Shown in pieces: positions 1 to 64,000 of a DNA stretch of 64,000 nt. A program made the position numbers and the translations under genes. The notes under the pieces are model-generated. The model worked only from the letters and a program-made list of their open reading frames with translations, searched no databases and was not told the origin of the DNA. How positions within the stretch are numbered: the first letter of the stretch is position 1; each line of letters starts with the position of its first letter. The stretch spans positions 248,001-312,000 of the forward strand of contig NZ_NFGZ01000001.1 of the NCBI RefSeq assembly GCF_002159175.1, given 5' to 3'. This stretch comes from Flavonifractor sp. An92 (GTDB lineage: Bacteria > Bacillota > Clostridia > Oscillospirales > Oscillospiraceae).

Positions 1-425
1 GCCACGCCCTCATCGGTCTCGGTGACCTTGTAGCGGTACTCCAGCACCCAGCCCCGCTGTGCCCCCTTCTCCAGCGCCTGGGCGGCGTACTCCTCCACCT
101 CGTCCTCCGAGAGGGAGGCGATGGCGTCGGTGTTCATGCGGGTGACCTCATCCTTCCCGTCCAGCCAGACCATGAAAAAGCGGGTGCTGAAGCGGGTCTC
201 CGCCGTGATCACCTCCGCGTCGGAGAAGAGCGGGGCCGGCCGGTCCGACGGCTCAAAATCCGGGAACACGCCGTCGTTGGAGGAAATGGCGTCGGTGAGG
301 GTATCCATGGTGCGGTCCATCTGAGCCATGCTGAAGGCCGAGATGAGCACGAAAATGCCCACGAACACCAGGAAAATGGAGATCCCGCTGATAAATATAA
401 ATTTCCTGCGCAGCTCTTTGATCAT
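1..425 (-). CDS. Sensor histidine kinase, N-terminal part (cut by window edge)
   Basis: The reverse strand from 425 to the window edge is an open frame of 141 codons that starts ATG and shares an ATGA overlap with the stop of the response regulator upstream. It begins MIKELRRKF, followed by one hydrophobic segment at about residues 9-32, then an acidic extracytoplasmic region. This is the usual N-terminus of a membrane sensor kinase. The HAMP, HisKA and ATPase parts would lie outside the window, so the kinase call rests on the overlap with an OmpR-type regulator and the N-terminal layout. The signal it senses is unknown. Confidence 0.75.
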   Translation of the reverse strand, partial: MIKELRRKFIFISGISIFLVFVGIFVLISAFSMAQMDRTMDTLTDAISSNDGVFPDFEPSDRPAPLFSDAEVITAETRFSTRFFMVWLDGKDEVTRMNTDAIASLSEDEVEEYAAQALEKGAQRGWVLEYRYKVTETDEGV

Positions 426-1096
426 ACCCGGCACTCCAGCACGTAGCCCGCGTTGCGGACGAAGCGGATCTCCAGCGGCGCCTGGAGGGCGGCGATCTTT
501 TTCCGCAGGTTGGAGATGTGGACCCACACCACGCTGGAGTCCACATTGGTGTCCCAGCCCCACACGTGGGTCAGGAACCGCTCGGGGGGCAGGATGCGCC
601 CGGGGGCCTGCATCATCATCTCCAGGATCTGGAATTCCTTACCGCTCAGCGTCTGGACCTGGTCCCCCACGCTGAGCTGATAGGTGGCCCGGTCCAGGGT
701 CACCGGCCCCAGCGTCAGCAGGTCCGGCAGGTAGTTGTCCTTCCGCCGCAGCATGGCCCGCACCCGGGCCAGCAGCTCCGCGGTGGAAAAGGGCTTGGGC
801 AGATAGTCGTCCGCCCCCGCGTCCAAGCCCTCCACCCGCTGGGACACCTCCGAGCGGGCGGTGAGGAACAGGGCCGGTGTGGTCACGCCCTCCCGCCGCA
901 GGGTCTTGAGCACCTGGATGCCGTCCATGCCGGGCATCATGATGTCCAGCACCAGGCCGTCGTACTCCACCGACTGGCCGTGGAGGAGCGCCTCCTCCCC
1001 GGTGGTGACGCCGTCCACGCTGAATTTATTGCGTTCAAAAATGTGGGTCAGAGACTTGAGGAGCTTGGGGTCGTCCTCGGCGATCAACAGTCTCAT
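422..1096 (-). CDS. OmpR/PhoB-family response regulator
   Basis: Encodes 224 residues. The receiver domain (about 1-115) has the acidic pocket E7-D8-D9, the phospho-acceptor D51 in LDIMMPG, T79 in FLTAR and K101 in PKPF. A winged-helix DNA-binding domain follows (about 125-222), with the VWVHISNLRKKI recognition-helix region typical of OmpR proteins. A GGAGGTGAA ribosome binding site sits just upstream of the ATG. The gene overlaps the kinase downstream by four bases, so the two are translationally coupled and probably form one two-component system. Target genes cannot be read from the window. Confidence 0.93.
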   Translation of the reverse strand: MRLLIAEDDPKLLKSLTHIFERNKFSVDGVTTGEEALLHGQSVEYDGLVLDIMMPGMDGIQVLKTLRREGVTTPALFLTARSEVSQRVEGLDAGADDYLPKPFSTAELLARVRAMLRRKDNYLPDLLTLGPVTLDRATYQLSVGDQVQTLSGKEFQILEMMMQAPGRILPPERFLTHVWGWDTNVDSSVVWVHISNLRKKIAALQAPLEIRFVRNAGYVLECRV

Positions 1097-1330
1097 GGGT
1101 TCACCTCCATATCCGGCCGGGCATGGGTCCGCGGCCCGCCTTCAGCTTAGCATGCCGGCCTAAAGTCAGACTAAAGCCGCTGTCCTCCTCCCGGGGACAA
1201 AAAAATTTTTTGTCCTTTAGCGCGGATTTAGCATTCTGTGATACAATGGTGCATCGGAGCGGGGAAGGCATACCCCGCAGCGATACTCAGGTCCTGCGCA
1301 GGCGCGCCGGGACCGTAGGAGGAATGTCTC

Positions 1331-2104
1331 TTGGATGGACTCTGGTTTCAGGTCCTGATCTGTTTTCTGGCTGGCGCGGGCGCCGGCCTGGGCACCGGTT
1401 TTGCCGGCATGAGCGCCGCTACGGTGATCAGCCCCATGCTCCTCACCTTTCTGGACGTGCCGGCCTATGACGCCATCGGCATCGCCCTGGCCAGCGACGT
1501 GCTGGCCAGCGCCGTCAGCGCCCGCACCTACGCCCGCATCGGTGCGCTGGACCTGAAGAACGGAATCGTCATGATGTGCGGCGTACTGAGCATGACGGTG
1601 GTGGGCAGCTGGCTCTCCTCCTTCCTGCCCAACCACGCGCTGGGCGGGATCTCGGTGGTCATGCCCTTCTTCCTGGGGCTGAAATTCCTGATCTTCCCCG
1701 TCACCAAGCCCCGGCCCGACCGCGGCGGGCCCGGCGGGAAGCTGGTCCGCGGCGCTCTGGGCGGAGCCGCCATCGGCCTGGTCTGCGGCTTCTTCGGCGC
1801 GGGCGGAGGGATGATGATGCTCCTGGTGCTGACCGTGTTCCTGGGCTACGAGCTCAAGACCGCCGTGGGCACCAGCGTGTTCGTGATGACCTTCTCCGCC
1901 CTCACCGGCGCGGTCAGCCATTTTGCCCTGGGCTCCGCGCCCCGGCTGGATCTGCTGGTCCTGTGCGTGATCTTTACCCTGGTCTGGGCCCAGCTGGCCG
2001 CCAAGGTGGCCGCCCGGTCCGACCCGCTGCTGCTCAACCGCCTGACCGGTGTGATCCTCGTGCTCTTGAGTACGGTCCTGGTGGCCGTGCATTTTGCCGC
2101 CTGA
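1331..2104 (+). CDS. TauE/SafE-family sulfur-anion exporter
   Basis: A 257-residue polytopic membrane protein of the TauE/SafE (DUF81) family, which exports sulfite, sulfoacetate and related anions across the cytoplasmic membrane. It shows the two-fold repeat typical of the family, with glycine-rich segments (AGAGLGTGFAGMSAA near the N-terminus, GFFGAGGGMM near the middle). The start is most likely TTG, eight bases after AGGAGG. The next gene, 30 bases downstream on the same strand, encodes an arylsulfate sulfotransferase, so a role with sulfate or sulfite is plausible, but the substrate is inferred from family and context only. Confidence 0.85.
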   Translation: MDGLWFQVLICFLAGAGAGLGTGFAGMSAATVISPMLLTFLDVPAYDAIGIALASDVLASAVSARTYARIGALDLKNGIVMMCGVLSMTVVGSWLSSFLPNHALGGISVVMPFFLGLKFLIFPVTKPRPDRGGPGGKLVRGALGGAAIGLVCGFFGAGGGMMMLLVLTVFLGYELKTAVGTSVFVMTFSALTGAVSHFALGSAPRLDLLVLCVIFTLVWAQLAAKVAARSDPLLLNRLTGVILVLLSTVLVAVHFAA

Positions 2105-2134
2105 TCCCAAATGCAGGATGTTAGGAGAATCGTT

Positions 2135-3904
2135 ATGGCCGTAAAGGAAAAGAAAAAACGCAAGTTTGTGGTGGCCGCCATCCTGGTGGCCGTGGTCCTC
2201 GCCGTCTCCATTCCGGTGGTAGTGTTCCTGGTGTCCAAGGCCTTCACCGCCCAGGAACAGGTGGTGCGCACCGACTGGGCCTTTGACACCGGCGACATCA
2301 TCGAGGAGAGCCAGGAATTCCAGGTGGACATCACCCAGGCCAACCTGGGCGAAGGCCTGTACGCCCTGCAGCTGGTGCCCCAGGACATCGGCGACGAGGG
2401 CTTCACCTACTATGACCTGGACGTGCAGCAGCGGCTGGAGGGCGTGGTGGAGCATCTGAAATCCTCCATCGGCGCCTCCTGGTCCGCCACCCTCCCTCTG
2501 GCTATTTTAAATCCATATGGCACCGGAAGCAATGGGCTTTACCTGTATTTTGACACCGAGCTCGCTACTTCCGTGAGCTACACCATCCACGTGGACCGGG
2601 AGGGCATCTCCGACTTCACCGCCCAGGCCGCCGACGCCTCCGGCGAGGTCTACACCAAGACCCACGAATTCCAGATGATCGGCCTGGTGCCCGGCGAGAC
2701 CAACCAGGTCACGCTGACCGTCACCGACCGCTTCGGCGTCGCCCGGCAGCGGGTGTCCTTCACGGTGGAGATGCCGGAGAACACGTCCGGTTACGACACC
2801 ACGCTGGAAGTCACCCAGGGCGACTCCCAGCAGGCCCAGGCTAATGGGCTGTTCACCCTCATGCGGGTCAACGGCTATCTGGGCTATGGCTTCTTCTACG
2901 ACAACGACGGCGTGCTGCGCTATGAGATGGTGCTGGAGGGCTACGGACTGGACCGCATCCTCTTCGACGGCGATGAGCTGATCACCTGCGTCTCCTCCTC
3001 CAAGCTGGGCCGCATCAACGGCCTGGGCCAGGTCACCCAGGTGATCGATCTGGAGGGCTACGACCTGCACCACGACATCGGCATGGGCGCCGACGGGGAG
3101 CTGCTGGCGCTGGCCGAGGTACGGGGCGGCGAGACGGTGGAGGACCGGCTGCTCTCCATCGATCTGGAGACCGGCGCGGTCACGGAACTGCTGGATTTCA
3201 GCCAGCTCCTGGAGCCCTACTTCTCCATGACCCGGCCGGTGGGCGTGTCGGACGACTTCTTCTGGCAGGCCGGCGAGTGGGACTGGATCCATCTCAACAG
3301 CCTGCAGTATATGCCGGAGGATGACAGCCTCATCGTCTCCTCCCGGGAGACCTCCACCATCCTCAAGGTCCGTGACCTCCACGGTCAGCCGGAGATCGAC
3401 TGGCTGGCCGGCGATGAGCGCTTCTGGGAGGACACCCCCTACGCCGACGCCTGCCTCACCCAGGAGGGCGATTTCGTGCCCCAGTACGGCCAGCACTGTG
3501 TGGAATTCTACGCCGACGGCGAGGAGGAGGGCGTCTACTACCTCTCCCTCTTCAACAACAACTACTGGTCCCTCAACAGCCGGGATTTTGAGCTGGAGGT
3601 GGCCGACTCGGTGGGCACCCAGCTCTACGGCTCCGGCGAAGAGGCCAGCCAGGTCTACATCTACCGTATCGATGAAAACGCCCGCACCTTCTCCCTGGAG
3701 GACAGCTTTGACGTGCCCTACTCCAGCATCGTCTCCAACGGCTCCCTGTGCGGGACGTCGGGGAACTGGGTGGTCAACAGCGGCGTGGCCATGGTGTTCG
3801 GCGAGTACGACGCCGACGGCGTCCTGATCCGGGAGTACAAATACGATTGCACCATGCAGAATTACCGCACCTTCAAGTACGACATGTCCCCCTGGTTCCG
3901 CTGA
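2135..3904 (+). CDS. Membrane-anchored arylsulfate sulfotransferase (ASST/AssT family)
   Basis: A 589-residue protein. The start is the ATG after TAGGAG, not an upstream ATG at 2111. An uncleaved-looking hydrophobic segment at about residues 11-33 after a Lys-rich start suggests an outward-facing anchored enzyme. AssT enzymes move sulfate from a phenolic sulfate ester to another phenol without PAPS, through a sulfo-histidine. Residues matching the E. coli AssT active site are visible: H312/H313 in DLHHDIG, H386 in IHLNSL, R404 in SSRETS (the same 18-residue spacing as H356-R374) and H454 in YGQHCVE. An ASST N-terminal domain (about 40-220) precedes the propeller. It follows a TauE/SafE gene and is followed by a strong terminator. 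Confidence 0.88.
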   Translation: MAVKEKKKRKFVVAAILVAVVLAVSIPVVVFLVSKAFTAQEQVVRTDWAFDTGDIIEESQEFQVDITQANLGEGLYALQLVPQDIGDEGFTYYDLDVQQRLEGVVEHLKSSIGASWSATLPLAILNPYGTGSNGLYLYFDTELATSVSYTIHVDREGISDFTAQAADASGEVYTKTHEFQMIGLVPGETNQVTLTVTDRFGVARQRVSFTVEMPENTSGYDTTLEVTQGDSQQAQANGLFTLMRVNGYLGYGFFYDNDGVLRYEMVLEGYGLDRILFDGDELITCVSSSKLGRINGLGQVTQVIDLEGYDLHHDIGMGADGELLALAEVRGGETVEDRLLSIDLETGAVTELLDFSQLLEPYFSMTRPVGVSDDFFWQAGEWDWIHLNSLQYMPEDDSLIVSSRETSTILKVRDLHGQPEIDWLAGDERFWEDTPYADACLTQEGDFVPQYGQHCVEFYADGEEEGVYYLSLFNNNYWSLNSRDFELEVADSVGTQLYGSGEEASQVYIYRIDENARTFSLEDSFDVPYSSIVSNGSLCGTSGNWVVNSGVAMVFGEYDADGVLIREYKYDCTMQNYRTFKYDMSPWFR

Positions 3905-3925
3905 TCCCCCATCCAGGTACAAAAA

Positions 3926-3962
3926 GACACCCTCTGTGTGAAACAGAGGGTGTCTTTTTTTC
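3926..3962. terminator. Bidirectional intrinsic terminator
   Basis: A 12-bp perfect stem (GACACCCTCTGT at 3926-3937 with its complement at 3943-3954, 5-base loop) is followed by T8 and preceded by A5. It can stop both the sulfotransferase transcript and the converging peptide-transporter operon. Confidence 0.9.
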
Positions 3963-3973
3963 GCAAGGATTCG

Positions 3974-4945
3974 TTAAGCCTGTCCGGGCTGCACCAGATG
4001 GCAGGCCACATAGTGGCCGGGGCGCACCTCCTGGAGGGGCGGCACGCTCTGGTGGCACTGCTCGCAGGCCACCGGGCAGCGGGTGCAGAAGGCGCAGCCC
4101 TTGGGCTTGTTGATGGGGCTGGGCACGTCGCCGGAGATGATCTGCCGGGTCTTTTGGGCCTCCTTGTCGGGGTCCGGGATGGGCACCGCCGACAAGAGCG
4201 CCTTGGAGTAGGGATGGAGGGTGTGGCTGTACAGCTCGTCGCTGCTGGCCAGCTCCACCACGCTGCCCAGATACATCACCGCGATGCGGTCGGAGATATA
4301 CTTGACAATATTCAGGTCGTGGGCGATGAACAGGTACGTCAGGCCCATCTCCTCCTGAAGGCGGCGCAGGAGGTTGATGACCTGGGCCTGGATGGACACG
4401 TCCAGCGCGGAAATGGGCTCGTCGCACACGATGAACTCAGGCTGGATGGCCAGAGCCCGGGCGATGCCGATGCGCTGGCGCTGGCCGCCGGAGAACTCGT
4501 GGGGGAAGCGGTTGGCGTGCTCCCGGTTCAGACCCACGATGTCCAGCAGGCGGGCCACCCGCTCCTGGCGCTCCTTGGCGTCGTACATCTTGTGGATGAC
4601 CATGCCCTCTTCAATGATGGAGCCGACGGTCATGCGGGAGTCCAGGGAGGCATAGGGGTCCTGGAACACGATCTGGGCCTTCTTGGCGAAGTGGAAGCGG
4701 TCCTTCTTGCTGTGGAGGTCCAGCTCCTTGCCGTCATAGATCAGCTTGCCCTTGGTGGGGCGGTAAATACCCATCATGGTGCGGCCCAGGGTGGACTTGC
4801 CGCAGCCGGACTCGCCCACCAGGCCCATGGTCTCGCCCCGGCGGATGTCCAGGGTCACGTTCTCCACGGCGTGCAGGGTGCGTCCGCCGCTGACTTTAAA
4901 ATACTTACACAGGCCTTCCGCCCGGATCAATACGTCATTGCTCAT
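3974..4945 (-). CDS. Peptide ABC transporter ATPase, OppF/DppF type
   Basis: A 323-residue nucleotide-binding subunit counted from the ATG at 4945 (a GTG three codons earlier is possible). It has Walker [10 protein letters not shown] near residues 44-52, signature LSGGQ-type [12 protein letters not shown], Walker B FIVCDEP, and a C-terminal Cys-rich oligopeptide-transporter extension ([15 protein letters not shown]) known from OppF/DppF. It powers uptake of peptides together with the OppD-type partner, whose stop it overlaps by 11 bases. It is the last gene of a five-gene operon. Confidence 0.93.
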
Positions 4946-5951
4946 CCTTCTCACCTCTCTCCTGGGCAGGGGGACAGTCGGGATGGAGCAGCCAGCAGCT
5001 GGCGCAGTGCCCCTCGCTCACCTGGAACTCGGGGGGCTGCTCCTCCAGACAGATCTGCATGCAGTGCTTGCAGCGGGCGGCGAAGGCGCAGCCCACCGGC
5101 GGATTGAGCAGATCGGGGGGAGTACCGGGGATGGCCGTGAGCGTCTCATCCTTGGTGGTCTCGGGGGAGGGCAGGCTCTTGAGCAGAGCCTGGGTATAGG
5201 GGTGGCTGTTGCGGTAGAAGATGTCCTGGACGGTGCCGGTCTCCACCACCTTGCCGGCGTACATCACCGCCACCCGATCGGCCACGCCGGCCACCACGCC
5301 CAGGTCATGGGTGATGAGGATGATGGCGGTGTTGATTTTCTCCTTCAGCTCCACCAGCAGGTCCATGATCTGGGCCTGGATGGTCACGTCCAGAGCGGTG
5401 GTGGGCTCGTCGGCGATGAGGAGCTTGGGGTCGCAGGACAGGGCCATGGCGATCATGGCGCGCTGGCGCATGCCGCCGGAGTACTCGTGGGGATACTGCT
5501 TGGCGCGCTCCTCGGGGTTGGGGATGTTGACCTGCTTGAGGCAGCGGATGGCCTCTTCCTTGGCCTCGGCCCGGGAGAGGTTCCGGTGGAGCTTGATGGC
5601 CTCCACGATCTGCTTGCCCACCTGGGTGGTGGGGTTCATACAGGTCATGGGGTCCTGGAAGATCATGGACACTTCCTTGCCCCGGATCTTCTGCATCTCC
5701 CGCTCGCTGGCCTTGACGATGTCATGGCCGGCCAGGTCGATGGCGCCCGACACGATGCGGGCGGGGGGCATGGGGTTGAGCTTCATGATGGTCTGGGCGG
5801 TGACCGACTTTCCGCAGCCGGATTCGCCCACAATGGCCAGCACTTCGCCCTCGTCCACATGGAGGGTCACGCCGCGGACGGCCTTGACCTCTCCGGCGTA
5901 GGTGTCGAAGGAGACGTGCAGGTCCTGGATATCAAGTACACGGTTGGCCAT
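4935..5951 (-). CDS. Peptide ABC transporter ATPase, OppD/DppD type
   Basis: A 338-residue ATPase with Walker A GESGCGKS (about 37-45), signature EYSGGMRQRA, Walker B LLIADEP and the switch His in ITHDLG. The C-terminal region has the Cys-containing oligopeptide-transporter domain (VGCAFAARCKHC). Pairs with the OppF-type subunit. The ATG follows GGAGGTGATCC. Six bases separate it from the permease gene upstream. Confidence 0.93.
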   Translation of the reverse strand: MANRVLDIQDLHVSFDTYAGEVKAVRGVTLHVDEGEVLAIVGESGCGKSVTAQTIMKLNPMPPARIVSGAIDLAGHDIVKASEREMQKIRGKEVSMIFQDPMTCMNPTTQVGKQIVEAIKLHRNLSRAEAKEEAIRCLKQVNIPNPEERAKQYPHEYSGGMRQRAMIAMALSCDPKLLIADEPTTALDVTIQAQIMDLLVELKEKINTAIILITHDLGVVAGVADRVAVMYAGKVVETGTVQDIFYRNSHPYTQALLKSLPSPETTKDETLTAIPGTPPDLLNPPVGCAFAARCKHCMQICLEEQPPEFQVSEGHCASCWLLHPDCPPAQERGEKDEQ

Positions 5952-5957
5952 TTGGGA

Positions 5958-6911
5958 TCACCTCCGGAGTTTGGGATCGAAGGCATCGCGCAGACCATCG
6001 CCGAACAGGTTGAAGGCCAGCATGGTCAGGCTGATGCAGACGGCAGGAATGATGAGCTGGGAGGGGTACAGGCGGAAATTCTGGATACCCAGCTGGGCCA
6101 GAGAGCCCCAGGAGCACAGAGGCGGGCGGATGCCCAGGCCCAGGTAGCTCAGATAGGCCTCGGAGAAGATGGCGGAGGGGATGGACAGGGTGACGCGCAC
6201 GATCATCACGGACAGGGTGTTGGGCAGCAGGTGCTTGGCGATCATCCGCCCGGTGCTGGCGCCCATGGCCTCAGCCGCCGCGATGAACTCCTGCTGCTTG
6301 AGGGCCACCACCTGGCCGCGGACCAGACGGGCCATGGGGATCCATCCCACCAGCGAGTAGGCCACGATGATGGTGATGATGCCGGGAGGCATGACCAGCA
6401 TGAGGAGAATGACGATCATCAGGTAGGGGATGCCGTTGATGATCTCCAGAATACGCATGAGGATGATGTCCAGCGTGCCGCCGAAGTAGCCCGAGATACC
6501 GCCGTAGATGGCGCCCAGGAAGAAGTCCACGATGGCGCTGGCGAAGGCGATGATGAGGGAGACCCGGCCGCCCATCCAGATGCGGGTGAAGATATCACGG
6601 CCCAGGGTGTCGGTGCCGAAGAGGTGCACATGGCCGTTTCCGGCGCTCTGGGCGTCGTTACAGACAGTGCCGATGGGGGCGTCGGTGTGGCCGTAGTGCT
6701 GCTCCTGATACTCAAAGGGAGAGAGGATGGGAGCGAAGATGGAGAAGACGAGCATGATGAACACAATCACCACGCACAGCATGGCTACCCGGTTGCTCAC
6801 CAGACGGCGCATAGCGTCCTGCAGGAAGGTGACGCTGGGGCGGCTGATGGCCTCGCGGTCATGGGCATTCTCACCCACATGGGCAAATCGTTCTTTTGCA
6901 ATGTGTGCCAT
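5958..6911 (-). CDS. Peptide ABC transporter permease, OppC/DppC type
   Basis: A 317-residue inner-membrane subunit. It has the N-terminal OppC segment with one hydrophobic helix (about 40-60), then the BPD_transp_1 domain with the EAA loop EFIAAAEAMGASTGRMIAKH, which contacts the ATPases. Three bases separate it from the OppB-type gene. The start follows GGAGGACTGATCG. Confidence 0.93.
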   Translation of the reverse strand: MAHIAKERFAHVGENAHDREAISRPSVTFLQDAMRRLVSNRVAMLCVVIVFIMLVFSIFAPILSPFEYQEQHYGHTDAPIGTVCNDAQSAGNGHVHLFGTDTLGRDIFTRIWMGGRVSLIIAFASAIVDFFLGAIYGGISGYFGGTLDIILMRILEIINGIPYLMIVILLMLVMPPGIITIIVAYSLVGWIPMARLVRGQVVALKQQEFIAAAEAMGASTGRMIAKHLLPNTLSVMIVRVTLSIPSAIFSEAYLSYLGLGIRPPLCSWGSLAQLGIQNFRLYPSQLIIPAVCISLTMLAFNLFGDGLRDAFDPKLRR

Positions 6912-6914
6912 CGA

Positions 6915-7835
6915 TCAGTCCTCCAGTTTGACGCGGGGGTCCACCACGCCGTAGAGCAGATCCACAACCAGCGTGCACAGGATCAGCAGCGCGCCGTAGA
7001 AGATCGTCGTACCGGAAATCATGGTAAAATCCTTATCCTTGATACTCGTAACAAAGTATTTGCCCAGACCGGGGATGTTGAAGATACTCTCCACCACGAA
7101 GGAGCCGGTGAACACGGCGGCCACGGTGGGGCCGATGATGGTGATGACCGGCATGATGGCGTTGCGCAGCGCGTGGCGCCAGAGGATCATGCTCTGGGAC
7201 AAACCTTTGGCTTTTGCCGTCTTGATATAGTCCTGGCTGAGCACGTCCAGCATGCTGGTGCGCATCAGTCGGGAGATGGTGGCCAGGGAGCTCATGCCCA
7301 GCGCGAAGGAGGGCAGCAGGGTCTGGGCAAAGGTGCCCCAACCCTGCACCGGCACCAGCCGGAGCTTCACGGCCAGGAAGTATTGGAGCAGTGCGCCCAG
7401 AATGAAGCTGGGCACCGACACGCCCACAATGGCGATGAACATGGACAGCGAGTCGGTAATGCTGCCGCGTTTCACGGCGGCCACCGCGCCCAGCAGGATA
7501 CCTGCGATCATGGCGAAGAGGATGGCCCGTGCTCCCAGGTCCATGGAGATGGGGAAGGAACTCAGAATGATCTCGTTGACCGAGCGGTTCTCGTAGCTGA
7601 TGGAGACGCCCAGGTCGCCCCGGACACAGTTGCCCAGGAAAATAAAGTACTGCACGATCGGGGGCTTATCCAGACCGTACTTGGCCTCCATATTGGCCAG
7701 GGTGGTGGGCGACGGAGTCTTGTCGCCGATAAAGGGATCGCCCGGAAGGGCGCGCATCATGAAAAAGGTCAGCGTAATGAGTACGAAAAGCGTCAGAATG
7801 CCGTAGGCAATACGCTTCAACACATAGCGCAGCAA
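6915..7835 (-). CDS. Peptide ABC transporter permease, OppB/DppB type
   Basis: A 306-residue permease with the usual N-terminal helix (about 9-30) and a six-helix BPD_transp_1 domain. The EAA loop reads YIKTAKAKGLSQSMILWRHA, and the C-terminus is YGVVDPRVKLED, a very common OppB ending. The start appears to be TTG, eight bases after GGAGGGAGATCC. It is separated from the binding-protein gene by 234 bases that hold strong hairpins. Confidence 0.93.
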   Translation of the reverse strand: MLRYVLKRIAYGILTLFVLITLTFFMMRALPGDPFIGDKTPSPTTLANMEAKYGLDKPPIVQYFIFLGNCVRGDLGVSISYENRSVNEIILSSFPISMDLGARAILFAMIAGILLGAVAAVKRGSITDSLSMFIAIVGVSVPSFILGALLQYFLAVKLRLVPVQGWGTFAQTLLPSFALGMSSLATISRLMRTSMLDVLSQDYIKTAKAKGLSQSMILWRHALRNAIMPVITIIGPTVAAVFTGSFVVESIFNIPGLGKYFVTSIKDKDFTMISGTTIFYGALLILCTLVVDLLYGVVDPRVKLED

Positions 7836-7869
7836 AGGATCTCCCTCCTTCTAAGATTCTTACAGAGGA

Positions 7870-7912
7870 GCGCCATGCGGGCGGGTATAGAAACTCCCGC
7901 ACCGCATGGCGC
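7870..7912 (-). promoter_or_regulatory. Long hairpin between the binding-protein and permease genes
   Basis: GCGCCATGCGG (7870-7880) pairs with 7902-7912 and GCGGG (7881-7885) pairs with 7896-7900, giving a 16-bp stem with one bulge and a 10-base loop, with no T-run on the reverse strand. A second inverted repeat, GAATCAC at 8005-8011 with GTGATTC at 8034-8040, lies nearer the binding-protein stop. Such structures between opp genes are usually RNA-stability or partial read-through elements that keep the binding protein in excess of the permeases. That role is inferred here. Confidence 0.55.
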
Positions 7913-8069
7913 ATCAAGTGGAATCGCGGATTCCAAGGCCCGGCCGGTATCAAAGCCGGACGGCCGGTCATAGGGCGGCTATGCCCCGAAATACGGGTTT
8001 GGGTGAATCACAGCACGGAGACCGGTCATCACCGTGATTCCTGTTATCCAAATTTGCCCGCTATCTGGC

Positions 8070-9836
8070 TTACTGAGCCAGGGTGGTGTAGATGAGGTTG
8101 TAGTACTGGAAGGGCAGACGGATCAGGCCGTCGGCCACCTTCTCGCTGACCACATAGTCCTCGTGACGCCAGTAGATGGGGATGAAGGGCATGTCCTCGG
8201 CCAGCATCAGCTCCGCCTGGACGAAGAGCTGCTCGCGGGCGGCGGGATCGCTCTCGGCCTTGGTGGACTCGATGAGGGCGTCGTACTCCTCGCTGGCGTA
8301 GCCGGTGTGGTTGTTGCCGTTGGTGCTGGTCCACAGGTCCAGGTCGCTCATGGGATCGTCATAGTCGGGGCCCCAGCCGCCCATGAACAGGTCGTAGTTC
8401 TTGGCGTTGCGGCGGGCGCGGGCCTCGGTGATGGTGACCACGTCGATGCCCACCTCGATGCCCAGGTTCTGCCGCAGCTGCTCCTGCACCACCTGGGAGA
8501 ACAGCTCATTCTGAGAGCCCTCGCTGGTCAGCAGGGAGATCTTGATCTGGCTGGCGTCGGTGTAGCCCAGGTCCTCCAGAGCGAGGGCCAGGTACTCCTT
8601 GGCCTTCTCCACGTCGGCGGTGGGGTTGTAGAGGGGCTGGCCGTTGTTGGCGGCCACCACGGCCTCACCGAAGGTCTCGGCGCTCACGCCGGAGATGCCC
8701 AGGGAGAAGGCGGGGGAGGGCTCGTTGTCGTTCTTAAAGACGGTGTCGATGATCTGCTGGCGGTCCACCGCGTAGCTGATGGCCTTGCGCAGGTTGATGC
8801 TGCGGGCGTCGGACAGCTTGGCGCCGGGGTAGTTGGCCAGATCTTCCTCCTGGATGTTGTTGCAGTAGAAGTAGAAGCTGTAGCCGGCGATCCAGTTGTT
8901 GACGGGATAGCCCTCAGCCTCGAACTGAGCGCGCTGCTCGCCGGTGATGTCGATGACGTCGATCTCGCCGGTCTGGAAGGCGTTGAGCTTGGTGTTGGAG
9001 TCGGTGTACTTGTCCCAGTAGATGGCCTTCAGGCTCACGTTGGAGGCGTCATACCACTCGTCGTTCTTCACGGTGGTGATGCTGTTCTCCAGGGTCCACT
9101 CGGTCATGCGGAAGGGACCGTTGTAGAGGAGCTTGTCGGGGGAGGTGCCGTAGTTCTCGGCGCCCACTTCCTCATAGAAGGGCTGGTAGATGGGGGTCAT
9201 GACCTCGAACTTGAGGTACTGCAGCAGGTAGGGCAGGGGATTCTCCAGCTCGATGACCAGGGTATAGTCGTCGGCGGCGTAGAAGCCCACCTGATCCAGG
9301 GTGACCTCGGGAGCGCCCTCCACGCCGGAGGCGTAGTCATAGTAGGCCTGGGCGTTCTTGAAGATGGTGGCGAAGGCATAGTACTCCGCAGCGTTGTTGG
9401 GGTTGAGCAGCTCGCTCCAGGCAAAGACAAAGTCATTGGCGGTCACGTCGCCCACAACCTCGCCCTGGCTGTTCACCCACTTGGCGCCCTCGCGCAGGTG
9501 GAAGGTCCAGATCATGTCCTCCACGCCCTCGGCGTTGGGAGCGGACTCCCAACTCTCAGCCGCGGCGCCGATGACCTGATTGTTCTCGTCCAGCTTCACC
9601 AGAGCGTCCCAGCAGTGCCGGGCCACGGCGAACTCGGTTGCATAAGTCATGAGGATGGGATTCATAACCGACATGGTGGAGCATTCCACGCGGATGGATC
9701 CCGCTTCGGAGGTGCCGGGATACATACCCTGGGCAGCGCCGCCGCCGCCCTCGCCGCCGCCGCCCCCGCCGGAGCAGCCGAACAGGGACAGCGCCAGCGT
9801 ACCGGCCAAAACAAGGGACAGAATTCGCTTTTTCAT
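8070..9836 (-). CDS. Peptide-binding lipoprotein, OppA/DppA type (SBP family 5)
   Basis: A 588-residue extracellular solute-binding protein. The start is the ATG at 9836, which follows AAGAAGGCG and gives a classic lipoprotein signal MKKRILSLVLAGTLALSLFGC with the lipobox LFGC at residues 18-21, followed by a poly-Gly/Glu linker. The body matches family 5 binding proteins, for example KGTIRVE-like SIRVECSTMSVMNPIL and the WTFHLREGAKWVNSQG segment conserved in OppA/DppA. It captures peptides for the permease and ATPase genes downstream. First gene of the operon. Confidence 0.94.
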   Translation of the reverse strand: MKKRILSLVLAGTLALSLFGCSGGGGGGEGGGGAAQGMYPGTSEAGSIRVECSTMSVMNPILMTYATEFAVARHCWDALVKLDENNQVIGAAAESWESAPNAEGVEDMIWTFHLREGAKWVNSQGEVVGDVTANDFVFAWSELLNPNNAAEYYAFATIFKNAQAYYDYASGVEGAPEVTLDQVGFYAADDYTLVIELENPLPYLLQYLKFEVMTPIYQPFYEEVGAENYGTSPDKLLYNGPFRMTEWTLENSITTVKNDEWYDASNVSLKAIYWDKYTDSNTKLNAFQTGEIDVIDITGEQRAQFEAEGYPVNNWIAGYSFYFYCNNIQEEDLANYPGAKLSDARSINLRKAISYAVDRQQIIDTVFKNDNEPSPAFSLGISGVSAETFGEAVVAANNGQPLYNPTADVEKAKEYLALALEDLGYTDASQIKISLLTSEGSQNELFSQVVQEQLRQNLGIEVGIDVVTITEARARRNAKNYDLFMGGWGPDYDDPMSDLDLWTSTNGNNHTGYASEEYDALIESTKAESDPAAREQLFVQAELMLAEDMPFIPIYWRHEDYVVSEKVADGLIRLPFQYYNLIYTTLAQ

Positions 9837-10182
9837 TGCTTCGCCTTCTTTCTTCAATCTTTGCAGTTGGATGTACATAAAACTAACTCTGCAGTCCACG
9901 CATCCCTTCCTTGTGTGTTCCGCAGAATTGTGTTAGAATTATGTGTAAATTGAGCATATCATAGAATCCAGCTATTTTGCAAGTGTATCTTCACTGGAAA
10001 TTCATTTTTGCCCCATTGTCTCTGTACCAGAGGCATTTGTTTTGGCAGCTCACAGAGCCTTCTTCCAGGTATCTATCTCCATTTTTCCCCACATCTATAC
10101 CCGTTCTGTTTTGACAATCGCGATTTCCACAAATGTTTGTTGTGGAAATTGAATAAATTTTTTCAGCTTCGCTCTGGAAAGG
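9837..10182. other. Divergent intergenic region, opp operon / sigma-like gene
   Basis: A 346-base AT-richer spacer without a gene. It holds the upstream region of the peptide-binding gene and of the sigma-like gene. A TTGACA hexamer lies at 10111-10116, and a 10-bp inverted repeat (ATTTCCACAA at 10123-10132, TTGTGGAAAT at 10140-10149, 7-base gap) lies directly after it. No convincing -10 hexamer follows at the usual spacing, so I mark this as a possible operator rather than a proven promoter. Confidence 0.4.
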
Positions 10183-10827
10183 ATGTTCAAGGATATGGCG
10201 CTCACCTGCCCTCAGTTCGACGATCTCTTTCAGTCCTGGTACGAGGACGTCTATCGCCTGTGTTTTTTGCTGGTTCCCAGCTCCCGCAATGCATATCATT
10301 GCACCTTTCATGTATTTCTGCGGCTGGGCGCGCGCACCGCTCCCCCGCTCTCACCAGAGGAGCTGCGGCGCTTTCTGGTCCGGCAGATCCTGGAGGTCTG
10401 CGGGGATTTTTACCTGCGCAAGCCCCATCGCCGCCCGGAGCGGGAGCAGCTTTCAAAATCCTTCCCCGGCCCTCTGGGCGACAGCCTCTGGGCGGTCTTT
10501 TCCCTTCCGCTGAAGGCGCGGGCCGCGTTTTACCTGCGGTACTGCATGGGACTTTCTGAGGCGGAATGTGCCGCATTGGTGGGCAAACAGGCCATTCGCG
10601 TCCCGGACCCGGCCTCTGCTGCCCAGGAATATGCCGTGGTTTCCCTGGGGGAGAACCAGGCCGCCGTCCTGCTGGACGAGGTCTATCTCCGCTTCCAGGA
10701 CCGGAGCGTGGGCCTGGAAAACCGCCTGCTGCACATCCGCTCCACCATGGACCGCCTGGCGCCCTGGCTGGCTCTGGGCGTGCTGCTGCTGTGCGCGGCG
10801 GCCGCCATCTACACTGCCAATCTCTAG
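10183..10827 (+). CDS. ECF-sigma-like protein with C-terminal membrane helix
   Basis: A 214-residue protein I can only place by similarity of layout. Residues about 10-50 (FDDLFQSWYEDVYRLCFLL, then HCTFHVFLRLG) resemble sigma region 2. Residues about 105-130 (LPLKARAAFYLRYCMGLSEAECAALVGK) resemble the first part of region 4. The expected recognition helix after that is not recognisable. A single hydrophobic helix at about 192-210 ends the protein. It may be a degenerate sigma factor turned membrane protein or a membrane-held regulator. The start could be ATG 10183 or ATG 10195. It stands alone, divergent from the peptide operon. Confidence 0.55.
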   Translation: MFKDMALTCPQFDDLFQSWYEDVYRLCFLLVPSSRNAYHCTFHVFLRLGARTAPPLSPEELRRFLVRQILEVCGDFYLRKPHRRPEREQLSKSFPGPLGDSLWAVFSLPLKARAAFYLRYCMGLSEAECAALVGKQAIRVPDPASAAQEYAVVSLGENQAAVLLDEVYLRFQDRSVGLENRLLHIRSTMDRLAPWLALGVLLLCAAAAIYTANL

Positions 10828-10897
10828 TCCGGATGGAAGCTCTGCATGAAATTGGAAGAAGAGGAGGAAGGACCGACCATCCGCGGTCTGCATAAAC

Positions 10898-11650
10898 ATG
10901 AATGAAATCTTGACGAGTCTCTGGAATCGGAAGTCGGTGCGGGCCTACCGGGAGGAGCCCATCCCCGACGAGCTGCGCAAACTCATCCTGGAGGCCGCCT
11001 GTCAGGCCCCCACCGCGGGCAACCAGCAGCTCTACACCATTCTGGACGTCACCGACCCCGCCCTGAAGGCCGCCCTGGCGGAGACCTGCGACCACCAGCC
11101 CTTTATCGCGGCTGCGCCCATGGTCCTGGTGTTCTGCGCCGACTGTAAGAAGTGGCACGACGCCTATCGGGAGGCCGGGTGCCAGCCCCGGCTGCCCGGT
11201 GTGGGCGACCTCATGCTGGCGGTGAGCGACGCGGTCATCGCCGCGCAGAACGCCGTGGTGGCCGCCGAGAGCCTGGGGATCGGCTCCTGCTACATCGGCG
11301 ATATTATGGAGAACTGCCAGGAGCAGCGCCGCCTGCTCCACCTGCCCGAGTATGTGTTCCCGGTGGCCATGCTGGTGCTGGGCTGGCCCACTCAGCAGCA
11401 GATGGAGCGCCCCAAGCCCCAGCGCTGCGCCCTGGAGCACATCGTCCACGAGAACCACTACCGCTCTATGGACGGCGCGGAGCTGCGGGACATGCTGGGC
11501 TACAAGGCCGGCCCGCGCACCTATGAGGACTGGTGTGCCGCGTTCTGCAATCGCAAGTACAACTCGGATTTCTCCCGGGAGATGACCCGGTCGGTCTCGG
11601 AATATCTGACCCAGTTCCAGTCGCCCTGCCAGGATTCCTCCCATCCATAA
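10898..11650 (+). CDS. Nitroreductase-family FMN oxidoreductase
   Basis: A 250-residue flavoprotein. SLWNRKSVRAYREEPIP at the N-terminus is the nitroreductase signature, with Arg residues that bind the FMN phosphate. APTAGNQQ (about 38-45) and AAESLGIGSCYIG (about 122-134) are the other FMN-pocket segments. The C-terminal extension (about 195-250) with several Cys and aromatic residues is typical of Clostridial members. It reduces nitro groups, quinones or similar substrates with NAD(P)H; the natural substrate is unknown. A 19-residue reading frame rich in Glu (10846-10905) overlaps the start and could couple translation, but this is uncertain. Confidence 0.88.
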   Translation: MNEILTSLWNRKSVRAYREEPIPDELRKLILEAACQAPTAGNQQLYTILDVTDPALKAALAETCDHQPFIAAAPMVLVFCADCKKWHDAYREAGCQPRLPGVGDLMLAVSDAVIAAQNAVVAAESLGIGSCYIGDIMENCQEQRRLLHLPEYVFPVAMLVLGWPTQQQMERPKPQRCALEHIVHENHYRSMDGAELRDMLGYKAGPRTYEDWCAAFCNRKYNSDFSREMTRSVSEYLTQFQSPCQDSSHP

Positions 11651-11662
11651 GCCCAAATCAAA

Positions 11663-11706
11663 AGCGGCAGCTCTGCCAGTTTCATGGCAGAGCTGCCGCT
11701 CTTTTC
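11663..11706. terminator. Bidirectional terminator between convergent genes
   Basis: A 16-bp perfect stem (11663-11678 with 11685-11700, 6-base loop) is followed by CTTTTCT on the forward strand and preceded by AAA on the other. It separates the nitroreductase gene from the converging Sel1-repeat gene. Confidence 0.88.
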
Positions 11707-11712
11707 TGCTTC

Positions 11713-12957
11713 TCAGCGCCGGACCCACTTGCCGCCGAAGAAGGTCTTTTTATAGTGTTTCAGCTCCTCCCGGGCCTCCGCAAGCTCTCCGGCCTTCTGG
11801 AGATAGTCCACGCCTTTGGCGATATCCTCCGGCACGCCCAGGCCGTTGCAGTACATCTTCCCCAGCAGGTAGAACCCCTGCGGACAGTTCCAGTCGATCT
11901 TCTCCAGGTACGCCCGTGCCGTCTCATAGTCCTGCCGGGTGCCCTGGCCGTTGGCGTAGCAGGCCCCCAGGTAGTAGAGCATAGCGGGGCTTCCGTTGTT
12001 CTCCGCCCATTTCAGCAGCTGGAAGGCCTTGGCGTAGTCCCGCTCCACGCCCCTGCCGTCGTAGTAAAACATCCCCAGTCGGTTGGCAGGGTTGCCCTTT
12101 TCGCGAATGGGCGCCTCCAGGGCCTGCTGGTAGTACCGGGCGGCCCGCTCCGGGTCCTTGGGAACTCCCTCGCCCAGCTCATAGGAGTACCCCGCCCAGA
12201 AGAAAGCCCGGGGCTCCCCGCCCTCCGCGGCGCTGCGATAGTAGGAAAAGGCCTCTGCCTTCTCCCCCTTTCCGTAGAGGTCGTTGGCGTAGTAAAACTG
12301 GCTGTCCGGATAGCCCTTTTCCGCCCCGTAGCGGTACACCTCCGCCTCCTTCTCCGGCCGGGGCGAGATCAGCCCCTTCTCCCCTTCCCAGTAAAACCAG
12401 GCCAGATTGAGGCCTCCCGCGGAGATGCCGCTGCGGATGGCCCGCCAAAGCCAGTCCTCACAGCGGGAGATATTCTCCCGGGCGTAGCTCAGGAAAGCGT
12501 CGTCGCTGTCGAAGCTCTTCTGGTCCTTCTTCTGGATGCGGAAAAAGTCCCCCCAGTAGTAGACGTTTCCAATCACCATCTGGCAGAAGGGCTCGCCGCG
12601 CTCAGCCTTGGCCAGGATCTGATCGAAGGCCTTCTGAAGCGTCTGGGGCATGCTCTGTTCCAGCTGCTGGTCCATCACACCGCAGCGCAGGGCGATCAGT
12701 GCCCCCAGGGCGCTGCCGCCCAGCACCGACTGACGCATCAGGTCGTCGCCCCGCCTCTCGTCCTCGGGAAAATCGTGTCCCGGCCAGGTGTACTCCGGGC
12801 CGTACAGACACCGGGCCAGCAGGCACTTGGCATCCGCGTCTCCGGCGGCCGCGGCCTCCTCCAGCAGCTGAAAGCCCTCCCGGCCCCGTCGTGCCTTCAG
12901 ATCATAATAAATGTACTGCAAGGCCCGCTCCACCGCGTCGCTGAAAAACTGTCCCAT
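11713..12957 (-). CDS. Sel1-repeat (TPR-like) protein
   Basis: A 414-residue soluble protein built of Sel1-like repeats: SAAEGGEPRAFFWAGYSYELGEGVPKD-type units repeat about every 36 residues, for example AMLYYLGACYANGQGTRQDYETA and FYLLGKMYCNGLGVPEDIAKG. Sel1 repeats form alpha-solenoids that mediate protein-protein contacts. No catalytic domain or signal peptide is visible. It lies 12 bases downstream of a membrane-protein gene on the same strand and is probably co-transcribed with it. Confidence 0.82.
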   Translation of the reverse strand: MGQFFSDAVERALQYIYYDLKARRGREGFQLLEEAAAAGDADAKCLLARCLYGPEYTWPGHDFPEDERRGDDLMRQSVLGGSALGALIALRCGVMDQQLEQSMPQTLQKAFDQILAKAERGEPFCQMVIGNVYYWGDFFRIQKKDQKSFDSDDAFLSYARENISRCEDWLWRAIRSGISAGGLNLAWFYWEGEKGLISPRPEKEAEVYRYGAEKGYPDSQFYYANDLYGKGEKAEAFSYYRSAAEGGEPRAFFWAGYSYELGEGVPKDPERAARYYQQALEAPIREKGNPANRLGMFYYDGRGVERDYAKAFQLLKWAENNGSPAMLYYLGACYANGQGTRQDYETARAYLEKIDWNCPQGFYLLGKMYCNGLGVPEDIAKGVDYLQKAGELAEAREELKHYKKTFFGGKWVRR

Positions 12958-12969
12958 ATCCCGGCCTCC

Positions 12970-14280
12970 TCATCCGTCCGCTCGTTCCCGTTCTTCCGGT
13001 GCTGGCTGCCAGGTCCGGCCGGCGCGCTCCATGCGCGTCCAGTCCTTCAGGGATGGGATCTCCCCCCGCAGCCACCCCCGCAGCACCCGCTCCGCCTCAC
13101 CGAACGTGACGTCCCGCGTCCAGGCGTACCGGCCGGGCTCCCGCGGAGAACCGGAGTCCTCCTCCAGCAAGATGCGCGTGAGCCCCTGTGCGCCGCCGGG
13201 AAGGCACACCAGGCGGCTGAAGGGCCGCCCCTCTCCCTGGAAGGGGATGCCGGGCACCATCTGCAAGGGGCCGCTCTCCCCCGTCCGGCTGGGCCGGAGC
13301 AGCCATTCCCGCAAGGTGTCCCAGGTGATGCGGGAGGTCACCGAGCCGTCGGGCAGGGTGAGCACCTGATTCTGGGCCAGACGGTCCTCTTCTTCCCGGG
13401 TCTGCTCCTCCACCCGGGCCTTTCTCTGGCGGTATTCCCGCTCCAGGCGATACCACTGCTCCTCGTCGGCGTGGAGCAGATCCCGGTACTCCTTGGAGTC
13501 GTATTTCCCAAAGACGGCGGCGGGGACCCGCTTGCGCAGGCACTCCACGGCCTCCTCCACCTCTTTCTTGGAGCGCAGAGTAGTGCTCTGCTGCTGCTGG
13601 CGGTCGTCGATGATCCAGAGCTCATAGAGGTAGGTCACCCGGGTCCGCTCGCCGCTGTGGGACGTCCGGCGCTCCACCCGGTCAAAGACGCCCCGGATGC
13701 GGGAGAGGGCGGAGGCCTCGTCCCCCAGCACCCACTCCTTGCCGACGCCCAGCCGGCCGATCCACTGGCCATTCTCCTTTAAGTCCCGGTCCACCATGGC
13801 GAAGAGTTCCTTCACCGGGGGCGCCTCGTCCGGGTAGGGCAGCTGGCTGCGGATGGACTGGGCCAGGGCACTTTTCTCCGGGTACAGGGCGTCCCTCAGG
13901 CTCAGGAAGGCCCACACAAGGCCAATAAAAGCCGCGATCGCGCCCAAAAACGGACTGAATCGATACGCGAGGAGGCTCTCCTCATCCAGGCGGGCCACCT
14001 CTTCCGGAAGGGCGCGCCCCATGAAAAAGAAGCCCAGAAGCAGCGCGCCCACCAGGAGAAAGATCCCCGCCGGGATCAGTCCACGCAGTTGTCCCCGGGT
14101 GCGCTGGAGGCAATAGCCCTCCTCCGGGCCGTCGGGCTGCTGCTTCTTGTTCCACCACATGATCAAGAGGATAAACGGGATGGAAAAGAGGCGGAGCACC
14201 ACCACCAAGGCGACATAAACCACCACATTCCAGGGCCATCTGAGATAAAAACGCTTCTTTTGCACATCGTTTGTCTGCAT
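12970..14280 (-). CDS. Large membrane protein of unknown function
   Basis: A 436-residue protein starting at the ATG at 14280, which has GGGAAGGG five bases upstream; an upstream TTG is less likely. Three hydrophobic segments lie in the first 130 residues (about 16-40, 70-90 and 112-130), followed by a long cytoplasmic-looking part with a charged coiled-coil stretch near 285-315 (REYRQRKARVEEQTREEEDR). No conserved enzymatic motif is seen. It probably forms an operon with the Sel1-repeat gene, which may encode a partner. Function not recognised. Confidence 0.7.
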   Translation of the reverse strand: MQTNDVQKKRFYLRWPWNVVVYVALVVVLRLFSIPFILLIMWWNKKQQPDGPEEGYCLQRTRGQLRGLIPAGIFLLVGALLLGFFFMGRALPEEVARLDEESLLAYRFSPFLGAIAAFIGLVWAFLSLRDALYPEKSALAQSIRSQLPYPDEAPPVKELFAMVDRDLKENGQWIGRLGVGKEWVLGDEASALSRIRGVFDRVERRTSHSGERTRVTYLYELWIIDDRQQQQSTTLRSKKEVEEAVECLRKRVPAAVFGKYDSKEYRDLLHADEEQWYRLEREYRQRKARVEEQTREEEDRLAQNQVLTLPDGSVTSRITWDTLREWLLRPSRTGESGPLQMVPGIPFQGEGRPFSRLVCLPGGAQGLTRILLEEDSGSPREPGRYAWTRDVTFGEAERVLRGWLRGEIPSLKDWTRMERAGRTWQPAPEERERADG

Positions 14281-14424
14281 AGGATCCCTTCCCAACTCGT
14301 CACGCGATATGGCCTTTGTTCTTATGCTATTCTAGCACAATTTCGTGGAACGGAACAGTGCTTCCCCTCTTGCTACATTTAAAAGGAAAAAGCGCGCAGA
14401 CAGGAAAGACAGCGCCTCCCCTCC

Positions 14425-14442
14425 TGTGCTATACTGAGCACA
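14425..14442 (+). promoter_or_regulatory. Promoter -10 inside an inverted repeat
   Basis: A TATACT -10 hexamer at 14430-14435 lies inside the inverted repeat TGTGCT (14425-14430) / AGCACA (14437-14442), just upstream of the tandem flavodoxin gene. The -35 is weak. An operator overlapping the -10 would fit repression. A similar TGTGCTAT string occurs at about 15843, upstream of the deformylase gene. Confidence 0.45.
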
Positions 14443-14464
14443 GATGTGAACAGGAGGAACGACC

Positions 14465-15823
14465 ATGAAGATCCTTGTTTTGAACGCCAGCCCCAAGGGG
14501 CCCAACTCCACCACGGTGCACACCGCTCTCTACTTGCAGGCCCTGCACCCGGAACACACCTTCACCGTAGTCCCGGTGGGCCAGCGCATCAAAAGCTACG
14601 AAAAGGACTTTGCCCCGCTGCGCGCCCAGCTGGAGCAGGCGGAGCTGCTCCTGTTCTGCTACCCGGTCTACACCTTCATCGCCCCCTACCAGCTCCACCG
14701 GCTCATCGAGCTCATCAAGGCCGACGGCGTGGACCTCTCCGGAAAATTTGCCTCCCAGATCACCACCTCCAAGCACTTCTACGACGTGACCGCCCACCGC
14801 TATGTGGAGGAAAATTGCTTTGACCTGGGGATGAAGGTGGTCCGGGGACTGTCCGCCGACATGGACGACCTGCTCACCGAGCAGGGCCAGCAGGAGGCGC
14901 ACGGCTTTTTTGACCAGCTGATCTTCTCCTGTGAGCACAGCCTCTTCGTCACGCCCCCCGTCCGGGCGCCCCGGCGGGACAGGCCGGTCTACCAGCCCGT
15001 GCTCCCCTCCGTCCCCAAGCGTGGGGACCGGGATGTGGTCATCGTCACCAACTGCGCCCCTGAGGATGAAAACCTCCGGCACATGATCGCGGATTTCCGC
15101 GCCGCCCTCCCGCTGGAGAGCCGGGTGGTCAACCTGCGGGAGTTTCCCTTTGCGGGTGGTTGCCTCGGGTGCTTTGGCTGTGCCATCACCGGGAAGTGCG
15201 TCTACAAAGACGGCTTCGATGATTTTCTGCGCACTCAAATCCAGAATGCCGACGCCTTCGTCTACGCCTTTCCCATCTCGGACCACTACACCCACTCCAG
15301 CTTCAAGTGCTTTGACGACCGGCAGTTCTGCAACGGCCACCGCACCGTCACCCACGGCACCCCCATCGCCTACCTCATCAGCGGCGACTATCGGTATGAA
15401 CCCAACCTGCGCATGATCGTGGAGGGCCGCAGCGAGGTGGGAGGCAACTACCTGTGCGGCGTGGCCACCGATGAGGGGGACACCGCCTACGATCTCCAGA
15501 CCCTGGCCGACGCCCTGGTGTTCGCGCTGGAGCACAAGCTGTCCCGCCCGGCCAATTTCTACGGCGTGGGCGGCATGAAGATCTTCCGGGACCTCATCTA
15601 CGTCATGCAGGGGATGATGAAGGCCGACCATAAGTTTTATAAGGAGCACGGCATTTACGACTTCCCCCAGAAGCAGAAAAAGCGCATCCTGCAGATGAAG
15701 CTGGTGGGCGCCCTGCTGGCAGTCCCGTCGGTCCAGAAGAAGATGAAGGGCCAGATGAACCAGTACATCATTGGCCCCTATCAGAAGGTGGTGGAGCAGG
15801 CCAAGACCGCCCCGTGCAAATGA
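14465..15823 (+). CDS. Tandem flavodoxin-fold NAD(P)H-dependent oxidoreductase
   Basis: A 452-residue protein with two flavodoxin-like domains in one chain. Domain 1 (about 1-170) begins MKILVLNASPKGPNSTT, the FMN-phosphate loop of NADPH-dependent FMN reductases. Domain 2 (about 190-370) begins DVVIVTNCAPEDEN and has GGCLGCFGCAITGKCVY, a Cys-rich loop usual in iron-sulfur-flavoprotein relatives. Only domain 1 keeps a good Ser/Thr phosphate loop, so domain 2 may bind flavin differently or not at all. The C-terminal 80 residues are basic and helical. It heads a run of same-strand redox genes. Confidence 0.72.
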   Translation: MKILVLNASPKGPNSTTVHTALYLQALHPEHTFTVVPVGQRIKSYEKDFAPLRAQLEQAELLLFCYPVYTFIAPYQLHRLIELIKADGVDLSGKFASQITTSKHFYDVTAHRYVEENCFDLGMKVVRGLSADMDDLLTEQGQQEAHGFFDQLIFSCEHSLFVTPPVRAPRRDRPVYQPVLPSVPKRGDRDVVIVTNCAPEDENLRHMIADFRAALPLESRVVNLREFPFAGGCLGCFGCAITGKCVYKDGFDDFLRTQIQNADAFVYAFPISDHYTHSSFKCFDDRQFCNGHRTVTHGTPIAYLISGDYRYEPNLRMIVEGRSEVGGNYLCGVATDEGDTAYDLQTLADALVFALEHKLSRPANFYGVGGMKIFRDLIYVMQGMMKADHKFYKEHGIYDFPQKQKKRILQMKLVGALLAVPSVQKKMKGQMNQYIIGPYQKVVEQAKTAPCK

Positions 15824-15884
15824 ACTGGCCCGCGCGCCAAACCTGTGCTATCATATCGGTATTCACTCAGAAGGAGAAGCGACC

Positions 15885-16295
15885 ATGATTCGAGATATCT
15901 GCAAAGACGAGGCGTTTCTGGCCCAGAAGGCGGAGCCCGCCACCATCGACGATCTGCCCCTCGCCGCCGACCTGCTGGAGACCCTGGAGCACCACAAGGA
16001 GGGCTGTGTGGGCATGGCGGCCAACATGATCGGCGTCAACAAGCGCGTCATCGTGTTTGACAACGAGGGCAGCTATATGGTCATGTTCAACCCGGAAATC
16101 ATCAAAAAATCCGGCCCCTATGACGCGGAGGAGGGCTGCCTCTCCCTCACCGGTACCCGTCCGGCCAAGCGCTGGAAGTCCATCAAGGTACGCTGGCAGA
16201 ACGAGAAGTTCCAGGAGCGCCTGAAAACCTTCACCGGCTGGACCGCCCAGATCATCCAGCACGAGATCGACCACTGTGAGGGCATCCTTATATGA
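15885..16295 (+). CDS. def: Peptide deformylase, short Clostridial type
   Basis: A 136-residue metalloenzyme that removes the formyl group from nascent proteins. Start chosen at the ATG after AAGGAGAAGCGACC. Motif 2 EGCLS (C85) and motif 3 QHEIDH (H126, E127, H130) give the metal ligands and catalytic Glu. Motif 1 reads GMAANMIG (43-50) where the usual form is GLAAPQ, so the active-site Gln is replaced by Met, as I recall in other short Firmicute homologues. It may be a secondary deformylase. Its stop overlaps the next start (ATGA). Confidence 0.88.
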   Translation: MIRDICKDEAFLAQKAEPATIDDLPLAADLLETLEHHKEGCVGMAANMIGVNKRVIVFDNEGSYMVMFNPEIIKKSGPYDAEEGCLSLTGTRPAKRWKSIKVRWQNEKFQERLKTFTGWTAQIIQHEIDHCEGILI

Positions 16296-16606
16296 AAAAA
16301 TGTAAGATCACCGTCATGCGCATCACCCGATACGAGGACCTGATGGCTCAGTATGAAAACCCCATCTCCCACGCCTGCGATCTGGAGGTGGGACAGGTCT
16401 TTGTCGCCAACGGCTGGGAGCGCCCGGAGGGCTTCTGTCCCAGTGCCTGGGACACCCTCTCCCCCTTCGTACTGGCCCTGAGCCACGGGGCCGCGGATTT
16501 CTACGACGGCTGGATGAAAAATCCCCGCTCCGCCATGCTCTCCTGCAACGACGGCTTCCGCCCGGTCACCTTCCTGGTGGAGGCGCTGGACGAGGATGCG
16601 GACTGA
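16292..16606 (+). CDS. TIGR04076-family small protein
   Basis: A 104-residue protein that begins MKKCKITVMRITRYEDL, with CDLEVGQVFV and GFCPSAWDTLSPFVLAL, the pattern of the TIGR04076 family. Cys residues in the conserved segments suggest metal binding or redox chemistry, but no function is known for the family. It overlaps the deformylase stop by four bases and lies 12 bases before an SDR gene, so it belongs to this operon. Confidence 0.78.
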   Translation: MKKCKITVMRITRYEDLMAQYENPISHACDLEVGQVFVANGWERPEGFCPSAWDTLSPFVLALSHGAADFYDGWMKNPRSAMLSCNDGFRPVTFLVEALDEDAD

Positions 16607-16618
16607 GGAGGAAATACT

Positions 16619-17326
16619 ATGTTGGAACAGAAAGTTGCCGTCGTCACCGGCGGCGCCCGGGGCATCGGCAAAGCCATCGCGGAGGCCTTTCAAAAGGAGG
16701 GTACCCGGGTGTGCGTCATCGACCTCCTCCCCAACGACTATTTCGTGGGCGATCTGGCCGACCAGGCCGTGCTGGAGGAATTTGCCCAAAAAGTCATCGC
16801 CGACTGCGGCCACGTGGACTTTTTGGTAAACAACGCCCTGCCCCTGATGAAGGGCCTGGACACTTGCAGTTATGAGGAGTTCAACTACGCTTTGCGGGTG
16901 GGCGTCACTGCGCCCTTTTACCTGGCCAAGCTCTTCGCGCCCTACTTCGCCCCCGGCGGAGCCATCGTGAACATCTCCTCCTCCCGGGACCGCATGAGCC
17001 AGCCCCAGACTGAGAGCTACACGGCGGCCAAGGGCGGCATCTCCGCCCTGACCCACGCCCTGGCGGTGAGCCTCCGGGGCAAAGTGCGGGTGAACTCCAT
17101 CTCTCCCGGCTGGATCGACACCGACTACACCGTCTACGAGGGCCCCGACGCCACTCAGCAGCCCGCCGGGCGGGTGGGCCATCCCATGGACATCGCCAAC
17201 ATGGTGCTCTACCTCTGCTCGGACAAGGCGGGCTTTATCACCGGCGAGAACATCTGCATCGACGGCGGCATGACCCGCCAGATGATCTACCACAACGACT
17301 TCGGCTGGAAACTGGAGGAAGCATGA
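16619..17326 (+). CDS. Short-chain dehydrogenase/reductase (SDR)
   Basis: A 235-residue classical SDR: NAD(P)-binding TGGARGIG (10-17), NNAL (71-74), catalytic Ser in NISSS (118-122) and YTAAK (Y134, K138), with ENICIDGG near the C-terminus. An acidic D35 after the second strand favours NAD. Substrate unknown. The stop overlaps the next flavodoxin gene by four bases. Confidence 0.9.
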   Translation: MLEQKVAVVTGGARGIGKAIAEAFQKEGTRVCVIDLLPNDYFVGDLADQAVLEEFAQKVIADCGHVDFLVNNALPLMKGLDTCSYEEFNYALRVGVTAPFYLAKLFAPYFAPGGAIVNISSSRDRMSQPQTESYTAAKGGISALTHALAVSLRGKVRVNSISPGWIDTDYTVYEGPDATQQPAGRVGHPMDIANMVLYLCSDKAGFITGENICIDGGMTRQMIYHNDFGWKLEEA

Positions 17327-17781
17327 AAACTGCCATTTGCTACTACTCCCGCCACCACAGGAACACCCGGAAAGTGCTGGAGGCCATGGCCCGGGAGGGC
17401 GAGGTGGACCTCCTCGATGTGACCACCCGGCAGGCCGTCCGGCTGGAGGAATACGACTGCATCGGCTTCGCCTCGGGCGTCTATTTTGGGAAATTCCAGG
17501 AGAGCGTCCTGGCCTTCGCCCGGCAGTACCTCCCGCAGGGCAAGCCGGTGTTCTTCGTCTGCACCTACGGCGGAGGCGACGGGAGCAGCACCAAAGCCCT
17601 CTCGGAGATCGCCGCGGAGAAGGGCTGCCCGGTGCTGGGCCAATTCGGCTGCAAGGGCTACGACACCTTCGGCCCCTTCAAGCTGGTAGGCGGTATCGCC
17701 AAGGGGCATCCGAATGCACAGGACCTGGAAAACGCCCGCGCATTCTATCGGAAGATCCAGGCCCAGAATCCCCATCGCTAA
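17323..17781 (+). CDS. Flavodoxin-family protein
   Basis: A 152-residue flavodoxin with the FMN phosphate loop YYSRHHRNTRK at the N-terminus (about 7-17) and the flavin-ring loops FASGVYFGKF and CTYGGGDGSS. It likely carries electrons for a partner oxidoreductase. Coupled to the SDR gene by an ATGA overlap, which suggests a shared redox task. Confidence 0.85.
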   Translation: MKTAICYYSRHHRNTRKVLEAMAREGEVDLLDVTTRQAVRLEEYDCIGFASGVYFGKFQESVLAFARQYLPQGKPVFFVCTYGGGDGSSTKALSEIAAEKGCPVLGQFGCKGYDTFGPFKLVGGIAKGHPNAQDLENARAFYRKIQAQNPHR

Positions 17782-17794
17782 AGGAGGTCCTCTT

Positions 17795-18433
17795 ATGTTT
17801 GGTCCAGACCCCAACGCAGTCCACCCCAACGAGCACATCCCCAGTGTCTGCTACATCAAGAACGTCATCACCCGCCCCAACATCCAGGTGGGGGATTATA
17901 CCTATTACGACGATGCCGCTACCGGCGGCGAGGACTTCGAGGCCCATGTGACCCACCACTACGAATTCATTGGGGACCGGCTCATCATCGGGAAATTCTG
18001 CGCCATCGGCAAGGGCGTGGAGTTCGTGATGAACGGGGCCAACCACCGCATGGCCTCGGTCACCACCTATCCCTTCAACATCTTCGCCCACGGCTGGGAG
18101 AAGTGTACCCCCACCCTGGAGGAGCTGCCTTTCAAGGGCGACACGGTGGTGGGCAACGATGTGTGGCTGGGGCAGAACGTCACCGTCCTCCCCGGCGTCC
18201 ACATCGGCGACGGCGCCATCATCGGGGCCAACTCCGTGGTGGCGGCGGACATCCCGCCCTACACCGTGGCGGCGGGCAATCCCTGCCGGGTGATCCGGCC
18301 CCGCTTTGATGCGGAGCTGACGGAATACCTGCTCAAACTCCGGTGGTGGGACTGGTCCCCGGAAGTCATCTTCCGCAATCTGAAGGCCCTGTGCAGCGGC
18401 GATCTGGAGCAGATCCGCCGCATCGAACGGTGA
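17795..18433 (+). CDS. Vat/CatB-type xenobiotic O-acetyltransferase
   Basis: A 213-residue left-handed beta-helix acetyltransferase. The true start is the ATG after AAAGGAGGTCCTCTT. It matches the Vat (streptogramin A acetyltransferase) and CatB family along its whole length: VGDYTYYDD, FIGDRLIIGKFCAIG, VMNGANHRM with catalytic H84 (H82 in VatD), GNDVWLGQNVTVLPGV hexapeptide repeats and AAGNPCRVIR. Enzymes of this family acetylate hydroxyl groups of antibiotics, but chromosomal homologues often have no resistance role. It lies in an operon with a phosphoesterase and a MATE-type exporter. Confidence 0.88.
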   Translation: MFGPDPNAVHPNEHIPSVCYIKNVITRPNIQVGDYTYYDDAATGGEDFEAHVTHHYEFIGDRLIIGKFCAIGKGVEFVMNGANHRMASVTTYPFNIFAHGWEKCTPTLEELPFKGDTVVGNDVWLGQNVTVLPGVHIGDGAIIGANSVVAADIPPYTVAAGNPCRVIRPRFDAELTEYLLKLRWWDWSPEVIFRNLKALCSGDLEQIRRIER

Positions 18434-18445
18434 TAGGAGGCTGTT

Positions 18446-18916
18446 ATGAAGCTCGCGATCCTCTCCGACACCCACGGTCTGCTGCGGCCCGAGGTGGTGG
18501 AACATCTGAAAACCGCCGACGCCATTCTCCACGGCGGCGACATCCATAAGCCCGACATCGTGGATGAGCTGCGGCAGTACGCGCCCCTCTACGTGGTCCG
18601 AGGCAATAATGACCGAGGCTGGGCGGAGAACATCCCCCACGACCTCACGGTCACGCTGGACGGGGTCACCTTCTGCATGGTCCACAACAAGCGGGAGCTC
18701 CCCGCGGACCTCAGCGGCGTGGATGTGGTGGTGTTCGGTCACTCCCACAAGTATGTGCAGGAGGAGAAGGACGGGATCCTCTGGCTCAATCCCGGCTCCT
18801 GCGGCCCCCGGCGCTTCCACCAGGAGATCACCATGATGGTGGCGGAGCTCGCCGACGGGCACCTTCAGGTGGAGAAGATCACCATCCCCCACGAGGAACA
18901 GAAGAAACCGGACTGA
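18446..18916 (+). CDS. YfcE/MJ0936-family metallophosphoesterase
   Basis: A 156-residue phosphodiesterase. The metal-binding motifs are seen in order: SDTHG (D8, H10), HGGDIHKPD, VVRGNNDRG, MVHNK and FGHSHK. It hydrolyses phosphodiester or phosphomonoester substrates with bound divalent metals; the physiological substrate is unknown. Lies 12 bases downstream of the acetyltransferase gene. Confidence 0.9.
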   Translation: MKLAILSDTHGLLRPEVVEHLKTADAILHGGDIHKPDIVDELRQYAPLYVVRGNNDRGWAENIPHDLTVTLDGVTFCMVHNKRELPADLSGVDVVVFGHSHKYVQEEKDGILWLNPGSCGPRRFHQEITMMVAELADGHLQVEKITIPHEEQKKPD

Positions 18917-18948
18917 CCGGCTTTCTCTAGTAGAAAGGGCTGGATGAG

Positions 18949-20286
18949 ATGAAACGGCAGACTGTGTTCGGCGTCATCAACACTCGCCTCTATATCTCCC
19001 TACTAGTCATGGGCCTCTGTCCCGCTGTGTACACCGCAGTCCGCATTCATTTTTTAGGGCAGATGCCGGACCCGTGGGCCTATTCCATTGCAGGCCAGCT
19101 CGGCTGGGTGAATCTGATCTTTGAGATCCTCCAGGAAGCGGTGCTCCTCCCTCTGTTTTTCTTCCTCGGGCAGGCGGTAACGGATAAACCTTCCTTTTCC
19201 AACCGGGTCCGAAGCGGATTGCTCCTGACTGCCTGCCTGTATGCCGCGCTCTCCCTGTTTCTGTGCAGTGCGGTGCGGCCGTTGCTGCGCTGGATGGCGG
19301 TGGAGCCCGCGATGCTGGAGGGATGCGCATCCTACATCCGCCTGGAGAGCATCGCCAGCAGCTTCGGCATGCTGGGTTCTTTCGCACTGGTGGCCCTGGT
19401 GACGCTGGGTCAGGTGAAGGCGCTCTATCTTCTGACCGGAACCAGGTTGATCCTGAGCATCGTGTTGGATACCCTGCTGACCTCAGCGCTCCCCTTTTCC
19501 CTCCACCTGGGCGTCAACGGGATCGGGTATTCGAATCTCACGGTGAACCTGCTCTTGCTTGCAGTATCCCTCTGGATGCTGTCCAGAGAGGGCGTTTCGA
19601 TCTTTGCCCGTGGAAAGCTCTCCTTTTCCTGGATGCGGGAGTTTTTCAAAGTCGGAGGTCTCTCCGGTCTGGAGTCCTTTGTGCGCAATATAGCCTATAT
19701 GCTCATGGTCGTTCGGATGGTGAATGTGGTCCAGGAGCAAGGCATCTACTGGGTGGCCAATAACTTCATTTGGGGCTGGCTTCTGCTGCCGGTGACGCAG
19801 CTCGCAGAGGTGATCAAACAGGAGATTTCCACAAACCCTGCCTCCCTGCAAACCCGCTCGCGGGGATATTTCGCTCTCACTGGTCTGATCTGTGCCCTGT
19901 GGGTCTGTTCCATCCCCATCTGGAAGCCATTCATGCAGTATGTTCTGGGTTATACCGATGTGGATACCTTGTTCCGTCTCGTGCTGCTCCTGCTGGGTTT
20001 TTACATGGTATACGCCTTCCAGAACATCTTTGATGCGGTGTTCTATGCTCTGGGGAAAACCAATTATATGTTGTTCGAGTCCATTGTCACCAATACGCTG
20101 TATTACGGCGGTGCCTTCCTCCTCTACCGCAGTGGAATTTGGATCCCCTCTCTGACCGGGATCGCGCTCCTGTTTGGCTTTGGCATGGCCTTTGACGGGA
20201 TCGTATCCCTGGCCGCCTACCTCTATCTGATCCACAAAGAAGGCCGCCGTCTGGGAAAAGCCCCCGTTAATCCGCTAACCAATTAA
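18949..20286 (+). CDS. MATE-type multidrug/organic cation exporter
   Basis: A 445-residue membrane protein with about 12 hydrophobic segments and the MATE half-repeat layout; ALVTLGQVKALYLLTG and VNGIGYSNLTVN match MATE transporters in position. It lacks some canonical acidic residues I would expect in helix 1, so it belongs to a divergent branch. It probably exports a small molecule by Na+ or H+ antiport. Base composition is somewhat less GC-rich than its neighbours. Confidence 0.75.
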   Translation: MKRQTVFGVINTRLYISLLVMGLCPAVYTAVRIHFLGQMPDPWAYSIAGQLGWVNLIFEILQEAVLLPLFFFLGQAVTDKPSFSNRVRSGLLLTACLYAALSLFLCSAVRPLLRWMAVEPAMLEGCASYIRLESIASSFGMLGSFALVALVTLGQVKALYLLTGTRLILSIVLDTLLTSALPFSLHLGVNGIGYSNLTVNLLLLAVSLWMLSREGVSIFARGKLSFSWMREFFKVGGLSGLESFVRNIAYMLMVVRMVNVVQEQGIYWVANNFIWGWLLLPVTQLAEVIKQEISTNPASLQTRSRGYFALTGLICALWVCSIPIWKPFMQYVLGYTDVDTLFRLVLLLLGFYMVYAFQNIFDAVFYALGKTNYMLFESIVTNTLYYGGAFLLYRSGIWIPSLTGIALLFGFGMAFDGIVSLAAYLYLIHKEGRRLGKAPVNPLTN

Positions 20287-20321
20287 AATATACACCTTAC
20301 TGTCACAGAAAGGAGACGACT

Positions 20322-21302
20322 ATGCCGTCTGACGAATATTTGAAAGAGGTCACCATCGGAACTGTGGAAGAACGGAATGGGACCATCACACTGCACGCCT
20401 ATGACCCCGCCTGGCCGGAGCAGTATCTGGCCGAACAGGAGAAGATTATGGACGCCCTGCGGGGTGAGGCGATCACGGTGGAGCATGTGGGCTCCACCTC
20501 CGTGCCCGGCCTGTGTGCCAAGCTGATTCTGGACATTCTGCTTCTGGTGGAGGATGCCGGTGCGGAGGAGCGGTATGTCCCGGCCCTGGAGCGGGCGGGC
20601 TATGTGCTGCGCATCCGGGAGCCGGACTGGTACCAGCACCGGATGCTCAAAGGCAGCAATCCGGCGGTGAACCTCCACGTCTTTTCCACCGGCTGTGAAG
20701 AAGCCCGGCGGATGCTCCGCTTCCGGGACTGGCTGAGAAGCCATCCGGAGGACCGGGAGCGCTACGCCTGTGCCAAGCAGGAGCTTGCGCGTCAGACGTG
20801 GACCTATGTGCAGAACTACGCGGACGCAAAATCTGAGGTCGTCGCCGAAATCTTCCACCACATAGAGGCGGCGGACCGGGACCACGCCGAGCCCCAGAAG
20901 CCCAAGGTGGCCTTTCTCTGCGTCCATAACTCCTGCCGCAGCCAGATGGCGGAGGCCCTGGGAAAGCATCTGGCCGGCGATGTGTTTGAGAGCTTTTCCG
21001 CCGGCACCGAGTCCAGCGCCCAAATCAACCCCGACGCGGTGCGTCTGGTGAAGGAAATCTACGGCATCGACATGGCGCAGACCCAGTACAACAAGCCCCT
21101 CTCCGCCCTTCCGGCGGTGGATATCGTGGTCACCATGGGCTGCAACGTCCAGTGCCCCACCTTCCCCTGCTCCTACCGGGAGGACTGGGGCCTGGACGAC
21201 CCCAGCGGCCAGGAGGACGCCGTGTTCCGCGCCGTTCTGAGCCGGATCGAGGCAAATGTACGGGACCTGAAGCGCCGCATCCAGGCGGGCGAGCTGGTAT
21301 AA
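20322..21302 (+). CDS. GrpB domain fused to ArsC/low-MW phosphatase domain
   Basis: A 326-residue two-domain protein. Residues about 22-178 are a GrpB (UPF0157) nucleotidyltransferase-fold domain with EHVGSTSVPGLCAKLILDI. Residues about 193-320 are a thioredoxin-coupled arsenate reductase/low-MW tyrosine phosphatase domain: P-loop C200-VHNSC-R206, TMGCNVQCPTFPC (C274, C279, C283) and DDPSG with D293. The Cys set fits an arsenate-reductase relay. There is no frame break between the parts. No arsenic transport gene is adjacent, so arsenate reduction is a family-level inference. GrpB function is not known. Confidence 0.85.
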   Translation: MPSDEYLKEVTIGTVEERNGTITLHAYDPAWPEQYLAEQEKIMDALRGEAITVEHVGSTSVPGLCAKLILDILLLVEDAGAEERYVPALERAGYVLRIREPDWYQHRMLKGSNPAVNLHVFSTGCEEARRMLRFRDWLRSHPEDRERYACAKQELARQTWTYVQNYADAKSEVVAEIFHHIEAADRDHAEPQKPKVAFLCVHNSCRSQMAEALGKHLAGDVFESFSAGTESSAQINPDAVRLVKEIYGIDMAQTQYNKPLSALPAVDIVVTMGCNVQCPTFPCSYREDWGLDDPSGQEDAVFRAVLSRIEANVRDLKRRIQAGELV

Positions 21303-21312
21303 AGGCAAAAAG

Positions 21313-21350
21313 GCCCGGAGTTTCTGAAATTCCGAAACTCCGGGCTTTTT
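21313..21350 (+). terminator. Intrinsic terminator
   Basis: A 12-bp stem (21313-21324 with 21334-21345, 9-base loop) followed by T5 closes the long forward gene run that ends with the GrpB-ArsC gene. Confidence 0.88.
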
Positions 21351-21506
21351 GTGGTCATTCGGGTTTTGCTCCAACTCCCGCTCGATGAGCGAGAGGGCAT
21401 GGAAATGTCAGGAATCCGGGCGAAAGTGGCGGTTTTCCTTGGTAGATTTTCGGCGCCCGGAACGGTATACTAAGCGCAGAATCTGCCGCTTCAGGAGGGA
21501 CCTGTC

Positions 21507-21956
21507 ATGAGTTTGGGAAGCAGTCTGTACCACGCCCGGAAAAAGAGCGGGCTGACCCAGGAGAACGTGGCCGAAAAGCTGGGGGTCAGCCGCCAGACCA
21601 TCTCCAAATGGGAGACCAACGAGACCCTGCCCGACATACGCCAATCCAAGGGGCTGGCCATGCTCTACCACATGACCCTGGACGAGCTGATCGAGTACGA
21701 CTTTGACGAGCAGCAGGCCCAGCAGATGATCGAGAGCGTCAGCGACGAGGCCCAGGCCCGGATCGACTGGAACAAGGTGTGGAGCAAGAAGTACCCGGCG
21801 CTGGCCACCTATCACCAGAAGGTGCGCATCGACGACTACGCCCCCGCGTTACGTGAGATGCTCACCCAGCTGCGGGTGGACTACGGCTACAACCACACCG
21901 ACGCCCTGCTGGTGCTCAAGGACATCCTGGCCCGGGTGTGGAAGGGCCAGATGTGA
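21507..21956 (+). CDS. XRE-family transcriptional regulator
   Basis: A 149-residue regulator with an N-terminal Cro/C1-type HTH (about 6-60: SGLTQENVAEKLGVSRQTIS KWE) and a C-terminal part rich in charged residues (about 75-149) that is not recognised. The start follows TCAGGAGGGACC. It converges on a VWA-domain gene with one base between the two stop codons and no terminator. Target unknown. Confidence 0.85.
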   Translation: MSLGSSLYHARKKSGLTQENVAEKLGVSRQTISKWETNETLPDIRQSKGLAMLYHMTLDELIEYDFDEQQAQQMIESVSDEAQARIDWNKVWSKKYPALATYHQKVRIDDYAPALREMLTQLRVDYGYNHTDALLVLKDILARVWKGQM

Positions 21957-21957
21957 C

Positions 21958-22614
21958 CTAGCGGCGGTCGCTCTGCCGCTTGCGGAAGTCCTCCTCAATG
22001 GCGTCCTTCCAGTGCGCATCCAGCGGGGCGCTGCACCGGACGGCCGCCACGGCCTCCCCCACCACCTCGTAGTTGAGACGGGTGCCCGCGCTGTCGCAGT
22101 GGTAGTTCACCGCCCGGTCGGCGGCGATGCCCAGGGACCCCGCCGTCTCCACCGCGTCGATGTTGGCCCCCAGGAAAAGAAACTCCCAGCCATACTTCTC
22201 CCGCTGCCGCCGGATCATCTCCTTCACCTGCTGGGCCGAGTAGCGGCGGCTGGCGTTCTCCATGCCGTCGGTGGTGATGACGAAGAGGGTGTGCTCCGGC
22301 ACATCCTCGCGCCTAGCGTACTTGTGGACGTTCCCGATGTGATGGATGGCCCCACCCACGGCGTCCAGCAGGGCGGTGCAGCCCCGGACATAGTACTCCT
22401 TGCCGGTGATGGGCGGCACCTCTTCCACCCGCACCCGGTCGTGGAGCACCTCGGAGCGGTCGTCAAAGAGGACGGTGGAGACATAGGCCTCACCGGGCCC
22501 CTGTTTTTGTTTTTCCAGCATGGCGTTGAAGCCGCCGATGGTGTCCCCCTCCAGCCCCTGCATGGAGCCGCTGCGGTCCAGGAGAAAGACCAGTTCCGTC
22601 AAATTCGCTCGCAT
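21958..22614 (-). CDS. VWA-domain (TerY-like) protein
   Basis: A 218-residue protein that is almost entirely one von Willebrand factor A domain. MIDAS residues are seen as LLDRSGSM (D13, S15, S17) and FVITTDGMEN; TerY/YegL-type proteins have this plain form. No signal peptide, so it is cytoplasmic. The ATG at 22614 abuts a long hairpin whose 3' arm contains its AGGGGG ribosome binding site, so translation may be controlled by that structure. Confidence 0.85.
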   Translation of the reverse strand: MRANLTELVFLLDRSGSMQGLEGDTIGGFNAMLEKQKQGPGEAYVSTVLFDDRSEVLHDRVRVEEVPPITGKEYYVRGCTALLDAVGGAIHHIGNVHKYARREDVPEHTLFVITTDGMENASRRYSAQQVKEMIRRQREKYGWEFLFLGANIDAVETAGSLGIAADRAVNYHCDSAGTRLNYEVVGEAVAAVRCSAPLDAHWKDAIEEDFRKRQSDRR

Positions 22615-22670
22615 AAAAATCCCCCTATTCTGTGTCCTTTGGTTTACAGACACAGTATAGGGGGATTTTT
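22615..22670. promoter_or_regulatory. 22-bp-arm hairpin containing the VWA gene's ribosome binding site
   Basis: Arms at 22615-22636 and 22649-22670 pair along 22 bases with one mismatch and a 12-base loop. On both strands the stem ends in a T5 run, so it can act as a bidirectional terminator, for instance for the small gene at 22704-22982. On the reverse strand the second arm includes AGGGGG and ends next to the VWA start codon, so the same structure hides that ribosome binding site. Confidence 0.75.
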
Positions 22671-22703
22671 GATCAAATTGGTCGCCTGCCAGGCGACAAG
22701 TGA

Positions 22704-22982
22704 TCAGAGCCGGATCAGGATTCGGACGATCACGATGCATCCAAGGATCGCGAGGATGGCCGCCCAGAGGTACTGTTTCCCCTTGATCCCGTCGTGGATT
22801 TCCCACACCCAGCAGATGAACAGCAGCAGGAGGCTGGCAAAGATGAGAGACAGGCCCAGAGGCGCTCCGATGCGGAAGCGCAGGTCGGGATACGCCGCCC
22901 CGGACCCAATGACGGCCAGAAGAAGGAGCAGGCCTACGGCGGCCAGCAGGATGGCGATTCGATAAAGCAGGTTCTTTTTCAT
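22704..22982 (-). CDS. Small membrane protein
   Basis: A 92-residue protein with three hydrophobic segments (about 7-29, 38-58 and 70-92) and the start MKKNLLYR. No family recognised. It lies seven bases downstream of the DUF2200 gene, so it is the last member of the macro-domain operon and is followed by the large hairpin at 22615-22670. Confidence 0.65.
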   Translation of the reverse strand: MKKNLLYRIAILLAAVGLLLLLAVIGSGAAYPDLRFRIGAPLGLSLIFASLLLLFICWVWEIHDGIKGKQYLWAAILAILGCIVIVRILIRL

Positions 22983-22989
22983 TTGAGGT

Positions 22990-23343
22990 CTATCCGTTTC
23001 TGCAAATCTTCTCCATGGGTTTTCCCTTGGCCAGCTCGTCCACCAGCTTGTCCAGGTATCGGATCTCCCGCATGAGCGGGTCCTCGATCTCCTCCACGCG
23101 AACGCCGCAGATCTTGCCGGTGATGAAGGTGCGGTTGGGGTTCAGCCTGGGGGCGCTGCGGAAAAAGTCGCCGTAGCTGGTGTCGGACTTCTCCAGGCGG
23201 ACCAGGTCCTCCGCCGTATAGCCGGTGAGCCAGGTGGTCACCTGGTCCACCTCCGCCCGGGTGCGGCCTTTCTTCTCCGCCTTGTTCACCAGAAGCGGAT
23301 AGAGCTTGGAAAAGGGCATCTGTGTCACGTTGGTACGGGGCAT
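22990..23343 (-). CDS. DUF2200-family protein
   Basis: A 117-residue protein beginning MPRTNVTQMPFSKLYPLLVNKAEKKG-like (first 13 residues characteristic), with VTTWLTGYT, FFRSAPRLNPNR and RVEEIEDPLMREIRYLDKL, matching DUF2200. Start at 23343 after GGGAGG. No function is known for the family. Four bases separate it from the macro-domain gene. Confidence 0.8.
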   Translation of the reverse strand: MPRTNVTQMPFSKLYPLLVNKAEKKGRTRAEVDQVTTWLTGYTAEDLVRLEKSDTSYGDFFRSAPRLNPNRTFITGKICGVRVEEIEDPLMREIRYLDKLVDELAKGKPMEKICRNG

Positions 23344-23347
23344 CGTG

Positions 23348-24358
<1,011 letters not shown>

Positions 24359-24440
24359 GTGGACACCTCCTCATTTGATGGTCTCATCATACCACGAACC
24401 GGGCCTTCTGACAAGGAAGACACAAAATCCCGGAATATAC

Positions 24441-24480
24441 TTGACAGGAAGTAAGAAATCCTTATAATGAACATTGTTCA
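24441..24480 (+). promoter_or_regulatory. Promoter and palindromic operator of the TetR gene
   Basis: TTGACA (24441-24446) and TATAAT (24463-24468) are both perfect hexamers, 16 bases apart. The palindrome TGAACA-T-TGTTCA (24468-24480) starts at the last base of the -10 and lies in front of the regulator's start, a typical autorepression operator. Confidence 0.85.
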
Positions 24481-24495
24481 GATTGAGGTGATGGA

Positions 24496-25053
24496 ATGAA
24501 TCCCGCTGTCACATCCAAAGAAGAGATCCTGAAAACCAGCCGGGAGCTGATCCGGCGGGAGGGCTGGTCCGCCGTCAACATCCGCTCGGTGGCGTCAGCC
24601 TGCGGGGTGTCGGTGGGCTCCATCTACAACTATTTTGACTCCAAGGCCGCGCTGATGGGCGCCACGGTGGAGAGCGTCTGGTGTGAGATCTTCCACCGCC
24701 CGGAGGACGGGGCCGTGTTTCAGGACACCTTGGCCTGCATCACCTGGCTGTACGGGCGGATGGAGTACGGCTGCCAGCAGTATCCCGGCTTTTTCAGCCT
24801 CCACTCCCTGGGCTTTCTGGGAGAGGAGAAATCGGACGGCCGGCGGAAGATGCAGCAGACCTGGGAGCATATTCTGGAGGGGCTGCGCACCGTTCTGCGG
24901 CGGGACGCCCGAATCCGGCCGGACGCCTTCGCGGAGCCCTTCACCGTCGAGAAATTTGCGGACGTCCTCTTCTCCCTGATGCTCTCGGCGCTGCTGCGGC
25001 AGGACTATGACCCCACAGCGGTGCTGGAGATCGTCCGCAGGACCCTCTATTGA
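24496..25053 (+). CDS. TetR/AcrR-family regulator
   Basis: A 185-residue regulator. The N-terminal HTH (about 10-55) contains VNIRSVASACGVSVGSIYNYFDSKAALMG, typical of TetR. The C-terminal ligand domain is not assigned. A consensus promoter and a 13-bp palindrome lie upstream. The two membrane-protein genes that follow may be its targets. Confidence 0.9.
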   Translation: MNPAVTSKEEILKTSRELIRREGWSAVNIRSVASACGVSVGSIYNYFDSKAALMGATVESVWCEIFHRPEDGAVFQDTLACITWLYGRMEYGCQQYPGFFSLHSLGFLGEEKSDGRRKMQQTWEHILEGLRTVLRRDARIRPDAFAEPFTVEKFADVLFSLMLSALLRQDYDPTAVLEIVRRTLY

Positions 25054-25121
25054 AATTCCCACACATCCGTGGGAATTTTCTATCCGGCAACTTGAACTAT
25101 GTTCAGCAAAGGAGACGAACG

Positions 25122-25550
25122 ATGAAAGTCAAACGGAATACCCTGCTGCTTCTGGCCTGTCTGGTGTGGAGCGCGGCGGGCTTCAACATCCTGCGCATCG
25201 GCCTGACGGCCTACCCGGCCTATCGCACCGGGCTGAATTACCTGCTCTCCCTCCTGGTATTTGCCGTTTTCCAGCAGATGATCTTCGGAAAGCTGGTGAA
25301 AAAACACACCGCCAGAATCACCGCCTATCTGGAAGAGCGGCACTTCTTCCTGAAATTCTTTGACAAGAAGGCCTTTGTCATCATGGCGGTGATGATGAGC
25401 GGCGGCATCGGCCTGCGGGTCAGCGGCCTGGCCCCGGAGCGGTTCATCGCCGTCTTTTATACCGGCCTGGGCGCCGCCCTTCTGCTGGCTGGGCTGCTCT
25501 TCGGCCGCAATTACGGCAAGGCGGCCTTCGCCGCATCCTCTGAATCTTAA
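25122..25550 (+). CDS. Small membrane protein downstream of TetR gene
   Basis: A 142-residue protein starting at the ATG after AAAGGAGACGAACG. Four hydrophobic segments (about 8-25, 36-57, 85-102 and 108-130). No family recognised. Lies 68 bases after the TetR gene and 27 before another membrane protein, so it is probably part of one transcript under TetR control. Confidence 0.7.
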   Translation: MKVKRNTLLLLACLVWSAAGFNILRIGLTAYPAYRTGLNYLLSLLVFAVFQQMIFGKLVKKHTARITAYLEERHFFLKFFDKKAFVIMAVMMSGGIGLRVSGLAPERFIAVFYTGLGAALLLAGLLFGRNYGKAAFAASSES

Positions 25551-25577
25551 AATCTGGAACAAAAAGGAGCATGAACC

Positions 25578-26240
25578 ATGCAGGCAATCATGGAAACCCT
25601 GTTTGACGCCGTCTATCTGATCTCGGTCCTCACCATCGGGGTGCTGATGATCCGGGGCTGCCGCGGAAACCGCCAGTTCCGTCTGTTCGGCATCATGGCG
25701 GTGGTGCTGGGCGCGGGCGACGCCTTCCACCTGATCCCCCGGGCGGTGGCCCTGTGCACCACGGGCCTGGAACACTACACCGTCCCCCTGGGGCTTGGCA
25801 AGTGGATCACCTCGGTCACCATGACCATCTTCTATGTGCTGCTCTACTACGTGTGGCGGCAGCGGTATCAGATCAAAGGGCAAAGCGGCCTGACTGCCGC
25901 GGTGTACGTCCTGGCCGGGCTGCGGGTCCTGCTGTGCATGATGCCGCAGAACCAGTGGCTCAGCGCCGACGCCCCCCTCTCCTGGGGCATTTATCGCAAC
26001 ATCCCCTTCGCCCTGCTGGGCCTGGTGGTGATCGTGCTCTTTTACCGCAGCGCCAGGGAGCACGGGGACCGGGCCTTCCGCTGGATGTGGCTGACCATCG
26101 TGCTGAGCTTCGGCTTTTACATCCCGGTGGTGCTGTGGGCGGACGCCATCCCCATGATCGGGATGCTGATGATCCCCAAGACCTGCGCCTATGTCTGGAC
26201 GGTGCTGATCGGATATCGCGCCATGAAGCAGGAGTGCTGA
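25578..26240 (+). CDS. Seven-helix membrane protein of unknown function
   Basis: A 220-residue protein with about seven hydrophobic segments and short loops. GDAFHLIPRAVAL and YYVWRQRY are conserved-looking segments, but I do not recognise the family. Follows the other small membrane gene; a strong terminator follows. It is likely the end of the TetR-controlled unit. Confidence 0.68.
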   Translation: MQAIMETLFDAVYLISVLTIGVLMIRGCRGNRQFRLFGIMAVVLGAGDAFHLIPRAVALCTTGLEHYTVPLGLGKWITSVTMTIFYVLLYYVWRQRYQIKGQSGLTAAVYVLAGLRVLLCMMPQNQWLSADAPLSWGIYRNIPFALLGLVVIVLFYRSAREHGDRAFRWMWLTIVLSFGFYIPVVLWADAIPMIGMLMIPKTCAYVWTVLIGYRAMKQEC

Positions 26241-26260
26241 GTTTTCCACCCCGGTCATTC

Positions 26261-26300
26261 GAGGGGGCTGGTCCTGAATCCAGGACCAGCCCCCTCTTTC
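26261..26300 (+). terminator. Intrinsic terminator
   Basis: A 16-bp perfect stem (26261-26276 with 26281-26296) with a 4-base loop, followed by TTTCTGT, closes the TetR unit. Confidence 0.85.
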
Positions 26301-26381
26301 TGTAAATGGCCGTTGCCGGGCCCGCTATCATCCGGTATGATAGACATGAGGACCCACAATACCGGAAAGAGAGGCGATCCC

Positions 26382-26963
26382 ATGTATTTTCCCGACCAGA
26401 TGAATTTCCAGTACCTGTTCTTTTCCACCTACCTGGGAAATTTTATGCAGATGATCCCCATCGCGCTGGTGACCTTCCTGTGCTATCTCCTCTACAAGCG
26501 GCGCCGCGCGCCGGGGTGCTCTCTGGGGACCGCCGCGCTGGCCGCGCTGTTCCCGGCGTATCTGGTCTCGCTCATCGCTCTGACCCTCTTCTCCCAGATG
26601 ATCGGCGACCTCTACTACATCCTCTTTTACCACCAGATGCCCTGGCCGGCCGGCGAGGGGGGATACCGGTGGCTGTCCTTTATCTACGACTTCCAGCTGG
26701 ACTTTTACCGGAATTTCGGCTGGGAGAACTTTGGAAATATCCTGCTGTTTTTGCCCTTTGGGGTGCTCTATCCCCTCTTCCGCCCGGGGAGCTCCTGGCG
26801 CAGGACGCTGGGGCTGGGAATTGTCACCTCCCTGGCCATTGAGCTCATCCAGCCTTTGATGGACCGCAGCTTTGATCTCAACGACCTCGTCCTCAACGCC
26901 ATGGGCGTCGCGGTTTCCACTGCGTTCTTTTTCCTGGTGCTGCGCCGCTTTACCCCCTCTTGA
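26382..26963 (+). CDS. VanZ-family membrane protein
   Basis: A 193-residue membrane protein with a VanZ-like core: NFGNILLFLPFGVLYPL-type motif (ENFGNILLFLPFGVLYP at about 113-129) and the later ELIQP...RSFDLNDLVLNAMG, which is highly typical of VanZ. Start at the ATG of MYFPDQ, preceded by AGAGAGG. VanZ proteins are linked to glycopeptide tolerance and envelope functions, but most homologues have no known role. The promoter of the MarR gene overlaps its stop codon. Confidence 0.85.
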   Translation: MYFPDQMNFQYLFFSTYLGNFMQMIPIALVTFLCYLLYKRRRAPGCSLGTAALAALFPAYLVSLIALTLFSQMIGDLYYILFYHQMPWPAGEGGYRWLSFIYDFQLDFYRNFGWENFGNILLFLPFGVLYPLFRPGSSWRRTLGLGIVTSLAIELIQPLMDRSFDLNDLVLNAMGVAVSTAFFFLVLRRFTPS

Positions 26964-27000
26964 CAGCGCGGCCCTCTCCGCATATAATTAACAACGTTAA
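26960..27000 (+). promoter_or_regulatory. Consensus promoter with operator upstream of MarR gene
   Basis: TTGACA (26960-26965) and TATAAT (26983-26988) are perfect and 17 bases apart. An inverted repeat TTAAC (26988-26992) / GTTAA (26996-27000) begins at the -10 end and probably binds the MarR protein encoded just downstream. Confidence 0.88.
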
Positions 27001-27026
27001 CTATATCAAGAGAGGACGGCATCCAG

Positions 27027-27473
27027 ATGGAATGGACCGACATGATGCACTATCAGCAGCAGATGCAAAAGATCGTGCGTTCCCTGCTGCCGGTGCGCAG
27101 CTCGGCACTGACCGCCAGTGAATGTGAGCTTCTGGCCCGGCTGTATCTGCAGCCGGGCCAGAACACGCCTGTTCTGCTCAGCCAGGGCAGCGGCATGAAG
27201 AAAGAAGCGGTGAGCCGCTGCCTGAAGGCGCTCTATGAAAAAAACTGCATCCGCAAGGAGCGCAGTACCTCGGACGAGCGGAGCTATCAGCTGTTCATCA
27301 CCGAGACCGGCCTGGCTGAACTGAAGCGGGGCTACGAGAGCATTTTACAGCCCTTCTACGACCTGTGGCACAGCTCGAAGGAGGATTTCGAGGCTTTTAT
27401 GTACTACGCAGACCGCCTCGCCGCACATTTGGAGAAAGGAACGGAACCGACCTGTGAACATGAACTTCTATGA
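27027..27473 (+). CDS. MarR-family regulator
   Basis: A 148-residue winged-helix regulator: SALTASECELLARLYLQPG, SGMKKEAVSRCLKALYEKNCI recognition region and the wing KERSTSDERSYQLFIT. It overlaps the FUSC transporter gene by about 20 bases, so the two are translationally coupled. The usual logic would be repression of its own operon until a toxic ligand binds. Confidence 0.88.
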   Translation: MEWTDMMHYQQQMQKIVRSLLPVRSSALTASECELLARLYLQPGQNTPVLLSQGSGMKKEAVSRCLKALYEKNCIRKERSTSDERSYQLFITETGLAELKRGYESILQPFYDLWHSSKEDFEAFMYYADRLAAHLEKGTEPTCEHELL

Positions 27474-28548
27474 CGCGCTGCAGCTGGACCCCGCCGTGCT
27501 GAAGCGGAAGATCGCCGCCTGTGACACGACCGGGGAGAAGGCCTACTACTGGAACGCCATGGCTATCCGCTCGGCCCTCATTGTGGGCTTTGCCATCGTG
27601 TTCATCAGCGTCCTCTCCGGCCTGTTCGGCGCGGACAATACCCCCCTGGCCGTGGCCCTGTTCTGCATGATGCTGGGCATCCGCTTCGTCCATTTTGAGT
27701 ACTGCATCGGCGACTCCCTCATCGCCCTGGCCGCGGCGCTGGCCATTCTGGTCCTGGCCCCCTGCGCGGCGGCGGTCCTCCCGCCGCTCCTCCTGATCCC
27801 GCTGCACTTCGCGGCCTTTTTTGCCCTGCTGTGCATCACCACCCAGCGACCCGAAATGGGCAACGGCGGCCTGTACAGCTTCGCCTATGTCTATCTGACC
27901 GGCAATCCGGTGGCCGGCGAGGCCCTCCTGCGCCGCGGGCTCCTGGCCCTGGTGGGCTACCTGATCTGCGGCGCTATTCTCTTCGCCAAGCACCGGGGCC
28001 AGCACAAGACCACCCGTTTTCACCACTTGATGCGGAAATTCCGCCTCTCCAACCCGCTCCACCTGTGGCAGCTGCGCATGGCCCTGGGGGTGAGCCTGGT
28101 GCTGTCCGCCGGGCAGGTATTTCATGTGGAGCGCTTCATGTGGATGGGCTTTGCCTGCGCGTCTCTGCTGTCCGAGTATCCCTACTCCGGCAGCACCGCC
28201 ACCCGCTTCTGGCAGCGCATCGTGGGTGCGCTGGCGGGTTCCCTGGCGTTTTACGCCCTGTACCTGGTCACCCCCGAGGCCTTTCACCCGCTGATGGGCC
28301 CCCTGGGCGGGCTGTGCCTGGGCTTCTGCACCGACTACCGGTACAAGACGGCCCTCAATTGCTTCGGTGCTCTGATGCTGGGCACCGGGCTCTATGGGCT
28401 CCAGGGCGCGGTGCTGCTGCGCATCGCGGACACCGTCCTGGGTGTGACCTTCGGCCTGGTGTTCGCGACCCTGTTCCACCATCTGGCGGCGGTCCGCTGG
28501 CTGCCCGCTCCGGAACCCCAACAGACCGCCGCCCAGCCGCGCTCTTAA
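27454..28548 (+). CDS. FUSC/aromatic-acid-exporter-type membrane protein
   Basis: A 364-residue membrane protein (or 362, if ATG 27460 is used in place of GTG 27454). Two blocks of hydrophobic helices (about 40-140 and 190-345) are joined by a cytoplasmic linker with FHHLMRKFRLSNPLHLWQLR, where the second block begins as in FUSC proteins. WMGFACASLLSEYPY follows. The family exports aromatic acids or related compounds. The gene is controlled by the overlapping MarR gene. Its stop overlaps the convergent rtcB stop. Confidence 0.78.
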   Translation: MNMNFYDALQLDPAVLKRKIAACDTTGEKAYYWNAMAIRSALIVGFAIVFISVLSGLFGADNTPLAVALFCMMLGIRFVHFEYCIGDSLIALAAALAILVLAPCAAAVLPPLLLIPLHFAAFFALLCITTQRPEMGNGGLYSFAYVYLTGNPVAGEALLRRGLLALVGYLICGAILFAKHRGQHKTTRFHHLMRKFRLSNPLHLWQLRMALGVSLVLSAGQVFHVERFMWMGFACASLLSEYPYSGSTATRFWQRIVGALAGSLAFYALYLVTPEAFHPLMGPLGGLCLGFCTDYRYKTALNCFGALMLGTGLYGLQGAVLLRIADTVLGVTFGLVFATLFHHLAAVRWLPAPEPQQTAAQPRS

Positions 28549-29747
28549 TCCGCCGCCTTGAAGTTGTAGATCGGGCGGATGCGGGTCTCGATGTGGACCG
28601 TGGGACCGATGTGGCTCACGATCTCGTCCACGCTCTTGTAGGCCATCGGCGACTCATCCAGCGTATCCGGCAGCACACAGGTGGTGTAGATGCCCTCCAT
28701 CTCCGCCTGGAACTCCGCCATCGACAGCGTGTTCCGCGCTGCCTGGCGGCTCATCAGGCGGCCAGCGCCGTGGGGCGCCGAACAGTTCCAGTCCTCGTTG
28801 CCCTTGCCGGTGCAGATCAGACTGCCATCCCGCATGTTGATGGGGATCAGCAGCTTTTCTCCCGCCTTGGCCGAGACCGCGCCCTTGCGCAGGATCATGG
28901 CGTCCGTATCGATGTAGTTGTGGATGGTGGTGAAGGTCTCCACCGCGGTGAGACCCATGCCGGCCAGGATGACGTCCACCATGGCCTTGCGGTTGAGCAT
29001 GGCGAAGTGCTGCGTCAGCTTCATGTCGTGGATGTAGTCCTCAAACCGCTTGCCCTCCACATAGGCCAGGTCCCTGGGCATCTTACAGGTCTCCTTGCTC
29101 TTCAGCTCCTGGATGGTCGCCTGGATCTCCCGGGCGCGGCCCTCCGCCTTCAGGCGCTGGATGACGTCCTGGAGCTGGTCGTACGCGCGGTTGTTCAGGG
29201 CCTTCCAGCCCTCCTCCTGGTAGTACTCGGCCACCTCGGTGCCCAGGTGACGGCTGCCCGAGTGGACCACCAGAAAGAGGCGGCCGTCCTCGGCGCGGTC
29301 TACCTCGATGAAGTGGTTGCCGCCGCCCAGCGTGCCGATGCTGTTTCTGGCGCGCTGGAGATCCATGTGGCCGGCGCAGCGCAGCTGGGTCAGGTCGATG
29401 TCCTGGTTCAGCGCGTGTGGGGTTTCCCGCACCTCACGGCCGCAGGGAATCTCTCTGCGGATGAGGGCATCCAGCTGTTCAAAGTCGATCTCACGCTCCG
29501 CCAGCTCCACCGTCTCCATGCCGCAGCCGATGTCCACGCCCACCATGCCCGGCACGATCTTGTCCCGGATGGTCATGGTGGTGCCGATGGTGCAGCCCTT
29601 TCCGGCGTGGACGTCCGGCATGATGCGGATCTTGCAGCCGGCAAACTCCGGCTGGTCGCATACCGTCCGGATCTGCTCATACGCCGCTGCCTCCAGCTGG
29701 TCGGTGTAACAAATGGCCGTGTTGCAGTTTCCCTGAATGGTAATCAT
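28545..29747 (-). CDS. rtcB: RtcB-family RNA ligase
   Basis: A 400-residue protein that joins RNA 2',3'-cyclic phosphate or 3'-phosphate ends to 5'-OH ends with GTP and Mn2+. Motifs: RIMPDVHAGKGCTIGTT, GVDIGCGM with the metal-binding Cys, GGGNHFIEV, VHSGSRHLG and HGAGRLMSR with the guanylylated His. Start at the ATG after AAAGGGAGAAC. No archease gene is adjacent. Divergent to it are two WYL-domain genes, which may sense nucleic acids and control it. Its stop overlaps that of the FUSC gene and no terminator separates them. Confidence 0.92.
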   Translation of the reverse strand: MITIQGNCNTAICYTDQLEAAAYEQIRTVCDQPEFAGCKIRIMPDVHAGKGCTIGTTMTIRDKIVPGMVGVDIGCGMETVELAEREIDFEQLDALIRREIPCGREVRETPHALNQDIDLTQLRCAGHMDLQRARNSIGTLGGGNHFIEVDRAEDGRLFLVVHSGSRHLGTEVAEYYQEEGWKALNNRAYDQLQDVIQRLKAEGRAREIQATIQELKSKETCKMPRDLAYVEGKRFEDYIHDMKLTQHFAMLNRKAMVDVILAGMGLTAVETFTTIHNYIDTDAMILRKGAVSAKAGEKLLIPINMRDGSLICTGKGNEDWNCSAPHGAGRLMSRQAARNTLSMAEFQAEMEGIYTTCVLPDTLDESPMAYKSVDEIVSHIGPTVHIETRIRPIYNFKAAD

Positions 29748-29827
29748 ATTGTTCTCCCTTTCTCTTGGTTTGTTTGATGGACTAAGCATACCTGATCCCG
29801 CCCGGAAAAGCCCGGAAAAAAAGGTGC

Positions 29828-29873
29828 GAGCCTCTGGAAGAAACTTACTTCTCCCGGAGGCTCTTGCTTTTCT
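29828..29873 (+). terminator. Terminator-like hairpin between rtcB and WYL genes
   Basis: GAGCCTC (29828-29834) pairs with 29857-29863, extended to about 10 bp by GTG-type pairs, followed by TTGCTTTTCTTT. It points in the forward direction and lies before the likely WYL promoter, so it would stop forward read-through from the FUSC gene (antisense to rtcB). Confidence 0.45.
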
Positions 29874-29887
29874 TTGCCCGGTCCCTG

Positions 29888-29896
29888 TGATAAAAT
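29888..29896 (+). promoter_or_regulatory. Extended -10 promoter candidate for the WYL genes
   Basis: TGA-TAAAAT fits the TGN extended -10 pattern. A start near 29903 would leave a short leader before the TTG start codon at 29928. No good -35 is seen. Confidence 0.45.
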
Positions 29897-29927
29897 AGCC
29901 TCACAACCCGGCTTGGAGGTGGAACTT

Positions 29928-31175
29928 TTGGCCTATCAGGAACTCATCAAGCATTTTGAGCGCATCCGCAGCTACATGCGGGAATTCTATGTCTACGGCT
30001 TCAGGAGCCGGGACCAGTACGGGGAAAAGAGCGCCCGCAGCTACGACAATGAGCGGCGGAGGATCGAAAGCTGGCTGGGGGGCTATCTGTCCTTCCACCA
30101 GGACCCCTCCGGCAAGCGTGTGTTTCTCTCGGTGGACAGCCGCGTCATCCCACGCAATCCTCTCTACAAGGCCTTCAAGGCCAAGAGCTTCACCAACACA
30201 GACATTCTCCTGCACTTCTACCTCCTGGACCTGCTGGCCGACGGCAACCTGTGCTCGGTGCGGGAGCTGATCGACGGTATGCAGGACCACTATCTCTCCC
30301 GCTTTCCCGGCGCGGTCTCCCCGGATGAATCCACCGTCCGCAAAAAGCTGAAGGAATATGAGCGCCTGGGTCTGCTCCGCTCCGAAAAACACGGCCAGGA
30401 GCTCCGCTACCAGCGGACAGACGACACTCCCTTCCCGCTGGAGTCCTGGACCGACGCCCTGGCCTTCTTTTCGGAGGAGGACCCCCTGGGCGTGATCGGC
30501 TCCTTCCTGATGGACCGGCAGGAGGAGCCGTCCGACCTCTTCCGCTTCAAGCACCACTACATCCTCCACGCCCTGGATAGCGATGTGCTCTGTGAGCTCT
30601 TGCTGGCCATGGAGGCCCACCGCACTGTGGAGCTGACCGTCCGGAACGTACACAGCAGTCGTGAGGTCCGCCGGACGGTCTGTCCTCTGAAAATCTACAT
30701 CAGCACCCAGTCCGGCCGCCAGTATCTGCTGGGCCACGCGTATATGGGCGGCCAACTGGTCTTTGTCCGCCTGGACGCCATCCGGACGGTCAAAGCCGGG
30801 GCCGTGGAACCCCAATATGAGACCTATCTGGCCGCGCAGCAGGCCCTGGACGGGCACCTCTGGGGCGTCTCCGGCAACACCCGCCGCACGCTGGACCACC
30901 TGGAAATGACCATCCGGTACGCCCCCTGGGAGGAGTACATCCCCCAGCGGCTCCAGCGCGAGAAGCGCCACGGCTCGGTCCAGATTCTGGATGAGCAGAC
31001 CTGCCGCTTCACCGCGGATGTGTACGACGCCATGGAGCTGCTCCCCTGGCTGCGTACCTTCATCGGGCGTATCGTGGAGCTCCGATGCAGCGACCCGGCG
31101 GTGGTGGAGCGCTTTCAGCAGGATCTGGAGCGCATGGCCGCTCTTTACGGAGGTGACGCCCGTGCTGTTCAGTGA
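29928..31175 (+). CDS. WYL-domain regulator 1
   Basis: About 415 residues from the TTG start eight bases after GGAGG. The N-terminal half contains a winged-helix-like region (about 115-160, SVRELIDGMQ and DESTVRKKLKEYERLGLL). A WYL domain follows (about 220-310) with VRNVHSSREVRRTVCPLKIY and the WYL-type RQYLLGHAYMGGQLVFVRLDAI. A C-terminal WCX-like extension follows. WYL domains bind nucleic-acid ligands and drive transcription changes. It is divergent from rtcB and overlaps the next WYL gene by 14 bases. Confidence 0.8.
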   Translation: MAYQELIKHFERIRSYMREFYVYGFRSRDQYGEKSARSYDNERRRIESWLGGYLSFHQDPSGKRVFLSVDSRVIPRNPLYKAFKAKSFTNTDILLHFYLLDLLADGNLCSVRELIDGMQDHYLSRFPGAVSPDESTVRKKLKEYERLGLLRSEKHGQELRYQRTDDTPFPLESWTDALAFFSEEDPLGVIGSFLMDRQEEPSDLFRFKHHYILHALDSDVLCELLLAMEAHRTVELTVRNVHSSREVRRTVCPLKIYISTQSGRQYLLGHAYMGGQLVFVRLDAIRTVKAGAVEPQYETYLAAQQALDGHLWGVSGNTRRTLDHLEMTIRYAPWEEYIPQRLQREKRHGSVQILDEQTCRFTADVYDAMELLPWLRTFIGRIVELRCSDPAVVERFQQDLERMAALYGGDARAVQ

Positions 31176-32079
31176 GATCTATGGCAGCTATTTCAATGTG
31201 GTGGCCGCCATCCTGACCGAGGCTTCCGACGGCCCCCTGACGCCCCAGCGGCTCACCGCCATCGTACAGGAAAAGGCCTTCGGCGAGAGCACCCTCTCCA
31301 TCCCGGCTGCTCTGAAGTCGGGGGAATGGCCGCTGCTGGACGGGGAGCTCCGCTCGGTGCTCCGGCATCCGCCCACCATGCCGCTGACTCTGCTTCAGAA
31401 GCGGTGGCTGAAAGCCCTGCTCTCCGACCCGCGCATCGCCCTCTTCACGCCGGACACCACCGGTCTGGAAGATGTGGAGCCGCTCTACCGCCCGGACACC
31501 TTCGTCCGCTTCGATCAATACCACGACGGCGACCCCTATGGGGACGCGGACTATATCGCCCGCTTCCAGACCATACGGGAGGCTCTTCACACCAAGCGCA
31601 GGCTGCTCGTCCGCTTCCACAGCAAGAACGGGGCGCTCCACACCTTGCCCTGTACCCCCTACCGGTTGGAGTACTCCTCCAAGGACGACAAATTCCGGCT
31701 TCTGGCGGTGCGACAGCGCCGTCTCTACACCCTCAATCTGGCCCGCATCTGCTCCTGTGAGCTGCTGGAGCCCTATGATCCCGCCGACTTTACTCTGCCG
31801 CAGGTGCAGCGGAAACGGCTCACCCTCCTGCTCCACAATGAGCGCAACGGCCTGGAGCGCGTCCTCCTGCATTTCTCCCACTTTGAAAAGGAGACCCGGA
31901 AGCTGGAGCCGCACCTCTACCAGATCACCCTCTGGTACGATCCCACGGATGAGCCCGAGGTACTCATCCGCGTCCTCTCCTTCGGCCCGGTGCTGGAGGT
32001 CCAGGAGCCGGAGGCCTTCCGCCAGGCCCTGCAAACGCGCATTCGGACCCAGCTGACCATGCTGGACCACCCGGAGTAA
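31162..32079 (+). CDS. WYL-domain regulator 2
   Basis: 305 residues from the GTG start five bases after GGAGGTGA. It lacks a clear DNA-binding motif at the N-terminus. The central part (about 150-225) is WYL-like: KRRLLVRFHSKNGALHTLPCTPYRL, then DKFRLLAVRQRRLYTLNLARI. The C-terminal segment is WCX-like. It may pair with WYL regulator 1, as PafB and PafC do in Actinobacteria; this is inference. A perfect terminator follows. Confidence 0.75.
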   Translation: MLFSEIYGSYFNVVAAILTEASDGPLTPQRLTAIVQEKAFGESTLSIPAALKSGEWPLLDGELRSVLRHPPTMPLTLLQKRWLKALLSDPRIALFTPDTTGLEDVEPLYRPDTFVRFDQYHDGDPYGDADYIARFQTIREALHTKRRLLVRFHSKNGALHTLPCTPYRLEYSSKDDKFRLLAVRQRRLYTLNLARICSCELLEPYDPADFTLPQVQRKRLTLLLHNERNGLERVLLHFSHFEKETRKLEPHLYQITLWYDPTDEPEVLIRVLSFGPVLEVQEPEAFRQALQTRIRTQLTMLDHPE

Positions 32080-32084
32080 TAAAA

Positions 32085-32122
32085 AAGGTCTTACCGATTA
32101 TTAAAATCGGTAAGACCTTTTT
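32085..32122. terminator. Bidirectional intrinsic terminator
   Basis: A 15-bp perfect stem (32085-32099 with 32105-32119) with a 5-base loop has an A-run before and a T-run after. It ends the WYL unit and the convergent GLUG-repeat gene, whose stop codon lies right beside it. Confidence 0.9.
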
Positions 32123-32124
32123 TG

Positions 32125-35100
32125 TCAGGAATCGGCGTCGGATACTTTGGCGCGGCCCCGCTTTCGGACCGCCACGGCCAGCAGGCCCAGCGCCGCCAGC
32201 ACGATCACTCCGCCCCCGGCGAGGAGCATCCACGCTTCGGGGCCCTGCGCCCCCTCCAGCAGCAGGACGCTGCCCTCCGTGGGCGCCGTAAAGACCAGGT
32301 AGCTGCCGTCCAGGGTGCTGTCCACCCGCTGCCAACGGCCGTCCTGGTACACGGCGGCGGCGGGTTTCTTCACCCCGTCCGCCCGCAGGCGCACCGTGAG
32401 GGTATCGGCCTGACTGCCGGTGACAGTGTAGCTCCAGGCCGCGTGGGGCGTGCCGCCCTCCACCTCCTGGCCGGGCAGCTCCTCCTGCTGGACCGTGAGG
32501 GTGGCGTCCGGGGCAAAGGTGCCCTCCACCAGCAGTTGGGCCACCCCGTTCTGGTCAGCCAGCGTGGAGCTGGGGGAGGTGAACTGGGCCTCCAGCACCA
32601 GCGAGCGGCGCAGGTCCTCGGTGGGGAACTCCGGCCACTGGCCGTACTGGCCGTCCTGTTCCGGGGCCTCTGGCACCTGGCTCAGGTCCAGGTCGTCCCC
32701 ATAGGCGAAGGGGATCTCGGCCACGGTCTGTCCGTTCACCACAAAGCGGTAGGAGAAGGTGAGGAAGTCGGCGGGGATGTACGAGAGCTGCGCAAAGGTG
32801 GCAAAGTCCAGGCCCTGGGCGGCCTCGGCATAGTCCACCCCGTCCAGTCCGGCCAGCTCCTCCATCAGATAGCGGTTGTCGGTGAGGGTGCCCTCCGCCT
32901 GTCCGGCGATGGCGCCCTGGTACTCCCCTTCGCTGTCGGCGCGGACCATGGCGCGGCAGTCGGCGATGTCCTCGCCCAGGCCGGCGATGCCGCCCAGCCA
33001 GCTCTCGCCGGTGAGATCGGTGAGGGCGGCACAGCGGATCACCTTGCCCCGGGTGCGGCCGGCGATGCCGCCGCAGTAGTCCCCGCCGGTCTCCACCGTG
33101 CCCCGGGCGGCGCAGTCCAGAATGACTCCGGCCTCACAGCGGCCGGCCACGCCGCCGCCGCACTCGTTCTTCACGGTGACGGCTCCGTCAAAGCGGCAGT
33201 CCCGCACCACCGCCCGCAGGGTGGCGTACACATCGCTCATCAGCTCCAGGTCGCCCAGGTCAAAGGTGGCCTCCGGGTCGTCGCCCAACTCGGTGGACAC
33301 GGTGCCCACGATGCCGCCCACGTTGGAGTCCCCCTCCACCGTACCGGAGGCGGTACACCCCTTGATAAGGCCGGGCCCCTGGTCGATCCCGTCGGTCAGG
33401 TCCGTGACGGTAAGCTCCGGCTCCTCCCCCAGCCCGGAGATGGCCTGGCGCACCTCCTCCATCTGGTCCAGAATGGCCTGGCTGGTGGCGTGAAGGGCGT
33501 CGTTGTCCGCCCCGGCGGCCTGGGTCATCTGGTCCACCCGGTCCTGGATGGCGGTGAGCTCCTGGTCGATGTCATCCACGGCGGCCTGGGCTTTGTCGCC
33601 CAGGCTGTCGGTGTAGCTCTTGAGCAGGTCCCGGATGTGGTCGGCCTCACTGCTCACAACGTCCAGCTCCTCACCCACCGCGTCCGAGGTCCCGTCCCAC
33701 GCCTGATTCAGGGCGGTGAGGGCCTCATCGAGGGCGTCCTGTGCCTCATTCATCGCTTTCCCGGTCTCATTCAGCTCGTTCGAGGTGTGGTCGTAGATCT
33801 TGTTCCACTCCCCGGGCAGGCGGGCGGCCAGATGGATGGCCTCCTCCACACCGTCAGCTATGGCAGTGCAATGTCCCTTCAGGTCCACCGAGGGGAACGG
33901 AAGCCCCAGGGCCTCTTCGAATTCCCCGGCGGCGATGAGGCGGGCCACGTCGGCCACATACTGCTTCAGATTCTCCAGCTCCTCCACCATGGTCTGGTAG
34001 TGGGTCCGGACCCGCCGGAGCTGGGTTTGGATGGAGGAGACGGTATCCTCCAGCGCCTCAATGGACTGGCTCAGCCCGCTGTCCGCCTGAGACAGCAGGT
34101 CGTCCAGCAGCTCCAGCATGCGGTCAGTCTGGTCCAGGGCCTCCTGGATCTGATCGCTGGCCTCGTCGCTGAACTGGTCCAGCGCCCCCCGCAGCCCGTC
34201 CAGACTGCCGCTGATGGTGGTGGTGTACTGGTAGAGCTGGTCCGACATGGCCCGGAAGTCGGTATGTCCCTCGGTCCCGGCGGCGTGGGTGCGGTCCTGG
34301 ATGGCCGAGACCGAGTCGTGGATGGCCTGGGCGTCCTCCACGCCCCGGTCCACCATGTCATTGAGCTGCTCCGTGAAGTGCTCCAGCTGGCTGAACAGGT
34401 CGGAGAGGCTGTCGGCCACCTTCTGCGCGGGGGACTCACCATAGGTGAGGTTGGTGCTGGGCTCAAACTGACCCGCGATGCCCCCCACATCCTTGCGGCC
34501 CCGGATGGCGGCCGTATTGGTGCAGGAGGAAATTTCCCCCGACTGAAGGCCGGCGATTCCGCCCATGTTATAGCCCACATGCTGGTAGCCCACCGCGCCG
34601 GTGTTGGTGCAGCTGCGGATGGTCCCCCGGGACAGGCCCGCAATGCCGCCCACGCTGGTGGGGGTCTCCTGGTCGGCCTGGGTGTTGATGGCGCCGGTGT
34701 TGGTGCAGCTCTCCACCGTGCCCAGGTTCTGGCCGGTGATACCGCCCACGTTGGTCACGCCGGTGAGGGTGGCGGCGCTGGTACAGATGGTGATCACACC
34801 CCCCTCGCCGTTGAGGCCCACCAGTCCGCCCACGTCCTCCTGGGCGGACACGGTCCCCTGGGCGGTGCAGTGGCGGATGGTGCCGTAGTTCTCACCCGCC
34901 AGCAGGCCCGCCTGGCTGGCAGACCCCTGGGGAAGCAGCGTCCCCTCCACGGTGAGATCGGTCACCACGGCGCTCTGGGTCAAGGTGCGGAAGAGACCCA
35001 CCTTGGAGCCCTTCCCGTTGAACGAAAGCCCGGAGATGGTGTGACCGTTGCCGTGAAAAGTCCCCTGGAAGATGGGGACCGGCGAGCAGTCGGCCCCGGT

Positions 35101-35295
35101 CAGGTCCAGATCGGCGGTGAGCTCCACCGTGCGGCCCTGGGACCAGGTGTCCCGGGTACACTGCCGGGAAAAATCCACCCAATCCTCCACATTGGCAATG
35201 GTGACCGTGTCGGCGGCGGCCGCCGCCGGCAGAGTCAGGGTACAGAGGAGCGCCAGTGCGGTCAGAAGGGCGGCTCCCCGCTGGGTATATTTCAT
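32125..35295 (-). CDS. Secreted GLUG-repeat surface protein with coiled-coil core and C-terminal anchor
   Basis: A 1056-residue protein. A signal peptide covers about 1-28. The N-terminal part (about 30-280) is made of GLUG-type beta repeats (VGGIAGLSRGTIRSCTNTG and similar, each with a VGGI core). A long acidic helical region (about 290-640) is predicted as coiled coil. A second GLUG block (about 650-790) and a beta domain follow. A hydrophobic helix (about 1025-1045) and a basic tail end the protein. There is no LPXTG. Its start overlaps the MMPL transporter stop by four bases, so the two act together, perhaps as an envelope complex. Confidence 0.8.
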   Translation of the reverse strand: MKYTQRGAALLTALALLCTLTLPAAAAADTVTIANVEDWVDFSRQCTRDTWSQGRTVELTADLDLTGADCSPVPIFQGTFHGNGHTISGLSFNGKGSKVGLFRTLTQSAVVTDLTVEGTLLPQGSASQAGLLAGENYGTIRHCTAQGTVSAQEDVGGLVGLNGEGGVITICTSAATLTGVTNVGGITGQNLGTVESCTNTGAINTQADQETPTSVGGIAGLSRGTIRSCTNTGAVGYQHVGYNMGGIAGLQSGEISSCTNTAAIRGRKDVGGIAGQFEPSTNLTYGESPAQKVADSLSDLFSQLEHFTEQLNDMVDRGVEDAQAIHDSVSAIQDRTHAAGTEGHTDFRAMSDQLYQYTTTISGSLDGLRGALDQFSDEASDQIQEALDQTDRMLELLDDLLSQADSGLSQSIEALEDTVSSIQTQLRRVRTHYQTMVEELENLKQYVADVARLIAAGEFEEALGLPFPSVDLKGHCTAIADGVEEAIHLAARLPGEWNKIYDHTSNELNETGKAMNEAQDALDEALTALNQAWDGTSDAVGEELDVVSSEADHIRDLLKSYTDSLGDKAQAAVDDIDQELTAIQDRVDQMTQAAGADNDALHATSQAILDQMEEVRQAISGLGEEPELTVTDLTDGIDQGPGLIKGCTASGTVEGDSNVGGIVGTVSTELGDDPEATFDLGDLELMSDVYATLRAVVRDCRFDGAVTVKNECGGGVAGRCEAGVILDCAARGTVETGGDYCGGIAGRTRGKVIRCAALTDLTGESWLGGIAGLGEDIADCRAMVRADSEGEYQGAIAGQAEGTLTDNRYLMEELAGLDGVDYAEAAQGLDFATFAQLSYIPADFLTFSYRFVVNGQTVAEIPFAYGDDLDLSQVPEAPEQDGQYGQWPEFPTEDLRRSLVLEAQFTSPSSTLADQNGVAQLLVEGTFAPDATLTVQQEELPGQEVEGGTPHAAWSYTVTGSQADTLTVRLRADGVKKPAAAVYQDGRWQRVDSTLDGSYLVFTAPTEGSVLLLEGAQGPEAWMLLAGGGVIVLAALGLLAVAVRKRGRAKVSDADS

Positions 35296-37733
35296 GAATC
35301 TTCCTCCTGTTCCGGGGTCTCCAGCTCCTGATACTTGCTCTCGATGAGGGCGTCCACGCTGCCGTGGATCACGCCCTTGAACTCGCCATCCACAAAGCCT
35401 GCCACATGCCCCCGCACGTGGCCGTCCAGGCGCATGGTGCCCTGGTTGAAGCGCTGCTTGCGGTCCCGGTTGAGGGTGATGGCGGTGCGCTCGATGAGGG
35501 CGTCGCCCAGCATGAGCAGCTGAGGCAGCACCGTCATGACCAGGATGATGGAGGTGACGGTGCCCCGGCCCAGAGTCTGACCCACCGAGCCGATGGTGGC
35601 GTCGGTGGAGATGCCCCCGATGAGGAAGCCGGCCACCGCCATGATGGTACCGGAGGTGAGGATGGTGGGGAAGCTCTGGCTCAGGGCCTCCACCGCCGCC
35701 TGCTTCCGGTCCATCAGGGTTTTCAGCTCCAGATACCGGTTGGTGATGACGATGGCGTAGTCGATGGTGGCGCCCATCTGGATGGAGCTGACCACCAGAT
35801 AGCTCAGGAAGAACAGGTTGGTCCCGGTCAGCACCGGCACCGAGAAGTTGATCCAGATGGAGCCCTGGATGGTGAGGACCAGCAGGATGGGCAGGCCCGC
35901 CGACTTGAAAGTGAAGAGCAGGATCACCATGACAAAGAGCGCGGTGAGAATGCTGATCTTCATATTGTCGCCGGAGAAGGAGCTGGCCAGGTCGAAGGCG
36001 TTGGTGGAGTTGCCCACCAGGATCACATCGTCCCCATAGTAGTCCTGGGCGATGGCGCGGATCTCATCCAGGAGGGCGTAGGTCTCGTCGCCCTCGGTAG
36101 GAACATCGGCAATAAAGACCAGCCGGGACCAGTTCTCGCCCCGCAGCTGCTCCAGGCCCACGTCCAGCTGCTCCTGGAGATCGTCCACTTTGTCGGCCTG
36201 TTCCCCGGTGAGGTTTACAACGCCCTTGTCCTTCTGATCCAACAGGAATTCAAAGACGTCGATGAGGGGCACCGCGTAGTCGTCCGGGTTCTGGAAGATG
36301 GCCCCGTACTCCTCCACGCTCAGGCCGTAGGCCTGGTAGAGGAGCCGCGCCAGCTCGATGTCCACCCCGGCCAGCTCCGAGAATTGCCGGGGCGTCATCT
36401 CGTCGGTGAGCATCCGGCCGTCCTCCACCTCGATGTTGGCAAGGCCGGTGGCCTGGGTCACCTGGGGCAGCTCCGAGACCCGCTGCAGGACGTTTTTCTC
36501 CTTGTTGTAGTCTCCCCGGGGCACCAGCACGGCGATGGTGTTTTTGGAGCCGAAGGTATCGGCCACCTTTTCGTCGGCGATGCGCCAGTCGGGCTTGTTG
36601 TCAAAGTCGGTGTCGTTGGTGTCAAAGACATAGTCACAGTGGGAGGAGAGCACCGCCCCGCCCACCACCACCACCAGAAAAATGGGGGGCAGGATGTAGC
36701 GCAGCCGGACCACCGCCTTGCCCCAGAAGTTGATCTTGGGCACCAGATTGCGGTGGCGGGTGCGGTCGATGGGCTTGCTGAAGAGCATGAGCAGGCCGGG
36801 CATGAGCAAAAAGACGCTCAGCATGGAGCACACGATGCCCTTGGAGAGGACGATGCCCATATCAAAGCCGATCTTCAGCTGCATGAGCATCAGGGCAACC
36901 AGGCCGGAGATGGTGGTCAGGCTGGAGGAGGAGATCTCCACGATGGCCTTGCTCAGGGCGGCGATGTCCGCTTCCCGGGGGTCCAGGCCGTTGTCCCGCT
37001 CCTCCATATAGCGGTGGCAGAAGATGATGGCGTAGTCGATGGCCAGGGCCAGCTGCAGGACCACGGCGATGGAGTTGGTAATAAAGGAGATGGTGCCGAA
37101 GATGAAGTTGGTGCCCATGTTCAGCACCGCCGCTGCCACAAAGACGATGAGGTAGACCGGCACCTCCATGTAACTCTTGGAGGTGAAGAGCAGCACCACC
37201 ACGATGACCACCGCCGCAATGGCCAGGATGACGGTCATCTCCTGCTGCAGGCTGGCCGACTCGTCCCGGCCGATCTGGGTGGAGGCGTAGACGTCATAGC
37301 CGTCCAGGGCGGCGAGCACCTCATTCATGGCCTCCACGGTGGCCGGGTCGGTCTCCTCCCCGTCAAAGGAGATGGTGAACAGGGCAGCCGAGTTTTTGTA
37401 GTGTTCCTCCGTGTCGTCAAAGGCCACCTCGGATACCCCGGAGATGGCTTCCAACCGGTGGGAGAGGTCCAGCGCGGTCTCATAGGTCACGTTGGACACC
37501 ATCACGTTGGCGCTGCCCAGGGTGATGAACTCCTCATCCATAATGGTGAGGCCCCGGCGGGTCTCCGTCTGGGCGGGGAGATAAGAGGTGATGTCGTTGT
37601 TGACCTGAACCTTGTCGATGGAGGCCGTGCAGAAGAGCACGGCGGCAAGAAAGACCAGGTAGAAGGCCTTGCGCTTATCGACGATAAAGCGGGCCACTTT
37701 GGTCATCGGGCTTTCGGTACGTTTTTCCTGCAT
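35292..37733 (-). CDS. MMPL-family RND transporter
   Basis: An 813-residue transporter with two repeats of one plus five membrane segments and two large external loops (about 60-165 and 385-590). AIDYAIIFCHRYMEERDNG and ATIDYAIVITNRYLELK are the paired MMPL motifs with the proton-relay Asp. MMPL proteins export lipids, siderophores or peptides. It lies between a TetR gene upstream and a GLUG-repeat gene downstream in one operon. Confidence 0.9.
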   Translation of the reverse strand: MQEKRTESPMTKVARFIVDKRKAFYLVFLAAVLFCTASIDKVQVNNDITSYLPAQTETRRGLTIMDEEFITLGSANVMVSNVTYETALDLSHRLEAISGVSEVAFDDTEEHYKNSAALFTISFDGEETDPATVEAMNEVLAALDGYDVYASTQIGRDESASLQQEMTVILAIAAVVIVVVLLFTSKSYMEVPVYLIVFVAAAVLNMGTNFIFGTISFITNSIAVVLQLALAIDYAIIFCHRYMEERDNGLDPREADIAALSKAIVEISSSSLTTISGLVALMLMQLKIGFDMGIVLSKGIVCSMLSVFLLMPGLLMLFSKPIDRTRHRNLVPKINFWGKAVVRLRYILPPIFLVVVVGGAVLSSHCDYVFDTNDTDFDNKPDWRIADEKVADTFGSKNTIAVLVPRGDYNKEKNVLQRVSELPQVTQATGLANIEVEDGRMLTDEMTPRQFSELAGVDIELARLLYQAYGLSVEEYGAIFQNPDDYAVPLIDVFEFLLDQKDKGVVNLTGEQADKVDDLQEQLDVGLEQLRGENWSRLVFIADVPTEGDETYALLDEIRAIAQDYYGDDVILVGNSTNAFDLASSFSGDNMKISILTALFVMVILLFTFKSAGLPILLVLTIQGSIWINFSVPVLTGTNLFFLSYLVVSSIQMGATIDYAIVITNRYLELKTLMDRKQAAVEALSQSFPTILTSGTIMAVAGFLIGGISTDATIGSVGQTLGRGTVTSIILVMTVLPQLLMLGDALIERTAITLNRDRKQRFNQGTMRLDGHVRGHVAGFVDGEFKGVIHGSVDALIESKYQELETPEQEEDS

Positions 37734-37742
37734 AAGAGTGCC

Positions 37743-38318
37743 TCACTGAATGGGGATGAATTGCTCCAGATTCGCCAGCAGATAACTGGTCGGGAGGGGT
37801 TCGTCGCTGGTAAGCCACCAGCGGATCAGCGCGAGCATGGCTCCGGTGTAGAAGTGGGCGGCCACCTGGGGGTCCACCTGGGGCGATGCCTCCCGGAAGC
37901 GGGGCTCGGACAGCAGACGGCACACCTCTCCGGCGGCGCAGTCCTCCAGTGTGTGGGCCAGAGTGTCCGCCCCACTGTTGGCGCAGGCCCGGTACAGTGC
38001 CCGGCGCTGGGCAAAAAACTCAAAGACGTTCCGCGCGGCGGTGAGCAGATACTCCCGCGGACTGCGTTCCGGGTCCTGGGGCAGGCAGGTTTCGGTGCAC
38101 TCCTGTTCCAGCCGCTCCAGCAGGTAGTGCAGCAGCTCCTGCTTGTCGTTGAAGTGGGCGTAGAAAGTGGTGCGGTGGACCATGGCCCGCCGGCAGATGT
38201 CGGTGACCGACAACTCCTGGAAGGGCTTTTCCTCCAGCAGTTGGGTCAGCGCGTCTACCAGCTGCTTGCGGGTCTTGCGCTGTCGCAGATCCAGATGTTC
38301 CTCACGCGAATGTTCCAT
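37743..38318 (-). CDS. TetR-family regulator of the MMPL operon
   Basis: A 191-residue regulator. The start is the ATG at 38318, seven bases after GGGAGG, since an ATG six bases earlier is too close to it. The HTH (about 10-55) reads LSVTDICRRAMVHRTTFYAHFNDKQELLHYL, the TetR signature. A TetR_C-like ligand domain follows. First gene of the operon with MMPL and GLUG genes, so it probably represses them. Confidence 0.88.
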   Translation of the reverse strand: MEHSREEHLDLRQRKTRKQLVDALTQLLEEKPFQELSVTDICRRAMVHRTTFYAHFNDKQELLHYLLERLEQECTETCLPQDPERSPREYLLTAARNVFEFFAQRRALYRACANSGADTLAHTLEDCAAGEVCRLLSEPRFREASPQVDPQVAAHFYTGAMLALIRWWLTSDEPLPTSYLLANLEQFIPIQ

Positions 38319-38345
38319 AAGCATACCTCCCGAGCGAATAGCGTC

Positions 38346-38374
38346 ATTGTAGTCTTTTATCCTACATTTGTCAA
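38346..38374 (-). promoter_or_regulatory. Promoter of the TetR-MMPL-GLUG operon
   Basis: On the reverse strand TTGACA (38374-38369) and TACAAT (38351-38346) are 17 bases apart, 28 bases before the TetR start codon. Repeats of the form CTAC/GTAG lie around the -35 and may be the TetR operator, but they match poorly. Confidence 0.8.
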
Positions 38375-38420
38375 GATACCATACATTCGTAGTTTATCTT
38401 TTCTGCCATATCCAACCGTA

Positions 38421-38461
38421 AAAAAGAGCGAGCTGATGTATAAAATCAGCTCGCTCTTTTT
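38421..38461. terminator. Bidirectional terminator, probably the original guaA terminator
   Basis: A 17-bp perfect stem (38421-38437 with 38445-38461, 7-base loop) with A5 and T5 flanks. No complete gene ends next to it. Fifty bases to its right is the guaA-like 3' end at 38511, so before insertion of the element it would have followed guaA. Confidence 0.85.
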
Positions 38462-38510
38462 CCTATTTTCGAAAATCAGCAGAGATAATGAACTTTTCAG
38501 GACCTTAAAG

Positions 38511-38523
38511 TTACTCCCATTCG
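38511..38523. other. Left attachment site candidate (attL)
   Basis: On the reverse strand the sequence encodes ...AEWE-stop (CGAATGGGAGTAA), a near copy of the guaA end IEWE-stop (CGAATGGGAATGA) at 47366-47378. Eleven of 13 bases agree, with TCCCATTCG identical. It marks the left end of the integrated element. Confidence 0.7.
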
Positions 38524-38573
38524 GCAAATTCAGATATAGTAGGGTGTATTTGAGGTGATTTCGCAGGAAAAAC

Positions 38574-38643
38574 TTTCGCAAATATGTTAATATTCCACCT
38601 GCTATTTTCGGCTGTAAAGTTTATTAGTATCAAAATAGTATCA
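38574..38643. repeat. Left-end integrase/excisionase site candidates
   Basis: TTTCGCAAATATGTTAAT at 38574-38591 is repeated exactly at 46487-46504 near the excisionase gene. AGTATCAA at 38626-38633 and AGTATCA at 38637-38643, 11 bases apart, mirror an identical pair at 47289-47307 near the right end. The 11-base phase (one helix turn) fits adjacent arm-type sites of a tyrosine integrase. Confidence 0.6.
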
Positions 38644-38959
38644 CAAAAGGCTGGGAAATACAACAGAATTATGTGGAGCTCTACATAATTCCGGCACGGA
38701 CGGACGCTGTCAGGCACAGCGGATAACAGCCTTGCAAGAGGCGTTGTACCTGCGCTGGATATATTCTTGATAGGCTTTCTGGTCTGTCATGGAAATTCCC
38801 CCTCTCTGAATAATAGTGCGGGGCGGCAGCACTCCTTGCTGTCGCTCCTTGACTGCCTAACTGCGAAACCGGGCGGGGCTGTCAACGGTGGGCGAAGCCC
38901 GTTCATCTTGACCGCCCGCTGGCTCGGCTGGCTTTGCTATTTACCCGACAAACTTGAAT
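38644..38959. other. Left part of element, no intact gene
   Basis: About 315 bases between the arm-site repeats and the methyltransferase gene. Apart from a short truncated frame (38710-38790) I see only GC-richer, unassigned sequence. Confidence 0.5.
38710..38790 (-). pseudogene. Truncated remnant of a conjugative-element sigma-like protein
   Basis: A 26-codon frame starts MTDQKAYQEYIQRRYNASCK after GAGGGGGAATTTCC and ends at TGA. It resembles the N-terminus of the small sigma-70-like proteins found near tet genes in Clostridial conjugative elements, which are several times longer. I read it as a 5' remnant left after a deletion; the similarity is from memory. Confidence 0.4.
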
Positions 38960-39727
38960 TTATTGTAAGGTATCACGTTTTACCTTCTTAAGCCTTACTA
39001 TCATTACCATAGGAATTTCTTTGTTGGTTTTGAAACATTCTTCATAAAATCCATCAATGACAAATCCAGCTCTAAAACAAAGGTTAAAAATATCTTGTAT
39101 GGAACGATGATAATAAATCTGCTCTTTCGGTTGCCCTTCAATCGCTATATCATAGTAACTGTGCGGTGTCATATATTTTTCAGTCAACGTGACAAAACAA
39201 GGGTGTTGCGTTGCAAAGACAAAAATTCCGCTTTCCTGCAACAGTTCATAAACAGCCATAAGAAGTGGTTCAATATCCGTAATATCCATAATTGCCATAT
39301 TAGAAACTGCTTTCGTAAAGGCTCGATTTCTTTTTAATTCTAATATACTTTTTCTATTGGTCGCATCCGCCACACAAAATTCAATTTGTTTTGCATATTG
39401 TGATTGCCGTCTTTTAGCCAATTCTATCATTTTTTTGCTGTAATCAAAAGCGACAACCGAAGCGCCTCTTTGTGCAAGATACGAAGAATAATTTCCATTG
39501 CCACACGCAATATCCAAAATATAATCCGCAGGATTAGGAGATAGAAGTTCCGTTACTTTGGGACGCACTACCTCTCTGTGAAATTCATTAGATTCGTCAC
39601 CCATTGCATTATCCCAAAATTGTGCGTTCTCCTCCCAGATTTTTTTACTTTCCTCTGTTCCCATGTTCTCTCCCACTCCCAAAATTTGCTTTTTTGCTTC
39701 CATTAAATCTTCCTTACGATATTCCAT
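38960..39727 (-). CDS. Class I SAM-dependent methyltransferase (element cargo)
   Basis: 255 residues from the ATG at 39727, preceded by GGAGGGTAAC. SAM-binding motif I is ILDIACGNGNYSS (about 73-85), with VVAFDYSKKMIELAKRR as motif II and FCVADATN as motif III. It is AT-rich compared with everything around it, including tet(W), which points to a separate origin. It lies 50 bases downstream of tet(W) and is probably read from the same promoter. Substrate unknown; it is not a recognised rRNA-methylating resistance gene. Confidence 0.82.
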   Translation of the reverse strand: MEYRKEDLMEAKKQILGVGENMGTEESKKIWEENAQFWDNAMGDESNEFHREVVRPKVTELLSPNPADYILDIACGNGNYSSYLAQRGASVVAFDYSKKMIELAKRRQSQYAKQIEFCVADATNRKSILELKRNRAFTKAVSNMAIMDITDIEPLLMAVYELLQESGIFVFATQHPCFVTLTEKYMTPHSYYDIAIEGQPKEQIYYHRSIQDIFNLCFRAGFVIDGFYEECFKTNKEIPMVMIVRLKKVKRDTLQ

Positions 39728-39777
39728 TGTTACCCTCCATAACTTCTGATTGTTGCCGTCTTGACGATTATGTATCT

Positions 39778-41697
39778 TTACATTACCTTCTGAAACATAT
39801 GGCGCACCTTGTCCAGGCGGTTGTTTGGACGGCGGGGCTGGATGACCGGCTGGCCGACAGCGGCCTGATACCCTTTTAGCTCTGTAAGGCATACGCTCTG
39901 CCCGTTGGTGTAAAAGGCCAGATCAGTACGGTATGCCTGTATACAGCGGGCGGGAATCTCGCCAGTAAAGACAACTTCATCCTTTTTTACCTGGGCCGTT
40001 TCGATGGTGGCACAGTATTTCGGTGCATCATGATAAGCCCTGGAAAGGTATTCCTGGGGCGCATAGAGGGTGAAGGAGAGATAAGGTTCCAGCAGCTGCG
40101 TCCCCGATTCCTTCAATGCCTGTTCCAATACAATCGGGGCCAATGAGCGGAAGTCCGCCGGCGTGCTGACTGGACTGTAATAAAGCCCGTATTCAAAGCA
40201 AATCTTACAGTCCGTTACGTTCCAGCCGAACAAGCCCTGCTCCAGCCCGTAACGGATACCATCCCTGACAGCGTTTTGAAAACTCTGGTTCAAGTATCCC
40301 AGCGAAACCCGGCTCTCGTATTGTACGCCGGAGCCAAGCGGGAGTGGTGTAACAGACAGTCCGATAGATGCCCAAAACGGGTTGGGCGGCACCTCGATAT
40401 GGATGGTGTGGCTGGCTGCTTTGAGCGGCCGCTCCATATAAATGACGGTGGGTTCCTTTACCACTGTTTCAATCTTGTATTTTTCCGACAGCAAAGCGGA
40501 AACGACCTCCAACTGCACCCGGCCCAAAAAAGAAAGAATGATCTCATGGGTGATGGAATCCACTTCGCAGCGCAAAAGCGGGTCAGTATCCGCAAGTTGC
40601 GTAAGAGCGTCCAGCAGCCGTTCTCTTTGCGCTGCCGTTTTCGGCGCAATCGTCGTCCGCAGCATGGGGAGGGGGGCCTCGCGCCACCTTTTACGAGGGA
40701 GCCGGGTTTGATCCCCTAATACATCGTTTAACCTCACGCTGTCGCTGGGAAGGATAACAATTTCGCCCGGATAAGCGGTGTCTGTCCGAACAATTTCCCC
40801 TTTGGATGGAATACGCATCTCTGTGATTTTCAGCTTTTCTCTCCCGGCCAGGGCCACCGTATCCCGCAGGCGCAGCGTTCCGCTGTATAGCCGCAGATAG
40901 ACACGCCGCTGGCCGCAATCGGTGTACTCAACCTTGAAAACGCTGCCGCATAGGGTGGCGCTCCCCTGTTCCCCAATCGGTTGGAACAGTCCTGTCACCG
41001 CATCCATCAACGGTTGAATGCCAAGGCCCTTTTTGGCGCTGCCATGATAGACCGGAAACAGGGAGGCTTCTTGAACCCGCCGCTGTTCCTCCCGCGCAAG
41101 TTTTTCCTGGCTGATTGGTTCTCCTGCGATATACTTTTCCAATAATGCATCGTTATTTTCGATGACCGCATCCCATGCTTCTATGTCGGTATTTTCCTCC
41201 AGGACTATTTCCGGGGACAGCGACACCGTCTGCTTGATGATAATATCGGCGGAGAGCTTATCCCGAACAGACTGAACCACGCTCTGCAAATCAACGCCAG
41301 CCTGGTCGATCTTGTTGATAAAGATAACGGTGGGAATGTTCATTTTCCGCAGGGCATGGAACAGAATACGGGTCTGGGCCTGCACGCCATCTTTCGCGGA
41401 GATCACCAAGATGGCCCCATCTAAAACAGCCAAAGAGCGGTACACCTCCGCCAAAAAATCCATGTGGCCGGGCGTATCCACAATGTTAACTTTACATCTG
41501 TGCCACTGGAAGGAAGTGACTGCCGCTTGAATGGTAATCCCACGCTGCCGCTCCAAAAACAAGGTGTCCGTCCTCGTTGTCCCTTTTTCGACGCTCCCTG
41601 GTTCTGAAATGGCTCCACTGGCATATAGCAGACTCTCCGTCAAGGTCGTCTTTCCAGCGTCTACATGGGCAAGAATCCCGATATTGATAATGTTCAT
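39778..41697 (-). CDS. tet(W): Tetracycline resistance ribosomal protection protein Tet(W)
   Basis: A 639-residue GTPase related to EF-G that removes tetracycline from the ribosome. G1 AHVDAGKTT (10-18), G2/G3 RGIT and DTPGHMD, and G4 NKID are intact; the whole chain matches Tet(W) closely from memory, with only scattered substitutions (for example the C-terminal MFQKVM). The length equals the usual 639, with no frame break, so it should be functional. Upstream are a leader peptide and an attenuator hairpin of the tet(M)/tet(O)/tet(W) type. GC content is between those of the AT-rich cargo and the chromosome. Confidence 0.97.
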
Positions 41698-41729
41698 GTC
41701 TATCCTCCATACAAGGCCCGAATGGGCGC

Positions 41730-41767
41730 AAAAATCCCCAGCGGCTAATACTTTTACCGCTGGGGAT
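41730..41767 (-). terminator. Attenuator terminator in the tet(W) leader
   Basis: On the reverse strand an 11-bp stem (41767-41757 with 41744-41734) is followed by T5, about 30 bases before the tet(W) ATG. In this class of tet genes, ribosome stalling on the leader peptide in the presence of tetracycline prevents this terminator from forming. Confidence 0.85.
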
Positions 41768-41915
41768 CATGACTTCGGACACACAGAAACATACACGACT
41801 TACATAAGCCGCGGTCCGTCACGATATTTACTAAAAAGGCAAAAGTATTCTTAAAATTGGGTACAAAAACCAAGCCCCTGCAAGGGGCAATCATTTTTGC
41901 GCCCATTATCAAATT

Positions 41916-41939
41916 TTATTTAAGAATACCTTGCCGCAT
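41916..41939 (-). CDS. tet(W) leader peptide MRQGILK
   Basis: A seven-codon frame (ATG to TAA) with GAGGAG upstream. The same short leader occurs before tet(M)-type genes, as I recall. Its sequence is part of competing hairpins (TATTCTTAAAT can pair with a downstream copy at about 41850), which fits attenuation control of tet(W). Confidence 0.7.
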   Translation of the reverse strand: MRQGILK

Positions 41940-41971
41940 ATTTGATAGACTCCTCAAATCAGGATAATAGC

Positions 41972-42000
41972 AGTATATCATAGTACGCTCTAAAAAACAA
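41972..42000 (-). promoter_or_regulatory. Promoter of tet(W)
   Basis: On the reverse strand TTGTTT (42000-41995) and TATACT (41977-41972) are 17 bases apart, and the leader follows directly. A 275-base transcribed leader before tet(W) is normal for this family. Confidence 0.65.
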
Positions 42001-42031
42001 GAAATCATTTTACCGATTCCACAAATAAAAT

Positions 42032-42069
42032 CGGAGGGTATTCACTGGAATACCCTCCGGTTTTGGTGA
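42032..42069 (-). terminator. Terminator after the relaxase gene
   Basis: A 12-bp perfect stem (42032-42043 with 42048-42059, 4-base loop) followed on the reverse strand by ATTTTATTT. It separates the mobilisation operon from tet(W). Confidence 0.85.
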
Positions 42070-43257
42070 TTATCGTGCGTCTATCCGAATTTTTGACTTT
42101 GCGGCCCGTTTCCGTTCCTTTTCGGCATGTTCCTGCTGGTAAGCTGCCTCTAATATTCTGTCCACTTGTTCTGGGCCAAAGGCCCTTTTGACCCGCTCAT
42201 AGTCAGCGGAGACTTGCCGCATGGCCTTGTTTTCCAACTTGACCTCCTGCAATCGATCAGACAGGCGGATGTTGCTCTCCCTCACCCGGCCATAGTCCCC
42301 TTGCAGACGCTCAAATTTCCCCCGCAGCTCCACATAGGCCAGATACAGGGAGCGCAGCACCTTGACGATTTGGGCCAGCAGGGGCTTTGCCTTTTTCTCT
42401 CGGTAGGCCCGGCCTGTTTCCAGCGTTCCCGGCTCCGGCAAAATCTCCTCCGGATTGGCGGAGAAATCCGCTGCCAACCGCTCCATATTTTTCACCGCCG
42501 GGGCAAGTTCTTTGAGCCGCCGTTCCTGGCTCTCCACCTGGTTTTCTTTCTCCGCCTTGACCGTCTCCAGAACGGCGATCTCCTTTGCCCGCTGCTCTTT
42601 CTTGTAGTCCAGCACAGACAAGTGCTTGTCGTGGGTGCCTTTGTCCTCCCACTCAATCCCGTGGCGCTCCATGACCAGGGAAAGCTGCTCCTTTTCCGAG
42701 CGCACCCACTGGCTCCACTCTGTGTCCCCTCTGGTGCCGCCCTGGAAACCCTGGGCCGCTAACGCCTGTTTCAAAGATACCCTCGTGTCCAGCCCTCGCT
42801 TGCTCCCGGTGGTGAATGGTACAAAGTCAATGTGCAGATGGGGCGTAGCCTCGTCCATGTGGAGGTGGGCAGAGAACACCCGGAGTTGGGGGTTGCGCTC
42901 TTGAAAGCCCTTCATGTACTCGTCCAAAACCGCTGCCGCAAGCTGTCCCTCCTCGCTGTCGGCGCTCATATCATCTCGATTGCCCACTTGCAGGATGATT
43001 TCATGGAACGGCTTTTCCTGCTTGCCGGAGCGGATCTTCTCATAGTAATCCTCTATCCTTCTGTCGGCCCTGGTTTGTTTAGCGTTGTACCGTTCCAGAG
43101 CCTCGTCAAAGAGTTCATGGTACACCGCCTTGATATTCTCCTGGCAGTAGGTTATATTCAAGTGGGAGCGTTCCGGGTCAGTGTTCTTGGCGTGGAATTT
43201 TCTACTGTTATGGTTCACCGATCCTTGGCCCACCATGGCGCTGATTGTCCTTTTCAA
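42070..43257 (-). CDS. MobV/Pre-type relaxase
   Basis: A 395-residue mobilisation protein that nicks the element at its transfer origin. The start is probably TTG at 43257, after GGAGGGATTGAT. N-terminal NHNSRKFHAKNTDPERSHLN and the metal-binding HLHMDEATPHLHIDFVPF (131-148) are the MobV (Pre/Mob) motifs. The C-terminal half (about 210-395) is charged and coiled-coil, as in this family. It lies downstream of a repeat-rich 446-base region that probably contains the transfer origin. Confidence 0.9.
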   Translation of the reverse strand: MKRTISAMVGQGSVNHNSRKFHAKNTDPERSHLNITYCQENIKAVYHELFDEALERYNAKQTRADRRIEDYYEKIRSGKQEKPFHEIILQVGNRDDMSADSEEGQLAAAVLDEYMKGFQERNPQLRVFSAHLHMDEATPHLHIDFVPFTTGSKRGLDTRVSLKQALAAQGFQGGTRGDTEWSQWVRSEKEQLSLVMERHGIEWEDKGTHDKHLSVLDYKKEQRAKEIAVLETVKAEKENQVESQERRLKELAPAVKNMERLAADFSANPEEILPEPGTLETGRAYREKKAKPLLAQIVKVLRSLYLAYVELRGKFERLQGDYGRVRESNIRLSDRLQEVKLENKAMRQVSADYERVKRAFGPEQVDRILEAAYQQEHAEKERKRAAKSKIRIDAR

Positions 43258-43703
43258 ATCAATCCCTCCTCCCTTTTCCGCCGCGCAAGCGGCGAGCCTT
43301 TGTTACTTTCTGCGAAAGTAACGCAAAAGCACTTTTGACAGCCTGACGGCCATCAAAAGCGCATTTGCGCCCTACGGGGTGGTGTGGGGGCTTTGCCCCC
43401 GGCAACTGCGGTTGCCTCCCCCAGCAGGGCCGCCCTTTGAAAAGGGCACCCTGCACCCCGCCTAAACTTTGTCACTCGCCGTTGGGCAGGGTGGAAAGGC
43501 CAGGGGCCTTTCCACCGCCCGGCAAGTGTTTTCCGTGGGCCGAAAGTCAAGGGGTACGGGTTGTATTGACTTGCGGCAATCTCCACCCGCAGGTATGCCC
43601 CCCTTGACTTTCGCCCCCGCTCCCCGTGACAGCCGTGACGACCGTGACGATGTTTTACACACCGCCTCCGCACTCCGAAAAGCTGTCACAGCTGTCACGG
43701 TCG
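43258..43703. other. Repeat-rich region between helicase and relaxase genes
   Basis: A 446-base non-coding, GC-rich stretch packed with inverted repeats: GTTACTTTC/GAAAGTAAC (43302-43322), GGGGGC/GCCCCC (43386-43400), GGCAAC/GTTGCC (43401-43416), TGGAAAGGCC with its complement around 43492-43514, and the longer repeats listed separately. Its place directly upstream of the relaxase start fits a transfer origin and perhaps a replication origin. Confidence 0.55.
43542..43612. repeat. 13-bp perfect inverted repeat in candidate oriT region
   Basis: GAAAGTCAAGGGG (43542-43554) is mirrored by CCCCTTGACTTTC (43600-43612) around a 45-base centre. Relaxase recognition sites are often inverted repeats of this kind, but the nick site cannot be seen from sequence alone. 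Confidence 0.55.
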
Positions 43704-43708
43704 TCACG
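43624..43708. repeat. Two opposed arrays of 9-bp-spaced GTGAC iterons
   Basis: CCGTGAC occurs at 43624, 43633 and 43642, exactly nine bases apart. GTCAC occurs at 43685, 43694 and 43703, also nine apart, in the opposite direction. The inner copies form a 15-bp perfect inverted repeat (43634-43648 with 43694-43708). The last copies overlap the end of the RepA-like gene. Ordered iterons next to a helicase gene suggest an origin or a control site. Confidence 0.65.
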
Positions 43709-44858
43709 CCTGGGGTTCCTCCAACGTGAGCTTGATACTCCGCCCGGCATGGGTTCGGGCGCTTTCATAGTGGATGTGGTACTCATAGGACAGCCGCCAC
43801 GCCCGGACATTCAGCCGCATAGCCAGGGCATTGGGTTTCATATCCAGCCCCAGGGCGGCGACAAGTTCCGTGGCCGTCCCTCTCCACTCTGGCCGTTCCG
43901 CCGTTACCAGGGCGGCAACAGCCTCCAACACCGGGTCAGGCGGCTCCTGCCGCAGCTCCGTTTCCCGCCGCTCCAGCTCCCACACAAGCCGTTCCTCGTC
44001 CCGCTTGAGGTAGAGGCGCTGGTCTTGCTGATCCCGCCCAGAAATGTCCAGGGTGGCGGCGTTGTCTGCCCGCCGCTCCTTTTGGAGCAGAAAGGCCCCG
44101 TCTGCCGCACCCAATAAGCCGTTGGTGCCGGAGATCATATCAAACTTATCATCGGCCTGCTGCTTGCGGGTGTGATGTACAACCAGGAGGCAAACCCCGC
44201 TTATATCGGCAAACCGTTTCAGTTTGGTGATTACCTCATAGTCGTTGGCATAGCTGTACTTCTCTGCCCCGGCCTCCCGGATTTTTTGCAGGGTGTCGAT
44301 GATAATAAGCCGGGTGTCCGTGTGTTCCCGGACAAAGCCCTTTAGCTGCTCCTCCAGGCCACCGCCGAGCTGCTTAGCTCCGATGGCAAAGAACAGGTTT
44401 CCGGTACTCTCTACTCCAAACATCCGGTACAACCGCTCCTGTAAGCGACGGTGGTTGTCCTCCAGGGCCAGATAGAGGACTGTCCCCTGGCGCACCTCAT
44501 ACCCCCACAGGGAAAGGCCCATACTCACATGATAGGCAAGCTGGGCCATGAGAAAGGACTTGCCCACCTTGGGAGCGCCCACAAAGAGATATGTCCCCGC
44601 ATAGAGCAGACCGTCTACCACAGGAGGTCTGCCGGGGTACACCTGTTCGTAGAGGTCATTCATAGACACGGTAGGCAGATAGGCCGGGTCATTGACCCGG
44701 CTTATCTGCCGCAGGATTTCCTCCAAATCTCTTTCCGGGGGCTTGTGTTCTGTCACGCCCTCTGCTATACTTTGGTTAGGTTTTTGTGAGAGCGACTGTC
44801 CCCCGTCTGCGCCAACAGGCGGATATGGGGCAGTCGTTTTCTCTTGCAATCTATCCAT
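43704..44858 (-). CDS. RepA-like AAA helicase/ATPase
   Basis: A 384-residue protein with a RecA-fold ATPase of the RSF1010 RepA type. Walker A is VGAPKVGKSF (about 93-102), Walker B is LIIIDTLQK, and VHHTRKQ follows. A winged-helix-like C-terminal domain (about 310-384, GTATELVAALGL) is present. It probably unwinds element DNA during transfer or a short autonomous replication phase. It follows the MobC-like gene by three bases. Confidence 0.85.
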   Translation of the reverse strand: MDRLQEKTTAPYPPVGADGGQSLSQKPNQSIAEGVTEHKPPERDLEEILRQISRVNDPAYLPTVSMNDLYEQVYPGRPPVVDGLLYAGTYLFVGAPKVGKSFLMAQLAYHVSMGLSLWGYEVRQGTVLYLALEDNHRRLQERLYRMFGVESTGNLFFAIGAKQLGGGLEEQLKGFVREHTDTRLIIIDTLQKIREAGAEKYSYANDYEVITKLKRFADISGVCLLVVHHTRKQQADDKFDMISGTNGLLGAADGAFLLQKERRADNAATLDISGRDQQDQRLYLKRDEERLVWELERRETELRQEPPDPVLEAVAALVTAERPEWRGTATELVAALGLDMKPNALAMRLNVRAWRLSYEYHIHYESARTHAGRSIKLTLEEPQA

Positions 44859-44861
44859 CTA

Positions 44862-45182
44862 TCAATCCTCCCTCATGCCGTCCATGATGGCGGCGATCAG
44901 CCGGATGGTGTCCAGCAACTCCCCATCCACGCCATTCCCGGCCTCGATACGCTCCAGTTCTTCCAGAACGGCGGCCAGCTCGTTCCGCAGGGCCTTATAC
45001 ACCCTGGGGTTGCCCTGTACCACCACATCCCGGCACAGCAGCCGTCGGGTGATGTAGTCCTGTTTGGTAAGGCCGGAGAGCCGCACAGCGGTTTCAATTT
45101 CCCTGTCCTCATCCGGGGACACCCGGAAAGCCACAGTTTTGTTTCTCCAGCGGTTGTGTCGGTCAAGATTTTTCACTGACAT
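44862..45182 (-). CDS. MobC-like relaxosome accessory protein
   Basis: A 106-residue protein. The N-terminal part has the ribbon-helix-helix-like pattern NKTVAFRVSPDEDREIETAVRLSGLTKQDYITRRLL, common in plasmid mobilisation proteins of Clostridia; the C-terminal part is helical. It would bind near the transfer origin and help the relaxase. It follows the integrase stop by three bases, so integration and mobilisation genes form one operon. Confidence 0.8.
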   Translation of the reverse strand: MSVKNLDRHNRWRNKTVAFRVSPDEDREIETAVRLSGLTKQDYITRRLLCRDVVVQGNPRVYKALRNELAAVLEELERIEAGNGVDGELLDTIRLIAAIMDGMRED

Positions 45183-45185
45183 GAT

Positions 45186-46262
45186 TTAGGCCCCCTTTCG
45201 CTCCATGTCCAGTTTGTCCGCCATCTCCGCCTGCCGGGTGGGGAACAGGTGGGCGTAGCGGTAGGTAATATCAATGCTTTCATGTCCCACCCGGTCAGCG
45301 ATTGCCAGGGCCGTAAAGCCCATGTCAATGAGCAGCGAAATGTGGGAGTGCCTCAGGTCGTGTATTCTGATCCGCTTTACCCCGGCCTCTTTCGCACCCC
45401 TGTCCATCTCCCGGTGGAGGTAGGATTTTGTCACCGTGAAAATGCGGTCGGTGGGCTTCACCCCATACAGGCTCTTGATATAGTCTCGCATTTCTTCACA
45501 GAGGAAAGCGGGCATTTGAATGACCCGGTTGCTCTTAGGGGTCTTGGGGTCGGTAATCACATCCTTGCCCTTAATCCGCTGGTAGGACTTGGAGATGGTG
45601 ACGGTCTGTTTCTCAAAGTCGAAGTCGCCAGGAGTGAGGGCCAGCAGCTCCCCCTCCCGGACGCCGCACCAGTAGAGCATTTCAAAGGCGTAATAGGAAA
45701 GGGGCTTGTCCATCATGGCCTCGGCGAATTTCAGATACTCCGCCTTTGTCCAGAACAGCATTTCCCGTCCCTTTGGCTTTCCCATATTGCCCGCCTGGGC
45801 AGCGGGATTGACCTTTAGATTGTAGTGCCGTACCGCATGGTTGAACACGGCGCTCAACTGATTGTGCAGCGTTTTTAAGTACACCGGAGAGTAGGGCTTG
45901 CCGTTCTTGTCCCGGTAACCCAGCATTTCATTCTGCCAGGCGATGACCTCCTTGGAGTGAATGTCGCACATCTTCCGCTTGCCGAAGTACGGCACCAACT
46001 TCTTGTAGAGGATATGCTCTTTCGTCCCCCAGGTGTTTTCCTTGATACGGCCTTTCATGTCCGCCACATAGACAGCCACGAAGTTTTCAAAGGTCATTTC
46101 CAGGTCGGCGGTCTGTTGTTGCAGGAATGTCCGCTCCCACTCCAGAGCCTCCCGCTTGGTGGGAAAGCCCCGTTTCATTTTCTTTACTTTCTTGCCCGTC
46201 CAGTCCTCGTAGTAAAAGGACGCATACCATGTGCCCTTTGCCTTGTCTTTGTATGCCGGCAT
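45186..46262 (-). CDS. int: Tyrosine-type site-specific integrase
   Basis: A 358-residue recombinase that starts at the ATG after GGAGGGAACC. N-terminal arm-binding domain (about 1-50, AYKDKAKGTWYASFYYEDWTG), SAM-like core domain (about 55-155), catalytic domain with R202 (CGVREGELL), H301-x-x-R304 (HDLRHSH), G-H 326-327 and the nucleophile Y336 (RYAHLF). All catalytic residues are present, so it should be active. It recognises the guaA 3' end at the neighbouring boundary. Confidence 0.95.
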   Translation of the reverse strand: MPAYKDKAKGTWYASFYYEDWTGKKVKKMKRGFPTKREALEWERTFLQQQTADLEMTFENFVAVYVADMKGRIKENTWGTKEHILYKKLVPYFGKRKMCDIHSKEVIAWQNEMLGYRDKNGKPYSPVYLKTLHNQLSAVFNHAVRHYNLKVNPAAQAGNMGKPKGREMLFWTKAEYLKFAEAMMDKPLSYYAFEMLYWCGVREGELLALTPGDFDFEKQTVTISKSYQRIKGKDVITDPKTPKSNRVIQMPAFLCEEMRDYIKSLYGVKPTDRIFTVTKSYLHREMDRGAKEAGVKRIRIHDLRHSHISLLIDMGFTALAIADRVGHESIDITYRYAHLFPTRQAEMADKLDMERKGA

Positions 46263-46275
46263 TGTGGTTCCCTCC

Positions 46276-46464
46276 TTATTGTCTGTCCCGCAGCCCATAG
46301 AATTTTTCCTCGAAGTAGCGCCTGCTTACCCGTCCGGGAATGGTGAGAAAGCCTTTTTTCTTCAGCTCCTCGTTCATCTCCCGCACCAGCTTGTAGGCGT
46401 AGGGCTTGGAAATGCCCAGCTCCCTGGCGACCTCCTCTGCTCTCACAAACAGCTCCTTTTCCAT
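46276..46464 (-). CDS. xis: Excisionase-like HTH protein
   Basis: A 62-residue protein starting at the ATG at 46464, seven bases after GGAGG. RAEEVARELGISKPYAYKLVREMN is a winged-HTH of the MerR-like excisionase type, followed by a basic tail. It lies 13 bases upstream of the integrase gene. It would direct excision by bending DNA at the element ends; the shared 18-base repeat near its gene and at the left end is a candidate binding site. Confidence 0.82.
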   Translation of the reverse strand: MEKELFVRAEEVARELGISKPYAYKLVREMNEELKKKGFLTIPGRVSRRYFEEKFYGLRDRQ

Positions 46465-46486
46465 GGTCAGCACCTCCTTATTTTAG

Positions 46487-46607
46487 TTTCGCAAATATGT
46501 TAATGTCACCATCTTCATTATACATTAACATAAGTGTTAATGTCAAGAATTTATTTCGCATTTTTGTTAAAGATTATCTTGCATCTTTCGCTTTTTTGCG
46601 CTATACT
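46487..46607. promoter_or_regulatory. Divergent control region of xis-int operon and XRE repressor
   Basis: Reverse promoter: TTGACA (46546-46541) and TATAAT (46522-46517), spacing 18, reading to xis. The operator ATTAACA-4-TGTTAAT (46524-46541) sits between these hexamers. Forward promoter: TTGCAT (46579-46584) and TATACT (46602-46607), spacing 17, reading to the XRE gene. TGTTAATGTCA occurs twice (46498-46508, 46535-46545). This is a typical phage-like switch: the repressor would block xis-int. Confidence 0.75.
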
Positions 46608-46630
46608 ATTGGCAAAGGCGGTGGGATATT

Positions 46631-47188
46631 ATGACAGTCGGAGACAAGATAAAGAAAATCCGCACCTTTCGAGGCATGACACAAAAGGAATTGGGGCTTG
46701 CTATCGGCTTTGAGGAAAAGGGAGCGGACAACCGGATCGCCCAGTATGAGACGAATTACCGTGTTCCGAAACGGGAACTGCTGGACAAGATGGCCGAGGC
46801 GCTGCGGGTAGACCGCCAGAACTTCTACACCATCGCCCCCGGCTCTGCCGAGGACTTCATGCGGACATTCTTCTGGCTGGACGAGGACAGCCCTGGCGCT
46901 ATCCGCCTGTTCCAACTTGTCCGCAATCCGGGCAGAGCAGGGGCCGCTGATGATACCGCTGTACGGTACAATGATAGCGATGACTGGCCCGCACACCCTC
47001 CCGTGGGTATGTACTTCCAGTATGGCCTTGTGGACGAGTTCATGCGGGAATGGCTTTTTCGTCAGCAGGAGTTACACGCCGGGGAGATCACCAGGGAAGA
47101 GTATTTTGAATGGAAACTCAACTGGCCCCATACCTGCGACGATGGCCTGGAAAGCGAATATTATATCCCTTGGCGGAAAAATAAATAA
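46631..47188 (+). CDS. XRE-family repressor of the element
   Basis: A 185-residue protein. The N-terminal HTH (about 5-60) reads RTFRGMTQKELGLAIGFEEKGADNRIAQYE. The C-terminal part (about 75-185) is acidic and unassigned. It is transcribed away from xis-int, with shared operators in the gap, so it probably keeps excision and transfer genes off. A perfect terminator follows. Confidence 0.85.
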   Translation: MTVGDKIKKIRTFRGMTQKELGLAIGFEEKGADNRIAQYETNYRVPKRELLDKMAEALRVDRQNFYTIAPGSAEDFMRTFFWLDEDSPGAIRLFQLVRNPGRAGAADDTAVRYNDSDDWPAHPPVGMYFQYGLVDEFMREWLFRQQELHAGEITREEYFEWKLNWPHTCDDGLESEYYIPWRKNK

Positions 47189-47200
47189 GACAAGCAAAAA

Positions 47201-47241
47201 AACCGCCCTGCTGAATTTGTCGTTCAGCAGGGCGGTTTTGC
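47201..47241. terminator. Bidirectional terminator at right end of element
   Basis: A 15-bp perfect stem (47201-47215 with 47223-47237, 7-base loop), A-rich before and TTTT after. It ends the XRE transcript and, on the reverse strand, would also stop the guaA transcript, replacing the terminator left behind at 38421. Confidence 0.9.
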
Positions 47242-47288
47242 TTGTCCTTTTGGGATTTTTCTCTTGAGAATACCGGGCGGACACAAAT

Positions 47289-47307
47289 AGTATCAATCCA
47301 GTATCAA
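47289..47307. repeat. Right-end integrase arm-site candidates
   Basis: AGTATCAA at 47289-47296 and 47300-47307, 11 bases apart, match the pair at the left end (38626-38643). They lie about 60 bases inside the right boundary. Confidence 0.6.
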
Positions 47308-47365
47308 GAGCAGTATGGACGGGCAAAAAAGCCTGTATTCATGCGGGTTTTCGCCGTTTCGAGCG

Positions 47366-47378
47366 TCATTCCCATTCG
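47366..47378. other. Right attachment site candidate (attR)
   Basis: The last 13 bases of guaA (reverse-strand CGAATGGGAATGA), of which 11 are repeated at 38511-38523. Integration at this position rebuilds an intact guaA end, as other guaA-directed elements do. Confidence 0.7.
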
Positions 47379-48655
47379 ATGGTGCCGCTGGGCTTGGGCG
47401 TCAGGTCGTAGAGCACGCGGTTGACGCCCTTGACCTCATTGGTGATGCGGTGGGTGATCTTCTGCAGCAGGATAAAGGGCACATCCTCCACCGTGGCGGT
47501 CATGGCGTCCACCGTGTTCACCGCACGCAGGATCACCGGCCAGTCGAAGGTCCGGGCATTGTCCCGCACGCCCACCGACTTGAAATCGGGCACCACGGTA
47601 AAGTACTGCCACACCTTGCCCTCCAGGCCGGCGTTGCGGAACTCCTCCCGCAGGATGGCGTCGCTCTCCCGCACCGCCTCCAGGCGGTCCCGGGTGATGG
47701 CGCCCAGGCAGCGCACGCCCAGGCCGGGGCCGGGGAAGGGCTGGCGGTACACCATGCTGTCGGGCAGTCCCAGCGCCGCGCCGCAGGCGCGGACCTCGTC
47801 CTTGAAGAGCATCTTCAGAGGCTCCACCAGTTCAAAGTTCAGGTCCTCCGGCAGGCCGCCCACGTTGTGGTGGCTCTTCACCGCCTTGACCGTCTTGGTG
47901 CCGCTCTCGATGATGTCGGGGTAGATGGTGCCCTGAGCCAGGAAGTCGATGCCGTCCAGCTTGCGGGCCTCCTCCTCAAAGACGCGGATGAACTCCTCGC
48001 CGATGATCTTGCGCTTGCGCTCCGGCTCGGCCACGCCGGCCAGCTTGTCCAGGAAGCGGTCCACCGCATCCACGTAGATGAGGTTGGCGTCCATCTGGTT
48101 GCGGAACACCTCCACCACCTGCTCCGGCTCGCCCTTGCGCAGCAGGCCGTGGTTCACGTGGACGCAGGTGAGCTGCTTGCCGATGGCCTTGATGAGCAGC
48201 GCCGCCACCACCGACGAGTCCACGCCGCCGCTGAGGGCCAGCAGCACCTTCTTGTCCCCCACCTGCCGCCGGATCAGCTCCACCTGGTCGGCGATGAAGT
48301 TCTCCATATTCCAGTTGGCCTCCGCACCGCACAGGCCAAAGACGAAGTTGGACAGGACCTGCTTCCGCTCCTCCGGATCGGCGGGCCAGGGCTTGTCCCC
48401 CTTGTGGTCGGCCAGCAGCACCGGCACAGGAGCGTTGTAGATGTCTTTGGATACGTCGATCTCCACGCCGTCCACCACCCGGTTGGGGCCGCCGTTGAGA
48501 ATGATGCCCTTCACATTGGGCAGAGCGGCCAGCTCCTCTGCGGTGATGTCGTGGGGATGGATCTCGCTGTAAACGCCAAGGGCCCGGATCTCGCGTGCCA
48601 GACGAGGATTCTCCTCGCTGCCCAGATCCAGAATAAGGATCATATCCTGCTTCAA
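47366..48655 (-). CDS. guaA: GMP synthase with shortened, catalytically incomplete amidotransferase domain
   Basis: 429 residues from the TTG at 48655 (eight bases after GGAGG); ATG 48643 is the alternative. It makes GMP from XMP, ATP and a nitrogen donor. The synthetase part is complete: P-loop LSGGVDSSVV (141-150), RKIIGEEFIRVFE, LAQGTIYPDIIESG, SHHNVGGLP, RQPFPGPGLG and the C-terminal KPSGTIEWE. The amidotransferase part has only the first strand block (MILILDLGSEEN...GIILNGGPN) and then jumps to SNFVFGLCGAE. About 85 residues, including the nucleophile Cys (GICYG) and the His-Glu pair (FHPE), are absent. There is no frameshift. It may use free ammonia. Confidence 0.93.
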   Translation of the reverse strand: MKQDMILILDLGSEENPRLAREIRALGVYSEIHPHDITAEELAALPNVKGIILNGGPNRVVDGVEIDVSKDIYNAPVPVLLADHKGDKPWPADPEERKQVLSNFVFGLCGAEANWNMENFIADQVELIRRQVGDKKVLLALSGGVDSSVVAALLIKAIGKQLTCVHVNHGLLRKGEPEQVVEVFRNQMDANLIYVDAVDRFLDKLAGVAEPERKRKIIGEEFIRVFEEEARKLDGIDFLAQGTIYPDIIESGTKTVKAVKSHHNVGGLPEDLNFELVEPLKMLFKDEVRACGAALGLPDSMVYRQPFPGPGLGVRCLGAITRDRLEAVRESDAILREEFRNAGLEGKVWQYFTVVPDFKSVGVRDNARTFDWPVILRAVNTVDAMTATVEDVPFILLQKITHRITNEVKGVNRVLYDLTPKPSGTIEWE

Positions 48656-48724
48656 GTCGGTTTCCTCCCTCAATAAAATCAGTGGGGATGCGGTGCGCGG
48701 GCACAGCTTTTTACTACGCTCTCT

Positions 48725-48753
48725 ATCATAGAAGATTTTGATGCTATTTACAA
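48725..48753 (-). promoter_or_regulatory. Promoter of guaA
   Basis: On the reverse strand TTGTAA (48753-48748) and TATGAT (48730-48725) are 17 bases apart. The leader of about 60 bases is too short for a purine riboswitch. Confidence 0.7.
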
Positions 48754-48947
48754 GTTCTTCTTGCAACTTTTTCCCTTGACTTCGCCCGATTTCGGCCGGC
48801 CGCTGCGGAACCAACTTTGGTTTTCTATATTTTCTCAATCGGAATCTCCGATATACCAATTATTTCCCGGAAGATTGTGAATTTTTAGTCAATCCTGCCG
48901 AATGTGGTCCCATTCCGCCTTCCCATAATTTCTACGGGGAAAAACCG

Positions 48948-48976
48948 TTGACTTTAGAGCCAAAATCATCTATCCT
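48948..48976 (+). promoter_or_regulatory. Promoter of ptsI
   Basis: TTGACT (48948-48953) and TATCCT (48971-48976), spacing 17, about 40 bases before the ribosome binding site AAGGAGG of ptsI. The rest of the 369-base gap between guaA and ptsI holds only promoter-type AT-rich sequence. Confidence 0.6.
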
Positions 48977-49024
48977 TAAACATATGCATTTTCATATCCT
49001 CGTATGATATAAGGAGGACTTTTT

Positions 49025-50695
49025 ATGGTCACCATTCAAGGTAAGGGTGTCTCCTCTGGCGTAGCCATCGGACCCCTGTATTTCTACCGCCGGACCAGCA
49101 GCAACATCCGCCGCTACACCGTGGAGGACACGCAGGCCGAGTGGCAGCGCTTCAAGGACGCCCAGACCAGCGCCATCGAGCAGCTGGGCGAGCTGGCCGA
49201 GAAGGCCCGGGCCGAGGCCGGTGACGACGCCGCTCTGCTCTTTGAGACCCATCAGATGATGGCGGAGGACCAGGACTACGAGGAGACCATCCAGGAGCTC
49301 ATCCAGGAGCAGGCCCTCAACGCCGAGGCCGCCGTCACCGACACCTCCGCCCAGTTCGCGGAGATGTTCGCGTCCATGGATGACGAGTATATGCAGGCCC
49401 GCTCCGCCGACGTCAAGGACGTCTCCCGGCGCATCATCGGCATCCTCCAGGGCGCCGAGGACGGCGGCATCAACAGCCCGGTCCCCGTGGTGCTGGCCGC
49501 TGACGACCTGGCCCCCAGTGAGACCGTGCAGCTGGACAAGAGCAAGATCCTCGGCTTCATCACCGCCGGCGGCTCCTCCTCCAGCCACACCGCTATTCTG
49601 GCCCGCACCATGGGCATCCCCGCCATCATCGGCGTGGGCGACGCCATGAAGCCCGAGATGGAAGGCCGCGAGATCATCCTGGACGGCGGCACCGGCGAGG
49701 CCGTGGTGGAGGCCGATCCCCTCATCCGGGAGACCATGCTGAAGAAGCGTGAGGAGCAGCTGGAGCTCAAGCGCCTGCTGGAGACCCTGAAGGGCCAGGA
49801 GAACGTCACGCTGGACGGCCAGAAGGTGAAGGTCTACTGCAACATCGGCACCCCCCAGGACGTGCCCGCCGTGAAGAACAACGACGGCGGCGGCATCGGC
49901 CTGTTCCGCAGCGAGTTCCTCTATCTCCAGTGCGACGACTATCCCGATGAGGAGATGCAGTTCCAGGCCTACCGGGAGGTCCTCTCCGCCATGGAGGGCA
50001 AGATGGTCATCATCCGCACCCTGGACATCGGCGCGGACAAGCAGATCGGCTATTTCAATCTGGACAAGGAAGAGAACCCCGCCATGGGCATGCGCGCCCT
50101 GCGCATCTGCCTGACCCGGCCGGAGATCTTCCGCACCCAGCTGCGGGCCCTGTACCGCGCCTCCGCCTACGGCAAGCTGGGCATCATGTTCCCCATGGTC
50201 ACCAGCCTGTGGGAGGTCCAGGAGTGCCGCCGCGCCTGCCAGGCCGTGGCTCAGGAGCTGGAGGACGAGGGTATCCCCTACGACAAGACCGGCATCCAGA
50301 TCGGCATCATGGTGGAGACCCCTGCCGCTGTGGTCATGAGCGATCAGCTGGCCCGGGCGGTGGACTTCTTCAGCATCGGCACCAACGACCTGACCCAGTA
50401 CACCCTGGCCTGCGACCGGCAGTCCAGCACCCTGGGCAAGTTCTTTGATCCCCACCACCCCGCCGTGCTGCGGTCCATCAAGACCGTGGTGGACAACGCC
50501 CACCGCTACGGCAAGTGGGTGGGCATCTGCGGCGAGCTGGCCGCCGACCTGGAGCTCACCGAGACCTTCCTGGCCATTGGCGTGGACGAGCTCAGTGTCA
50601 GCCCCAGCGCGGTGCTGCCTCTGCGCAACGCCATCCGCAAGACCGACGTGAGCAAGATCCGCAAGTCGGTCATGGCCGACCTGCTCTTCCCCTAA
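49025..50695 (+). CDS. ptsI: Phosphoenolpyruvate-protein phosphotransferase (PTS enzyme I)
   Basis: A 556-residue cytoplasmic enzyme that passes phosphate from PEP to HPr and so powers PTS sugar uptake. The HPr-binding and phospho-His domain contains GGSSSHTAILARTMGIPAIIG with the active His at about 189. The PEP-binding barrel contains GGGIGLFRSEFLY, FRTQLRALYRAS and SIGTNDLTQY with the catalytic region CGELAAD (Cys near 502). Start follows AAGGAGG. No ptsH is next to it. Confidence 0.95.
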   Translation: MVTIQGKGVSSGVAIGPLYFYRRTSSNIRRYTVEDTQAEWQRFKDAQTSAIEQLGELAEKARAEAGDDAALLFETHQMMAEDQDYEETIQELIQEQALNAEAAVTDTSAQFAEMFASMDDEYMQARSADVKDVSRRIIGILQGAEDGGINSPVPVVLAADDLAPSETVQLDKSKILGFITAGGSSSSHTAILARTMGIPAIIGVGDAMKPEMEGREIILDGGTGEAVVEADPLIRETMLKKREEQLELKRLLETLKGQENVTLDGQKVKVYCNIGTPQDVPAVKNNDGGGIGLFRSEFLYLQCDDYPDEEMQFQAYREVLSAMEGKMVIIRTLDIGADKQIGYFNLDKEENPAMGMRALRICLTRPEIFRTQLRALYRASAYGKLGIMFPMVTSLWEVQECRRACQAVAQELEDEGIPYDKTGIQIGIMVETPAAVVMSDQLARAVDFFSIGTNDLTQYTLACDRQSSTLGKFFDPHHPAVLRSIKTVVDNAHRYGKWVGICGELAADLELTETFLAIGVDELSVSPSAVLPLRNAIRKTDVSKIRKSVMADLLFP

Positions 50696-50707
50696 TCGAA
50701 AAAACGA

Positions 50708-50741
50708 GGGACACGGCAAATTGCCGTGTCCCTTTTCTTTT
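50708..50741 (+). terminator. Terminator of ptsI
   Basis: A 10-bp perfect stem (50708-50717 with 50723-50732, 5-base loop) followed by TTTTCTTTT. Confidence 0.88.
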
Positions 50742-50764
50742 ACTCTCCTCTTCGGGCCGGAAAC

Positions 50765-50796
50765 AAAAAAGAGAGACACGCATCTGCGTGTCTCTC
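50765..50796 (-). terminator. Terminator of tRNA-Gln gene
   Basis: On the reverse strand an 11-bp stem (50796-50786 with 50781-50771, 4-base loop) is followed by TTTTTTG. Confidence 0.88.
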
Positions 50797-50798
50797 TT

Positions 50799-50872
50799 TG
50801 GCAGCGGGTGAAGGATTCGAACCCTCACATACAGAGTCAGAGTCTGCTGTGCTACCCTTACACAAACCCGCT
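50799..50872 (-). tRNA. tRNA-Gln (anticodon CTG)
   Basis: A 74-base cloverleaf including the encoded CCA. Acceptor arms AGCGGGT/ACCCGCT, D stem GTGT/GCAC, anticodon stem GCAGA/TCTGT with loop CTCTGAC (anticodon CTG, reads CAG), and T arm with GGTTCGAATCC. Has its own promoter and terminator. Confidence 0.95.
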
Positions 50873-50913
50873 ATTTGGTTTTTCGCATTGGCCTCTTGCC
50901 GAGCGCAGGATTT

Positions 50914-50941
50914 ATTATAACAGAAAGCCGCAGAAAGTCAA
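50914..50941 (-). promoter_or_regulatory. Promoter of tRNA-Gln
   Basis: On the reverse strand TTGACT (50941-50936) and TATAAT (50919-50914), spacing 16, 42 bases before the tRNA. Confidence 0.8.
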
Positions 50942-50982
50942 GCACTATTTTCAAGTTTTTTCGAAAAATTTTTTGACCCCCA

Positions 50983-51026
50983 AAAAGAACCGGCAGGCGG
51001 TCCCCCGACGGGGCCCGTCTGCCGGT
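50983..51026 (-). terminator. Terminator after the small Asn/Lys-rich gene
   Basis: On the reverse strand CCGGCAG (51026-51020) pairs with 50997-50991 around a GC-rich centre and is followed by TTCTTTTT, just after the stop at 51033. Confidence 0.75.
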
Positions 51027-51032
51027 CTGGCC

Positions 51033-51173
51033 TTAATACTTGCTGGTGGGCTCGCTTTTGTTCTGCGCGCCGTTGTGCTTGCAGTTCTGAGCGCTGCCGC
51101 TCTGCTTCTGGTCCTGAGCGGCGGGATTCTTGGCCTTGTTGCTCTTACGGAGATCATTGCCGTTGCTCTGCAT
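51033..51173 (-). CDS. Small hydrophilic Asn/Lys/Gln-rich protein
   Basis: A 46-residue protein starting at the ATG at 51173, after GAGGTGA, and ending NKSEPTSKY. Composition is dominated by Asn, Lys, Gln, Ser and Ala, with one Cys and no hydrophobic stretch. It has its own ribosome binding site and terminator, so I take it as a real gene. It recalls small acid-soluble spore-type proteins in composition, but I cannot assign it. Confidence 0.6.
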   Translation of the reverse strand: MQSNGNDLRKSNKAKNPAAQDQKQSGSAQNCKHNGAQNKSEPTSKY

Positions 51174-51271
51174 GGATCTCACCTCACTTTCCATGGCTCT
51201 AGTCTGCCCAGCTTGTGCCGGCGTCATACCTGCCATGAAAAATAAGGATACAAAACCCCCGCAAAGCGTGC

Positions 51272-51277
51272 TATAAT
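51272..51277 (+). promoter_or_regulatory. -10 element upstream of nrdR
   Basis: A perfect TATAAT, 74 bases before the nrdR start. The -35 (TACAAA, spacing 17) is weak. Confidence 0.5.
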
Positions 51278-51350
51278 ACTCAGGTAGAATGTTTTGAATC
51301 GCCCCGCCGTCCGGGGCTTGTCTGTACGCAGTCAGGGAGGTTGCGCACCT

Positions 51351-51806
51351 ATGAGATGTCCTTATTGTGGCAATCTGGAGAGTAAAGTCGTGGATTCCCG
51401 GCCCTCCGACGAGGGCTCCAGCATCCGCCGCCGCCGGGAGTGTCTGGTCTGTCACCGGCGCTTCACCACCTACGAAACCATGGAGAGCCTCCCTTTGGTC
51501 GTCATCAAGCGGGACGGCAGCCGTCAGACCTTTGACAAGAGCAAGGTGCTCAGCGGAATGCTCCGGGCCTGTGAGAAGCGCCCGGTGTCCTTTGACACCC
51601 TGGAGCGCATCGCCAATGAGATCGAGCAGACCCTCCAGAATGAGATGACCCGGGAGATCACCACCACCAACATCGGCGAGATGGTGATGGAGCGGCTGCG
51701 CACGGTGGACGAAGTGGCCTATGTCCGCTTTGCCTCGGTGTACCGCCAGTTCAAGGACATCAGCACCTTTATGGAGGAGCTGAACAAGCTTCTGAAGGAG
51801 AAGTGA
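51351..51806 (+). CDS. nrdR: Transcriptional repressor NrdR
   Basis: A 151-residue repressor of ribonucleotide reductase genes. The zinc ribbon MRCPYC-(26)-CLVCHRRF and the ATP-cone (about 49-139: [28 protein letters not shown]) are complete. Start after GGGAGG. It senses the ATP/dATP balance. No nrd gene is in the window. Confidence 0.96.
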
Positions 51807-51810
51807 GCCC

Positions 51811-52866
51811 TCACTCCTCTCCGGCCAGATAGGCGGCGATCCGCTCGCCGTAGTCGGTCACTCCGGCCTCGGCATAGACGCGGGCGTCCCGCTCCATGCG
51901 CTGGGAGTAGTAGGCACTGAAGTCCTCCCCATCCTGATAATCCCGCATCTCCTCCGCGTAGTCCTGCGCGGCGGAGAAGAGCTGCAGGTCCCGGTAGCGC
52001 TCCGGGCTCTGCCCGTAGAGCTCCACCAGGCTGTGCTGATAGGCGTGGTAGCACTCGTGAAGCACCGTATCCAGAATATCGCCCGCATCGTCCTCCGCCA
52101 GGTGTTCCAGGCTGAGGACGATTTGATTTGTCACGGAGTTGTACCGCCCCATGACGCCTTCCTCCAGCTCCGCGGCCCCCACCCGCAGCTCGTGGGGCAC
52201 CCCCAGATAGGTGCGCTCGATATTGGCCACCGTCTGGAGGAGATCCAGCCGCCCGGACATGGGCAGCTTCACCCACACCTCCGCCTGCAGCTGGGTGAGT
52301 TCCTCGATGTGCCCGGAGATGGTGTCCTCCGTGCCGTCGTAGCCGTCCTCCGCCCGCTGGCTGGGCATCAGCAGCACGCCGCCCCGCATGGCTGCGGCCA
52401 GCGCCATGCCCAGTATCACCAGGGTACACGCGCACAGGATGGTGCGCCCTCCCAGCAGGACCACCGCTGTGCGGCGGAGCAGGATGGTCCGGCGCTCCTC
52501 CGGGCGGCGGATGGGGCTAAGGAGCACCCAAAGGCCATATGCCAGCGCCAGAACGCCCCCCACGGCCAGCGCCCCCAGTGCAATTTTGGGGAAATAGCGG
52601 CCGTAGGTCAGCATGGCATACACCTCAAAGGGAAAGAGCACCGTCAGCGACGCATTCAGCCCATTGCGCCGGGTCCGCCGGGAGAGCAGATACCCCACCA
52701 GCACACACCCTACCACCAGCACCCACAGCAGCACCTTGGATTGGCGGCTGCTCAGCGCGAACACGGGGCGGAACAAGATGGTCCGGTACCAGAACATGAC
52801 CATGGTGCTCCAAAACAGCAGATCCAGCCGGTACTCCCAATACTCCATGGTATTGCGCTGCCTCAT
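51811..52866 (-). CDS. Membrane protein with HExxH metallopeptidase motif
   Basis: About 351 residues from the ATG at 52866 (the start is uncertain; ATG 52848 is possible). Four hydrophobic segments (about 10-28, 42-58, 70-110 and 138-160) are followed by a soluble domain. This domain contains LHECYHAYQH (H270, E271, H274), preceded by NSVTNQIVLS, and MERDARVYAE with E325 as a likely third zinc ligand. The layout is that of a gluzincin-type membrane protease. I do not recognise the family. The gene converges on nrdR, four bases apart. Confidence 0.68.
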   Translation of the reverse strand: MRQRNTMEYWEYRLDLLFWSTMVMFWYRTILFRPVFALSSRQSKVLLWVLVVGCVLVGYLLSRRTRRNGLNASLTVLFPFEVYAMLTYGRYFPKIALGALAVGGVLALAYGLWVLLSPIRRPEERRTILLRRTAVVLLGGRTILCACTLVILGMALAAAMRGGVLLMPSQRAEDGYDGTEDTISGHIEELTQLQAEVWVKLPMSGRLDLLQTVANIERTYLGVPHELRVGAAELEEGVMGRYNSVTNQIVLSLEHLAEDDAGDILDTVLHECYHAYQHSLVELYGQSPERYRDLQLFSAAQDYAEEMRDYQDGEDFSAYYSQRMERDARVYAEAGVTDYGERIAAYLAGEE

Positions 52867-53140
52867 CTCCCGTCGCCCCCTCTCTTGTGTACCTCTCATC
52901 ATAGCACACCTGGGCGAACTTGGAAACGGCAATTTGCACCTCCCGCCTCCTCCCCACCAGAAACAATATGAGGACGCGTTCTGGATCGAAAAGTCCGATA
53001 AACGCATATTCTCCTATATTTTGAACTATATTTATACAAAAATATGATGACAAAATATGGTGAAAGTACCCGAAAACGCTGATATAATGGGACTCGTGAA
53101 TCTGCGGCCGGTTCCAGGCCGGCCGGAGGAGCGAGTAAAT

Positions 53141-53776
53141 ATGAATTTTCGGGACCAGGTGACTTTTCGTAATTATGACCGCGAGCGGCTCATCATCGAC
53201 AGCGTGGCCTCCAAGCTGACGGCCGAGGAGAACGCCCTGCGCAACCACATCATCAACGCCATCGTGGACACCCACCGGCCCTACGCCCCCACTGCGGAGG
53301 AGCAGGCCATGGTGGAGACCCTCCAGAGCAAAAACGCCCTGGCCATCGCCGAGGACGGTAAGATCTATTCCATCTACCCCGTCTCCGCCAAGGAGACCCC
53401 CCACCGTGTGACCCTGGCCGACGGCCGCACCACCTACGTTATGTGCGCCATTGACGCGCTGGGGTGCACCTACACCTTCCACCAGGACATCGTGATCGAC
53501 TCGGTGTGCAGCAACAGCGGCGTGCCCATCCACATCGAGGTGAAGGACGGCAAGATCGCCTCCGCCTCTTCCGATGAGATCCGCATCCTCCACGCCGACC
53601 TGAAGGCCAGCGACAACTGGGCCAGCTGCTGCTGCTGCCAGATGCTGTACTTCAACTCCCAGGCCGACTATGACGCCTACGCCAAGGCCCACGACCTCTG
53701 CCCCTGCTGCTCCTTCTGTCTGGATCTGAACGAAGGTCTGACGGTGGGCCGCATGCTCTTCAGCGACGACGAGTAA
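53141..53776 (+). CDS. Alkylmercury-lyase (MerB)-like protein
   Basis: 211 residues from the ATG after GGAGGAGCGAG. YVMCAIDALG gives C102 and D105, matching C96 and D99 of MerB; a Cys cluster CCCC (163-166) lies where the second MerB Cys (C159) is expected, and an extra CPCCSFC (187-193) is present near the end. True organomercurial lyase activity is not certain, since no merR or merA is nearby. The Cys-rich tail suggests metal binding. It has a TATAAT box at 53083 and a strong terminator. Confidence 0.75.
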   Translation: MNFRDQVTFRNYDRERLIIDSVASKLTAEENALRNHIINAIVDTHRPYAPTAEEQAMVETLQSKNALAIAEDGKIYSIYPVSAKETPHRVTLADGRTTYVMCAIDALGCTYTFHQDIVIDSVCSNSGVPIHIEVKDGKIASASSDEIRILHADLKASDNWASCCCCQMLYFNSQADYDAYAKAHDLCPCCSFCLDLNEGLTVGRMLFSDDE

Positions 53777-53787
53777 CATCGAAAAAG

Positions 53788-53821
53788 ACGCCCCCCGGGA
53801 CTGGTCCCGGGGGGCGTTTTT
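53788..53821. terminator. Bidirectional terminator
   Basis: A 14-bp stem (53788-53801 with 53804-53817), A-rich before and T5 after, between the MerB-like gene and the convergent cyuA. Confidence 0.88.
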
Positions 53822-53828
53822 CACGCGA

Positions 53829-55112
53829 TTATTCGTCGCCGAGCATCAGGTGGATGATCTCTTCATTGGTGGAGCGCATGCCGTACTTGCCGATGATGCC
53901 CACGCCCCGGACGGTCTCCTCAATATTGCGCATCACGATACCGTCGCCGTTGTAGAACTGCTGGCCACTCCGGTACAGGTCCAGGCCCAGCAGCGCGCCG
54001 TCAATGGCGGCGGCGATTTTCGCCGCGCAGGAGGGCTTGGCTCCGTCGCACAGGATGCCGGACACCACAGCCAGAGCATTGACCACCGTGTGCTTCACCA
54101 CGTCGAAGCTGCCCTCCGTCAGGTAGGCGATGCCGGCGCCGGCCGCCGCGCCCGCGCTCACTGCGCCGCAGTAGGCCGAGAGGGTGCCGATGCCGGTTTT
54201 CAGATGGATGGCGGTGAGGTTGGACAGGGCCAGAGCCCGATAGAGCTTGTCCTGGGAGGCGTTGACCTCCTTGGCGTACTCGATGACCGGCACGGAGCAG
54301 GTGATGCCCTGGTTGCCGCTGCCGGAGTTGATGACCACCGGCAGCTCACAGCCGCTCATGCGGGCGTCCGAGGCCGCCGCCGCCCGGGCCTTGGCCCGGT
54401 TCTTCACCCCGTCGCCGTAGGCCTCCAGCAGCACCTTGCCCACATTGGCGCCGTAGTCATTGCGCAGGCCCTCGTCGGCGATGGCGGTGTTATAGGCGAT
54501 CTGCCGGTCCAGGATCTCCTGCACGTCCTGAGGGTCCATGGTGGTGATGAAGTCGTAGATGTCTTCCATATTGAGCAGGGAGCGGTCGGTGCGGTGCTCC
54601 GGCTTTTTCGCACCGCTGTCCTGGCATTCCAGCAGCACTTTGCCGTTTTTCTCGATCCCCACAATGTTGGTATGATGGTCCAGGATATGCACCAGGACGG
54701 AGTCCTCGCCCCGCTCCAGGGTCACCAGCAGCTCAAAGTCGTGCTCAGTGTCCAGCATCTCCACCTGGAAGGCGATCTGCTCCAGACAGGCGCGCATCTC
54801 CTCCTGCTGCTCCGGGGTGACCTGGGAGATGACCTCCAGCTTTTTGTCCGCCTCGCCGGCCACGATGCCAGCCGCCGCAGCAGCGGGCATGCCCTTCAGG
54901 CCGCCGGTATTGGGCACGATGACGCTCTTCACGTTCTTGATGATGCTGGGGCTGGCCTGGATCCGCACCCGCTCCGGCATGGCACCCAGCAGCTCCCGGG
55001 CCGTGGCAGCGGCATAGGCCAGCGCGATGGGCTCCGTACAGCCCATGGCGGCAATGAGCTCTTCCCGCAGAATGTCTACATAGGCCTGATAGCGTAGATC
55101 GGTACGTTCCAT
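53829..55112 (-). CDS. cyuA: L-cysteine desulfidase (CyuA/YhaM, UPF0597)
   Basis: A 427-residue enzyme that splits L-cysteine to pyruvate, ammonia and sulfide; members bind a [4Fe-4S] cluster. GCTEPIALAYAAA (24-36) is the family signature, with NTGGLKGMPAAAAAGIVAG and GSGNQGITCSVPVIEYA. Conserved Cys residues (SGCELP, CDGAKPSC) could ligate the cluster. It follows a GGAGGAGA ribosome binding site and is divergent from a LysR gene, with overlapping promoters. Confidence 0.93.
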   Translation of the reverse strand: MERTDLRYQAYVDILREELIAAMGCTEPIALAYAAATARELLGAMPERVRIQASPSIIKNVKSVIVPNTGGLKGMPAAAAAGIVAGEADKKLEVISQVTPEQQEEMRACLEQIAFQVEMLDTEHDFELLVTLERGEDSVLVHILDHHTNIVGIEKNGKVLLECQDSGAKKPEHRTDRSLLNMEDIYDFITTMDPQDVQEILDRQIAYNTAIADEGLRNDYGANVGKVLLEAYGDGVKNRAKARAAAASDARMSGCELPVVINSGSGNQGITCSVPVIEYAKEVNASQDKLYRALALSNLTAIHLKTGIGTLSAYCGAVSAGAAAGAGIAYLTEGSFDVVKHTVVNALAVVSGILCDGAKPSCAAKIAAAIDGALLGLDLYRSGQQFYNGDGIVMRNIEETVRGVGIIGKYGMRSTNEEIIHLMLGDE

Positions 55113-55153
55113 TCCATTCTCCTCCTGACACGGGCGGTCCGGTGCGGCCGCGC

Positions 55154-55201
55154 TTGCTTTCTTATGCCAGGAAGTATATACTACTTATATCATTTTGTGA
55201 A
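55154..55201. promoter_or_regulatory. Overlapping divergent promoters of cyuA and its LysR regulator
   Basis: Forward: TTGCTT (55154-55159) and TATACT (55177-55182), spacing 17. Reverse: TTCACA (55201-55196) and TATACT (55178-55173), spacing 17. Both -10 boxes lie in the palindrome AGTATATACT (55173-55182), so the two promoters face each other and share the same -10 site. A LysR protein bound here could switch between them. Confidence 0.7.
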
Positions 55202-55240
55202 GCTGAATTATTTTAACGGATCATTTGGAAATTTTAAATT

Positions 55241-56164
55241 ATGAATGAGTACCTGGACCTGAAAAAACTGCACTCCTTTGTTACCATCGCCGAAACCGGC
55301 AGCTTCGCCCGGGCGGCGGAGCTTCTGAGCTACTCCCCCGCCACCATCACCGTACAGATCCAACAGCTGGAGCGGGAGCTGGGCACCTGCCTCTTTGACC
55401 GCATTGGGAAAAAGATCTTTCTGACCAACGACGGGCGCAGGCTGTACCATTACGGCCAGCAGCTCCTCCGGCTCAGTGAGGAGACGACCGATGCTCTGCG
55501 GGTGGACGGCTCTCTGCCCGGCGGACGGCTGCGCATCGGCACCATCAACTCCCTGTGCGGTGGGCTGCTCCCGCCCCTGCTCCAGAGTTTCCACCGCCAC
55601 TACCCCGGCGTGTCCATCTCGGTGACCAGCGACACCCCCGCCAACCTCTATGAGCATCTGAGCTACAACGACCTGGACTTTGTCCTGGTGTTGGACGAGC
55701 CGGTGTGCCGCCCCGACTTCGCCTCGGTTCTCCGCCTTCCCATGCGGGTGGAGTTCTGCGCCGCCCCCACACACCCGCTGAACACCGGCAGCGCCGTGTC
55801 TCTGGACGCCCTGCTGGAGCACCCCTGCATCCTGACGGAGAAGGACGCCAGCTACCGCCGCACCCTGGAGCGGGCCCTGGCGGAGCGCAGGCGGTACATC
55901 GCCCCCATCCTGGAGTCGGATGACACGGGCCTCCTCATCCAGCTGCTGACCCAGGGAATGGGCTATTCCGTCCTGCCTCGCTTTCTCATTCAGGACGCGC
56001 TGAACAGCGGCGCGCTGGTGACCCTGCCGGTGCCGGACCTCGAGCTGGAGATCCAGCTGCAAATGTTTTACCACACGGGCAAATATGTGGATCGGGAGAT
56101 GCAGCTCTTTCTCTCCGTGGCCTCCCGGCACCTGTCCCAACTGGTCCAAAGCGGTACATCGTAA
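55241..56164 (+). CDS. LysR-family regulator, probable cyuA activator
   Basis: A 307-residue LysR protein. N-terminal winged HTH (about 1-65) with FVTIAETGSFARAAELLSYSPATITVQIQQLERELG, then a substrate-binding domain (about 92-300). Divergent from cyuA, so it probably responds to cysteine or a related compound. Ends before a strong terminator. Confidence 0.9.
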   Translation: MNEYLDLKKLHSFVTIAETGSFARAAELLSYSPATITVQIQQLERELGTCLFDRIGKKIFLTNDGRRLYHYGQQLLRLSEETTDALRVDGSLPGGRLRIGTINSLCGGLLPPLLQSFHRHYPGVSISVTSDTPANLYEHLSYNDLDFVLVLDEPVCRPDFASVLRLPMRVEFCAAPTHPLNTGSAVSLDALLEHPCILTEKDASYRRTLERALAERRRYIAPILESDDTGLLIQLLTQGMGYSVLPRFLIQDALNSGALVTLPVPDLELEIQLQMFYHTGKYVDREMQLFLSVASRHLSQLVQSGTS

Positions 56165-56168
56165 GAAA

Positions 56169-56199
56169 AACCCCCGGAACAGTCGTTCCGGGGGTTTTG
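56169..56199. terminator. Bidirectional terminator between LysR gene and groEL
   Basis: A 12-bp stem (56169-56180 with 56185-56196, 4-base loop), A5 before and T4 after. Confidence 0.88.
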
Positions 56200-56215
56200 A
56201 AAGTTTGGCGATTGC

Positions 56216-57862
<1,647 letters not shown>

Positions 57863-57942
57863 TTAAGGGGCACTGTCCAAAAGCCCCGAGTGGTTCAAAA
57901 GGAACGAGGAACAAACCTGAACTTCAGGCCCGTTGGGAGAAC

Positions 57943-58303
<361 letters not shown>

Positions 58304-58313
58304 CACGCTTATT

Positions 58314-58342
58314 ATAATATACGCAGATTGCTTTTTGTGCAA
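58314..58342 (-). promoter_or_regulatory. Promoter of groES-groEL
   Basis: On the reverse strand TTGCAC (58342-58337) and TATTAT (58319-58314), spacing 17, directly upstream of the CIRCE element. Confidence 0.8.
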
Positions 58343-58406
58343 GTCTAAATTTTTAAACAATCTGTAAATTCTAAGGCGAATAAACAGAATAACTTGCGAA
58401 ATCTCG

Positions 58407-59381
58407 TCAGATGGAGCTCACGCTCTCTTTTTCTTCGATTTTCTCGTTTCTAGATTGAAACTTTGCGGAGTGGGGCTTCCAGGAGGCGCCTTTCGGGAAA
58501 AAGAACCCCACTTTTTTAGCAGAGAGGGAGACGGAGAGCTGGTCGGTGTCGATGCGCTCCCCGTCCAGGTTGACCATGGACACCCGGTCACATTTGACCT
58601 TCATGGAGGAGCCCCGGCGCAGGGTGACCAGCTCCGGTATTTCCCGGGAACGCCCCGCAGCGTAGAGCTTCACCAGCCGGGCCACGGTGAGGCGGGAGAC
58701 CCCCTTCACCAGCACGAAGTCCAGCAGTCCGTCGTCGGGGACGGCGTCGGGGGAGGGGTTGAAGCCGCCGCCGTAGTACCGCCCGTTGCAGGCGCACAGC
58801 AGGGTGAAGGAGCCGGAGAACTTTTCTCCGTCCACCTCCACCTCGTAGGGGCGGCGGATGCCGGCGATGAGGTTCTTCACCAGGGAGAGCTGGTAGGCCA
58901 TAGGGCCGTTGACCATGGGGTACTTTTTGAACTCCGCCATGCCCAGCCCGATGCGGGCGTCAAAGCCCACCGAGCAGATGTTGAGAGCCAGATGTCCGTT
59001 GCAGTCGATGAGGTCGGCCTGGGCAGTGTCGGGGTCCAGCAGCTCCTTCAGGTCGTAGAAACGGGGGGCGTCGGGGCCGAAGAGGCGGAGGAAGTCGTTT
59101 CCCGAGCCGCAGGGGTACTGGGTGATGGCGGCGTTGGGAAAGCCCGCCGCGCCGTTGGCGATCTCGTTAAGGGTGCCGTCGCCGCCGCAGGCGTAGATGC
59201 GCACCTCCTCGCCGCTCTCCGCGGCGGAGCGGGCGAGCTCCTCGGCGTGGCCGGGATATTGGGTGACGGCCGCCTCCCAGTCCAGCCCCAGCCCGTCCAG
59301 ATGGTGGGCCAGCTTGTGCCGCAGCTCCTCGCTGCGGTTATACATCCCGGCGGTGGGGTTGATGAGGAAAAGGTGCTTCAT
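58407..59381 (-). CDS. Diacylglycerol/lipid kinase family protein (YegS/BmrU type)
   Basis: A 324-residue soluble kinase. NPTAGMYNRSEEL, GGDGTLNEIANG (nucleotide loop) and PCGSGNDFLRLFG are the DAGK catalytic motifs; GGGFNPSPDAVPDDGLLD is the C-terminal family motif. It phosphorylates a membrane lipid with ATP. Its exact lipid is unknown. It lies 24 bases downstream of the SLH-domain gene. Confidence 0.92.
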   Translation of the reverse strand: MKHLFLINPTAGMYNRSEELRHKLAHHLDGLGLDWEAAVTQYPGHAEELARSAAESGEEVRIYACGGDGTLNEIANGAAGFPNAAITQYPCGSGNDFLRLFGPDAPRFYDLKELLDPDTAQADLIDCNGHLALNICSVGFDARIGLGMAEFKKYPMVNGPMAYQLSLVKNLIAGIRRPYEVEVDGEKFSGSFTLLCACNGRYYGGGFNPSPDAVPDDGLLDFVLVKGVSRLTVARLVKLYAAGRSREIPELVTLRRGSSMKVKCDRVSMVNLDGERIDTDQLSVSLSAKKVGFFFPKGASWKPHSAKFQSRNEKIEEKESVSSI

Positions 59382-59405
59382 TCCAGTATCCCGTCCTGTC
59401 TGTTT

Positions 59406-60557
59406 TTATGATGAAAAGAGGGTGAGGCGCTGCTCCGCCCGGGCCAGCCGGGAGACGATGCCGGCGGTCTCGGCCCGGGTGATGGTGGCCTTGGGCCGGA
59501 AGGTATAGGAGGAGTCGGTGCCCGCCAGGATGCCCTTGGCATAGAGGCTGTAAATGGCGTCCGCGGCGTAGTCCCCCGCCTTCACGTCGGGGACCGAGGC
59601 CTTCACCTTGGCCAGATCGTTGCGGTTGGGTAGAGATTTGGCCAGAGAGGTGGCGGCGAAAATGCGGGCCATCTCCGCCCGGGTCACCGGCCGGTTGTAG
59701 TTGGAGAACTCGCCGGAGCGAATGATGCCGCTAGCGATGCAGTAGTCCACGGCGGGCTGGTACCACACCCGGTCGTGGTTGGGCTGGGTGTGGAAGTTGT
59801 CGCCGTTCTGGCGGCTCTCCATCCCGGCGGCCAGTTGAAGGGCCTCGGCCACCGTCATGGTGCGCCGGGGGGAAAAATAGTTGTCGCCGGTGCCGCTCAT
59901 CAGGCCCAGGTTGTAGGCCAGATCCACCCACACGTCGAACCAGTCCCGGGGGGACACGTCGTCAAAGTCGGGCAGCACCCCCCGGCTCAGCGGGAAGCGG
60001 GCGGAGGGCACCTGCCGCTCCAGCATGAGCTGAGAGATTTGATAGAAGGGCACCACGGTTTTCTGGCCGTCTTTGGTAAGGACCAGGGTGTCCATGCCCC
60101 CCACCTTGGTGAACTCGGCGGAGTCATAGATGAAATCGTAGAACACCTGGGTGCTCCCGCCGTTGCCGTCGGGGAAGGGCACCAGGCTCAGCACCCCCCA
60201 CTTGGTCCCTTTCTGGGCGATGTACAGCCCGGCGTCCATGTGGTAGAGGGAGCCGTACTCCGGCTGGATGAGGTAGGCGCCGTCCTGGCGGATGACCCCC
60301 AGACGGCTGCCCAGCTGCACCTGGGACAGGCCCAGGGAGAAGTCCAGCACCGAGGTGTACTGCATGGGAATGACGATCTCCCGCTTCAGATTGGCGAAGC
60401 CGAATTTGCCGTCCGGGCTCTGCGCCTTGGCCAGCCCCTCCTGGTAGCCCCAGATGATGGTCCCCTCCGGAGCGGCCAGGGCCAGGGGGCAGAGCAGAGC
60501 GCCGAGAATGGCCAGCGCGCCCGCCGTGCGGAACAGTTGCTTCCAAAACAGAGCCAT
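59406..60557 (-). CDS. SLH-domain envelope protein with WG-type repeats
   Basis: A 383-residue secreted protein. Signal peptide about 1-28 (ALCPLALAA). WG repeat-like units (about 35-165, GKFGFANLKREIVIPMQYTSV and RLGVIRQDGAYLIQPEYGS) are followed by two to three SLH domains (about 195-375, RRTMTVAEALQLAAGM, NRPVTRAEMARIFAAT and PKATITRAETAGIVSRL), which bind cell-wall polymers. It is a wall-attached protein with no visible catalytic domain. Confidence 0.88.
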   Translation of the reverse strand: MALFWKQLFRTAGALAILGALLCPLALAAPEGTIIWGYQEGLAKAQSPDGKFGFANLKREIVIPMQYTSVLDFSLGLSQVQLGSRLGVIRQDGAYLIQPEYGSLYHMDAGLYIAQKGTKWGVLSLVPFPDGNGGSTQVFYDFIYDSAEFTKVGGMDTLVLTKDGQKTVVPFYQISQLMLERQVPSARFPLSRGVLPDFDDVSPRDWFDVWVDLAYNLGLMSGTGDNYFSPRRTMTVAEALQLAAGMESRQNGDNFHTQPNHDRVWYQPAVDYCIASGIIRSGEFSNYNRPVTRAEMARIFAATSLAKSLPNRNDLAKVKASVPDVKAGDYAADAIYSLYAKGILAGTDSSYTFRPKATITRAETAGIVSRLARAEQRLTLFSS

Positions 60558-60578
60558 GCCAAAGTCCTTTCTGTATCT

Positions 60579-61712
60579 TTAGGGCTTGTGATTCCGGTCC
60601 GTATACTGAAAGAGGTCACATTTGAGCATACCGTTGTAGAGCTTGCGGCGCTTGTCGGCGGTGCGGCCGAAGGTGCGCTCGAACTCGGTGTGGGAGGAGA
60701 GGACGCTCACCTTCCATCCGGCGGGCAGCGCCCGCACCGCGGAGCCGAAGGCCCGGTAGAGCACCTCGGCCTCCTGCTTTTCCATAATACGCTCGCCGTA
60801 GGGCGGGTTGGTGACGATGCGCCCGTAGGGCTCGTCCCGGTGGAAGGTCCGGGCGTCGGCCACCTCAAAGCGCACATAGTCCTCCACGCCGGCCTTGACG
60901 GCGTTGTCCCGGGCGATGGCCACGGCGGCGGGGTCGATGTCGCCGCCCCAGATGTCGTAGCTGCCCTGGAACTCCTTGTCCATGGCCTCGTCGGCGGCGT
61001 CCAGCCAGGTCTGGCCGGGGAGCCAGCGCCACTTCTGGGCGGAGAAGGAGCGGTCCAGGCCGGGGGCCCGGTTGAGGGCGATGAGGGCGGCCTCGATGGC
61101 GATGGTGCCCGAGCCGCAGAAGGGGTCACAGAAGGGGTCCTTGCCCCGGTACCGGGACAGCATCACCATGGCGGCGGCCAGGGTCTCCCGCAGGGGGGCG
61201 GCTACGCCCACGGCGCGGTAGCCCCGCTTGTGGAGCCCGGGACCGCTGGTGTCCAGCATGATGGTGACCTCGTCCTTCATGAGGGAGAACTGGATCTGGT
61301 GGAGGGCTCCGGTCTCCGGCAGGGTCTGAAGGCCGTACTTCTCCCCCAGCCGGGCGGCCACCGCCTTCTTGATGATGGACTGACAGGCGGGCACCGAGTG
61401 GAGGGCGGAGTTGAGGGAGTGGCCCTTCACCGGGAAGGCCCCGTCCCGGGGGATGAAGTCCTCCCAGGGGAGGGCGCGGACCCCCTCGAAGAGGGCGTCA
61501 AAATCCCCGGCGAAAAAGCGCCCCAGCACGATGAGCACCCGCTCGCCGGTGCGCAGGTTCAGATTCACCCGGGCGATGTCGGCGGGGGCGGCGGCGCAGA
61601 GCACCCGGCCGTTCTCGGCCTGCACGCCGCTGAGCCCCAGGCGGCGCAGCTCGTCGGCGGCCAGACCCTCTAGGCCGAACAGGGTGGGGATGGCAAGTTG
61701 CAGTTCAGGCAT
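60579..61712 (-). CDS. THUMP-domain class I SAM RNA methyltransferase (RlmK/L-like)
   Basis: A 377-residue RNA N2-guanine methyltransferase. Start chosen at the ATG after GAGGAG (an upstream GTG is possible). Ferredoxin-like and THUMP domains (about 1-155) are followed by the methyltransferase core with DPFCGSGTIAIEAAL, GGDIDPAAVAIARDN and the catalytic VTNPPYGER (about 285-293). It modifies 23S rRNA or a tRNA; the base is not predictable here. It lies 21 bases upstream of the SLH gene. Confidence 0.93.
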   Translation of the reverse strand: MPELQLAIPTLFGLEGLAADELRRLGLSGVQAENGRVLCAAAPADIARVNLNLRTGERVLIVLGRFFAGDFDALFEGVRALPWEDFIPRDGAFPVKGHSLNSALHSVPACQSIIKKAVAARLGEKYGLQTLPETGALHQIQFSLMKDEVTIMLDTSGPGLHKRGYRAVGVAAPLRETLAAAMVMLSRYRGKDPFCDPFCGSGTIAIEAALIALNRAPGLDRSFSAQKWRWLPGQTWLDAADEAMDKEFQGSYDIWGGDIDPAAVAIARDNAVKAGVEDYVRFEVADARTFHRDEPYGRIVTNPPYGERIMEKQEAEVLYRAFGSAVRALPAGWKVSVLSSHTEFERTFGRTADKRRKLYNGMLKCDLFQYTDRNHKP

Positions 61713-61953
61713 AAAAAAACTCCTCACGGAGGCATGGGCCTCCCAGCGATGATAACTGGTTCCAGTATAACGGATTGCGTATCATTAAGCAATTCTTTTG
61801 TGGAAAACCAGGGAAGAAAAGGAGATGGGGAATCCTCTGGTATTTTCCCGGCCGGTATGGTAAAATGGCGGTAACCTCCGGCCGGCTGCTCCGGCCGGAA
61901 CACAGGCTGCCTTCCCCGGCCTCCGACGGCCCGGGGAAAAAGGAGGGAGCGAT
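61713..61953. other. Divergent intergenic region, methyltransferase / NfeD
   Basis: 241 bases with no gene. Holds a CCGGCCGG repeat hairpin near 61878-61903 and TTCCCCGG/CCGGGGAA arms (about 61913-61938) just before the NfeD ribosome binding site. No clear consensus promoter is seen. Confidence 0.4.
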
Positions 61954-62415
61954 ATGTGGCCTGCGAGTATCATCTGGCTCATTCTGATGGTGGTCTTTCT
62001 CGTCGTGGAGGGCCTGACGGTGAGCATGGTGTCCATCTGGTTCGCCCTGGGCGCCCTGGCCGCCACCCTGCTGGCCCTGGCGGTGGACAACATCTGGGTG
62101 CAGATCGCCGTATTCCTGGCGGTGTCGGCGGTGTGTCTGGCGGCCCTGCGGCCCCTGAGCCGCAAATGGCTCACCGGACGGAAGCAGCCCACCAACGCCG
62201 ACCGGGTCATCGGCGCCGAAGGCCTGGTGTGTGAGGCCATCGACAATCTGGCGGGGACCGGGGCTGTGCAGGTGTGCGGCCAGACCTGGACCGCCCGCAG
62301 CGCGGACGGCAGCCCCATTGCCGTGGGGAGCCGCGTTCAGATCCTGCGCATCGAGGGCGTCAAGCTCTTTGTGCAGCCGGCGGACGTGCCGGCCGAGACC
62401 GCAAGCAACCGTTAA
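61954..62415 (+). CDS. NfeD-family membrane protein
   Basis: A 153-residue protein with three hydrophobic segments in the first 70 residues and an OB-fold-like C-terminal domain (about 85-140: GAEGLVCEAIDNLAGTGAVQVCGQTW, GSRVQILRIEG). NfeD proteins work with SPFH proteins in membrane microdomains. It lies 18 bases upstream of an SPFH gene. Short form without the protease domain. Confidence 0.9.
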   Translation: MWPASIIWLILMVVFLVVEGLTVSMVSIWFALGALAATLLALAVDNIWVQIAVFLAVSAVCLAALRPLSRKWLTGRKQPTNADRVIGAEGLVCEAIDNLAGTGAVQVCGQTWTARSADGSPIAVGSRVQILRIEGVKLFVQPADVPAETASNR

Positions 62416-62433
62416 TGTAAGGGAGGAATTGGT

Positions 62434-63381
62434 ATGATGCCGTACATCCTGGCGATCCTTGGCGTGCTGATCCTGGTGATCCTGGTGCTGAACGTGAAAT
62501 TCGTCCAGCAGTCCAAGGCCTATGTCATTGAGCGCATGGGCGCCTTCCGCACCATCTGGACGGTGGGCCCCCATCTGAAGGTCCCCTTCTTCGAGCGGGT
62601 GGTGAAGGTCGTCTCCCTGAAGGAGCAGGTGGTGGACTTCCCGCCCCAGCCCGTCATCACCAAGGATAACGTCACCATGCAGATCGACACCGTGATCTAC
62701 TTCCAGATCACCGACCCCAAGCTCTACACCTACGGTGTGGAGCAGCCCATGAGCGCCATTGAGAACCTGACCGCCACCACCCTGCGCAACATCATCGGCG
62801 ATCTGGAGCTGGACCAATCCCTCACCAGCCGGGACCACATCAACGGCCAGATGCGGGCCATCCTGGACGAGGCCACCGACAACTGGGGCATCAAGGTCAA
62901 CCGGGTGGAGCTGAAGAACATCATGCCGCCCCGGGATATCCAGGAGTCCATGGAGAAGCAGATGCGGGCCGAGCGGGAGCGCCGGGAGGCCATCCTCCAG
63001 GCCGAGGGCCAGAAGCAGTCCCAGATCCTGGTGGCCGAGGGCGAAAAGCAGAGCGCCATCCTCCGGGCCGACGCGGCCAAGCAGGCCAAGATCATGGAGG
63101 CCGAGGCCCTCAAGACCGCCAAGATCCTGGAGGCGGAGGCCGAGGCCGAGGCCATCATGAAGGTGCAGCAGGCCACCGCCGACGCCATCCGGCTCATCAA
63201 CGAGGCCGACCCCGGCGAGGCTGTGCTGAAAATCAAGGCCCTGGAGGCCTTCCAGGCCGCGGCTGACGGCAAGGCCACCAAGATCATCATTCCCAGCGAG
63301 ATCCAGGGTCTGGCCGGGCTGTGCGCCAGCGCCAAGAGCGTGTTCGACGCGGTGGAGCCCCAGAGCCCCAACGGAAAATAA
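62434..63381 (+). CDS. SPFH/band-7 domain protein (QmcA/paraslipin type)
   Basis: A 315-residue protein. One N-terminal membrane helix (about 4-23) is followed by the SPFH domain (about 27-185, VKFVQQSKAYVIERMGAF, KDNVTMQIDTVIYFQITDP) and a charged coiled coil (about 185-260) rich in Ala and Glu. It probably forms a ring-like membrane scaffold with NfeD. Good ribosome binding site (GGGAGGAATTGGT). Confidence 0.92.
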   Translation: MMPYILAILGVLILVILVLNVKFVQQSKAYVIERMGAFRTIWTVGPHLKVPFFERVVKVVSLKEQVVDFPPQPVITKDNVTMQIDTVIYFQITDPKLYTYGVEQPMSAIENLTATTLRNIIGDLELDQSLTSRDHINGQMRAILDEATDNWGIKVNRVELKNIMPPRDIQESMEKQMRAERERREAILQAEGQKQSQILVAEGEKQSAILRADAAKQAKIMEAEALKTAKILEAEAEAEAIMKVQQATADAIRLINEADPGEAVLKIKALEAFQAAADGKATKIIIPSEIQGLAGLCASAKSVFDAVEPQSPNGK

Positions 63382-63391
63382 CAGCGCGATG

Positions 63392-63427
63392 CACGCCGCG
63401 GGGAACACCCCCGCGGCGTGTGTGTTT
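63392..63427 (+). terminator. Terminator after the SPFH gene
   Basis: A 12-bp GC-rich stem (63392-63403 with 63409-63420, 5-base loop) followed by TGTGTTTT, a modest T-run. Confidence 0.7.
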
Positions 63428-63444
63428 TCGCAAAAGGAGGACCC

Positions 63445-64000
63445 ATGAAGAACGAGACGGCGCGGAGCCTGTGCCTCCGCCTCTGGTACGGCGGCGCGGG
63501 GGGCCTGATGGGGGTCTTTCTGGCGGTGCGCCTGCGGGCCTTTCTGGTGCAGGCGTGGACCATGACCCTGCCGCTGGGTCTGGTGCTGCTGCTGGCCCCG
63601 GCGCTGGCCCTGCTGGGCGTGCTGCTGGCCCCGGTGGTGGAGCGGCATCTGAAGGCCATGGCCTTCGGCGGCCGGCGCTGGAGCTGGTGGATTTACATCC
63701 TGTGTCTGGCGGTGTGTGTGGCCGGACGGAAACTGGTGCTCGACGAGGCCATCCAGGGCGGCGGGCTGTGGCTCCCTTCGTGGCTGGAGCTGCTGACTCT
63801 GGTGGGCGGCGGAGTGCTGCTGGGGGTGTTCACCCTCCACCTGCTCTTCGCCGTGTGGGAGGGCCTGCCCGCCCTGGGGCGGTGGTTTGCGGGCCTTCAG
63901 CGGCGGGACTGGCTGACCCTGCTGGTGCTGTGGCTGCTGGTAAATGTGGCCGTGTTCGCCTACGCCACCGGCAGCCAGACGATCTGCAGCTGGGACAGCG
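63445..64000 (+). CDS. Multi-helix membrane protein, N-terminal part (cut by window edge)
   Basis: An open frame of 185 codons from the ATG at 63445 (ribosome binding site AAAGGAGG) to the window end. It has about five hydrophobic segments. AFGGRRWSWW and RRDWLTLLVLWLLVNVAVFAYATGSQT could suit a glycosyltransferase-like or O-antigen-type membrane protein, but I cannot assign it. The C-terminal part is outside the window. Confidence 0.65.
   Translation, partial: MKNETARSLCLRLWYGGAGGLMGVFLAVRLRAFLVQAWTMTLPLGLVLLLAPALALLGVLLAPVVERHLKAMAFGGRRWSWWIYILCLAVCVAGRKLVLDEAIQGGGLWLPSWLELLTLVGGGVLLGVFTLHLLFAVWEGLPALGRWFAGLQRRDWLTLLVLWLLVNVAVFAYATGSQTICSWDS

Follow-up and report, generated by a model that had tools for sequence, protein, structure and literature searches.

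Several groups of ECF sigma factors carry a C-terminal membrane extension – IutY/ECF243, ECF48, ECF52 and ECF53 – and ECF36, ECF115 and ECF270 are likewise placed under proteolytic regulation (PMC8999054). The membrane-extended ECFs are thought to be working sigma factors freed by proteolysis, and ECF48, ECF52 and ECF53 are described with a zinc-finger anti-sigma and extensions of up to 400 residues (PMC8999054). Sigma mimicry is known from PhyR, whose sigma-like domain shows degenerated promoter and polymerase contacts and titrates NepR (PMC8103513). Clostridia also possess ECF sigma factors paired with membrane anti-sigma factors, as two genes with intact sigma motifs.

Here we describe sigma-TM, a membrane-anchored sigma-like protein that is akin to the known membrane-fused ECFs and to PhyR-type mimicry, encoded in a stretch of 64,000 nucleotides from Flavonifractor sp. 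An92 that was analysed as a whole and is called the window below. Among the open-access titles and abstract openings listed – a set outside which most subscription journals lie – there is no report of a membrane-tethered degenerate sigma factor or of one linked to an opp operon. As in the membrane-fused ECFs, ECF sigma domains are followed by a C-terminal membrane part, but in sigma-TM ECF residues are lost and the tail measures about 60 residues; HxxxCxxC, the motif of a zinc-finger anti-sigma, occurs in none of the seven members found. With PhyR the protein shares a sigma fold whose polymerase and promoter residues are lost, yet in place of PhyR's receiver domain and its titration of NepR, sigma-TM has a membrane anchor and an opp operon, and Pfam gives no match to the receiver domain (Response_reg) in it. 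The ECFs of the Clostridia pairs are the closest sequence relatives of residues ~11-140, and the start of their membrane anti-sigma factors is weakly like the sigma-TM tail; in contrast to the two genes of such a pair, however, sigma-TM is a single, degenerate protein that carries a membrane helix of its own. Its parts are these:

10183..10827, plus strand: sigma-TM, membrane-anchored sigma-like protein, 214 aa (homology, codon constraint)
10216..10437, plus strand: region 2-like part, residues 12-85 (D36, Q42, W64 and N71 replaced in 7/7 members)
10492..10584, plus strand: region 4.1-like part, residues 104-134 (Pfam, ECF alignment, predicted structure)
10585..10632, plus strand: residues 135-150, where the recognition helix has been lost (lowest conservation)
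10657..10755, plus strand: juxtamembrane tail, residues 159-191 (52-73% identity in three pairs)
10756..10812, plus strand: single C-terminal membrane helix, residues 192-210 (hydrophobicity, charge, predicted structure)

Six further full-length homologues, with both sigma part and tail, were found. G091 (58% identity) and G294 (35%) are the full-length members among 400 family genomes, with up to seven candidates scored per genome; G837, G845 and G840 were found among 18 genomes of G294's genus; and G682, which belongs to another family, was found among 394 order genomes and is the sole full-length member among 100 genomes of its family. No full-length match appeared in nine congeners of the window genome or among 245 class genomes, and none at all in a plasmid collection or among viral contigs, while a genome-contig collection returned nothing for a single-sequence query and two loci for query A2. 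The accessions CASFCS010000029.1 and SVMM01000003.1 (Oscillospiraceae bacterium SIG513) likewise represent G091 and G294. In a tree of the sigma part, in which they were compared with 40 ECF rows drawn from 81 ECF homologues (two rows being identical), the seven members form one group with support 98/99, set off by a long branch; the placement of G682 is less sure, as it is itself a long branch.

The frame at 10183-10827 (+) is a genuine protein-coding ORF. It is open in all seven members, and in the pairs formed by the window, G091 and G294 third codon positions are the least conserved, with NG86 dN/dS values of 0.40 (0.35/0.88) for window/G091, 0.52 (0.74/1.43) for window/G294 and 0.43 (0.73/1.70) for G091/G294; with silent rates this close to saturation, we read these ratios as below one. 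Met5 is matched by methionine in all seven aligned rows, several of which begin at this column, so that translation may really start at 10195. A 508-aa antisense ORF (10202-11728, minus strand) was set aside as a presumed by-product of G+C-rich coding sequence. In the leader, immediately before the start, a 12-pair hairpin is followed by AATAAATTTT (window 10121-10151, +), a possible attenuator.

Over residues ~11-140 the protein can be aligned with ordinary ECF sigma factors from related genomes (best ordinary match E 7.6e-15), matches at E<=1e-3 occur in 79 of 200 family genomes, and a profile from three homologues reaches ECF SigE chains in the PDB (E 1.3e-6); by homology, regions 2 and 4 of an ECF sigma factor can both be recognised. 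Every Pfam and NCBIfam sigma match lies under its cut-off: region 2 has family-model matches at this level only, together with weak NCBIfam sigma models, and Pfam Sigma70_r4_2 (E 4.1e-4, 20.4 bits against a cut-off of 25.7 bits) covers residues 107-134, corresponding to profile positions 10-37 of 54, and thus falls short of the recognition helix. The preliminary description had proposed region 2-like and early region 4-like segments followed by loss of that helix: the ECF alignment and sub-threshold profiles bear out the former, and the end of the Pfam match at 37/54, where identity is also lowest, bears out the latter. For window/G091, window/G294 and G091/G294, respectively, identity is 0.53, 0.31 and 0.26 in region 2, 0.58, 0.32 and 0.42 in region 4.1, and 0.31, 0.07 and 0.25 in the recognition-helix segment (135-158), the least conserved part. 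Best conserved in these three pairs are the juxtamembrane tail (0.73, 0.52, 0.52) and the membrane helix with the protein's end (0.70, 0.65, 0.52). A frameshift was rejected as the explanation for the missing helix, because each of the six homologues (G091, G294, G837, G845, G840 and G682) runs uninterrupted in a single frame through the same place.

Structure prediction, which might have returned no such fold, gave a sigma-like model (pLDDT 78, pTM 0.70, built on a three-row alignment) with the region 2 and region 4.1 helices, a short helix at the recognition-helix position and one long helix over residues 159-213 that includes the membrane segment. Foldseek ranks sigma factors first, with probability 1.00 for the top five rows, and no row reaches E<=1e-3. 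In VIA-align the best row is RpoE/NepR (Z 11.0, rmsd 3.6, 138 aligned), and further rows include SigG1 (Z 10.2), SigW/RsiW (9.8), CnrH/CnrY (8.8), PhyR (8.3, and below for further chains; rmsd 4.3, 111 aligned) and SigJ (6.9), with a cyclin (Z 5.2) as the first clearly unrelated row. Rows at Z>=6.9 that span both sigma domains are anti-sigma-bound ECFs, self-contained ECFs (SigG1, SigJ) and PhyR, while RNAP-bound ECFs, and likewise AlgU/MucA and sigmaE/RseA, align mainly over the region-2 part. As a Z below ~13 may reflect just an arrangement common among helical proteins, the claim of a sigma fold rests on the sequence evidence.

What the protein has lost was gauged against 77 distinct ECF homologues, in which 43 columns are conserved at >=70% and which themselves, by construction, retain 28-41 of them. 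The window protein retains 22, G091 19, G294 20, G837 20, G845 17, G840 20 and G682 13. Replaced in all seven members are D36 (91% in ECFs), Q42 (92%), W64 (99%), N71 (96%), Y121 (81%), E122 (92%) and R148 (95%), along with five less conserved ECF positions. The D-x-E-D..Q motif of region 2.2, the docking site on RNA polymerase, is absent, D36/E38/D39/Q42 being N, Y, H and F in the window protein. The residues for recognition of the -10 element, mapped by inference to the W64 and N71 columns, are replaced in 7/7, and the window protein lacks the recognition helix of region 4.2. In M. tuberculosis, the sigma-L residue that stacks on the '-11' base is Trp68 (PMC6372665); from its place after loop L3, this Trp68 should correspond to the W64 column. 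Loss is graded, in that E38 (84% in ECFs) is retained in four of the seven, D39 (100% in ECFs) in G837 only and Y120 in the window protein only, which implies that some RNA polymerase binding may remain; G091 keeps the region-4 length with a Pfam match to profile position 41, and G682 has a match to position 52 (of 54). The earlier suggestion of a degenerate sigma factor thus gains support from the sigma homology, the predicted fold and the functional residues lost throughout.

A working membrane-fused ECF of the IutY or ECF52 kind, held by its tail and freed by proteolysis to transcribe opp or its own gene, is in our judgement quite unlikely: it would have the same gross plan, sigma domains with a membrane helix C-terminal to them, and would fit the retention of E38 in some members, but the seven residues named above are replaced in every one of them and conservation is lowest in the recognition-helix segment.

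The C-terminal membrane helix predicted earlier was recovered as a single one, at residues 192-210 (Kyte-Doolittle 2.14). The most hydrophobic 19-residue stretch falls there in all seven members (1.84-2.38, G682 being scored on its first 225 residues), although 1-24% of shuffled sequences reach this hydrophobicity, which is therefore not decisive alone. There are 3-6 K/R in the 15 residues before the helix and 0-1 after it in the seven members; by charge, the N-terminus is inside. None of the 77 distinct ECFs has a helix-like hydrophobic stretch (Kyte-Doolittle >=1.6), and all end soon after region 4. The G682 homologue (L084:7320-8510, minus strand) has ~180 extra residues after the membrane helix, presumably extracellular, in which Pfam finds no match. 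An extracytoplasmic domain is confined to this one member of the seven, and its absence from the others counts further against a protein of the IutY or ECF52 kind.

Between the sigma part and the helix there is no match to a Pfam anti-sigma domain, and an HMM of the tail gave no match under E 0.35 at 108 ECF loci, some of them overlapping. HHalign of the tail with four anti-sigma N-termini, which had been selected as top matches, reached a probability of 25% and a score of 24.0, whereas none of 150 within-segment shuffles exceeded 19.5. In an unpicked set, 82 putative anti-sigmas – ORFs directly downstream of ECFs – scored a median of -0.7 bits against -3.3 for 123 control membrane ORFs (p 1e-15), and 63 of the 82 beat the mean of their own segment shuffles (p 7e-8), with a top shuffled score of 13.1 bits over a top real score of 8.2. 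Since chance frames occur among the controls, the sequences share ancestry and some individual shuffles exceed the best real score, we regard the weak resemblance as suggestive. It is what a protein released by proteolysis might show, and it hints at a decayed fusion of a sigma factor with the N-terminus and membrane helix of its anti-sigma. The statement that sigma-TM has no clear anti-sigma partner accordingly holds for the adjacent genes, no anti-sigma gene being seen beside it in the window, but has to be qualified for its own tail.

The main context of the gene, absent from the preliminary description, is a divergent operon for peptide import:

8070..9899, minus strand: oppA, peptide-binding lipoprotein (PF00496, E 1.1e-65; likely start 9836, by eye)
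6915..7835, minus strand: oppB, permease
5958..6911, minus strand: oppC, permease (named by eye and operon position)
4935..5951, minus strand: oppD, ATPase
3974..4954, minus strand: oppF, ATPase
10898..11650, plus strand: nitroreductase-family gene (near opp/sigma-TM in 4/7 loci)
9911..9939, plus strand: promoter-like site towards sigma-TM (TTGTGT and TAGAAT, spaced by 17 nt, with TGn ahead of the latter)
9953..9982, minus strand: promoter-like site towards oppA (TTGCAA, 18 nt, TATGCT), facing the sigma-TM site

In the window, sigma-TM stands back to back with oppA, followed on the oppA strand by oppB, C, D and F, and it is divergent from this one particular opp operon in six of seven loci across two families. 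The divergent oppA adjoins it in five (window, G091, G294, G845 and G837, whose contig ends inside oppA), while in G682 one gene, YihY-like by eye, lies between them; identities there are 36% for oppA, 62% for oppB, 59% for oppC, 77% for oppD and 78% for oppF. The exception is G840, a 68%-complete genome with no oppA on the 5.4-kb contig and OppB at most 30%; the tail of its sigma-TM copy (L144:1790-2458, minus strand) departs from the shared motif. Among the 400 family genomes, with up to three candidates scored per genome, OppA of >=66% identity occurs only in G000, G091 and G294 – the three with full-length sigma-TM, G294 giving 60% over a longer alignment – and the next OppA scores 253 bits against 801, other matches having <=35% identity. 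OppB is 63-100% identical in six of the seven sigma-TM genomes and at best 32-49% in 11 chosen genomes without sigma-TM, and no sigma-TM was found at 31 loci of other opp clades, most with 1.5-kb flanks. The linkage could be joint inheritance of one locus.

The nitroreductase gene belongs to the cluster at four loci (window, G091, G294 and G845) and is not seen in G682; the contigs of G837 and G840 are short. In G091 a gene that is PucR-like by eye (L050:7456-8727, minus strand) lies between sigma-TM and the nitroreductase gene, with no match in the five other loci compared. Farther out in the window are a TauE/SafE exporter gene with an arylsulfotransferase (ASST) gene (1331-3904, plus strand), convergent with the end of the opp operon, and a 441-aa protein (12970-14295, minus strand), membrane-like by eye and without a Pfam match, that adjoins a Sel1-repeat protein (11713-12957). 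Defence models gave no match.

Since the known relatives lie nearly always back to back with the same peptide-import operon, sigma-TM is probably a repurposed regulator or helper of the peptide transporter. As a helper, it might be an Opp accessory subunit whose membrane helix packs on OppB/OppC and whose sigma fold is a scaffold with no transcription role. The tie to one specific opp operon in two families and the high conservation of membrane helix and juxtamembrane segment would suit such a subunit, but the gene is divergent, with its own promoter-like site outside the opp operon, and we consider this unlikely.

The two promoter-like sites recur in the intergenic regions of the window, G091, G294, G837 and G845: all five have TTG-(17)-TGnTAnnAT towards sigma-TM and TTGCAn, then TAnnnT 16-18 nt on, towards oppA, and in all five the sites face each other. 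Chance values per locus are 0.0017-0.0087 for the former and 0.008-0.026 for the latter pattern, and are not clean tests, as both were picked after the alignment had been inspected; a general sigma-70 scan of window 9850-10950 found no sites. Both appear to resemble housekeeping (sigma-A) promoters, and, facing each other, transcription from one may interfere with that from the other. That the sites picked out in the alignment are housekeeping-like at five of five loci would again count against a sigma factor that transcribes opp or itself. The promoter-like plan shared by these five loci also speaks against sigma-TM being a functionless, decaying relic. Key residues are indeed lost, the G840 copy lies away from opp and nine congeners have no full-length match; yet dN/dS is 0.40-0.52, the tail is 52-73% identical between genera and the frame is open throughout, which leaves a relic very improbable.

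PhyR offers the precedent of an ECF fold with degenerated promoter and RNAP contacts (PMC8103513), and its chains are among the VIA-align matches. By analogy, sigma-TM could be a membrane-held decoy that titrates an anti-sigma encoded elsewhere and so frees another ECF; a decoy was the second suggestion of the preliminary description. Suitable targets likely exist, given 26 region-2 matches in its own genome and a membrane ORF directly downstream at 89 of 98 ECF loci of related genomes, but the lack of an anti-sigma gene beside sigma-TM speaks against such a decoy, to which we assign a low probability.

The reading we prefer, at somewhat short of even odds, is that sigma-TM mimics a sigma factor without being able to drive transcription: tethered to the membrane and dedicated to Opp, it would use the old fold as a binding surface. 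Its ancestor would be an ECF sigma factor, which may have been joined to the N-terminus of the cognate membrane anti-sigma, and the ability to direct RNA polymerase would have been lost. Tail and helix would fix a compact domain of sigma shape to the inner membrane face, where it may bind an anti-sigma or a subunit of the divergent Opp transporter – or, as another candidate partner, its own tail in cis – and such binding might link the uptake of peptides to regulation, either of the divergent opp promoter or of the transporter. A bolder extension, which we put forward as a possibility of limited likelihood, would make these proteins a new class of receptor-like membrane protein, built from an ECF and the membrane anchor of its anti-sigma, without a role in transcription and with Opp as dedicated partner, in which the sigma fold senses or signals transport; in G682 the added extracytoplasmic domain would then complete a transmembrane sensor.

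Sigma factors are usually thought of as polymerase subunits. If the preferred reading is true, a sigma fold would have been exapted for signalling at the membrane, sigma mimicry would have a second setting besides PhyR, and Opp-linked regulation in Clostridia would become testable.
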